DNA of 40,857 bases from Bacteroidota bacterium (GTDB taxonomy: Bacteria > Bacteroidota > Ignavibacteria > Ignavibacteriales > Ignavibacteriaceae): NCBI GenBank assembly GCA_022562275.1, contig JADFPP010000026.1:1-40857 (forward strand). The letters are read 5' to 3'. This document shows, piece by piece, positions 1 through 40,857 of this stretch. The notes under the pieces were generated by a model, which saw nothing but the letters and a program-made list of their open reading frames with translations, was not told the origin of the DNA and did not search any database. Numbering within the stretch: position 1 is the first letter of the stretch; each line of letters starts with the position of its first letter. The position numbers and the translations under genes are program-made.

Positions 1-635
1 TGCTTTTGGTTTTAGTACCGTTTAATAATCTTTTTTCTCAAATATTTGTTGAACAGGATAAGATTGATGAACTCAAGAATTCTAATGCTAATTCTTATTA
101 TTTACCTTCTGAGGAAACTGGAGATAAACTCCTTTACCTTAAAAAGATAACGTCTTATAAAGGTTATTATTCCGATATAAAAGTTGGCTTTGACAAAGAA
201 GAATATAAAAGTGGTGATATGATAATAGTGACTTTAAAAAGAGGGTATGAAAATGAAATTGAAAGTGAAGAAGTTTGGTTATCAAGTGCTTGTGATCGAA
301 TATTTTCTGACCAGGTAGAAATCCAAAAAAATGAGAATGGTCCTTATCAATTTTATCTTAAAAAAGGACAAGAAGTAAAGATAAATTTAAGTTGTTTAGG
401 CAGAAAGGGTGTTAGATTAAGGTTCCATTTTGGCCCCCCGATTATTGGCATGGGTTTTCAAATGGAGAATAGAGAATATATTATTCGTTTTTCAGACGGT
501 TTAGAGGAAGAAGTACAAAGAGATTCAGGTTCAAATAATAAACTTCAAATCAATTTTATGATTGGTCCTTCCGAAAGTAAAACTGTGCCCCCTGATACGG
601 AAGTGAAAGTCCAATCACCTTCAATTAACTATTGA
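1..635 (+). CDS. Secreted protein of unknown function, paralogue 1 (5' end outside window)
   Basis: I do not recognise a named family. The reading frame is open to the first base and in phase with a hydrophobic stretch (L-V-L-V-P-F), so the true start and most of the signal peptide lie upstream. The TTG at 6 is only an in-frame codon. The mature part (about 195 residues) is nearly the same as the gene at 685 and clearly related to the first 200 residues of the gene at 1391. Shared blocks are GFDKEEY, VTLKRGYENE, YLKKGQEVKI and a C-terminal PPDT...SPSINY tail. It has Cys pairs but no catalytic motif and no type IX sorting domain. The mixed hydrophobic/polar periodicity suggests a beta-rich exported domain (inference). 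It belongs to a tandem array with near-identical intergenic DNA, so it arose by recent duplication. Confidence 0.75.
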   Translation, partial: LLVLVPFNNLFSQIFVEQDKIDELKNSNANSYYLPSEETGDKLLYLKKITSYKGYYSDIKVGFDKEEYKSGDMIIVTLKRGYENEIESEEVWLSSACDRIFSDQVEIQKNENGPYQFYLKKGQEVKINLSCLGRKGVRLRFHFGPPIIGMGFQMENREYIIRFSDGLEEEVQRDSGSNNKLQINFMIGPSESKTVPPDTEVKVQSPSINY

Positions 636-672
636 AACTTAGCAATAAATATTTTTTTATTAACATTAATTT

Positions 673-677
673 AGGAG
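673..677 (+). promoter_or_regulatory. Ribosome binding site AGGAG
   Basis: AGGAG lies 7 bases before the ATG at 685 and fixes that start. The 45 bases from the stop of the preceding gene through this site recur exactly ahead of the gene at 1391 (AGGAG at 1379-1383). Confidence 0.7.
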
Positions 678-684
678 CCCTAAA

Positions 685-1341
685 ATGAAAACCTTAAAAA
701 TCCTTTTACTGCTTTTAGCCCTAATTCCGTTCAGCAATATTTATTCTCAATATTTTGTTGACCAGGATAAGATTGATGAACTCAAGAATTCTAATGCTAA
801 TTCTTATTATTTACCTTCTGAGGAAACAGGAGAGAAACTTCTTTACCTTGCAAATATAACGTCTTTTAAAGGTTATTATTCCGATGTAAAATTGGGTTTT
901 GACAAAGAGGAATATAATAGTAATGATATGATAATAGTGACTTTAAAAAGAGGATACGAAAATGAAACTGATAGTGAAAATGTAATCATTTATGGCTGTG
1001 TAGAAGTGTTTTCTGACCAAATAGAAATCAATAAAATTGAGAATGGTCCTTATCAATTATATCTTAAAAAAGGACAGGAAGTAAAGATAAAATTAAGCTG
1101 TAGACGCGGAAAGAGTGTTAGATTAAATTTTAATTTCGGCCCGATTATTAGTTATGGTTGGCCAGGAGAGAGTAGAGAGTATATTATTCGTTTTTCAGAC
1201 GGTTTAGAGGAAGAAGTACAAAGAGATTCAGTTTCAAATAATAAACTTATAATCAATAATTTTATGATTGGTCCTACAGAAAGTAAAACAGTACCCCCTG
1301 ATACAGGAGAAAAAGTCCATTCACCTTCAATTAACTATTGA
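685..1341 (+). CDS. Secreted protein of unknown function, paralogue 2
   Basis: A 218-residue protein with a clear Sec signal peptide (MKTLK, then a Leu-rich core, then SNIYSQ), so cleavage is probably after residue 21. The mature domain repeats the blocks seen in the gene before it and in the N-terminal 200 residues of the metallopeptidase-like gene after it: KLGFDKEEY, VTLKRGYENE, LYLKKGQEVKI, EYIIRFSDGLEEE. There is no sorting domain, lipobox or enzyme motif, so it should end in the periplasm or be released by another route. Because it is a free-standing copy of the N-terminal domain of its protease-like neighbour, an inhibitor, chaperone or propeptide role is possible. That is inference only. 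Confidence 0.85.
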   Translation: MKTLKILLLLLALIPFSNIYSQYFVDQDKIDELKNSNANSYYLPSEETGEKLLYLANITSFKGYYSDVKLGFDKEEYNSNDMIIVTLKRGYENETDSENVIIYGCVEVFSDQIEINKIENGPYQLYLKKGQEVKIKLSCRRGKSVRLNFNFGPIISYGWPGESREYIIRFSDGLEEEVQRDSVSNNKLIINNFMIGPTESKTVPPDTGEKVHSPSINY

Positions 1342-1390
1342 AACTTAGCAATAAATATTTTTTTATTAACATTAATTTAGGAGACATAAA

Positions 1391-4333
1391 ATGAAAACCT
1401 TAAAAATTCTTTTACTGCTTTTAGTTCTATTTCCCTTCAGCAATATTTTTTCTCAATATTTTATTGATCATGACACCGTTGAGCGGGTATGGCGGCAAAA
1501 TAATCTTGAACGCTATTGGGCAAAACCTGAAGAAATAAAAGACAGGACTGTCTATCTTAAGTACATACGTAAAGGCTGGACTAACTCAGATGTAAAAATC
1601 GGATTTGACAAACTTGATTATAAGAGCGGCGACATAATAAAAGTAACGCTAATAAGGGGATACGCGAATGAAGCCGATAGTGTAATGGTAATACCACCTG
1701 GTTATGTAGACGCGCTTGATAACCAGGTAGAAGTAAAACAATCTGAGCTGGATCAATATTATTTGTATCTCAAAAAAGGAGAAGAAGTAGAAATAAATTT
1801 GAGCCTTAATGATGGAAAGGGTCAAAGTTTGACTTTTTCTTTCGGAGGAGTTCATTTTGAAGCGAGGAGTTATGTTATTCTCTATTCAGATAAACTACAA
1901 GAGGGAGAATTTGGGGATTCAGTTAAACCAACTGGAAATACGCTGATTATCCAGGGAGTACAGGAATTTAGGCAAATTGCAATACCTGATACTTCCGGAC
2001 TTGCAAGATCACCTGGAATGATAGACTCAAAACAATCATTTTCATATTTGGAAGGGAACGCAACAGAAATAGCTGAGATCAATGCTGCAAGCAGCCATCA
2101 AATTTCGCTCATCAGCCCAAATGATTTTAGTCCTGTACAGAATGTTACAATTCATGGTACAATGGATTACGACAGCCCTATATTTCCAAATAATAATTAT
2201 CCGGTAAATTACTGGGTGCTAAGATTATATGAATCAGACAATTCATCTGATTTAGATGTTATTGATGAATTTGATCCGTACACGGAGCACTCAGTATCAA
2301 GCGGCCCTGGTGATGGAACATATAGTGTTGACATTAACATTACAAAAGGCTATTTCCGATTGGGGCTTATTCTGACTAGAAAGTCAGGAGCTCACAACGT
2401 GTACGAGTTAGGAAGATGGGAGCTTAGGCAAGGGGTACCTACCCTTGTCGGATATCAGCTACTGGCCCAGACTCTTCCTAATGTATATACACAAGTGAAT
2501 TTTGATTATACATATGCAGGCTCTCCAACAAATGGTGTAATTGAAACATTGAGACGATGCGCTCATATTGGAAATAGAATAGATTATTCAATTTTAACAA
2601 ATGTGGGCGGTGATGATTTGGCAGCTATTCAAAGTATTTTAATTGCCACAAGAGATAATGACGCTGTAATGCCTGCTGGATCAGGTTCACTTATTATAGA
2701 CGAAGTAAATAAAATAACTGCTATTCTAATAGCACCAGACGAGGATATTGATTATTATGATGCAGTTATAATTCATGAACACGGTCACACACTTATGTTT
2801 ACGTTAACAAATTATGAATGGAGAGAAGCCGGTAACCATTATCTGGATCAAAAAAACAGACCGGGTATGGCATTTTCTGAGGGCTGGGCTTCTTACTGGG
2901 CGTGTACTGTAGCTAACAACAGCACCTTATATTCCCAAACCCCTTACGCATTTTATCAATTGGATGTTAACACAGTTACAAGAAATTATATTTATTCAAG
3001 AACTGCACTACATGCCATTATATACCTGCCGGATGGAATAACAATATACGATGGAGTTGAATGCGAAGCCACCGTAGCCGGAGCATTATGGAAATTAACA
3101 TCTTCAAATAGCTTATCTTCAGTGTGGAATGGATTGAAATCACAAATATCAGATGGGACACAAAATAGAGCAGTAAAAAATATGATGGGATATTTTGCAG
3201 CCAATACTTCCTTAAAAAATTCTTTTTACAGCAACCCCTCAGGAGCTGAAGACATGGGATTTGGGAGAAATTTATCTTTCCTTACCAACACAACAAACTT
3301 ACAAATTACAATTCCGGGTCTGTCAGATAAAACTTTAATTTACCTGCAGGGTGGTACCTATATTGTTAATCCCCAAATTCAGGTGGATGCAAAATCTTTT
3401 GGAATATTTGGAATGAGTCCGAAAAATACAATTCTTATTGGACAAGCAAATCAAAATACAATAAATGTGATTAATGCAAATCCTTCGGACAATTGGTTTA
3501 AAATTTCCGACATTCAATTTCAGAATGGTGGTTTTGCTGTTGACGCCGGGGCAACAGGGACTGATCAACCAAAATTATATATGTCCCGTTGTATTTCAAT
3601 CTCGAATCTGAGGGGCGTTTGTTTTGCCGGGGATGCGATAATTGTAAACAATTTTATTATAGATAATCAAGACTTTGGCATATTTCTAATTTCAGCAGGT
3701 GCACCAAGAACATTATACATTTATAATAATATTATTCGTAATAGCGGAACCGGCTTAAGGTTTTATAATCAAGTTACTGTTTCCGGTTATGTTGTGAATA
3801 ATATGTTTGTTGACAATGATAATGGCATTGCAACCGTACATCCGAATGCGTTGCCAAATTCCCGCTCGGGAATATATTTTCAATATAACGGTCAACATCC
3901 TGATGCAATAACAACTGAGGCAGGATTAACAGTTTCAAATAATTATACTGAGATACCAGCATTTCTTGTAGATAATTATCAGTGTACAGTTAATTATTGG
4001 GATTCAGGAATTCTTGTTGGAACTTTGAATGATTTTGATCCGATATTCTATGATATAACTACCGAAGGGTTTTACGGTACCGAAAGAAATTGGATTGGTG
4101 CTTATGGAGGAAGGCAAGCACATTTTCTTAGGAGTCCTTTATTGCCTACAAGTTCTACATTAATAACGAACCCGCCAGCCTCGATTTCGGGTCAAAATGT
4201 TTGGGCAGGGCAGGTTAATATTACTTCCACTACTACTATTTTGCAAGGCGCATCAGTTACAATAATCCCCGGGACAAATATTACTTTTGCAAATAATTCT
4301 TCTCTTATTGTAAACGGAACCCTCAATGCCTAA
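1391..4333 (+). CDS. Secreted zinc-metallopeptidase-like protein with beta-helix region, N-terminal part (interrupted gene)
   Basis: 980 residues up to a TAA at 4331. Order: signal peptide (1-21, nearly identical to the gene at 685); a domain to about residue 200 shared with the two upstream paralogues; a region to about 400 with an extended, Ig-like feel (NYPVNYWVLRLYE and following); a peptidase-like segment; then right-handed beta-helix repeats from about 650. The zinc-peptidase signature HEHGH is at 462-466 with a downstream FSEGWASYW, where Glu497 would be the third ligand as in gluzincins. The reading frame stays open and protein-like straight after the TAA into the sequence ending at 5866, so this is the front of one ~1491-codon gene. 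The local context (NGTLNA-stop-GSPTNKITF) suggests a former Gln codon, CAA to TAA. On its own this product lacks the secretion-sorting domain. Confidence 0.85.
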   Translation: MKTLKILLLLLVLFPFSNIFSQYFIDHDTVERVWRQNNLERYWAKPEEIKDRTVYLKYIRKGWTNSDVKIGFDKLDYKSGDIIKVTLIRGYANEADSVMVIPPGYVDALDNQVEVKQSELDQYYLYLKKGEEVEINLSLNDGKGQSLTFSFGGVHFEARSYVILYSDKLQEGEFGDSVKPTGNTLIIQGVQEFRQIAIPDTSGLARSPGMIDSKQSFSYLEGNATEIAEINAASSHQISLISPNDFSPVQNVTIHGTMDYDSPIFPNNNYPVNYWVLRLYESDNSSDLDVIDEFDPYTEHSVSSGPGDGTYSVDINITKGYFRLGLILTRKSGAHNVYELGRWELRQGVPTLVGYQLLAQTLPNVYTQVNFDYTYAGSPTNGVIETLRRCAHIGNRIDYSILTNVGGDDLAAIQSILIATRDNDAVMPAGSGSLIIDEVNKITAILIAPDEDIDYYDAVIIHEHGHTLMFTLTNYEWREAGNHYLDQKNRPGMAFSEGWASYWACTVANNSTLYSQTPYAFYQLDVNTVTRNYIYSRTALHAIIYLPDGITIYDGVECEATVAGALWKLTSSNSLSSVWNGLKSQISDGTQNRAVKNMMGYFAANTSLKNSFYSNPSGAEDMGFGRNLSFLTNTTNLQITIPGLSDKTLIYLQGGTYIVNPQIQVDAKSFGIFGMSPKNTILIGQANQNTINVINANPSDNWFKISDIQFQNGGFAVDAGATGTDQPKLYMSRCISISNLRGVCFAGDAIIVNNFIIDNQDFGIFLISAGAPRTLYIYNNIIRNSGTGLRFYNQVTVSGYVVNNMFVDNDNGIATVHPNALPNSRSGIYFQYNGQHPDAITTEAGLTVSNNYTEIPAFLVDNYQCTVNYWDSGILVGTLNDFDPIFYDITTEGFYGTERNWIGAYGGRQAHFLRSPLLPTSSTLITNPPASISGQNVWAGQVNITSTTTILQGASVTIIPGTNITFANNSSLIVNGTLNA
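4331..4333 (+). other. In-frame TAA interrupting a ~1491-codon gene
   Basis: Codons before and after this TAA are in the same frame. The 67 codons between it and the next ATG at 4535 read as typical beta-helix sequence (ITFTRSGTSGTWGGIRF, then repeated S-P-x-I-x-x-N motifs). One C-to-T change from CAA (Gln) explains it. It could be a real nonsense mutation, strain polymorphism, or sequence error; the sequence alone cannot tell. Confidence 0.85.
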
Positions 4334-4534
4334 GGAAGCCCCACTAATAAAATTACATTTACCCGAAGTGGCACTTCAGGCACTTGGGGTGGAATAAGAT
4401 TTAATTCTGGTAGCGGCGGTAGTATCAAGTATTGTAATATAACTAACGCAACCACTGGTGTTTATTTTAACGGTTCATCATCACCTGAAATATCGTACAG
4501 TAATATTTCTAATGGTAGTGGCTATGGAATTCGT

Positions 4535-5866
4535 TTGTATAATTCTTCACCACGAATTCACCACAATACTATCACTAACAATGGAAGTATTGGAATTACT
4601 TGTGATAATTATTCAAACCCGGTTCTTTATAACAATACAATTACCGGTCATACTTCATTTGGGTTACGCTGCTATTACTACAGTTCACCCTGGCTGGCTA
4701 ATAAACCTCCGGTAGGTTGTTGTCCTGGCAGGGGTTATAATGTGATAAGACAGAATGCAAAAGGTATTTCAGTATCTTACGGAAGCGAACCATTTCTGGG
4801 CTGGAATGGATATGGCGGATATAATTGTGTACACGATAATACGGGTTATGAAATTGAAGTCTGGTATAATTGTAATTACACAGTAAAGGCAGAAAAAACC
4901 TATTGGAATAATCCTGATCCTCCATCAGATTTCTTTATACACTGCGGTACAATAAACTCTTCATTTCCATTATCAAGTGATCCTAATGGATGTTCATTAT
5001 CGAAAATTTCTTCCGGGAGCGAGATTACCGGATCTCAGGGATCTGATCCTGACAGAGTTGGGATAGACCCTCTCTCCGATAGTGAATTATCAGAATTATT
5101 CCAGTTAGAGTTGGAAGGAAGATATGAAGAAGCAAGAGTTAAATATGCTAAAAAATTCAACGAAGAAAAGATGAAAGAAAAAAAGAATTATATTCTAACC
5201 CGGCTTGTAGTATGTTATAAAGAAACACGGAACAATAATTTTATAAACTTCCTTAATGAGGAAGTTCGGCAAGATTTAGTTTTTAACGATGACCTTTATG
5301 CCACTACTTTGGAATTGGAGAACATTTTCTTAATTGACAACGAGCAATATTACAAAGCAATAGATAATCTTAATACAATTAAAGCGAATTTTGCAGACAA
5401 TGAAATTATCTACAAGTCAACGATATTTAATCTTGGTTATATTTATTTATTTCAGCTCAATGATATAGTAAAAGGAAAAGAATATTTTAATGAGTTGAAA
5501 AATAAATATCCAGATGACCCCCTGGTGGCTGAGGCTCAAAGACTTTTAGGTCAATCCATTCAGCAATACAAACCCCAAAAACAGTGGGAACCCAGCGACA
5601 CCAAAGATTTTGCCTTACTTGCAAATTATCCAAATCCTTTCAACCCAACAACAACAATTGAGTACAGCATACCAGAGGCATCATTTGTAGAGCTTAAGAT
5701 TTATGATATTTTAGGCGGGGAAGTTGCATCTTTGGTAAAAGAGAATAAACCTTCAGGAAAACATTCGGTTGAATTCAACGCATCAAATCTGCCAAGCGGG
5801 ATCTATTTTTATAGAATTGTTTCAGGAAACTTCACTGCAACTAAAAAACTTATTATACTCAAATAA
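4535..5866 (+). CDS. C-terminal part of the interrupted protein: beta-helix repeats, TPR-like region and type IX secretion sorting domain
   Basis: 443 residues if started at the ATG at 4535; the real coding frame begins at 4334, right after the interrupting TAA. Residues 1-160 continue parallel beta-helix repeats (SSPRIHHNTI, NPVLYNNTITG, SPWL) of the kind found in secreted adhesins and polysaccharide-binding proteins. Residues about 180-340 are helical and TPR-like (GRYEEARVKYAKKF; YYKAIDNLNTI; YFNELKNKYPDDP). Residues about 355-443 are a type A type IX secretion C-terminal domain with ANYPNPFNP, VELKIYDILG, LPSGIYFYR and the final KKLIILK. That domain directs outer-membrane passage and is normally cleaved after transport. 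Without the front part this segment has no signal peptide and could not be exported. Confidence 0.85.
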   Translation: MYNSSPRIHHNTITNNGSIGITCDNYSNPVLYNNTITGHTSFGLRCYYYSSPWLANKPPVGCCPGRGYNVIRQNAKGISVSYGSEPFLGWNGYGGYNCVHDNTGYEIEVWYNCNYTVKAEKTYWNNPDPPSDFFIHCGTINSSFPLSSDPNGCSLSKISSGSEITGSQGSDPDRVGIDPLSDSELSELFQLELEGRYEEARVKYAKKFNEEKMKEKKNYILTRLVVCYKETRNNNFINFLNEEVRQDLVFNDDLYATTLELENIFLIDNEQYYKAIDNLNTIKANFADNEIIYKSTIFNLGYIYLFQLNDIVKGKEYFNELKNKYPDDPLVAEAQRLLGQSIQQYKPQKQWEPSDTKDFALLANYPNPFNPTTTIEYSIPEASFVELKIYDILGGEVASLVKENKPSGKHSVEFNASNLPSGIYFYRIVSGNFTATKKLIILK

Positions 5867-5878
5867 TCTTCTTTAACG

Positions 5879-5903
5879 GAGCCGGGATATATCATTCCGG
5901 CTC
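5879..5903 (+). terminator. Hairpin after the secreted-protein gene
   Basis: A perfect 7-bp stem GAGCCGG/CCGGCTC encloses an 11-base loop, starting 12 bases after the stop codon. The T-tract after it is poor (cttcaataat), so it is either a weak intrinsic terminator or an mRNA 3'-end stabiliser. Confidence 0.5.
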
Positions 5904-5999
5904 TTCAATAATATCTAAACTTTTCTCAATCTCACCTTTTTTGATTAATTTGTACAGCAGAGGAAACAAATTTTACATTTAATAGTATAAATTTAGTTA

Positions 6000-6614
6000 A
6001 TGGATATTAACCGCGAAGCGGGATCCCGAAACGGGAAAAATCTTAACGCTCTTTCGGATGAAGAACTAATTGCCGATCTTCAGCAAACCAATAATGAAAG
6101 AGCATTTGAAATTTTAGTGCAGCGTTATAAAAATCCGTTAACCAATTATGTGTTCCGTTTCCTCGGTGATTTTGATGCTTGTACGGATGTTGTGCAGGAA
6201 ACAATGATCAAGTTTTACAGGTATAAAAATAATTACAGCAATGTCGCAAAGTTTTCCACCTGGATTTACACAATTGCCGGCAACTTAGCTCGTACGGAAT
6301 ACAGAAGACGGAAACGCAGAAGTTTTATATCAATAAACGATTACGGAGAAGATCACAAAGTATTCGATATTCCAGATGAAAGCTACCGCCCCGATGTGAT
6401 GACCGACAGCGGAATTAAGGATGAAATAATTCAAAAGGCATTGTTAAAAGTGAAAGAAGTTTTTAGAGAGGTTGTTATTTTAAGAGATATACAGGGAATG
6501 AGTTATGAGGAAATTGCAAAAATAACCGGTTTGAATGAAGGCACCGTAAAATCGAGAATAAATCGCGGAAGAGCTAAATTACAGGAATTATTAAAAGATA
6601 TTTACAACGAATAG
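6000..6614 (+). CDS. RNA polymerase sigma factor, ECF (sigma-70 family)
   Basis: 204 residues, the usual ECF size. Region 2 (about 33-100) shows AFEILVQRY, DVVQETMIKFY and FSTWIYTIAGNLAR, typical of core binding and -10 recognition. A basic linker (RRRKRR) follows, and region 4 (about 140-198) has VFREVVILRDIQGMSYEEIA and GLNEGTVKSRINRGRAKL, the -35-binding helix-turn-helix. It should direct RNA polymerase to a stress or envelope regulon. The ATG at 6000 has no obvious ribosome binding site. The next gene follows 8 bases after the stop and encodes a probable membrane anti-sigma factor, a common ECF pairing. Confidence 0.93.
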   Translation: MDINREAGSRNGKNLNALSDEELIADLQQTNNERAFEILVQRYKNPLTNYVFRFLGDFDACTDVVQETMIKFYRYKNNYSNVAKFSTWIYTIAGNLARTEYRRRKRRSFISINDYGEDHKVFDIPDESYRPDVMTDSGIKDEIIQKALLKVKEVFREVVILRDIQGMSYEEIAKITGLNEGTVKSRINRGRAKLQELLKDIYNE

Positions 6615-6622
6615 TTATAAAA

Positions 6623-7279
6623 ATGATTGACGATGAAAAAAAATATAATGAAGTGATCAAAACACTCAAAGGTCTTCAGCAGTTAAAAGCATCCCCAAAT
6701 TTTGAAGCCGACCTAAAAAGAAGACTGAATGCGGAGAAGTACGTGAAGGAAGAAAAAAGAAAAATCAAAAGATTTTTTACCCCATCACGGTTAGTTCCTT
6801 CTTTTGGATTAGCTGCCGCAGCAATTGTTATACTCTTAATGGTCAATACTAATTCAGAAGAAGCAGATAACCCGTTTTTAATGGAACCGAAAATACGTGA
6901 GGATATAATGTTGGTCTCTGATAAGAATGAAGCAGTGATTCCAGAGGATAATTTAAATGAAAAAAGTGATGTGGCAGAAAAAGATGTTTTTACCGATAAA
7001 ATAAATAGTGGGGTAAGAAGTGAAAAATTATTAAAGGAAAGATCTTCTGATAATGACTTATTTGCCGGAAGAGAATTTTCCCCGTCGGAATCAACATTAA
7101 CAGCAGAAACAGAAATTACAATCACCGATGAAGTTTCGGCACCATTAGCCACCGGTATTGCTATCAGGAAATCCGGGCTGAATTTCAGGCAGGTATATCC
7201 TACTAAAGAAGAGAAGAAAGAGATTTTAGAACTTAAGAAAAAAATTCGATTTCCAAAGAAAATTGAAAAGTTGGAGTGA
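6623..7279 (+). CDS. Probable membrane anti-sigma factor
   Basis: 218 residues with one membrane helix (about 57-75). Residues 1-56 form a charged helical cytoplasmic segment (YNEVIKTLKGLQQLKASPNFEADLKRRL), and residues 76-218 an Asp/Glu/Lys-rich extracytoplasmic part. The topology and position directly after an ECF sigma gene fit an anti-sigma factor that holds the sigma at the membrane. I see no zinc-binding HxxxCxxC motif, so it would be a divergent type; the assignment rests on context and topology. A short hairpin AGAAAA/TTTTCT followed by T-rich DNA lies near 7288-7315. Confidence 0.6.
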   Translation: MIDDEKKYNEVIKTLKGLQQLKASPNFEADLKRRLNAEKYVKEEKRKIKRFFTPSRLVPSFGLAAAAIVILLMVNTNSEEADNPFLMEPKIREDIMLVSDKNEAVIPEDNLNEKSDVAEKDVFTDKINSGVRSEKLLKERSSDNDLFAGREFSPSESTLTAETEITITDEVSAPLATGIAIRKSGLNFRQVYPTKEEKKEILELKKKIRFPKKIEKLE

Positions 7280-7374
7280 GATTTATTAGAAAATCAGCCG
7301 TTTTCTTTGTTTTTAATAAGTAGGATTTTTATATTTACTGCTTGAAAAATTGATAAAAAGTTAGGGTTTTTATT

Positions 7375-7635
7375 ATGAAAAAAGGTATTCATCCCGAATA
7401 CAGACCGGTGGTTTTTAAGGATCCGTCTTGTGATTTTGCTATACTTTCCAAATCAACAATTAAGACGCATGATACGGTTAAATGGACTGATGGGAATACT
7501 TATCCTTTGGTAAAGTTGGAAATTTCCAGCGGCTCGCATCCGTTCTTTACAGGTAAGCAAAAACTTCTTGATACTGCAGGAAGGGTCGAGAAGTTTAAGA
7601 AAAAATATCAAAAGAAAAAAGCAGCGGAAAAATAA
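7375..7635 (+). CDS. rpmE2: 50S ribosomal protein L31, type B
   Basis: 86 residues beginning [14 protein letters not shown] and containing [23 protein letters not shown], the signature of L31 in the large ribosomal subunit. It has a single Cys and no CxxC pairs, so it is the longer, zinc-independent type B form, which in other bacteria replaces the zinc-binding form under zinc limitation. It is a single-gene unit: about 95 bases separate it from the anti-sigma gene and a strong terminator follows 25 bases after its stop. Confidence 0.96.
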
Positions 7636-7660
7636 ATTTTGTTTTGAACAGCTTGATTTT

Positions 7661-7687
7661 AAAGCCAGTTTACCTGGCTTTTTTTGT
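7661..7687 (+). terminator. Rho-independent terminator after L31
   Basis: An 8-bp stem AAAGCCAG/CTGGCTTT with a 5-base loop runs directly into a T-tract (tttttttg). Confidence 0.9.
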
Positions 7688-7689
7688 TT

Positions 7690-7990
7690 TAAAGCAAGAT
7701 TTATCAAAAGTCCTTTGTGAAACCTTTACCACTTTGAATCATAAGGGCAAAAAAAAGATTCTTAAAGGGAATAAAGATATTCAAAACCACAAAGTCACCA
7801 GGGATCGTAAAGAAATTATTCCTCAAGAAGAAACTCTCTTTCCTAAAAAAATGGTTTTATCAAAGGCAGGTTTGCATTATTTTATTAAACCTTAAATTAA
7901 AAGCACAGTAAAAATTACACCAAATAATATTAAAGATTCTTAGAGTAAAAAACATTAAATTTAATTTTATAATTTAATTTAGATTGATTA
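7690..7990. other. Intergenic DNA with decayed repeat-like text
   Basis: No convincing gene. The 83-codon frame here starts inside the L31 terminator and is Lys-rich low-complexity sequence. The stretch around 7710-7815 has CTTTGTG and the opposing CACAAAG words (aaccacaaagtcacc), reminiscent of degraded dispersed repeats in this group. Bases 7890-7985 are very AT-rich and probably hold the promoter for the operon that starts at 7991. Confidence 0.4.
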
Positions 7991-9244
7991 ATGCAAATCT
8001 GCATTTTTGAAGACGAAAAATATTCAAACTTTTATCCGCTTACCTATTCAAGACCGGTTTACGAGCTTGTGTGCGGGATCAATACATTAAGGGAAAAAAT
8101 CGTAAGAGAATTTCCCGGATATCGATTCTCTCTCCACTGCAGGAAATATCTGGAAGAGACATTGAAAATTCGATATCCTGATTTAGATGTGAACAAAATT
8201 AACGATGATTCCTGTTTATTTATAAACGGCAGAATAATTTCACCCGGAAAACTTCTCGAAATGTTTTCTGCAGAGGAGTCCGAAGATTGTATTTATAAAT
8301 GCGGTGATGAAATCATTGCATTAAAATTATCTAAAGGTAATCTTATTGAGTTTAAAAAAGAATTTACTGATGTTATTAATCTTAATTCTTTTTTTGAATT
8401 AACTACTAAAAATATTGATGTAAAAGTTTACAATTATTTGTGGGAAATGATTACAGACAACGGTGCGGAAATACTGCGCGATGTTAAGGTTTTAACAAAA
8501 GCAAATTCTGATTTTACAGACCCGGGAAAATTTGAGAATGTAAATTTCATTAACTTAAAAAATATATTCATTAAAAATAATGTAACTATTAAACCGGGTG
8601 TTGTTATTGATGCATCCAATGGTCCGGTTTATATTGATGAGAGCGTTTTTATTTATCCCAATGCTGTTATTGAAGGTCCGGTTTATATCGGAAATAATTC
8701 AAAAATAAAAAGCGGGGCAGCCATTTATGAGAATGTAAGTATTGGCAGCGTTTGCAAGATTGGTGGTGAAGTTGAAGATTCAATCATCATGCCTTATTCC
8801 AACAAACAACATTCGGGTTTTATAGGGCACTCCTATTTGGGAAGTTGGGTAAACCTTGGTGCCGATACTAATTGCAGTGATCTAAAAAATAATTACAGCA
8901 CGATAAAAGTAAACTTAAACGGAAAAACTATAGATACTGGCTCCCGGTTTTTAGGTGTACTAATTGGAGATCATGCTAAAACTGCGATTGGTACAATGTT
9001 TAACACAGGAACTATAGTTGGCTTTTCATCAAATATTTTTGGTTCCGGATTTCCTCCAAAATATATTCCTTCTTTCTCCTGGGGAGGATCTGAGAATATA
9101 TCCACTTATAAGATTAATAAAAGTATTGAAACAGCCAAAGTTGTGATGGAACGAAGGAGTCTGGATCTACTTACGGAGGATGAGAAACTTTTTGAAGAGA
9201 TTTACAATTTTACTTCTGTAGAAAGAAAGGAAAAAAGTGATTAA
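7991..9244 (+). CDS. GlmU-like protein (putative sugar nucleotidyltransferase with left-handed beta-helix acetyltransferase domain)
   Basis: 417 residues resembling the alternative bacterial GlmU family found in Bacteroidota and relatives. The N-terminus has FEDEKYSNFYPLTYSRPVYEL and GINTLREKI, the family's own signature, instead of the classical LAAGxGTRM loop. From about residue 200 a hexapeptide-repeat left-handed beta-helix follows (IKPGVVIDASNGPVYI; VFIYPNAVIEGPVYIGNNSKI; GHSYLGSWVNLGADTNCSD; IGDHAKTAIGTMFNTGTIVG). The expected role is UDP-GlcNAc synthesis for peptidoglycan and lipopolysaccharide; the acetyltransferase half is the more secure part. A second, canonical uridylyltransferase is encoded at 28346. 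It leads an operon and overlaps the next gene by 8 bases. Confidence 0.8.
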   Translation: MQICIFEDEKYSNFYPLTYSRPVYELVCGINTLREKIVREFPGYRFSLHCRKYLEETLKIRYPDLDVNKINDDSCLFINGRIISPGKLLEMFSAEESEDCIYKCGDEIIALKLSKGNLIEFKKEFTDVINLNSFFELTTKNIDVKVYNYLWEMITDNGAEILRDVKVLTKANSDFTDPGKFENVNFINLKNIFIKNNVTIKPGVVIDASNGPVYIDESVFIYPNAVIEGPVYIGNNSKIKSGAAIYENVSIGSVCKIGGEVEDSIIMPYSNKQHSGFIGHSYLGSWVNLGADTNCSDLKNNYSTIKVNLNGKTIDTGSRFLGVLIGDHAKTAIGTMFNTGTIVGFSSNIFGSGFPPKYIPSFSWGGSENISTYKINKSIETAKVVMERRSLDLLTEDEKLFEEIYNFTSVERKEKSD

Positions 9245-10622
9245 AGAAAATACCGAAATTAAACTTGAATATCATTCTGTTAAGAATCTTTATGATGGTG
9301 TTCGTGGTTTATCAGTAAAAATATTAAATCGCGTTGAACGTACCGATGCCTATCTAGATCGGTTATTGGATAACGAAATGAAGAATACAGAATTGCGCGG
9401 ACCAGATAAGGCATTGCTCTACGAAATCGTTCACGGTGTAATTAGGTGGATGGGGAGACTTGACTGGATATTAAACGGTTTTTATAAAGGCACATTTTCA
9501 AAAGCCATTCCTAATTTAAAAAACGGATTGAGAGTAGCATTATTCCAGATACTATTTTTGGATAGAGTTCCCGATTATGCAGCAGTAAATGAAGCTGTTG
9601 AGTTTGTAAAAAAACTGCAGGGACCCAAACCTGCCGGCTTAACTAATGCTGTTTTAAGAAACATTATAAGGAATAAAGATGGCATTCGTTATCCCGATCC
9701 TGATAAAGATATTGTTGGATATTTAAGCGCTTATTATTCGCATCCCTCATGGATGGTTAAAAGATATTTACAAAGATTTGGCAGAGATGAAACTGAAGAT
9801 TTATTATTGGCTAATAACGAAAAACCTTTTTTAACATTAAGAATAAACGCACCCCGGGTTAAAGCAGACGAATTTAAATCTTTACTGGAGTCAGTTAACC
9901 TTAAGTATAAAACCGGTAAATATCTGCCGGAATTTTATAGGCTGCAAAATCTTACCAACATTACATCTTGGGAATATTTTGTTAAAGGGTATTTTAATAT
10001 TCAGGATGAGAGTGCCGGTTTAGCTTGCAGGCTGCTGCAGGTTTCTGATGAAATGAGAGTCCTGGATTTATGTGCAGCACCGGGAGGAAAGACTGCTTAT
10101 ATTGCTTCGTTGATGCATGAAAAGGGCAAGATTGTTGCACTGGATAAATTTGACAGCCGCTTGAAAATATTGAGAAAAAATATGCTAAGGCTGGGTTTAG
10201 GAAGAATTCATACCGTTGAAACAGATGCATTGGAGTTTAATGATGAACCATTTGATAGAGTGCTGGCAGATGTACCGTGCATGGGATCCGGAACAATCTC
10301 GAAAAAACCGGATATTAAATGGAAGAAAGATATTTTTGATTTAAGAGGATTAAGCGATCTTCAATATAGATTATTGTGTAAGGCGGCAGATTTAGTTAAA
10401 CCTGGCGGAATTGTTGTTTATAGTACTTGTTCAATTGAACCGGAAGAGAATTTTGCAATTGTAGAAAAGTTTTTATTATCACATCCGAATTTCATTTTGG
10501 AGAGCGCAAAAGATAAGTTCCCGGATGAAATTTTGGATGAACATGGATGCATTCAAACTTTACCGCATAAACACATAATGGATGGTGCCTTTGCTGCCAA
10601 GCTTATTAGAAAAGAAGATTAA
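9237..10622 (+). CDS. rsmB: 16S rRNA (cytosine-C5)-methyltransferase RsmB
   Basis: 461 residues. The N-terminal third is the NusB-like RNA-binding domain (LLYEIVHGVIRWMGRLDWIL; FLDRVPDYAAVNEAVEFVKK), and the rest a Rossmann methyltransferase of the Nol1/Nop2/Sun family. S-adenosylmethionine motif I is LDLCAAPGGKTAYIASLM. Motif IV DVPCMGSGT and motif VI YSTCSIEPEEN supply the two Cys residues used for C5 methylation. RsmB methylates C967 (E. coli numbering) of 16S rRNA. The GTG start at 9237 overlaps the previous gene's end by 8 bases, which suggests translational coupling. Confidence 0.93.
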   Translation: MIKENTEIKLEYHSVKNLYDGVRGLSVKILNRVERTDAYLDRLLDNEMKNTELRGPDKALLYEIVHGVIRWMGRLDWILNGFYKGTFSKAIPNLKNGLRVALFQILFLDRVPDYAAVNEAVEFVKKLQGPKPAGLTNAVLRNIIRNKDGIRYPDPDKDIVGYLSAYYSHPSWMVKRYLQRFGRDETEDLLLANNEKPFLTLRINAPRVKADEFKSLLESVNLKYKTGKYLPEFYRLQNLTNITSWEYFVKGYFNIQDESAGLACRLLQVSDEMRVLDLCAAPGGKTAYIASLMHEKGKIVALDKFDSRLKILRKNMLRLGLGRIHTVETDALEFNDEPFDRVLADVPCMGSGTISKKPDIKWKKDIFDLRGLSDLQYRLLCKAADLVKPGGIVVYSTCSIEPEENFAIVEKFLLSHPNFILESAKDKFPDEILDEHGCIQTLPHKHIMDGAFAAKLIRKED

Positions 10623-10646
10623 TAATTTTCACATTAAACTAAAGTT

Positions 10647-11471
10647 ATGTTAAAATCATTTGCTAACGAATTAAAAAAAACCAGGGAAGAAGCCGGAATT
10701 ACTTTAGAAGGTGTTTCTGCTAAAACAAGAATTGATATTAAGTTTTTAAAAGCACTTGAAAGAGGAGATGTTCACTTTTTACCCGAGCTCTATGTTAAAG
10801 CTTTTGTTAAGCAGTATGCAAAGGTTATTGGTCTTGATGCAGATGAAACCCTGCAAAGGTTTCTTTTGGCAAAAGATGGAAAAACATTACCCGGTAAAGA
10901 AGATGAAACAGTCGATTCAGAAATAGTGGAAACAGGTACAGAAGATCAAGAGTCACAAGGTCAGAAACAAGAAGATAAAAAGAAAAAACTGCTGGTATAT
11001 TCTGTAAGCGTATTGATTGCATTAATTGCTGTGGTTCTTATCTACTTTTTATTTGTTAAAGATAAAGAAAATAATATAGTTGTAGAAAAACCTTTCGATG
11101 AGGTTTTATTGGATACTCCCAAAAGGTTCGTTAATGAAGAAGTCGCTCAGCTTCCCGAAGAAAATTCACCAATAAATATTGAGGAACTAACATTAACTTT
11201 AACTAATAATGATTCTGGTGATTCCGCATGGATATTTGTAGTTATGGATAATAAAACCTCAAGAGAATTCTTGCTCTTTCCTAAAACATCACAATCGTTT
11301 AAAGCAAAGAGTAACTTTAAATTTACCCTGGGTAACTCGGGTGTTATAGATTTGAAAATAAATAGTGAAAAAATCGAATTCAATAAAAAGCGGGGTGCGG
11401 TTAGGTATTACAAACTTGATAAAAACGGGTTGGAAAGAATTTATACTCCGCCTCAAATAAATCAGGAATAG
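10647..11471 (+). CDS. RodZ-like helix-turn-helix membrane protein
   Basis: 274 residues with the RodZ plan. A cytoplasmic helix-turn-helix domain of the Xre-like type lies at about 4-70 (LKKTREEAGITLEGVSAKT, RIDIKFLKALERGD, LYVKAFVKQYAKVIGLD). An acidic then Lys-rich linker follows, one membrane helix at about 113-135, and an extracytoplasmic beta domain (DUF4115-like, about 180-270). RodZ links MreB filaments to the cell-wall elongation machinery and controls rod shape. It sits 24 bases after rsmB and directly abuts ligA. MreB itself is not in the window, so the shape role is inferred from architecture. Confidence 0.8.
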   Translation: MLKSFANELKKTREEAGITLEGVSAKTRIDIKFLKALERGDVHFLPELYVKAFVKQYAKVIGLDADETLQRFLLAKDGKTLPGKEDETVDSEIVETGTEDQESQGQKQEDKKKKLLVYSVSVLIALIAVVLIYFLFVKDKENNIVVEKPFDEVLLDTPKRFVNEEVAQLPEENSPINIEELTLTLTNNDSGDSAWIFVVMDNKTSREFLLFPKTSQSFKAKSNFKFTLGNSGVIDLKINSEKIEFNKKRGAVRYYKLDKNGLERIYTPPQINQE

Positions 11472-13511
<2,040 letters not shown>

Positions 13512-13517
13512 TCATCT

Positions 13518-14039
13518 ATGTTAAAAGACAAGGTAGCAAATTTTTTTGTTAATTATACATTAGCCAAACATGAATTTGATGAGCAATCATTTTCCACTGC
13601 AATTAATGATTCATATGCATTTCTTGTACTCATGCCTGAAGACGAACAAGATTTTAGATATTCTCTGGATGTTCTAACTTTTCTTGAAGAATTAAAAAAA
13701 GAAATTTTTATTCTTACGTATGATTATCGTATAAGTTTACTACCTATGCATTATAGGAGTAAGGCATTTGGGCATGGTTTGAATGATTTAAATAAAATAA
13801 ATCTTCCATCTAAAAAGATGATTTTAAAATTATTGAAGAATAAATTTGATGTAATACTTGATCTGAATAGGAAAGAACAATTGTTCTATTCTTATATAGC
13901 AGGAAAAATATCTGCAAAGATTAGAATCGGATTTACAAAAAGACTCGCAGACAAAACATATAATATTCAGATATCAAATAATGAAACTAATCTAAAAGTT
14001 TCTTATAAAAATTTATTAAATTGTCTTAAAATGTTATAG
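13518..14039 (+). CDS. Conserved hypothetical protein, resembling half of a GT9-type glycosyltransferase
   Basis: 173 residues; I cannot name it. There is no signal peptide or membrane helix. The pattern of a predicted alpha/beta fold, FDVILDLNRKEQ followed by YIAGKISAKIRIGFTKR, recalls the N-terminal Rossmann half of heptosyltransferase-like (GT9) proteins and small uncharacterised Bacteroidota proteins of similar size. The catalytic half is absent. It is 6 bases after ligA and 9 bases before the STAS gene, so it is part of the same operon. Confidence 0.6.
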   Translation: MLKDKVANFFVNYTLAKHEFDEQSFSTAINDSYAFLVLMPEDEQDFRYSLDVLTFLEELKKEIFILTYDYRISLLPMHYRSKAFGHGLNDLNKINLPSKKMILKLLKNKFDVILDLNRKEQLFYSYIAGKISAKIRIGFTKRLADKTYNIQISNNETNLKVSYKNLLNCLKML

Positions 14040-14048
14040 GATTTTATA

Positions 14049-14399
14049 ATGGACTTTGAAATAAAACGTAAGGACAACATTACCATATTCAAATTAAATG
14101 AGAAACGTCTCGATACTAATATATCTGGGTTGTTAAAAGGAGAATTTACTTTACTTTTAAAAGTCGAGGGCGCCAATAAGTTCATACTTGATTTGAGTGA
14201 TGTAGAAAGCTGCGATAGCTCAGGGTTGAGTGCAATTCTGGTTGCTAACAGGATACTTAATATTAATGAAGGTCATATGCGATTAGCAGCTCCTTCCGAA
14301 AAGGTTTATTCGCTAATTCAGATTACACAATTAGATAGAGTATTACCCGTGTGTAATACTGTTGACGAAGCATTCGAGCAATTACAAAAAATAAATTAG
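14049..14399 (+). CDS. STAS-domain protein (anti-sigma factor antagonist type)
   Basis: 116 residues, a single STAS domain of the SpoIIAA/RsbV class. The conserved switch sequence is FILDLSDVESCDSSGLSAI, with Ser57 in the position phosphorylated in anti-anti-sigma factors. Such proteins bind a serine kinase/anti-sigma partner and release it when dephosphorylated. No partner kinase is encoded nearby, so the target is unknown; in this phylum STAS proteins also serve envelope or type IX-related signalling. It is the last gene of the operon. Confidence 0.85.
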   Translation: MDFEIKRKDNITIFKLNEKRLDTNISGLLKGEFTLLLKVEGANKFILDLSDVESCDSSGLSAILVANRILNINEGHMRLAAPSEKVYSLIQITQLDRVLPVCNTVDEAFEQLQKIN

Positions 14400-14459
14400 C
14401 AGTGAAATTAATATAATTTTAACTGTAACATACTTTGTAGAAAGCATAATATTTTTTAT

Positions 14460-14492
14460 AAGCATCCGGCATTCATAAGGATGCTTTTTTTA
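14460..14492 (+). terminator. Rho-independent terminator ending the glmU-like to STAS operon
   Basis: An 8-bp stem AAGCATCC/GGATGCTT with an 11-base loop, followed by a run of T, 60 bases after the STAS stop codon. Confidence 0.9.
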
Positions 14493-14535
14493 TATCATCA
14501 TCAATTTAATAATTATTTTAACTGACAAATAAGAT

Positions 14536-15975
14536 TTGGAAGCAAGCACGATTGACTATGTAATTATTTTTACTTTTCTAATTGGTATAGTCATAATTGG
14601 CTCTATTTCCGGGGGGAAGCAAAAATCCACAACAGATTATTTTTTGGGATCTCAACAAGTCTCCTGGTGGGCAGTTTGTTTTTCCATAGTTGCCGCTGAA
14701 ACAAGTACTCTCACGTTTATTTCAATACCGGGTCTGGCATACCTTACTAATCTTAATTTTTTGCAAGTTACATTTGGATATATGATCGGGAGGTTAATAG
14801 TAGCAAAATATTTTCTTCCGGCATATTACAAGGGTGAACTGAAGACAGCATACAGTTATTTAGAAAATCGTTTCGGAGCGAAAACAAGAACATTCGCCTC
14901 AATAGTATTTATTTTCACACGAATTGCAGCGGATGGAGTTAGACTATTTGCAACAGCAATTCCATTATACCTCATTTTAAATATTGATCCGATTATTGCG
15001 ATCATCATCATAGCTATAATATCACTGATATATACTTATACAGGGGGGTTGCGAGGAATAATTAAAGTTGATGTGATCTTAATGTTCTTATATTTGGGCA
15101 GCGCTATACTTGCGGCAGTTTACTTGTTAAATCTTTTACCGGATGGATGGACAAGTGTGGTCAGTGCTTCTTCCGCAGAAAATAAATTTTCAATTATTAA
15201 TTTTGGTATTGATAATGGTATTGCGGGATTCTTCAGCGATCCATATACTCTTCTTGGAGGAATCATAGGTGGAGCCTTTCTATCGATGGCTTCGCATGGC
15301 ACTGACCAACTGATAGTGCAAAGATTGTTTGCTACAAAAAATCTGAGAGGAGCACAAAAAGCAATTATCGGCAGCGGAATTATTGTGATCCTTCAGTTTG
15401 CAATATTTCTTATTCTGGGTGTTATGCTTTATTCATATTATGGACCTCTGGATATTAGATCGGATGAAATTTTTCCCAAATTTATTATCGAGGCACTTCC
15501 GCCGGGTATAACCGGAATAATTATCGCCGGATTATTTGCTGCGGCAATGTCAACTCTAGCCGGATCAATGAGTTCATTATCGTCTTCCGCTATGATGGAT
15601 ATTTACTCTCCATTTTTCGGAAAGAGTATTGATGACAAAAAAAAATTAAGCATTTCACGTAAGCTTACAATATTTTGGGCAATTCTTTTAACACTTTCAG
15701 CGATGATATTTATGGGAAGCTCACTTGCCGTTGTTGAAATTGCTCTTAGTATTGCTTCTTTTACATACGGTGGTTTGTTGGGTACCTTTTTGCTTGGATT
15801 GTTATTTAAAAGAGTGAAACAAATTAGTGCATTGGCAGGATTTGCTGCTGGTATTATTGTTATGATTTTTGTGATATTTTTATCAAATATTGGCTGGACC
15901 TGGTACACAATAATTGGCGTTACAGTAACAATAAGTGTCGGTCTATTAATCTCGCAATTTCAATCAGGAGATTAA
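14536..15975 (+). CDS. Sodium:solute symporter family protein
   Basis: 479 residues, about 13 membrane helices, SSS family. Diagnostic features are the N-terminal DYVIIFTFLIGIVIIG helix, then GGKQKSTTDYFLGSQQVSWWAV, ETSTLTFISIPG, a Tyr/Arg segment YTYTGGLRGIIK, and SMASHGTDQLIVQR in the core. It uses the sodium gradient to import a small solute; the substrate cannot be read from sequence. I chose the TTG at 14536 because the first helix begins just after it and no ATG lies close upstream. It runs convergently with the TPR gene, ending 4 bases away. Confidence 0.9.
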   Translation: MEASTIDYVIIFTFLIGIVIIGSISGGKQKSTTDYFLGSQQVSWWAVCFSIVAAETSTLTFISIPGLAYLTNLNFLQVTFGYMIGRLIVAKYFLPAYYKGELKTAYSYLENRFGAKTRTFASIVFIFTRIAADGVRLFATAIPLYLILNIDPIIAIIIIAIISLIYTYTGGLRGIIKVDVILMFLYLGSAILAAVYLLNLLPDGWTSVVSASSAENKFSIINFGIDNGIAGFFSDPYTLLGGIIGGAFLSMASHGTDQLIVQRLFATKNLRGAQKAIIGSGIIVILQFAIFLILGVMLYSYYGPLDIRSDEIFPKFIIEALPPGITGIIIAGLFAAAMSTLAGSMSSLSSSAMMDIYSPFFGKSIDDKKKLSISRKLTIFWAILLTLSAMIFMGSSLAVVEIALSIASFTYGGLLGTFLLGLLFKRVKQISALAGFAAGIIVMIFVIFLSNIGWTWYTIIGVTVTISVGLLISQFQSGD

Positions 15976-15979
15976 CTCA

Positions 15980-16918
15980 TTAGCTACAGAACTTTTTCTG
16001 ATAATGATATGCCTCCAGGTTACCTTTATCTACGGCGGTTTTTAAATCGTTGCAGCAACCGTTCTTATCGCCTGTTTTTTCTTTAGCCATGCCTCTTTTA
16101 AAATAAGCGGATTCGTGATTTGGATTTAGCTCAATAGCCCTATTTAAGTCATCTATTACAACAGAATAATTTTTTGCCTCGTACTCTAGTAATCCTTTAT
16201 AATAATATGCTTCCGGATTATGTTTATCAATAGAAACATATTTTGTAAAATCTTTTAATGCGCCGCTTTTATCACCCAATTTAAATTTACAATATCCTCT
16301 TTTATAAAAAACATCAACCATGTTTAATTTTTGCAGCATCGCATCAGTGTAATCTTCAATTGCATCATTTAATAAATTAAGTTTATTCTTTGCCTCACCC
16401 CTGTAAAAATATGGTGCACCATCAGCAGGATTTAGTTCGATAGCTTTACTGAAATATTCAATAGCCTGGTTAAATCTTTTCTTTTCTATTAGTAACAATC
16501 CCATTTCATAGTTTTGATTGTCTACCTTAACAGAGGTAGTTGAAATCGTTTCGGTACCCGAAACATCTTTCCGGTGATCATCTTTTTGGAAGGATGGAAC
16601 GCGCTCTCCTCCATTTTCCTTTTCCTTACTCGGAACAATATTTTCTGCAATGTTTTCAAGTAATACATTATTATTAAATTTGATTTTTTGTTCGGATTTA
16701 TTAAAAGCTGATATATTATTTTGAACTGAATCTGCCCGGGTTTTCGTTACGATCTTTTTCGTAATAATTCCTTTCTCGGAATTCTCATCCATAATATTAT
16801 CGAGCACCATCGCATCTTTATAGCCTAATTTATGTTTTGATGCTGCCCGATTCCTTAGGAGTAGTATTAAAAAAATTAAAAAAACTGATGATATTGCAAC
16901 GATTAAATAAGTATCCAT
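15980..16918 (-). CDS. Membrane-anchored TPR protein
   Basis: 312 residues. A single N-terminal membrane helix (about 4-21) is followed by a low-complexity polar linker to about 135 and then roughly five tetratricopeptide repeats (NYEMGLLLIEKKRFNQAIEY, GAPYFYRGEAKNKLNLLNDA, DVFYKRGYCKFKLGDKSGAL, PEAYYYKGLLEYEAKNYSVV, ESAYFKRGMAKEKTGDKNG). TPRs scaffold protein complexes; the partner is unknown. It is transcribed alone, against its neighbours on both sides. Confidence 0.88.
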   Translation of the reverse strand: MDTYLIVAISSVFLIFLILLLRNRAASKHKLGYKDAMVLDNIMDENSEKGIITKKIVTKTRADSVQNNISAFNKSEQKIKFNNNVLLENIAENIVPSKEKENGGERVPSFQKDDHRKDVSGTETISTTSVKVDNQNYEMGLLLIEKKRFNQAIEYFSKAIELNPADGAPYFYRGEAKNKLNLLNDAIEDYTDAMLQKLNMVDVFYKRGYCKFKLGDKSGALKDFTKYVSIDKHNPEAYYYKGLLEYEAKNYSVVIDDLNRAIELNPNHESAYFKRGMAKEKTGDKNGCCNDLKTAVDKGNLEAYHYQKKFCS

Positions 16919-17061
16919 TTTTTACTCGTATTTAAAATTGCAAATCCACAATGCATTTACTTAACAGATTCATAGTATTTTTATATGCTTTTATTCAAAA
17001 TAAGTTATGTATTTCATATATTATGCCAAGAACAATTTTAAAATAGTCAAACGAATCATTC

Positions 17062-18810
17062 TTGGAATTTCTCGATTATCTGGTAGTTATCGCCTATTTT
17101 GTCTTTTCATTAGGAATTGCAATATACTACTCACGCCGCGCCGGCAAAAGTACAAATGAGTTTTTTCTTTCCGGCAGAAACCTGCCCTGGTACCTTGCAG
17201 GGCTTTCCATGGTTGCAACAACATTTGCTGCAGATACCCCATTGGCAGTAGCAGAGTTGGTTGCCCAAAACGGTATTGCGGGCAACTGGATATGGTGGAA
17301 TTTTGCATTTGGTGGAATTTTAACTGTGTTTTTCTTTGCCAGGCTTTGGCGCAGGGCAGGGATTATGACCGAAGTAGAGTTTGCTGAAATTCGATATTCA
17401 GGAAAGTCGGCTAAATTTTTAAGGGGTTTCCGGGCGGTTTATCTTGGTCTGATAATGAATGTAATAATAATGGGCTGGGTGAACAAAGCTCTTGCAACAA
17501 TACTGGTTGGTTTATTTGATATAAGTGAAGACCAGGTATATTTTTATGTCTTTGCCTGTATGTTAATAGTTGCCTTTTACTCAGCATTATCCGGATTGTG
17601 GGGTGTTGTGGTTACAGATGCATTTCAATTTGTTATTGCCATGACTGGGAGTATAATTTTAGCAATAATTGTGGCTAACTCTTCAGTTGTTGGTGGAATT
17701 AAAGGGATGCAGGAAAAACTCCCGGAGTTCGTGTTTAATTTTTTCCCGACAATTACAGATGTACAATCGTTAGGCGGCGCATTTGCTTTAACCATAACTT
17801 CCTTTCTAGCTTATGTTGGACTAATGTGGTGGGCATCATGGTATCCGGGTGCGGAACCCGGCGGTGGAGGTTATGTTGTGCAGAGAATGATGTCTGCTAA
17901 AGATGAAAAGCATTCGCTGTTTGCCACCTTGTTTTTTCAGGTAGCACATTATGCATTACGCCCCTGGCCATGGATAATTGTTGGCATATGTGCTTTGATC
18001 ATCTACCCGGAGCTTTCTGCTGGCGAGAAGAGTATGGGTTACATTTATACAATGAGAGACTTTTTGCCAATTGGTTTAAAAGGTTTATTAGTAGCAGCTT
18101 TTTTTGCAGCCTATATGAGTACTATTGCAACACAGCTTAATTGGGGTTCGTCGTATATCATTAATGATCTGTACAGGAGATTCATAAATACAAAAAAGGA
18201 TGATAAACATTATGTATTTTCATCCAGAGTAACAACTATAGTTCTCATGTTTGTTTCAATAATAGTTACATTGTTCATTACAAGGATTTCTGGTGCCTGG
18301 GAGTTTATTATGGAATGTGGCGCAGGAGTTGGCTTGGTTCTAATTTTGCGCTGGTTTTGGTGGAGGATTAATGCTTGGTCGGAAATATCTGCAATGATAA
18401 CTCCGTTTATTGTTTATCCTATACTTTTGGGATCTGGAATAAAGTTTCCCGATACTCTTATTATACTTGTGCCTGCAACAACAATAGTTTGGATTGTAAT
18501 TACATTTATTACCAAGCCCACCGATAATGAGATTTTAAAATTGTTTTACAGGAAAATTCATCCCGGCGGATTTCTCTGGAATAAAATTGCAAAACAGCTT
18601 CCTGATGTTAAAGGTGACCAAAATTTTATAAAGATGTTAATAAATTGGATATTTGGAGTGGTGCTGGTTTATTCTATGTTATTTGGAATTGGCAGTCTGA
18701 TATTCGGGATGTACACCGAAGTAACAATTGCGTTTGTACTAGCTGCAATCTCAATTGTGATCATTTACAAAAATCTCTCCTCTCTAGGATGGGGTATAAC
18801 TATTAAATAG
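17062..18810 (+). CDS. Sodium:solute symporter family protein (second, larger)
   Basis: 582 residues, SSS family with about 14 membrane helices. Core signatures are SRRAGKSTNEFFLSGRNLPW, GLSMVATTFAADTPLAVAEL, GLWGVVVTDAFQF, and YMSTIATQLNWGSSYIINDLY. It is longer than the symporter at 14536 and only distantly similar, so it is not a recent duplicate. Paralogues of this size often carry sugars or sugar acids, but the substrate is not readable here. The start is TTG at 17062, just ahead of the first helix. The HAD gene follows 7 bases later. Confidence 0.9.
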   Translation: MEFLDYLVVIAYFVFSLGIAIYYSRRAGKSTNEFFLSGRNLPWYLAGLSMVATTFAADTPLAVAELVAQNGIAGNWIWWNFAFGGILTVFFFARLWRRAGIMTEVEFAEIRYSGKSAKFLRGFRAVYLGLIMNVIIMGWVNKALATILVGLFDISEDQVYFYVFACMLIVAFYSALSGLWGVVVTDAFQFVIAMTGSIILAIIVANSSVVGGIKGMQEKLPEFVFNFFPTITDVQSLGGAFALTITSFLAYVGLMWWASWYPGAEPGGGGYVVQRMMSAKDEKHSLFATLFFQVAHYALRPWPWIIVGICALIIYPELSAGEKSMGYIYTMRDFLPIGLKGLLVAAFFAAYMSTIATQLNWGSSYIINDLYRRFINTKKDDKHYVFSSRVTTIVLMFVSIIVTLFITRISGAWEFIMECGAGVGLVLILRWFWWRINAWSEISAMITPFIVYPILLGSGIKFPDTLIILVPATTIVWIVITFITKPTDNEILKLFYRKIHPGGFLWNKIAKQLPDVKGDQNFIKMLINWIFGVVLVYSMLFGIGSLIFGMYTEVTIAFVLAAISIVIIYKNLSSLGWGITIK

Positions 18811-18817
18811 TAGCAAT

Positions 18818-19666
18818 ATGACCGACAAAGAAAAATTACAGAATGTTAAAATAATTGTTTCCGATCTCGACGGGACTTTACTTGCAAATGATGGTTCGAT
18901 AAGTGAGAGATCTAAAAAGCTTATACGAGAATTACACAAGTACGATGTCCTTTTTTCATTTTCTACAGGAAGACTTCATTCGGCGGTTACAGATATTGCC
19001 AAAGAACTGGAAATAAATAATCCTATTATTTCGCTTGATGGGAGTGTTATAGTGGATTATCCCGGAGGTAAAACAATTTTTGAATCTTTCATTAAAAAAA
19101 AGTATGTTAAGAAAGCAATATCGTATGCTGAAAATTATTTATTAAATATTGCACTCTGTCATTCCGATGCAATATATTATACGGAACATAATTCGGTTAT
19201 TCCTAAAACATTAAATAAGTTTGGTGCCAGGTACGAACAAATTGATTCTTATGATAAATATTTGGATAAAACATTGGAGATTGTTTTTATCGGTGAGAAC
19301 AGGGAAACAATTAAGTTTGTAACAGATAAGTTTACATTTCCATATACTATTGGTTGCAGCACATCCTTTTTCAAATCACAAAGATATAAAGGAGTGTTTT
19401 ATTTGGAAATAAGAAAAGCCGGCTCAAATAAAGGTAAAGGATTGAAAAGGCTGCTTAAATATTTAAAAATACCACCGCGGCACGCTGTTGTAATGGGCGA
19501 TTGGTATAATGATATTAGTATGTTTGAATCTAAGGCTATTAAAATTGCAGTAGCAAATTCAATCCCTGAATTAGTAAGAAGGGCTGATCATGTTACGACA
19601 AAAACAAATGATAAAGAAGGTGCTGCAGAATTTTTTGAAATGCTTTTAAGCGCAAAAAAAGGTTAA
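18818..19666 (+). CDS. HAD-superfamily hydrolase, Cof type
   Basis: 282 residues. HAD motif I is VSDLDGTLL with nucleophile Asp16 and acid/base Asp18. Motif II is FSTGR, motif III includes the Lys in RKAGSNKGKGLKRLL, and motif IV is GDWYNDISMFE. The large C2-type cap between motifs II and III marks the Cof/IIB subfamily, which dephosphorylates sugar phosphates and similar small molecules. Substrate unknown. It is tightly packed between the symporter and the PgpH-like gene. Confidence 0.92.
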   Translation: MTDKEKLQNVKIIVSDLDGTLLANDGSISERSKKLIRELHKYDVLFSFSTGRLHSAVTDIAKELEINNPIISLDGSVIVDYPGGKTIFESFIKKKYVKKAISYAENYLLNIALCHSDAIYYTEHNSVIPKTLNKFGARYEQIDSYDKYLDKTLEIVFIGENRETIKFVTDKFTFPYTIGCSTSFFKSQRYKGVFYLEIRKAGSNKGKGLKRLLKYLKIPPRHAVVMGDWYNDISMFESKAIKIAVANSIPELVRRADHVTTKTNDKEGAAEFFEMLLSAKKG

Positions 19667-19669
19667 AAA

Positions 19670-21877
19670 ATGTCTATTCTTCCAATTGAAATTACACCCA
19701 AAAGTCTATTCTATAAAATTATAATTGCGGTTGCCACAGTATTTTTAATCGCTTTGATGTTCCCAAAGGGAGAATCAATAGAATCGAATGTTACCGAAGG
19801 CACAATTTGGCTGCATGATGATTTAATTGCCCAATTCAGTTTTCCGATAATTAAGGCTAAGGATGTTTATCAAAGAGAGTTGTCTGCTGCAGAAGAAAGT
19901 ATATATCCTGTTTTTATAGATAATGTCGGAATAGAAAAGCAAAGTATTGATTCAATTAATAGTTATAGCCGCTATTTACTGGAAGTATTTGATAATAATA
20001 TTGCTAAAGACATACTTGAAACAATCAATCCAACTTTCCTTAGTTCTAAATCGTTCACAAAATTTCAATCTATACGATTAAAAGAAAGAAACCTTGTTCA
20101 AACCAAGGGTCCTAAACTTAGAGAACTATTTGCCACTGCCAGATTTGTGTTAATCAGAGTTTATAAAAAGGCGATTTTAAGTATTACGTCTTCCGAAAAA
20201 ACAAGGGATAGCATCGCAGTTAGAGTTGGAAATGTTGATAGAATAAGAATAATTAACAACTATAGGTTTTATAACGATGTTCGTGATGAAGCGGCACGAC
20301 AGACAGCGAGGTTAAATTATCCGGACGATATTGAAAGTGCATTACTTGAGTACACTGTACATTTTCTCGTACCAAATCTGGTATATAACTCCAAATTAAC
20401 AGAAGAGGAAATTGGACAAGCCAGGAATAATGTTTCGAAGTATTCAGGGATTGTAAATGAAAATGAAAGAATAATTGGTACTCATGAGAGGATTACAAAG
20501 GAAACAAAACTTAAAATTGAATCTTACAAAGAAGCAAAAGGAGATACTGTAGCTGCGGGGGGGCTTGTCCTTCAGTTCCTGGGTAAATTCCTTCACATTG
20601 CTTTGCTGCTTGGATTGCTAGGAGTATACCTGGTACTTTTAAGGAAAAAAATATTTAATGAAAACAATAAACTCATTTTAATTTCACTGATTTTTGTATT
20701 TGTTTCTTTCATCACTTATCTGGTGAATCAGATAGATGTTCAGGCACCAATTCAATTTCTTATCTTTATTCCTGCTGCATCCATGCTGTTCACTATCATC
20801 TTCGATTCACGCATGGGATTTTTTAGTACAATTATATTAGCCCTGATCGCAGGTGCACTTCGTGGAAACGATTACACTTTTGCTACGATGAATTTGATCG
20901 CCGGAGGTTTATCTGTTTATACTGTAAGGGATATTAAAAACCGTTCACAGATATTCCGGTCATTCCTGATTATTTTGTTGGGATATTTTTTATCTATAAT
21001 TGCCTTTGGATTAGAGCGTTTTGCCCCGGTTGATCAAATGCTTGTAGAATTTGCGTTTGCAGGTTCAAATGCGCTGATAAGCCCTGTTCTTACTTACGGT
21101 TTACTTATTTTCTTCGAAAAGATGTTCAGTATAACGACTGATCTTACTTTGCTGGAATTATCTAATTTTGACAGACCGTTACTCAAAGAATTAGCAAGGA
21201 AAACCCCCGGCACATTTAATCATTCAATGACGATAGGAACAATGGCGGAATCTGCTGCTGAGAAAGTGGGCGCAAATCCATTACTAGCACGTGTTGGTGC
21301 CTATTATCACGATATAGGAAAAACCATAGCGCCGCAGAATTATGTAGAGAATCAACTGGATAATCAGAACTTACATGAGAATTTAAATCCTGAGGAAAGT
21401 GTTCAGTTAATTGTAAATCATGTTAAGGAAGGTATCCGATTAGGTACAGAGAATAATCTGCCTCAAGAAATAATTGATTTTATTCCGATGCATCATGGCA
21501 CAGCCACAATGACATACTTTTTTGAAAAAGCCAAAAAACTTTACGGGGAAGACAAAGTAAATATTGATGACTACAGGTATCCCGGTCCAAAGCCCAATTC
21601 CAGGGAGGCATCTATTATAATGCTTGCCGATGGCTGTGAGTCAGCAGCCAGGTCAATCGAAGAACCTGATAATGATAAGGTAGAAAATGTTATAGATGGT
21701 ATATTTAGCGCGCGGATTGATGATGGGCAGTTGGATGATTCACCTTTAACTTTTCAGGATATAGCCTATATGAAAGAATCTTTTTTAAATATTCTTTTAA
21801 GCCAGCATTATCGAAGGATACGGTATCCGAAACAGGATGAGTTGGAAAAAGGTGCGAATGAAGAAAAAGATAAATAA
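19670..21877 (+). CDS. pgpH: 7TM-HD family c-di-AMP phosphodiesterase, PgpH type
   Basis: 735 residues with the full family plan: an N-terminal membrane helix (about 15-33), an extracytoplasmic 7TMR-HDED domain (about 40-290), a seven-helix membrane block (about 300-480), and a cytoplasmic HD domain (about 500-720). Metal ligands visible are His518 (NHSMTIG), His547-Asp548 (YYHDIGK), His608/His609 (MHHGT) and Asp654 (LADGCE). In characterised members the HD domain hydrolyses cyclic di-AMP to pApA and so affects osmolyte and cell-wall balance. No c-di-AMP cyclase is in the window. The stop overlaps the next start by one base. Confidence 0.92.
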   Translation: MSILPIEITPKSLFYKIIIAVATVFLIALMFPKGESIESNVTEGTIWLHDDLIAQFSFPIIKAKDVYQRELSAAEESIYPVFIDNVGIEKQSIDSINSYSRYLLEVFDNNIAKDILETINPTFLSSKSFTKFQSIRLKERNLVQTKGPKLRELFATARFVLIRVYKKAILSITSSEKTRDSIAVRVGNVDRIRIINNYRFYNDVRDEAARQTARLNYPDDIESALLEYTVHFLVPNLVYNSKLTEEEIGQARNNVSKYSGIVNENERIIGTHERITKETKLKIESYKEAKGDTVAAGGLVLQFLGKFLHIALLLGLLGVYLVLLRKKIFNENNKLILISLIFVFVSFITYLVNQIDVQAPIQFLIFIPAASMLFTIIFDSRMGFFSTIILALIAGALRGNDYTFATMNLIAGGLSVYTVRDIKNRSQIFRSFLIILLGYFLSIIAFGLERFAPVDQMLVEFAFAGSNALISPVLTYGLLIFFEKMFSITTDLTLLELSNFDRPLLKELARKTPGTFNHSMTIGTMAESAAEKVGANPLLARVGAYYHDIGKTIAPQNYVENQLDNQNLHENLNPEESVQLIVNHVKEGIRLGTENNLPQEIIDFIPMHHGTATMTYFFEKAKKLYGEDKVNIDDYRYPGPKPNSREASIIMLADGCESAARSIEEPDNDKVENVIDGIFSARIDDGQLDDSPLTFQDIAYMKESFLNILLSQHYRRIRYPKQDELEKGANEEKDK

Positions 21878-22767
21878 TGGAAACCTTTCTGAAAGAATAC
21901 CTCTCCTTTTTAAAGCTTGAACGAAACCTTTCGGGGAATACAATTTCATCCTACAAGAATGATATAAAATCACTTCTACATTATCTTAGTGAAAGAGGTA
22001 TCAGTGATCCATCGGATATAACATTTTCTCATTTAATAGAATTCTTTAAAACTTTAAGTGAAATTTGTCTTTCAAATTCTACTGCCGCAAGGTACTTTTC
22101 ATCAATTAAAAGTTTTTTTAAATATCTTTTTGAAAGCAAATATATCCAGGAAAACCCCATAGAAAGATTAAGTTCTCCAAAACTCTCAAAAAATTTGCCC
22201 GTAGTTTTAACTGTTGAAGAAATTGATTCTATCCTTACCGAACCCAACGTTAAAAGTAAATTAGGTTTGCGGGACAAAGCCCTGCTCGAGCTATTATATG
22301 CTTGCGGTCTGCGTGTATCCGAACTTATCAATCTGAAAATATCGAATCTATTTTTGAAGGAGGAAGTAATAAGAGTTTTTGGTAAGGGATCTAAAGAAAG
22401 GATTGTCCCGATTGGCAGTTCCGCAATAACCTGGATTGAAAATTATCTTTTGAAAAGCAGACCTTTGTTAGAAAAAAAATCAAAAAGCGAAAACATTTTA
22501 TTGTTAAATAACAGGGGCACAAAACTATCCAGAATGGGGGTTTGGAAAATAATTGACAAATACACTAAAACAGCGGCTATTAAAAAAGATGTTCATCCAC
22601 ATACTTTCAGACATTCATTCGCCACTCATCTTTTAGAAGGTGGTGCAGATTTAAGAGCCGTTCAGGAAATGCTGGGTCATGCAGATATATCCACAACACA
22701 GATCTATACTCATATCGACAGGGATTATATAAAACAAGTTCACAAAGATTTTCATCCAAGAGGGTAG
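21877..22767 (+). CDS. Tyrosine recombinase XerC/XerD type
   Basis: 296 residues, the standard Xer length. The N-terminal SAM-like core-binding domain is at 1-90 (LKLERNLSGNTISSYKNDI). The catalytic domain holds Arg146 (ACGLRVSEL), a Lys in the FGKGSKER hairpin, His242 and Arg245 (HTFRHSFATHL), His268 (LGHADISTT) and nucleophile Tyr277 (IYTHI). These proteins resolve chromosome dimers at dif. The full catalytic set and housekeeping neighbours argue for a chromosomal Xer rather than a phage integrase. XerC and XerD cannot be separated with certainty from this alone; XerD is slightly favoured. Confidence 0.93.
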   Translation: METFLKEYLSFLKLERNLSGNTISSYKNDIKSLLHYLSERGISDPSDITFSHLIEFFKTLSEICLSNSTAARYFSSIKSFFKYLFESKYIQENPIERLSSPKLSKNLPVVLTVEEIDSILTEPNVKSKLGLRDKALLELLYACGLRVSELINLKISNLFLKEEVIRVFGKGSKERIVPIGSSAITWIENYLLKSRPLLEKKSKSENILLLNNRGTKLSRMGVWKIIDKYTKTAAIKKDVHPHTFRHSFATHLLEGGADLRAVQEMLGHADISTTQIYTHIDRDYIKQVHKDFHPRG

Positions 22768-22769
22768 TT

Positions 22770-23423
22770 TTGCCGGATATTCAGTTAAGTAACAGACTTA
22801 TAAGCTTTCTTATATTTTTACCTGTTTTTTTTCTCTCCATTGCGGTTCACGAGTTTTCTCATGCACTAATGGCAAATAAATTTGGAGATGAAACAGCAAA
22901 AAAACTCGGCAGGTTAACATTAAATCCTATCAAGCATATTGATTTGATTGGATCTGTGATCATGCCTCTCGCTTCCTTTGCATCAGGTTTTGCACTTATT
23001 GGCTGGGCAAAACCAATTCCGGTAAACAGAAATAATTTTAGAAATTCTTTAAAAGATGATCTGGTGGTCTCATTTGCCGGACCGCTTTCAAATCTGATCC
23101 TCTCGGTTTTATTGTTTATACTATTTATTATTTCAGAAAACTGGCTTGGGGTACAAAATTCAATTATAAACACTGTGCTTTGGTACGGAGTATTTCTGAA
23201 TGTATTTTTATTTGTGTTTAATCTCCTTCCCATCCCGCCATTGGACGGTTCACATATCTTGTTCGATCTTTTTCCAAATAAAATTACCGCAAAGTTCTTG
23301 AATCTTGGATTGTATGGTTCCCTTCTTTTGTTAGTTTTCATATATAGTCCTTTATGGGGAATTTTTATGAAAATTGTTAACTTCATTTTACAATTATTTC
23401 TTAAGATTGGCGGATATGTTTAA
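22770..23423 (+). CDS. Site-2 protease family (M50) membrane metallopeptidase
   Basis: 217 residues with about five or six membrane helices. The zinc site HEFSH is at 27-31 in the first helix, and the second ligand is in NLLPIPPLDGSHIL. The protein lacks PDZ or CBS domains, so it is the minimal rhomboid-sized S2P type whose substrates are usually unknown. The TTG at 22770, two bases after the xer stop, puts the first helix at the N-terminus. Its end overlaps the lipoprotein start by 8 bases. Confidence 0.9.
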   Translation: MPDIQLSNRLISFLIFLPVFFLSIAVHEFSHALMANKFGDETAKKLGRLTLNPIKHIDLIGSVIMPLASFASGFALIGWAKPIPVNRNNFRNSLKDDLVVSFAGPLSNLILSVLLFILFIISENWLGVQNSIINTVLWYGVFLNVFLFVFNLLPIPPLDGSHILFDLFPNKITAKFLNLGLYGSLLLLVFIYSPLWGIFMKIVNFILQLFLKIGGYV

Positions 23424-24429
23424 GCGGTTTCAATTAACCGGAATATTATTTATTGCGGGTTTGATGAGTCTTATCTCGTGTGGCGAAAGAACTAACGATA
23501 ATTACAAACCCGAAAATTATCATTATGCATTAGATTCTGTCTCATCAAAAACAGCAGATCATCTCTTTTTTGTAGGTAAGTATGGAGGTCAAGCTGCTGT
23601 TTATAAATTTGAGTTTAGCAACAATGAATATAAAATATTTTGGTATACACCCGAAGAAACTGTTGTTAACCTTTTATACAGTGATGATCTTAAAAACGCA
23701 TTTTTCTTAACGGTTAAAAAAACTGGAATAAGTAAAGGCGTGTCTTTTGTTCAAGGGATTAAATTATATCGGTTGAGCACAGAGTTTTCTGAAGTTGAAT
23801 TTATATCTGAACCCGGAGATGCTGTGCAAGTCCTCGCCCAATGGGCTGGGATGAATTATAATATCCAGCTTACAAGATTTGATTTAAAAATTGCATCGTA
23901 CGTCATAAAGATTAATCAAATATATAGTCCGTTTGGAAAACTTTTAAATGATTATGTAGAAACTTTTGATTTTATTAATGATGAATATCCACAGTTTGAT
24001 ATTCAAAATATTTCGCTTTTATCTCCATCGGGAAATTTCGGTATTACTCAAGTTAAGGATTCCATCTTTTTGAGGATTGGCACCGGTGGGCAGAATGTTT
24101 ATATTGATTCTTCAACGGAGACATTAAGAAATATTATGTGGAGTTATGATGAGAACTATGTTTTTTTTACATCCAGTGCAAAGATTTCCGGTAATGTTTC
24201 TAATCCCTTATACTCAATGTACGTTTACAATGTTGCCGATAAAAAATTGGTAAAGAAGTGGAACAGTAGAAGCAGAAAGAATTTCATTCTGGTAAATGAT
24301 TTATTGATATTTAATGATAGTTTTCTAAATCAATCTATGATCGTATTATATAATTTTCTTAAGGAAGAAGAAGTTGGGAAAATTAAAATAAGAGGCGGCT
24401 GCGGATTGACCGGTATTCCAATCAATTAA
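23416..24429 (+). CDS. Probable lipoprotein of unknown function
   Basis: About 337 residues from the ATG at 23416. I prefer this start over an in-frame one at 23374 because it gives a clean lipoprotein signal peptide (MFKRFQ, hydrophobic core, then LISC with the lipidated Cys at about 23). The mature part reads as repeated beta-strand units (HLFFVGKYGGQAAVYKFEF; NIMWSYDENYVFFTSSAKI; LYSMYVYNVADKKLVKKW), suggestive of a beta-propeller-like fold. No enzyme motif. Its location before an MsbA-like exporter and a ligase-like gene hints at an envelope role (inference). Confidence 0.75.
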   Translation: MFKRFQLTGILFIAGLMSLISCGERTNDNYKPENYHYALDSVSSKTADHLFFVGKYGGQAAVYKFEFSNNEYKIFWYTPEETVVNLLYSDDLKNAFFLTVKKTGISKGVSFVQGIKLYRLSTEFSEVEFISEPGDAVQVLAQWAGMNYNIQLTRFDLKIASYVIKINQIYSPFGKLLNDYVETFDFINDEYPQFDIQNISLLSPSGNFGITQVKDSIFLRIGTGGQNVYIDSSTETLRNIMWSYDENYVFFTSSAKISGNVSNPLYSMYVYNVADKKLVKKWNSRSRKNFILVNDLLIFNDSFLNQSMIVLYNFLKEEEVGKIKIRGGCGLTGIPIN

Positions 24430-24444
24430 TATTTTATTATTACA

Positions 24445-26301
24445 GTGAGCACATATTTAAGAATATTAAGTTTTGTAAAACCTTATTGGAAGTATATTAT
24501 TATATCTATTGCTTTTTCAATATTGTATGCTATTTTAAGCGGTGCCTCTATTTATTTAATGATTCCTTTGTTAGATACTTTATTTCAGGAATCTACATCA
24601 ACACAAGTTGAACTGGAAAATTCTTCGCTTGATGGTGCCTCTGTTGCAATACCCGATTGGCTGATTAATGTTAAGGAAGATTTTGTTTTATGGTTTAACA
24701 ATTATATTCTCAGTGGCGATAAAGTCGATATTCTCACCAATATTTGTATACTAATTATATTAGCATTTTTACTGAAAAATATATTCGGTTATCTGCAGGC
24801 TTATTTTATGGCGCACGTAGAGTTTGGTGCTATGCGCGATTTGCGTGACAAGGCATATATACATCTTAATAAACTTTCCTTAAGTTATTTCAAAAAGGAA
24901 AAAGTCGGTAATCTTATATCTAAATTTACTAATGATATAAATATAGTTCAGTCAAGTATTTCAGCAACCTTTTCAAATCTTATTAAAGAACCTTTAACAA
25001 TACTTGTCTTTTTTGGCATTGCATTCAGTATTAGCTGGGAGTTAACAATACTTGCAATATTTATCGTTCCGGTTTCAACTTTAATAATTGTATGGATTGG
25101 TAAGATATTAAAAAAACAAACTTCTATCATTCAATCTAAATTGGCTGATATTACAAGTATATTGCAGGAATCGATATCGGGTGTAAAAGTTGTTAAAGCT
25201 TTCGGGATGGAGAGGTTTGAGAATAAGAAGTTTATGAAAGAAACTAATAACTACTTTATACTTGCATTAAAAATAATTAGGATAAGGAATTCATCCTCTC
25301 CAATTACTGAAATTATCAGTGTTATTATAGGGGCTGTAATAATCTATTTCGGTGGGTTATTGGTTTTAAAGGAAGGTACACTCTCTGCAAGCCAGTTCAT
25401 GGGCTTTCTGTTTGCAATTTTTCAGATGATGCCGCCGATAAAAGCTTTGGGCGGCGTTAATAATAGAATTCAGGAAGCAAGTGCTGCCGCAGAAAGGATT
25501 TTTGAAATTATGGACACCGAACCGGATATACGGAATAAAGATGGTTCAGTCGAATTTACAGAGTTTATAAAAAGTATCGAATTTGAAAATGTTAGCTTTA
25601 ATTATGAGGAAACAGAAGATGCTATTCTAACCAATATAAGTTTTATTGTTAAACGGGGTGAGATTATAGCACTCGTTGGCCCAAGCGGTGGAGGTAAATC
25701 TACACTTGTAGATCTTATCCCAAGATTTTATGATCCCACAAAGGGAGTAATTAAAATTGATGATATTGATATAAGAGAATTGAAGTTAGACTCTCTCCGT
25801 GGTAAAATGGGAATTGTAACACAGGATACCTTCCTATTTGATGGCTCTATTAAAGAAAACATTGCATATGGTTTGGATGATTGTCCATTAGAGAAAATAG
25901 TTCAAGCTGCTAAAACTGCCAACGCACACGAATTTATTTTAGATGCATCAGAGGGTTATGATACAATCGTGGGTGAGAGAGGTGTTAAGCTATCCGGAGG
26001 TCAAAAGCAACGGTTAACAATTGCACGAGCTTTATTAAAAGATCCGGAAATAATGATTTTTGATGAAGCAACATCGGCGCTTGATAATGAATCTGAAATA
26101 TTGGTTCAGCAGGCGATAGAAAGATTAATGGTAAACAGAACCACTTTTGTTATAGCCCACAGATTAAGTACAATCCGAAACGCTACTAAAATCTTAGTGA
26201 TTGATAATGGGCGAATAGTTCAGAAGGGCACACATAACGAACTTATTAATGATGTAAAGGGATTGTACAAAAAATTATATGAACTACAGTTCAGGGATTA
26301 A
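24445..26301 (+). CDS. ABC transporter, fused permease and ATPase (MsbA-like lipid exporter)
   Basis: 618 residues. Six membrane helices at the N-terminus (about 15-350) carry the coupling-loop region SKFTNDINIVQSSIS. The nucleotide-binding domain has Walker A GPSGGGKST, a Q-loop VTQDTFLFDG, signature LSGGQKQRLTIARALL, Walker B IMIFDEATSALD and the switch His in VIAHRLSTI. The order and length match homodimeric type I exporters such as MsbA, which flips lipid A-core; drug or other lipid export is an alternative. The next gene is an O-antigen-ligase-like protein, supporting lipopolysaccharide export. Start is GTG at 24445. Confidence 0.9.
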   Translation: MSTYLRILSFVKPYWKYIIISIAFSILYAILSGASIYLMIPLLDTLFQESTSTQVELENSSLDGASVAIPDWLINVKEDFVLWFNNYILSGDKVDILTNICILIILAFLLKNIFGYLQAYFMAHVEFGAMRDLRDKAYIHLNKLSLSYFKKEKVGNLISKFTNDINIVQSSISATFSNLIKEPLTILVFFGIAFSISWELTILAIFIVPVSTLIIVWIGKILKKQTSIIQSKLADITSILQESISGVKVVKAFGMERFENKKFMKETNNYFILALKIIRIRNSSSPITEIISVIIGAVIIYFGGLLVLKEGTLSASQFMGFLFAIFQMMPPIKALGGVNNRIQEASAAAERIFEIMDTEPDIRNKDGSVEFTEFIKSIEFENVSFNYEETEDAILTNISFIVKRGEIIALVGPSGGGKSTLVDLIPRFYDPTKGVIKIDDIDIRELKLDSLRGKMGIVTQDTFLFDGSIKENIAYGLDDCPLEKIVQAAKTANAHEFILDASEGYDTIVGERGVKLSGGQKQRLTIARALLKDPEIMIFDEATSALDNESEILVQQAIERLMVNRTTFVIAHRLSTIRNATKILVIDNGRIVQKGTHNELINDVKGLYKKLYELQFRD

Positions 26302-26342
26302 TATTTCCTGTTATCTCAAAAGGTTTTAACTACTTCAGCATA

Positions 26343-27560
26343 ATGGTAGAAACAAGATTTAATCAAAAAATTCCTTTTTACATTTTCCTTGCTACTATAT
26401 CCAGCTTCTTAATTTCTATCTTCTTGTTTCAGATCTTTGCTGTTTTATTAATAGTGTTCTGGTTATTTGAAAAACATCAAAATAAAATTGCTGCGTTTGA
26501 CAAAATTTCTCTTCTTTTTTTAATTTTCATTTTTATGAGAATTGTCTCAGTTATCTTTTCAGAGTTTCCTGATTCCAGTATTCACCTGTTTTATAAAGAT
26601 GCTATTTTTTTCTTAAGCTTTTTCGCAATGGTTTTTTATTTAAAAGTATCTGATGAAAAACACATTAAGATCATTGCATTTACATTTGTAATTGCTGCAA
26701 TACTTGTTGCATTAATTGGGATAGTAAAATTCAATCTTGGCATTTCACACAGAGCCGAATCATTCTCATCAGGTTTTATGGCTTATTCCATGTATCTGTT
26801 GGCTGCCCTGGGATTTGGTGTTCTGCTTTACAATTTTATCAGCAAAAAAAAATATGTTATTACCTGGACCGCAGGAATAGGACTTATTATTTCCGGGATT
26901 ATGCTTTCTCTGGGAAGGACAAACATTGTGCTGGCAATTCTTGCTTTTTTCGTTAGCTTTTTCTTTCTAAAAATTAATAAATGGTACGCAATTGGTATTG
27001 TGATCTTAACAGTTACGATTTCAGTTATTTCATTTCAAATAAACACACAGGAAATTAGCAGCCGTATTAAACAGCCCACTATTATGTCTGATCGCGATAT
27101 ATTATGGGGGAGTGCAAAAGAACTTTTTCTAAAATTTGAACATCCACTTCTCGGATATGGACCAAGATCGTTTGATAAGATATTTTTGGAGAAAGACCGT
27201 TTAGCAGATATTAAGGTTGGTAGCTGGCATAACGATTATATTCAACTCTATTTGGAGACTGGAATCCTCGGGCTTTTTAGTTACCTGATATTAGTGGGTT
27301 ATTCTTTATTCACTGCCTTAGAGTATATAAATAAAAGAAAAGCAAATCAAGTTGAAAAATTTTTATTGATTGGTTTGATCATTTCAACATTGTCGTTAAT
27401 GTTTGCGGCGGTAACTTCCGGGTTTATTAGCTCACCAGTAATATCTGTTGTTCTTGCATTCTTCCTTGCCTTTATTTCATCAATAGTTTATCCTGTTAGG
27501 GAAATTACCGGAAGTTCAACCGATGATGAAAAAGGAATTAGATTGGATGCTTCTATTTAG
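26343..27560 (+). CDS. O-antigen ligase family membrane protein
   Basis: 405 residues with about 10-12 membrane helices and one larger periplasmic loop (about 235-310) containing GYGPRSFDKI and SWHNDYIQLYLETGILGL, the His and Asn/Asp pattern of the Wzy_C/WaaL domain. Members join polysaccharide chains to lipid A-core, or polymerise repeat units. Ligase and polymerase cannot be told apart here, but the MsbA-like gene 41 bases upstream favours lipopolysaccharide assembly. Confidence 0.85.
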   Translation: MVETRFNQKIPFYIFLATISSFLISIFLFQIFAVLLIVFWLFEKHQNKIAAFDKISLLFLIFIFMRIVSVIFSEFPDSSIHLFYKDAIFFLSFFAMVFYLKVSDEKHIKIIAFTFVIAAILVALIGIVKFNLGISHRAESFSSGFMAYSMYLLAALGFGVLLYNFISKKKYVITWTAGIGLIISGIMLSLGRTNIVLAILAFFVSFFFLKINKWYAIGIVILTVTISVISFQINTQEISSRIKQPTIMSDRDILWGSAKELFLKFEHPLLGYGPRSFDKIFLEKDRLADIKVGSWHNDYIQLYLETGILGLFSYLILVGYSLFTALEYINKRKANQVEKFLLIGLIISTLSLMFAAVTSGFISSPVISVVLAFFLAFISSIVYPVREITGSSTDDEKGIRLDASI

Positions 27561-27723
27561 ATACTTTATCCGGTTTCAGGCTTAACTGAAATGAATATTT
27601 GGGATCAGGAAATCGCAACTCTTATCTGGTTTACGTTTGGGTTGAACATAGTTTTATATCAACGCTCGTTAAAAAGTGAATCAAAAACATAGAACCTTCC
27701 CAATAACAAATTAAGATCATTTG

Positions 27724-28185
27724 CTAGTTAAAAAAGTACCTGCCTCCTATTCCCCCGGCAAAGTCGAATTTAGTTTCGGGTATGATATCCAATATCGGTG
27801 CAGCTTCAACAAAAAGGTCAAAATTTGTTTCACCGGGAAGCCATAATATTCCTATCACTCCTCTAATACCAAGGCGGCTTTCGTGTTCATTTATTTTCAA
27901 TCGGGCACCCGGTCCGTAATAAACAATAAATTTTTCCTCTGATTGTAACATATTTGAATTATGAAAAACATAATCGGCATAAAAATCAAAAAGACTGTTT
28001 GAAGAAGTGAAGGAATACCCCAAACCAAAATTCAATGCTGTGCTCGCAGACGTCCAGAGTTTAGCGTTTATACCTGTAGGCTCCCCAACAATAACTCCCA
28101 GCCCGAACCCCTTCTCTTGTGAATAATTAATATTTGTAAAAAGTATAATTGATAATACTAGAAATAATAAATGAGTTCTTTTCAT
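27724..28185 (-). CDS. Small outer-membrane beta-barrel-like protein
   Basis: 153 residues from the ATG at 28185. A longer in-frame start at 28314 gives non-protein-like sequence, whereas 28185 has an AAGGA ribosome site just upstream and begins a clear signal peptide (MKRTHLLFLVLSIILF...NYSQ). The mature part alternates Gly/aromatic strands (GFGLGVIVGEPTGINAKLW; ALNFGLGYSF; FDFYADYVFH; FAGGIGGRYFFN ending in Phe-Asn), as in small eight-stranded barrels. It vaguely resembles the DUF3996 type. It is transcribed alone, divergently from the gene at 28346. Confidence 0.75.
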   Translation of the reverse strand: MKRTHLLFLVLSIILFTNINYSQEKGFGLGVIVGEPTGINAKLWTSASTALNFGLGYSFTSSNSLFDFYADYVFHNSNMLQSEEKFIVYYGPGARLKINEHESRLGIRGVIGILWLPGETNFDLFVEAAPILDIIPETKFDFAGGIGGRYFFN

Positions 28186-28345
28186 GTTTTCCTTATCGTA
28201 AATTAAGTTCCGAAAAAAATGATTACAAAGATAAACTAAACTACACATTCGGCAAAAGGTATGTTTGTAAATAGTTTTACCTTTGGTTAATTTTTTATTC
28301 AAACATTTCTTCAATAATTATAAAAAGAACTTTATACTAATACCT

Positions 28346-29242
28346 ATGAACAATACTGATCAAATAATAAAAATGGTGGATGAACTATCATCCGAGCTGG
28401 ATAAAAACATAAAAGAGTATGCAATTATTTTAGCTGCAGGACATGGTAAAAGATTAAATTCGGAAAAATCTAAAATGCTTCATACAATTTTGGGAGTTCC
28501 CACAGTGGAAAGAGTTTACAATGCTTGCAAAAAAGGTGTGGAAGAAATTAACTCGGTAATTGTTGTTGGAATAAAAGCTGATGATGTGATGAAATATCTC
28601 GGCAAAAGAGAAAGAACAACTTACGCATACCAAGAAGTACGGAACGGAACAGGACATGCCGTGCAGGTTGCTTTACAGGATATGAAAAACGCTCCCGACG
28701 ATGCGATTGTTTACATTCTTCCCGGCGATATGGGATTGATCGATGGGGAAACTATTAAGCAATTCCGCACAGAGTTTATAAATTCCAAAACTGATATGAT
28801 TGTGCTTACAGGTTTGTACGAAGGAAAGCCTGAAAATAATCACTACGGAAGAATAATTAGAGTAAAGGATAACGGCGACAACGTAATACAGATAATGGAA
28901 CACAAAGATATTCTTGCTCTGCCCGATGATAAACCATACACCGTTACCTATAAAGGAAAAGAATACTTTTACACAAAGGAAGAGCTTATAAACAACAACG
29001 AGTACAACTCCGGTGTGTTTGCATTTAAGTACGGCAAGCTCGTAGAAATGATTGACAAACTGAAAAGCAATAATGTGCAAAGTGAAATTTACCTGACAGA
29101 CCTAATTGCACTGTATAATGAAAAGGGTTACACAGTTGCCGCATCAAGCCCTGAAAAGAATTATGTTGTAATGGGCTTTAACACACAGGAAGTACTGAAA
29201 GAGATGAATGAAATTGCACTGAAAATTTATGAAAAAAACTAA
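28346..29242 (+). CDS. GlmU-type UDP-N-acetylglucosamine pyrophosphorylase (uridylyltransferase domain only)
   Basis: 298 residues from the ATG at 28346; the longer frame from 28283 adds unlikely sequence. It is a canonical nucleotidyltransferase: signature IILAAGHGKRLNSEKSKML, QEVRNGTGHAVQVAL, PGDMGLIDGE, HYGRIIRV, NSGVFAF and EIYLTDLI. This is the half of GlmU that makes UDP-GlcNAc from GlcNAc-1-phosphate and UTP; the acetyltransferase beta-helix is missing. The gene ends A AAA AAC TAA, a textbook -1 slippery site touching the stop, and a protein-like -1 frame continues to 29397 (see that entry). It complements the divergent GlmU-like protein at 7991. Confidence 0.88.
   Translation: MNNTDQIIKMVDELSSELDKNIKEYAIILAAGHGKRLNSEKSKMLHTILGVPTVERVYNACKKGVEEINSVIVVGIKADDVMKYLGKRERTTYAYQEVRNGTGHAVQVALQDMKNAPDDAIVYILPGDMGLIDGETIKQFRTEFINSKTDMIVLTGLYEGKPENNHYGRIIRVKDNGDNVIQIMEHKDILALPDDKPYTVTYKGKEYFYTKEELINNNEYNSGVFAFKYGKLVEMIDKLKSNNVQSEIYLTDLIALYNEKGYTVAASSPEKNYVVMGFNTQEVLKEMNEIALKIYEKN
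29233..29239 (+). promoter_or_regulatory. Candidate -1 ribosomal frameshift site A AAA AAC
   Basis: In the reading phase of the gene at 28346 these seven bases are exactly X XXY YYZ (last base of GAA, then AAA, AAC) and the stop TAA follows at once. Slipping back one base opens a frame to 29397. A deletion of one A from an original run of eight is the simpler rival explanation. Confidence 0.45.
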
Positions 29243-29397
29243 AAAATTTATTATCTAAAAATCCAGATGATTTCTTTATCTACGAAGATGTTCTTGATGG
29301 TGTAATTACATTGGGTGAAGAAAAACACTCACTTAATATCACTATTGGCAAAGGTAATTATTTTGGTAAAGAATTTAAACTAAACAGAAAAGAATAA
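29239..29397 (+). other. -1 frame extension of the uridylyltransferase gene (about 52 codons, no own start)
   Basis: In the -1 frame the sequence reads L-K-N-L-L-S-K-N-P-D-D-F-F-I-Y-E-D-V and on through LNITIGKGNYFGKEFKLNR to TAA at 29395. It has no ATG, GTG or TTG in a usable place. The codon pattern is protein-like, and ITIGKGNYFG recalls one rung of a hexapeptide-repeat beta-helix, as would follow the uridylyltransferase domain in GlmU. Either the frame is reached by frameshifting or the gene has lost a base here. Confidence 0.55.
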
Positions 29398-29469
29398 ACA
29401 AAGGAAAATACAGCCGGTGTGGTGTTTTGTACCAGCTACCGTTGAGTGAGGTTCTGCAACGAAGCTTTA

Positions 29470-29500
29470 AAACAAAAAAGCTCTTCATTAAGAAGAGCTT
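29470..29500 (-). terminator. Rho-independent terminator of rpsT
   Basis: Read on the minus strand: a 9-bp stem AAGCTCTTC/GAAGAGCTT with a 5-base loop, then TTTTTTGTTTT. It lies 27 bases past the rpsT stop codon. Confidence 0.9.
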
Positions 29501-29526
29501 AATAATTAAAAAAGCCAATATTATAT

Positions 29527-29787
29527 TTACTCAGTGCTTAAACCGTTAAGATACTTTGTTAATTGCGACTTTTTCCGGGCAGCATTGTTTCTGTGAATTC
29601 TGCCGCGTGCTGTACTTTTATCCAATAAAGCAATTGCTTCTTTATAATACTTTTCAGCATCCTCACGTTTTTCAGAACCCTGTATTTTCTTCACTGTAGA
29701 TTTAATTTTTGAAGATGCCATTTTATTCATCACTCTTCTTTTTTCTGATGTTCGAATTCTTTTCTTAGCCGATTTATGATTTGCCAT
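29527..29787 (-). CDS. rpsT: 30S ribosomal protein S20
   Basis: 86 residues starting MANHKSAKKRIRTSEKRRV, with GRIHRNNAARKKSQLTKYL near the end: a basic three-helix bundle typical of S20, which binds 16S rRNA in the small subunit. It is a single-gene unit on the minus strand with a strong terminator. The upstream DNA (29788-29880) presumably holds its promoter and leader. Confidence 0.97.
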   Translation of the reverse strand: MANHKSAKKRIRTSEKRRVMNKMASSKIKSTVKKIQGSEKREDAEKYYKEAIALLDKSTARGRIHRNNAARKKSQLTKYLNGLSTE

Positions 29788-29938
29788 TAAATACTATTCC
29801 TTTGTTTATTTTCTTTGAAAAACGAGCGTAAATATAACATCTTGGGGATTTGAAGTCAACTTTCAGATGAGTAATTTTTGACTGGAAAAAAGAATTATTT
29901 GAAAGAAAACTCTTCTTTTGTCCAGATTTCAATAGTTT

Positions 29939-30023
29939 GTCACCCTGAATTTATTAGAGGATCTGATATCTCAATGAGTTTATCGAAGTGTGACTGTCAG
30001 TCTTCGGCAGGCTCAGACTGACA
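29939..30023. repeat. Dispersed palindromic repeat (GTCACCCTGA type)
   Basis: The block begins GTCACCCTGA, contains TCGAAGTGTGACTG, and ends in a perfect 9-bp hairpin TGTCAGTCT/AGACTGACA with an 11-base loop (29995-30023), followed by eight A. This text is familiar as an intergenic dispersed repeat in Bacteroidota genomes (recalled knowledge, not searched). It sits between rpsT and queE, which diverge, so it lies in the promoter region of queE. Confidence 0.6.
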
Positions 30024-30044
30024 AAAAAAACAAGTTTAATATAA

Positions 30045-30683
30045 ATGTTAAAAGTAAACGAAATATACTTCTCCTTGCAGGGAGAGAGTTCAAGAGCCGG
30101 ACTGCCCTGCGTTTTTGTGCGGTTAACTTACTGTAATCTTAGGTGTACTTATTGCGACACCGAATATGCATTTTACGAAGGTGAAGATAGATCTGTAGAT
30201 GAGATTATTAATGAAGTAAAAAAATATGGCTGCAATTTGGTTGAAATCACAGGCGGCGAACCGTTAGTTCAGGAGGAGAGTTTAAATTTAATGAAAAAAT
30301 TGTGCGCTGAAGGGTTTGATGTTATGTTGGAAACTGCCGGTAATATGCCGATTTGTAATGTTGATGGTAGAGTGAATATAATAATGGATCTTAAATGTCC
30401 ATCAAGTGGGATGATGAAGAAAAACTTATATGAGAATATTAATCATCTAAAAGAAACAGACGAGTTAAAATTTGTAATCGGCGATCGTGAGGATTATGAT
30501 TGGATGAATGAGATGATAATCCAATATGATTTAAATAATAAATGTAAAATCCTGGTATCGGTTGTATTCGATAAATTGGAACCCCTTGCCTTAGTAAACT
30601 GGGTGCTAGAGGATAAACTGGATGTTAGATTTCAACTTCAGATGCATAAATTTATCTGGCAACCGGAAACAAAAGGTGTTTGA
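30045..30683 (+). CDS. queE: 7-carboxy-7-deazaguanine synthase
   Basis: 212 residues, a short radical-SAM enzyme. The [4Fe-4S] site is CX3CX2C (Cys30, Cys34, Cys37 in YCNLRCTYCDTEYA), and EITGGEPLVQ supplies the S-adenosylmethionine-binding Gly-Gly-Glu. It converts 6-carboxytetrahydropterin to 7-carboxy-7-deazaguanine in queuosine synthesis. N-terminal LQGESSRAGLPCVFVRLT is typical of QueE. The next gene, queD, supplies its substrate and overlaps it by one base. Confidence 0.94.
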   Translation: MLKVNEIYFSLQGESSRAGLPCVFVRLTYCNLRCTYCDTEYAFYEGEDRSVDEIINEVKKYGCNLVEITGGEPLVQEESLNLMKKLCAEGFDVMLETAGNMPICNVDGRVNIIMDLKCPSSGMMKKNLYENINHLKETDELKFVIGDREDYDWMNEMIIQYDLNNKCKILVSVVFDKLEPLALVNWVLEDKLDVRFQLQMHKFIWQPETKGV

Positions 30684-31096
30684 TGAAAATAGCAAAAGAA
30701 TTCCACTGGGAGATGGGTCATCGACTGCCGGAGCATTTTGGTTTGTGTAAAAATATTCACGGTCATTCATATAAAATGATAGTTGAGTTTGAAGGTGAAC
30801 TTGACGAGCAGGGAATGGTGATTGATTTTTATGAAGTTGAAAAAATTGTTAATCCGATAATTGAAAAATTTGATCACGCTTTTATGGTAAAAGATGATGA
30901 TGAAATAACATTAGAATTTCTAAATAAACTAAATTCTAAAAAAGTAATTGTTAATTTTTTCGCTACAGTAGAGAACATTTGTAAGTTCATCACTGAATTT
31001 ATTGTTGAAAGCAGTTTGCCGGGCAACATAAAAAATGTTACGGTCAGAGTTTATGAAACATCAGAAGATTATGCGGAGGAGGAGAAAAAAGTATAA
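30683..31096 (+). CDS. queD: 6-carboxytetrahydropterin synthase
   Basis: 137 residues from the ATG at 30683, which overlaps the queE stop (TGATG); a TTG three bases earlier is less likely. The fold is the PTPS/QueD type. Zinc ligands are His13, His26 and His28 (HGHSYK), the catalytic Cys is Cys22 (GLCKNIHGH), and MVIDFYEVEKIV and FDHAFMV follow as in the family. It turns dihydroneopterin triphosphate into 6-carboxytetrahydropterin for QueE. QueC and QueF are not in the window. Confidence 0.94.
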   Translation: MKIAKEFHWEMGHRLPEHFGLCKNIHGHSYKMIVEFEGELDEQGMVIDFYEVEKIVNPIIEKFDHAFMVKDDDEITLEFLNKLNSKKVIVNFFATVENICKFITEFIVESSLPGNIKNVTVRVYETSEDYAEEEKKV

Positions 31097-31120
31097 GCCG
31101 CGAATTCGCGAATTAGCGGC
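31097..31120. repeat. Palindromic element containing CGCGAATTCGCG
   Basis: The outer stem GCCGC/GCGGC spans 31097-31120 and encloses a perfect 12-base palindrome at 31099-31110. It starts directly after the queD stop and may act as a 3'-end structure. Confidence 0.55.
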
Positions 31121-31135
31121 AAAAGAATAAGATCA

Positions 31136-31369
31136 GTGAAAGACACTTCATTTGAAATACAAAAAAAGATAGACGAAATTTATAAAAATAAATCTGGTGA
31201 AGAAAAACTGCTTATTGCGTTAAGTATGTTTGAAACTGCCCGGGAGTTAGTAATCTCATCACTTCCAAATAATCTTTCGGAAAGGGAATTACGGAAAGCT
31301 TTATTTTTACGATTTTATGGCAACGATTTTAGCGTAAATGAAAAAGAAAAAATCCTTACTAATCTTTAG
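31136..31369 (+). CDS. Small conserved hypothetical protein
   Basis: 77 residues from a GTG at 31136. I do not know its function. It is all-helical and charged, with SGEEKLLIALSMFETARELV, LSERELRKALFLRFYGNDF and a closing EKEKIL. Short proteins with this layout are common in Ignavibacteria-like and other bacteria (recalled, unsearched) and often lie near addiction or nucleotidyltransferase genes, neither of which is here. It is bracketed by palindromes on both sides, a hint that it may have moved as a small cassette. Confidence 0.65.
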   Translation: MKDTSFEIQKKIDEIYKNKSGEEKLLIALSMFETARELVISSLPNNLSERELRKALFLRFYGNDFSVNEKEKILTNL

Positions 31370-31417
31370 CCACTAATTTCACGAATTTACACGAATAAAA
31401 TTAGTGTAATTCGTGCC
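31369..31417. repeat. Inverted-repeat element between convergent genes
   Basis: CACGAATTTACAC (31380-31392) pairs with GTGTAATTCGTG (31404-31415) with one bulge. The element fills exactly the gap between the small gene's stop and the uvrB stop. The wording (ACTAATTTCACGAATT) matches a type of dispersed repeat seen in this group, and the hairpin may end transcription from both sides. Confidence 0.55.
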
Positions 31418-33429
31418 TACTTCACCATCTTCTCCAACTTAGCAATCTCATCTCTCAACGAAGCTGCCTTTTCAAACTCCAGATCTTTTGCTGCTTCGTG
31501 CATGTGATTCCTTAACTGCTCAATCAAATCTTGTTTTTCCTCTTTATCCATATACTTTAGAATTGGCTCTGCCACTTTAGAAAATCCGTAATCTTCTTTT
31601 CCATCTCTCTTTTTTACATCTGCAATGGAAGTTGAATTCATTATCTCTTCAACGCTTTTATAGATTGTTTTGGGAGTAATGCCGTGAGATTCGTTATATG
31701 CTTTCTGCAGTTTCCTTCTCCTGTTAGTTTCGCTTATTGTTTTCTGCATCGATTGTGTAATCACATCTGCATACATTATAACAATTCCATTTACATTTCT
31801 TGCGGTTCTTCCGGCAACCTGCATAAGAGATTTTTCACTTCTTAAAAAACCTTCTTTATCTGCATCTATAATTGCAACAAGGGAAACTTCCGGAAGATCA
31901 AGCCCTTCCCGCAATAGATTAACTCCTACTAAAACATCAAACTCTCCCAGTCTTAAATCGCGTAAGATTTTAACTCTCTCAAGAGAATCAATATCGCTGT
32001 GGATGTAGCGAACAAGTATTCCAATTTTATCCAAATAATCTGCAAGGTCTTCTGCCATCTTTTTTGTGAGAGTTGTTACAAGTGTTCTCTCCTTCCGTGT
32101 CACTCTTTCGCGTATCTCAGCAATCAGGTCATCAATCTGTCCGGTAATAGGTCTTACTTCAATTGGCGGATCAAGAAGACCGGTAGGACGAATTATCTGC
32201 TCAACTGTAACACCGCCGCTTTTTTCTAATTCGTAATCGGAAGGTGTTGCACTAATGAAGATCACCTGGTTTATCTTTTTATTAAACTCCTCAAATTTCA
32301 TCGGTCTGTTATCAAGTGCTGATGGAAGACGAAATCCATATTCGACTAATGTCTCTTTCCTTTTTCGGTCTCCGTTATACATTGCTCTTAGCTGAGGTAT
32401 AGCAACATGAGATTCATCAATTATAATTAAAAAATCTTCCGGAAAATAATCCATTAAAGTGTAGGGTCTTATACCAGGAAGTCTTCCATCCATATGGCGT
32501 GAATAATTTTCTATACCGGAACAATATCCAATTTCTTTTATCATTTCAATGTCAAAGCGTGTTCTCTGTTCAAGTCTTTGTGCCTCAACGTATTTCTCCT
32601 CTTTTCTTAATACCTCTAGCCGTTCTTTCAACTCTTCGTCAATGCTGTAGACTGCTTTCTGCAATTTATTCTTGTCGGTTACAAAGTATTTAGTGGGGTA
32701 TATGGGAGCTGATTCAACTGCTCTTATTACCTCGCCCGTAACGGCATCAATAATTGAGAGCTGTTCAATTTCATCGTCCCATAGTTCGATTCGTAAAGCC
32801 TCCTCGTACTGGTAAGCGGGCACGATCTCAATAACATCCCCTCTTGCGCGGAATGAACCCCGATTAAACTCGGTATCATTTCTAACATAATGAATATTAA
32901 TTAATTCCCGAAGAAATTGTTTTCTATTAATCTGTTCACCTTTTTTAACAAATATGATTTGGTTAGCATATTCCTGAGGAGCTCCAATTCCATAGATGCA
33001 GCTTACACTGGCAACTACAATTACATCCGATCTTCCTTCAATTAAAGAAGTAGTTGCTTTTAAACGAAGACGATCGATTTCTTCATTTATTGAAAAATCC
33101 TTTTCAATGTATAGATCACTCTTTACAACATACGCTTCAGGTTGATAGTAATCGTAATAACTTATGAAAAACTCTACTGCATTATTTGGAAAGAAGCCTT
33201 TGAACTCAGAATAAAGTTGAGCAGCGAGAGTTTTGTTATGCGATAGAATCAAAGCCGGTTTATTTACTTCCTTAATAACATTAGAGATTGTAAATGTTTT
33301 ACCACTGCCGGTTACACCAAGAAGGGTTTGGAATTTATCGCCTTGTTTTAATCCATCAACAAGTTGTTTTATTGCTTGTGGTTGATCACCGGAAGGTTCA
33401 TAGCTCGATACTAATTCGAATTTGTTCAT
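31417..33429 (-). CDS. uvrB: Excinuclease ABC subunit B
   Basis: 670 residues, standard length. Walker A is [13 protein letters not shown] (about 37-49), the DNA-clamping beta-hairpin is [14 protein letters not shown], and helicase motifs include [12 protein letters not shown]-like [27 protein letters not shown] and [13 protein letters not shown] motif (about 634-668) binds UvrC. UvrB verifies damage delivered by UvrA in nucleotide excision repair. Its start lies 5 bases after the stop of an OB-fold gene, so the two form an operon. Confidence 0.97.
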
Positions 33430-33434
33430 AAGTA

Positions 33435-33761
33435 TTAATTAAGTAAAACTGCATGAGCATGAAAAGAATCTTTATTAAGATGACCTCTCAGAATTACAGT
33501 TTGTGCAGATTCCATTCCGGGAGGGATTTTGTCGGCTTGAACTAATACTACATTACCTCTTTTATCGGAAACATAAAATGTATTATTGTTTATCCCTCTA
33601 TCCTGAAGCACCTGAACTTTAATGTCTTTAACGGCACTATTGTTTGTATCAAAATCTGCGAAGGAACCAAGGCCGCCATCAGAAGAAAAATATACTAAGT
33701 AAACAAGGGCAATAACGGCAATTATAAGTAAAGGCAAAATTAGTTTTTGTAATGATTTCAT
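33435..33761 (-). CDS. Small membrane-anchored OB-fold-like protein, CcmE-like
   Basis: 108 residues: an N-terminal membrane helix (about 7-25), then a beta-rich domain. [34 protein letters not shown] and FHAHAVLLN resemble in order the OB-fold of CcmE haem chaperones (D-x-x-G...PP/PDxF...G-x-x-xVxVxG...F-x-A-x-x-VL). The CcmE haem-binding His and following Tyr motif are absent, because the protein ends right after HAVLLN. Function is therefore unclear; membrane attachment is likely. It is first in an operon with uvrB. Confidence 0.55.
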
Positions 33762-33850
33762 TTCTCATCCCGGTTTATTATTGGATAACAAATTTAGTAA
33801 TTTTTAGTAATAGTAAAAATGGAATTACAACAGCATAAATAGAATAAATT

Positions 33851-34225
33851 ATGAATAGTCAAAAAGTATGGATTATAATAGCAGGCTTTATTGGTTTTAC
33901 GGGAGTTGCGTTGGGAGCTTTTGGTGCACACATATTGAGTGATCAACTCTCTTCAGAAATGCTGAATATTTATAAAACCGGTGTGTTGTATCATTTAATT
34001 CACGCAATTGCTATTCTTGCCATTGCACTTTATGGCAACAAGTTGCTTTATAAATCTGCGCTGATGTTTGTTCTAGGAATAATATTATTCTCATTTTCAC
34101 TGTATATATATGCACAGTCGGGTAATAAGTTGTTTGCGATGATTACACCAATTGGAGGTATTTTTCTTTTAATTGGCTGGGCTTTAATAATTTTTAAAGG
34201 AATCAGAATGAGAGGAACTAATTAA
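33851..34225 (+). CDS. DUF423 family membrane protein
   Basis: 124 residues, four membrane helices. It matches the small inner-membrane DUF423 family (YgdD-like): GFTGVALGAFGAH near the N-terminus, YKTGVLYHLIHAIAILAIAL in the second helix, and ITPIGGIFLLIGWALI near the end. No function is established. It faces away from the uvrB operon, so 33762-33850 contains divergent promoters. Confidence 0.9.
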   Translation: MNSQKVWIIIAGFIGFTGVALGAFGAHILSDQLSSEMLNIYKTGVLYHLIHAIAILAIALYGNKLLYKSALMFVLGIILFSFSLYIYAQSGNKLFAMITPIGGIFLLIGWALIIFKGIRMRGTN

Positions 34226-34278
34226 AGTTTTTTGAGGGCCAATACACACAGAATAAGATAAGTAATGTTGTTATTAAT

Positions 34279-34830
34279 TTATTTAACCGCTCTCAGTTTA
34301 AAATAAACTTCTTCGGGGGAGAAAATTCCCGCAAAAAATCTTTCATAAATAACCGGTTCAATGTTAACGATAAAATCCATCCATTTTAATGCAGCAAAAT
34401 GTGATGTTATAAACTTCTTTTCAATAACTTCAAACTGTGCTTTGCCCTTATAATTTGTTCTGTGATCCGATTTCCATTTTTCATAAAACTTTAACTTACG
34501 GTTTCCTATGTACTCATAGTTATCAAAGGTGCGGATGGAAAAAGGAATTTTATGGTCCGGCTCGCCAAAGTACTTTGTGTTGAGGAAAAAAGGAGCGTAA
34601 ACAATAAGCAATCCGTTGGGCTTAAGTATTCTGTAGATCTCTGAAATATAATTATGAAAATTATTTAAATGCTCTAAAATGTGTGAAGCAAAAACTTCAT
34701 CAAAAGTATTATCATCAAACGGATATGGAAATTTATTCAAATCGTGAATTTGATTTCCACCGTAATCTACAACGTCAAGATTAACATATCCTTCTTTAAT
34801 ATCATTTCCGCAACCGATGTTCAGCTTCAT
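34279..34830 (-). CDS. SAM-dependent methyltransferase, class I
   Basis: 183 residues with a short Rossmann methyltransferase domain (Methyltransf_11 type). Motif I is MKLNIGCGNDIKEGYVNLD at the very N-terminus, the acidic loop ends in LDVVDYGG, FDEVFASHILEHL is the post-II motif, and IYRILKPNGLLIVYAPF is motif post-III. It acts on an unknown small or lipid/sugar substrate. It follows the YitT-like gene by 15 bases on the same strand. Confidence 0.88.
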   Translation of the reverse strand: MKLNIGCGNDIKEGYVNLDVVDYGGNQIHDLNKFPYPFDDNTFDEVFASHILEHLNNFHNYISEIYRILKPNGLLIVYAPFFLNTKYFGEPDHKIPFSIRTFDNYEYIGNRKLKFYEKWKSDHRTNYKGKAQFEVIEKKFITSHFAALKWMDFIVNIEPVIYERFFAGIFSPEEVYFKLRAVK

Positions 34831-34845
34831 TAAAAAATTTCTGCT

Positions 34846-35835
34846 TTATTTTCTTAATGCTCTTTTTTTAATTACTCCGCCGTGCGCATCCTTTATACTG
34901 TTCATAAAAATAAAGGCATCCGGATCAATTTTATCAATTTCTCTTTTTAGCTTAGCAAGTTCAAGCCTTGTAACAACTGTATAAACAATATCAACTTTTT
35001 GTAATTCATCTCCATGTTTACCAAATCCACGTTTACCGGAATACAGCGTAACACCCCTTCCTAAGTTTTCTATAATTGACAATCTTATTTCATCACTTTT
35101 ATCAGAAATGATCGAAACACCTGTGTATTCTTCAACACCTTCAATAACAAAATCTACTGTTCTTGAGGCAGCAAGGTATGTTAAAATTGCATATAATGCT
35201 ATCTCGACAGATAAAATATACGCACCAAACAAAAATATAATCGTGTTGAATATCAAAATAATATCCCCGATTGTAAGACCAACCCGTTTACTCAAATAAA
35301 TCGCAACTACTTCTGTGCCATCAATTACAGCACCACCCCTAATCGATAATCCAATACCAAGACCCAGAAAAAAACCACCGAAGATAGCAACAAGTAATTT
35401 ATCTGCGGTAACAACCGGGTATGGAATAATATAGACTGCAAGAGCAAGCCCTATTATGGCTATGAAACTTTTTATTGCGAATGTTTTACCTATTTGCGAA
35501 AAACCAACAGCCAGGAAAGGAAGATTTATTACTATAAGTAGAATCGATAAGGAGATGCCGGTAATCTGCCTCACCAATAATGATATGCCTGTTACACCAC
35601 CATCAATAAAAGAATTTGGAATCAAGAATCCTTTTAACCCGAAACCGGCAGAAGCAATAGCGAACAAAATGAGCATTGCATCTTTAACGAAATAAGAAAA
35701 ATAAAATTTATATTTGTTTGTGTTATCTTGAAATTGTTCTTCATTAGATTTTATACCTGTTTTTTTTGATTTTCGGAATAAAATATCAAAGATTATTTGG
35801 GAGGATTTCTTTTTCAAGAACTTTAATTCCTTCAA
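34846..35835 (-). CDS. YitT family membrane protein
   Basis: 329 residues: a polar N-terminal 45, about five or six membrane helices (about 50-235) with FLIPNSFIDGGVTGISLLV, RGGAVIDGTEVVAIYLSKRVGLTIG and ILTYLAASRTVDFVIEG, and a cytoplasmic C-terminal DUF2179 domain (about 240-325, TGVSIISDKSDEIRLSI, GVTLYSGKRGF). These proteins are widespread, but their substrate is unknown. Confidence 0.92.
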   Translation of the reverse strand: MKELKFLKKKSSQIIFDILFRKSKKTGIKSNEEQFQDNTNKYKFYFSYFVKDAMLILFAIASAGFGLKGFLIPNSFIDGGVTGISLLVRQITGISLSILLIVINLPFLAVGFSQIGKTFAIKSFIAIIGLALAVYIIPYPVVTADKLLVAIFGGFFLGLGIGLSIRGGAVIDGTEVVAIYLSKRVGLTIGDIILIFNTIIFLFGAYILSVEIALYAILTYLAASRTVDFVIEGVEEYTGVSIISDKSDEIRLSIIENLGRGVTLYSGKRGFGKHGDELQKVDIVYTVVTRLELAKLKREIDKIDPDAFIFMNSIKDAHGGVIKKRALRK

Positions 35836-35969
35836 TGTATATGATCTATAAGTACTGAGTTTGAATTAGCGAGCACCGACATTTACCAGTCCGGATTTGT
35901 TTCTCACTTTAAGCAAAGCATAATCCAAATTTATAAAAACGAAGTGAATTAAATAATTGTTTTTAATAA

Positions 35970-36004
35970 ATAAAAAAAGCCCGATTCAAATGAGTCGGGC
36001 TTTT
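35970..36004 (-). terminator. Rho-independent terminator of rlpA (probably bidirectional)
   Basis: Stem AAGCCCGATTCA/TGAGTCGGGCTT (one T-G pair) with a two-base loop. On the minus strand it is followed by a T-run (positions 35970-35977 read in reverse), and on the plus strand by TTTT. Confidence 0.88.
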
Positions 36005-36026
36005 AGTACAGTTAATGATAAAAAAA

Positions 36027-36518
36027 TTAATTTAACGAAATAAACGGGTTATCAATCCCTTTAATAATAATTTCTTCAATTTTAAGTTTCTTAACACCAT
36101 TCTTTATAACATCAAGTTCTTCAGCCGCAGCTTTTGAAAGATCTATCTGGCGGCCCGGAATGTATGGACCACGATCATTAATTCTTACAATAACTGATTT
36201 ATTATTTCTTGGATTTGTTATTCGTAGAATAGTTCCGAATTTCATTGATTTATGCGCTGCAGTCATAGCATTTTGATTATAAATCTCTCCATTAGCCGTA
36301 AATCTTCCATGAAACCTCGGGCCGTACCAGGATGCCCTCATAGTTCCACGATCCTTATACAGGATGGTTAACAAATTATTACTGCTCCTATTCGGAACCG
36401 GAGCAAATTCTTCTGTTAATACTAAAGAAATGGAGGACTCTCTTTCAGTGGTTGCAATAGTAAAACCTACCAATCCAATCACAGAAAGAACTAAAATCAT
36501 TTTATATAGCGATTTCAA
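36027..36518 (-). CDS. rlpA: RlpA-like septal ring lytic transglycosylase family protein
   Basis: 163 residues: a signal peptide or anchor ([20 protein letters not shown]), then a double-psi beta-barrel. The core blocks are [40 protein letters not shown], and [25 protein letters not shown], with the Asp-Arg-Gly-Pro motif of RlpA. Such proteins cut naked glycan strands at the division septum. I used the TTG at 36518 because GAGGTG lies 4 bases ahead of it; the ATG at 36500 is the alternative. No SPOR domain is present, so septal targeting is not assured. Confidence 0.9.
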
Positions 36519-36821
36519 AAATCACCTCATAATCTTTTTATTATATTTATTTTCATTGCTAATTTAATAATGCATTAATCCAATGGCAAGAAAGGAGTTA
36601 TCTATAAATACTTAAAGTTGGATGATTCGAATTATCAACTATTTTGGTATTTGGGTCGATATTTTAAAATTTCTCTATGGCAGTGTAAAATTACAAATAT
36701 TTGTATCAGAAAACTTGAACTACTGGTTTTATTTCAGTATAGATAGGAAGGTCTTAAATACTTTTATAGTATTTTTATTAATCCCATTAACACTTTTCAA
36801 TCTTTCAATTAAAAAGATTTT
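36519..36821. other. AT-rich intergenic stretch between divergent genes
   Basis: 303 bases with no convincing gene. A 79-codon frame (36622-36861) overlaps the permease start and has the composition of noise. The GAGGTG site for rlpA is at 36523-36528; promoters for rlpA and the permease fusion are expected here, but I cannot place boxes with confidence. Confidence 0.5.
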
Positions 36822-38909
36822 ATGTTTGAAAAAAAACAGAAGCCGCTTAAAAAAGAATTAAATCTGTTCCACGTTTACGCTATTGCAACCGGCACAACCT
36901 TAAGTGCTGGTTTTTTTCTTCTGCCGGGATTAGCTGCTGTTGAAGCCGGCCCCGCTGTTCCCCTCGTATATCTTATTGCTGTAATCCCATTGGTACCTGC
37001 AATGTTTTCCATAATTGAATTGGCAACTGCAATGCCAAGAGCCGGCGGTGTTTATTATTTTTTAGATAGAACAATGGGACCAATGGTCGGAACAGTGGGT
37101 GGATTTGGTACTTGGTCTGCGCTGGTTTTAAAAGTTGCATTTGCTCTTATTGGAATGGGTGCGTATATAAAATTATTTTTCCCGTCAGTTCAGATTGTTC
37201 CGGTTGCTGTAATGATTGCACTTGTGCTTGGATTTCTTAGTTTATTTGGTTCAAAGAAGACCGGGAGACTACAGGTTATTTTAGTATCGGTACTTCTTTT
37301 TTGTTTGCTGATATTTATTGGCGGTGGTTTGCCGCAAATAAACGTAGCCCACTTCGATAATTTTTTATCATCCGAATGGTCATCAATTTTATCTGCTTCA
37401 GGATTAGTTTATATAAGCTATGTGGGATTAACAAACGTTGCAAGCTTATCCGAAGAAATTAAAAATCCCGAACGTAATTTACCATTAGGAATATTTTTAG
37501 CACTTGGTACCGCACTAATTATTTACGTATTAGGTACGATGGTAATGACGGGAGTAATTCCTTTGGAAAGATTTGTGGGTGATTTAACTCCTGTAGCAAC
37601 TGCCGGTGAATATTTATTCGGCAAAGTTGGATCAATCTTTTTCTCAATTGCAGCTCTTTTCGCATTCATCGCTGTTGCAAACGGCGGGATGCTAAGTGCA
37701 TCGAGATATCCCCTTGCTCTTAGCCGCGATCATCTTCTTCCGCGCTATTTTTTGAAGATGAGCAAGTGGAGCACACCGATTTTTGCAATTATGGTTACTG
37801 TAGGAACTATAGTTGTAATTCTTTTACTTTTAGATCCCACCGGCATTGCCAAGCTTGCAAGTGCATTTCAGTTGATGGTTTTTGCGCTTATCTGTTTAGC
37901 AGTTATAATTATTAGAGAAAGTAAAATTGAAGCGTACGATCCCAGTTTTAAATCGCCGTTATACCCGTGGATGCAAATATTAGGAGTTGTGCTGCCATTC
38001 TTCTTAATTGTTGAGATGGGCTTAATGCCGTTATTGTTCAGTCTTGGACTGATGACTGTTGGTATTGCATGGTATTGGTTTTACGGCAGAAGCAGGGTTG
38101 TGCGTACAGGAGCTATCTATCACTTATTTGAACGAATGGGAAAATTACGTTATGATGGTTTGGATACGGAATTACGCGGGATACTAAAAGAAAAAGGATT
38201 AAGAGAAGCCGATCCTTTTGATGAAATTGTTACACGAAGTTTTGTAATTGATCTTGATGATAAAAAAAACTTTGAGGATGTTGTTTTAAGTGCATCATTC
38301 TGGATATCAAAACTTGTAGATAAATCAGCATCGGATATTGAAAAATTATTTTTGGAGGGAACAAGAATGGGAGCAACTCCCGTTACTCACGGAATCGCTC
38401 TGCCGCATTTAAGATTGAGCGGTTTGATGCAAGCTGAAATGGTGATAGTGCGCGGTAGAAAAGGAATACATATAAAATTTAAAGATCCGTTAACAAATTT
38501 TGAAGAAGCTGAACAGGATGTTCATGCAATATTCTTTTTGGTCAGCCCTAAAAAGGATCCTACACAGCATTTAAGAATATTAGCACAAATTGCCGGAAGA
38601 GTTGAGGAAGAAACATTTGAATCCGAATGGCGTGATGCAAAGGATGAACAGGAAATAAAGGAAGCACTTCTGCACGAAGACCGTTGTCTCTCCATTATTG
38701 TAAGTAAAAAAACAGCAGCTTCTGATCTGATTAATAAAGCATTAAAAGATATCCGTTTCCCGGATGGTTGTTTGGTAGCAATGCTGCGAAGAAAGGGACA
38801 AACAATTATTCCAAAGGGTAGCACAGTAATTTTGGAAGGCGATAGATTAACAATCATAGGCGATCCGAAAAGTATGGCTGAGATTAAAAAGGAATTTGAA
38901 GGAGTTTAA
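36822..38909 (+). CDS. Amino-acid permease (APC) fused to PTS EIIA and RCK_C/TrkA-C domains
   Basis: 695 residues in three parts. Residues about 15-425 are an APC-superfamily transporter with 12 helices (YAIATGTTLSAGFFLLPGLA, AMPRAGGVYYFLDRTMGP, YISYVGLTNVASLSEEIKNPERNLP). Residues about 470-610 resemble a fructose-type EIIA domain, with THGIALPH (His523 and His529, the latter in the phosphorylated position) and PTQHLRILAQIAG. Residues about 625-690 are RCK_C/TrkA-C-like (LVAMLRRKGQTIIPKGSTVILEGDRLTIIGDP), a ligand-sensing gate. It probably imports an amino acid or amine under phosphorylation or ligand control; substrate unknown. Confidence 0.88.
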   Translation: MFEKKQKPLKKELNLFHVYAIATGTTLSAGFFLLPGLAAVEAGPAVPLVYLIAVIPLVPAMFSIIELATAMPRAGGVYYFLDRTMGPMVGTVGGFGTWSALVLKVAFALIGMGAYIKLFFPSVQIVPVAVMIALVLGFLSLFGSKKTGRLQVILVSVLLFCLLIFIGGGLPQINVAHFDNFLSSEWSSILSASGLVYISYVGLTNVASLSEEIKNPERNLPLGIFLALGTALIIYVLGTMVMTGVIPLERFVGDLTPVATAGEYLFGKVGSIFFSIAALFAFIAVANGGMLSASRYPLALSRDHLLPRYFLKMSKWSTPIFAIMVTVGTIVVILLLLDPTGIAKLASAFQLMVFALICLAVIIIRESKIEAYDPSFKSPLYPWMQILGVVLPFFLIVEMGLMPLLFSLGLMTVGIAWYWFYGRSRVVRTGAIYHLFERMGKLRYDGLDTELRGILKEKGLREADPFDEIVTRSFVIDLDDKKNFEDVVLSASFWISKLVDKSASDIEKLFLEGTRMGATPVTHGIALPHLRLSGLMQAEMVIVRGRKGIHIKFKDPLTNFEEAEQDVHAIFFLVSPKKDPTQHLRILAQIAGRVEEETFESEWRDAKDEQEIKEALLHEDRCLSIIVSKKTAASDLINKALKDIRFPDGCLVAMLRRKGQTIIPKGSTVILEGDRLTIIGDPKSMAEIKKEFEGV

Positions 38910-39109
38910 TTTATAATTATTTGTAATTCTAAGAACAATAAAAGCACTCAACAAACTTTCAGCTCGTTTACTCTCCCTACCCGATTCAAATCTTACTATC
39001 TGACGGAAGCCGAATTTAAAAGAATTATTTAAAACACAAATTTTAATAAATTATAGTATTGTAATTCAGAAGACAAAGAGAATCGTTCAATAAGTTTAAT
39101 CTGCATAAT

Positions 39110-40234
39110 ATGATTTACATAATTTTATTTGGTGCCGTGCTATTCTTAGCATTCAGTAATGGTGCAAATGATAATTTTAAAGGTGTTGCCACATTATTTG
39201 GCAGCTCCACTACCGATTACCGCAAGGCAATAAATTGGGCAACTATTACAACTTTGCTGGGATCGATTTCTTCTGTACTTCTTGCAGGAGCTTTGGTTCA
39301 GAATTTTTCCGGCAAAGGATTAGTTCCGGATGATCTTGTGTTATCACCCGATTTTGCTATTTCAATTGCACTTGGCGCTGCTATAACAGTGTATATAGCA
39401 ACTAAAATTGGTATGCCGATATCTACTACACACAGTTTGGTTGGGGCGCTGGCAGGAAGCGGAGTTATGGCAGTTGGCTTATCTTTTAACTTTGAAAGAC
39501 TGGGCAGCACATTTCTGATTCCATTGATCTTAAGCCCACTAATGGCTGCAGTATTAAGTCTAATTGCATATTTTATATTCAAAAAAAGCAGACTTGCTTT
39601 AGGCGTTACTAAAGAAACTTGTTTATGTATAGAAAACGAATTAAAACCGGTTGTAGAAATTTTAAATGATGACGGAAGCATTAGTCTTAACAGAGCTGAT
39701 GGGAAAACAAAGTTGACAATATCAAATTACAATGATTGCGTGGAAGTTTATAGAGGTAATATTTTCGGGATAAGTGCACAAAAAGCTTTAGATGCTGCTC
39801 ACTTTTTAAGTTCCGGTGTGGTAAGTTTTGCACGGGGCTTGAATGATACGCCTAAAATTGTTGGACTGCTATTGGTGATAAGTGTCATAGATATTGAATG
39901 GGGAATGTTAGCCGTTGGAATTTTAATGGCAGTTGGCGGATTGCTCAAAGCAAAAAAAGTAGGTCATGTTATAAGCAAAGATATTACACCAATGAATTCC
40001 GGTCAGGGATTTACTGCAAACCTGATTACAGGATTGTTGGTAACCACCGCCAGTATCCATGGATTACCCGTTTCAACCACTCACGTTTCTGTTGGTTCAA
40101 TATTCGGAATAGGAACTGCGACCGGGCAGATGAAAATTAAAACTGTAACTCAAATAATACTCTCGTGGGTTTTAACATTGCCTGTGGCAGCCCTCTTTAG
40201 TGCCGGCGTCTTTCTGATATTACAGCAGATATAG
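39110..40234 (+). CDS. PiT family inorganic phosphate transporter
   Basis: 374 residues, about ten membrane helices. It has the two inverted PD001131-like signatures: LAFSNGANDNFKGVATLFG at 14-32 with GMPISTTHSLVGALAGSG, and later ARGLNDTPKIVGLLL with GLPVSTTHVSVGSIFGIG. A soluble loop (about 160-215) separates the halves. It is a low-affinity phosphate symporter driven by protons or sodium. It is 200 bases after the permease fusion, likely with its own promoter, and no phoU-like gene is adjacent. Confidence 0.94.
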   Translation: MIYIILFGAVLFLAFSNGANDNFKGVATLFGSSTTDYRKAINWATITTLLGSISSVLLAGALVQNFSGKGLVPDDLVLSPDFAISIALGAAITVYIATKIGMPISTTHSLVGALAGSGVMAVGLSFNFERLGSTFLIPLILSPLMAAVLSLIAYFIFKKSRLALGVTKETCLCIENELKPVVEILNDDGSISLNRADGKTKLTISNYNDCVEVYRGNIFGISAQKALDAAHFLSSGVVSFARGLNDTPKIVGLLLVISVIDIEWGMLAVGILMAVGGLLKAKKVGHVISKDITPMNSGQGFTANLITGLLVTTASIHGLPVSTTHVSVGSIFGIGTATGQMKIKTVTQIILSWVLTLPVAALFSAGVFLILQQI

Positions 40235-40434
40235 TTTTAATTATTTTAATGAGGAAATATTAAGAACGCCTAATAAAAATGAAACTTACGGTAACTACGG
40301 TATAAATTTTCAAAATGGAAAAATTTTATTTTTAAATAAATTATTGAGTAACCTAAACTCCCAACAGACAAGTTATAAGCATTACTAAAAATATTTCCAT
40401 TCAAATGGAAGGAAATCTTATTGAGTAGCTTGGA

Positions 40435-40500
40435 CCTGTCTACCTCCGGCTAAGCCGGATTACGACGAGGCAGGCAGGATCCCGATTTTCATCGGGATTT
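40435..40500. repeat. Composite palindromic repeat
   Basis: Three nested or adjacent hairpins: an outer, imperfect CCTGTCTACCTC with GAGGCAGGCAGG; an inner, perfect TCCGGCT-A-AGCCGGA (40445-40459); and ATCCCGAT-TTTC-ATCGGGAT (40479-40498). Text of this type is dispersed through Bacteroidota intergenic regions (recalled). Upstream, 40235-40434 holds only AT-rich DNA with a small TTCCATT/AATGGAA hairpin near 40395. Confidence 0.6.
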
Positions 40501-40551
40501 CGTCACTTCGTTCCTCAACTTAAGACCAACTACTATCCTAATTACTATTTA

Positions 40552-40590
40552 AAACAAAAAACCCTCACAAAAGTGAGGGAATTTTTTGTT
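40552..40590. terminator. Bidirectional hairpin terminator
   Basis: A perfect 7-bp stem CCCTCAC/GTGAGGG (40562-40579) with a 4-base loop. A-rich DNA on the left and aattttttg on the right give T-tracts in both directions. On the minus strand it follows the tRNA-like remnant, as would a tRNA terminator. Confidence 0.8.
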
Positions 40591-40592
40591 TA

Positions 40593-40632
40593 GTAGCGGG
40601 GACAGTCCGCCGCGGCGGATTGAACCTGCAAC
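40593..40632 (-). pseudogene. tRNA 3'-end remnant split by a 14-base palindrome
   Basis: On the minus strand: GTTGCAGGTTCAA (40620-40632), then TCCGCCGCGGCGGA (40606-40619, a perfect palindrome), then CTGTCCCCGCTAC (40593-40605). Removing the palindrome restores the T-arm and acceptor 3' half of a tRNA ending CTGTCCCCGCTAC, with GGTTCAA as the T-loop side. The 5' half is not in place, so this is a fragment, not a working tRNA. Confidence 0.65.
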
Positions 40633-40633
40633 T

Positions 40634-40771
40634 CTATTTCTCTAAAATCTTCTTCAAATATTCCCTGCCAACTCCCGTCTTAAGCCACCTCTCCCGTTTG
40701 AGGGCTTCAGTTTTATTATCAAACTCTTCAGGCTCTATTCTAAATGCCGTGTGATTTAAATATATTGTAAC
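40634..40771 (-). pseudogene. GIY-YIG endonuclease family remnant, C-terminal part
   Basis: 45 sense codons plus a TAG on the minus strand. The text TAFRIEPEEFDNKTEALKR, ERWLKTGVGREYLKKILEK matches the C-terminal end of small UvrC-like GIY-YIG nucleases, in which the Glu after EAL/KRE lies in the active site. The catalytic GIY and YIG strands are absent: an in-frame stop at 40772-40774 precedes the piece and no start codon is well placed. It ends two bases before the tRNA-like remnant. Confidence 0.65.
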
Positions 40772-40857
40772 TTAGAAATCATTTCTTGATTAAGTTGAGA
40801 TTTAAAAGTTCTTTTTACAGGACATCTATACGTTCTTGTTGAAAAATTCTCAATGAA
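40756..40857 (-). CDS. Possible C-terminal end of an unknown gene (runs off the window)
   Basis: A minus-strand frame open from the window edge to TAA at 40756-40758. The 33 residues read FIENFSTRTYRCPVKRTF and SQLNQEMISKLQYI: plausible protein sequence, but too short to recognise. It overlaps the GIY-YIG remnant by 16 bases in another frame, so it may be chance or part of the same decayed region. Confidence 0.3.
   Translation of the reverse strand, partial: FIENFSTRTYRCPVKRTFKSQLNQEMISKLQYI

Follow-up and report, generated by a model that had tools for sequence, protein, structure and literature searches.

The gene for a GlmU-like sugar nucleotidyltransferase domain at positions 28346–29242 (forward strand, 298 codons plus TAA) ends in an arrangement that looks like a recoding site, and this raises the question of whether the open frame behind it belongs to a longer protein. 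We analysed it within the whole 40,857-nucleotide stretch of DNA to which it belongs (the window). Seven A residues at 29232–29238 are followed by a C at 29239 and then directly by the TAA stop codon at 29240–29242, and this A7C run (forward strand, 29232–29239) contains the heptamer A AAA AAC in exact X XXY YYZ phase, just as a previous sequence-only reading had described it. On the same strand the -1 frame can be read without a stop from CTA (29239) as far as TAA (29395–29397), a tail of 52 codons (LKNLLSKNPDDFFIYEDVLDGVITLGEEKHSLNITIGKGNYFGKEFKLNRKE), and the preceding stop in that frame lies at 29230. The sequence-only reading also held that the tail has no start codon of its own; this needs a small correction in that there is an in-frame TTG at 29311, although nothing marks it as a start codon in use. 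The open frame is not a chance occurrence, since at the base composition of the tail itself an open run of this length would arise with a probability of only about 0.006, and the tail has matches to homologues with E values of about 1e-7 (see below). The heptamer itself is unremarkable. This AT-rich genome has many heptamers of its type, to judge by the genes of the window, whose 12,089 codons include four in-phase occurrences of A AAA AAC and 37 of A AAA AAN.

Homologues of the gene were found in 135 of the 146 related genomes searched. Most of them are open frames of 490–540 amino acids in which the match passes query residues 299–347 without a stop, and nearly all of the complete ones (contig-edge fragments and the truncated clade discussed below are set aside in this count) have the ~52 residues fused in frame, in proteins of about 505 amino acids. 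In these proteins the corresponding region makes up the linker together with the first coil of the left-handed β-helix at the C-terminal end. The 52 residues searched alone match the full-length protein of the relative G005 (E 1.1e-7), and the C-terminal domain of the protein from another full-length relative, G051, matches window positions 29224–29391 (E 6.3e-7). In an alignment of the tail with 25 homologues, [D/N]PDDFF and LDIxIGKG..IG are conserved; NPDDFF of the tail falls on the linker motif [D/N]P[D/E]DF[F/Y], and NITIGKGNYFGKEFKLN falls on DITIGKGVYIGxGVKLN of the first coil. Homology stops after the first coil, and the remaining β-helix is missing here. A search of the genome with the C-terminal domain gave only ordinary hexapeptide proteins and no orthologue of the lost β-helix, and we reject its relocation elsewhere in the genome on these grounds. 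The idea that a mobile or repeated element follows the remnant was likewise rejected, as 29385–29476 is unique in the genome.

An out-of-frame stretch homologous to a domain that is fused in relatives is what a domain remnant should look like, and we regard it as very probable that the tail (29239–29397, forward strand, -1 frame) is the frameshifted, truncated and decaying remnant of a lost domain, the product of ordinary gene erosion and not of a programmed frameshift. The ancestor would have been a two-domain protein of about 505 amino acids, a GlmU-like nucleotidyltransferase followed by a left-handed β-helix. Probably the frame was shifted by a small indel among the A-rich codons where the two domains join; compared with the full-length homologues, the net frame change falls on the A7C run there. 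Translation would then stop at once on TAA, which is the homologues' conserved Leu-Lys codon pair (nTRA) read out of frame. Most of the β-helix is gone as well, leaving a 52-codon piece of linker and first coil that is decaying and presumably untranslated, while the nucleotidyltransferase domain remains under selection as a shorter protein. In its frame change at an A run, its out-of-frame remnant behind a stop codon and the lost constraint on that remnant, the locus resembles domain loss and gene erosion by homopolymer indel; nothing notable sets it apart, the upstream domain here being still selected.

The enzyme that is left matches the Pfam families PF12804 (2e-14) and PF00483 (3e-10), and it shares an N-terminal nucleotidyltransferase domain with LAAGxGxR and NGTGHA motifs both with GlmU (TIGR01173) and with GlmU-like proteins that carry a β-helix. 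It differs from the former in scoring far below the curated family cut-off (148.7 bits against 366.85), and from the latter in having no β-helix, whereas its full-length relatives match nucleotidyltransferase and hexapeptide models. Where GlmU has its C-terminal acetyltransferase β-helix, the window gene has the first coil only, out of frame. The lost β-helix was probably not the standard GlmU acetyltransferase, because the TIGR01173 match in the full-length G051 protein ends near model position 310 of 452. A classical GlmU above the cut-off was not found elsewhere in the genome. The window also contains an alternative bacterial GlmU (alt_bact_glmU, TIGR03991) at 7991–9244, some 19 kb upstream of the truncated gene; it scores 444 bits, the cut-off being 225, and its presence may explain why loss of the domain was tolerated. 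The truncation suggests that one clade can do without the β-helix of this GlmU-like family.

Selection on the two parts of the ancestral gene was compared with a codon model fitted to the N-domain of 12 genomes, whose branch lengths served as the clock. The dN/dS ratio of the N-domain is 0.13 (in the truncated clade and also in the 12-genome fit) and 0.155 on the window's own branch. The corresponding value for the tail is 0.12 in full-length relatives and 0.83–0.85 (range about 0.45–1.4) on the window's own branch, where it is not distinguishable from 1 and where the background value of 0.12 is rejected by 11–15 log units. The tail is thus decaying and the enzyme is still constrained; relaxed selection on the remnant with continued constraint on the domain upstream is, again, the pattern expected of a domain remnant. 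Of the two causes that the sequence-only reading put forward, namely a programmed frameshift or an altered A run (by mutation or by sequencing error), mutation of the run is the one that this near-neutral tail and the in-frame fusion in relatives support.

Programmed -1 frameshifting at A AAA AAC, which would give a second, longer form of the enzyme, is by comparison extremely improbable. E. coli heptamers include C_CCA_AAG, G_GGA_AAG and A_AAA_AAG (PMC4066793). Frameshifting has been proven for one cluster of insertion sequences that has A_AAA_AAC (PMC4066793), so the motif alone does not exclude it here. The in-phase X XXY YYZ heptamer adjoining the stop and the open, homologous -1 frame behind it are features that the locus has in common with programmed frameshifting of the dnaX and IS3-family type, and dN/dS of the tail averaged since the ancestor of the truncated clade is about 0.55, which is under 1. 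However, those systems are unlike the window's site, for which we found no stimulator, no conservation of the site and no constraint on the extension on its own branch. The heptamer and open tail are absent at the end point in all four sister genomes (G001–G004), and G005 and the other full-length relatives examined have a plain in-frame fusion. A conserved downstream stem-loop had been suggested as something to look for, but the 80 nucleotides after the stop codon have no notable structure in pseudoknot-free folding (z-score -1.0; 29 of 200 shuffled sequences fold as well). An extended product would in addition carry only about one β-helix coil; peptides from such a hypothetical protein would span NPDDFFIYEDVLDGVITLGEEK. 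We reject programmed frameshifting on these grounds of conservation, constraint and structure.

The four sister genomes belong to the same GTDB genus, and in each of them the gene stops no more than about one codon away from where it does in the window. Together with the window they form a truncated clade that is split from the full-length relatives with 100% support, the branching order within it being weakly supported; G005 is assigned to that genus too and has the full-length form. None of the four sisters keeps an intact tail; G003 retains a collinear 52-nucleotide remnant, shorter than that of the window and broken by a stop codon in the corresponding -1 frame. In free local alignment this remnant has only a modest score, reached by 24 of 500 shuffles, so it is its collinear position that carries the argument. 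A mistaken A-run length in the assembly, behind which a fused protein of 350 amino acids would be hidden, has in its favour that the frame change sits in a homopolymer. It is nonetheless most improbable, because these separately assembled genomes are truncated at the same point and because A runs of seven to nine residues in the window's open reading frames (20 of seven, eight of eight and three of nine residues, 31 in all) break no frames elsewhere. Moreover, near-neutral evolution of the tail shows that no single recent artefact accounts for the loss, and most of the β-helix is missing in any case.

The common end point is less telling than it might seem. In 23 of the 25 full-length homologues, a net shift of the -1 type runs into nTRA at the conserved Leu-Lys codons, the stop met exactly there being nTGA or nTAA, while a shift in the other phase reads several codons further in most of them; because any shift of this phase is expected to stop there, the shared end is by itself no proof of a single event. 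Immediately before the Leu-Lys pair come A-rich Glu-Lys codons, so a heptamer touching the stop is an unsurprising result. In this sense the locus illustrates cleanly how ordinary domain loss can produce what looks like a slippery heptamer beside a stop codon, and it implies no new mechanism; such a case can be told from recoding by asking whether relatives have the region fused in frame, whether the tail is constrained and whether the position of the stop is trivial.

Within the domain-loss explanation, the window lineage may have lost its domain independently of its sisters, by a frameshift of its own at the shared hot spot, and to this we give slightly less than an even chance. A truncation common to a well-supported clade is more simply a single loss, and the G003 remnant has the same stop position and frame relation. 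On the other hand, when the tail is modelled as passing at some point from constraint to neutral evolution, that point falls 0.27 neutral substitutions per site before the present (about 0.12–0.45), which fits the window's own branch (0.356 on the same scale) better than the ancestor of the truncated clade (0.594), where the fit is 5 log units worse; this test uses 51 codons, simple codon models and the weakly supported branching order within the clade. The tail contains no stop codons and no out-of-frame indels over its 52 codons. It has decayed less than a loss in the clade ancestor predicts, which points either to a separate loss in the window lineage or to some function of the tail that was kept for a while after truncation. 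In the latter case, an old clade-wide truncation would have been followed by low-level slippage on the A run that went on yielding some extended protein, with the tail partly selected for a time or even now; we think this unlikely indeed, though if true it would be a translational rescue of an indel.

Some minor features of these genomes were also seen. In G004 (L036) the spacer that separates the truncated gene from queE holds, at ~6343–6876, an unrelated open reading frame of ~178 amino acids, which to the eye looks PIN-domain-like. The neighbourhood in G001 (L038) is rearranged, as the 12 kb examined there contained neither queE nor queD, which are neighbours of this gene in the other genomes. 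Finally, positions 6–4333 of the window contain three successive genes, apparently tandem paralogues, with closely similar N-terminal regions that comprise a signal-peptide-like start followed by the motif SDxKxGFDKxxYxSxDxIxVTLxRGY.
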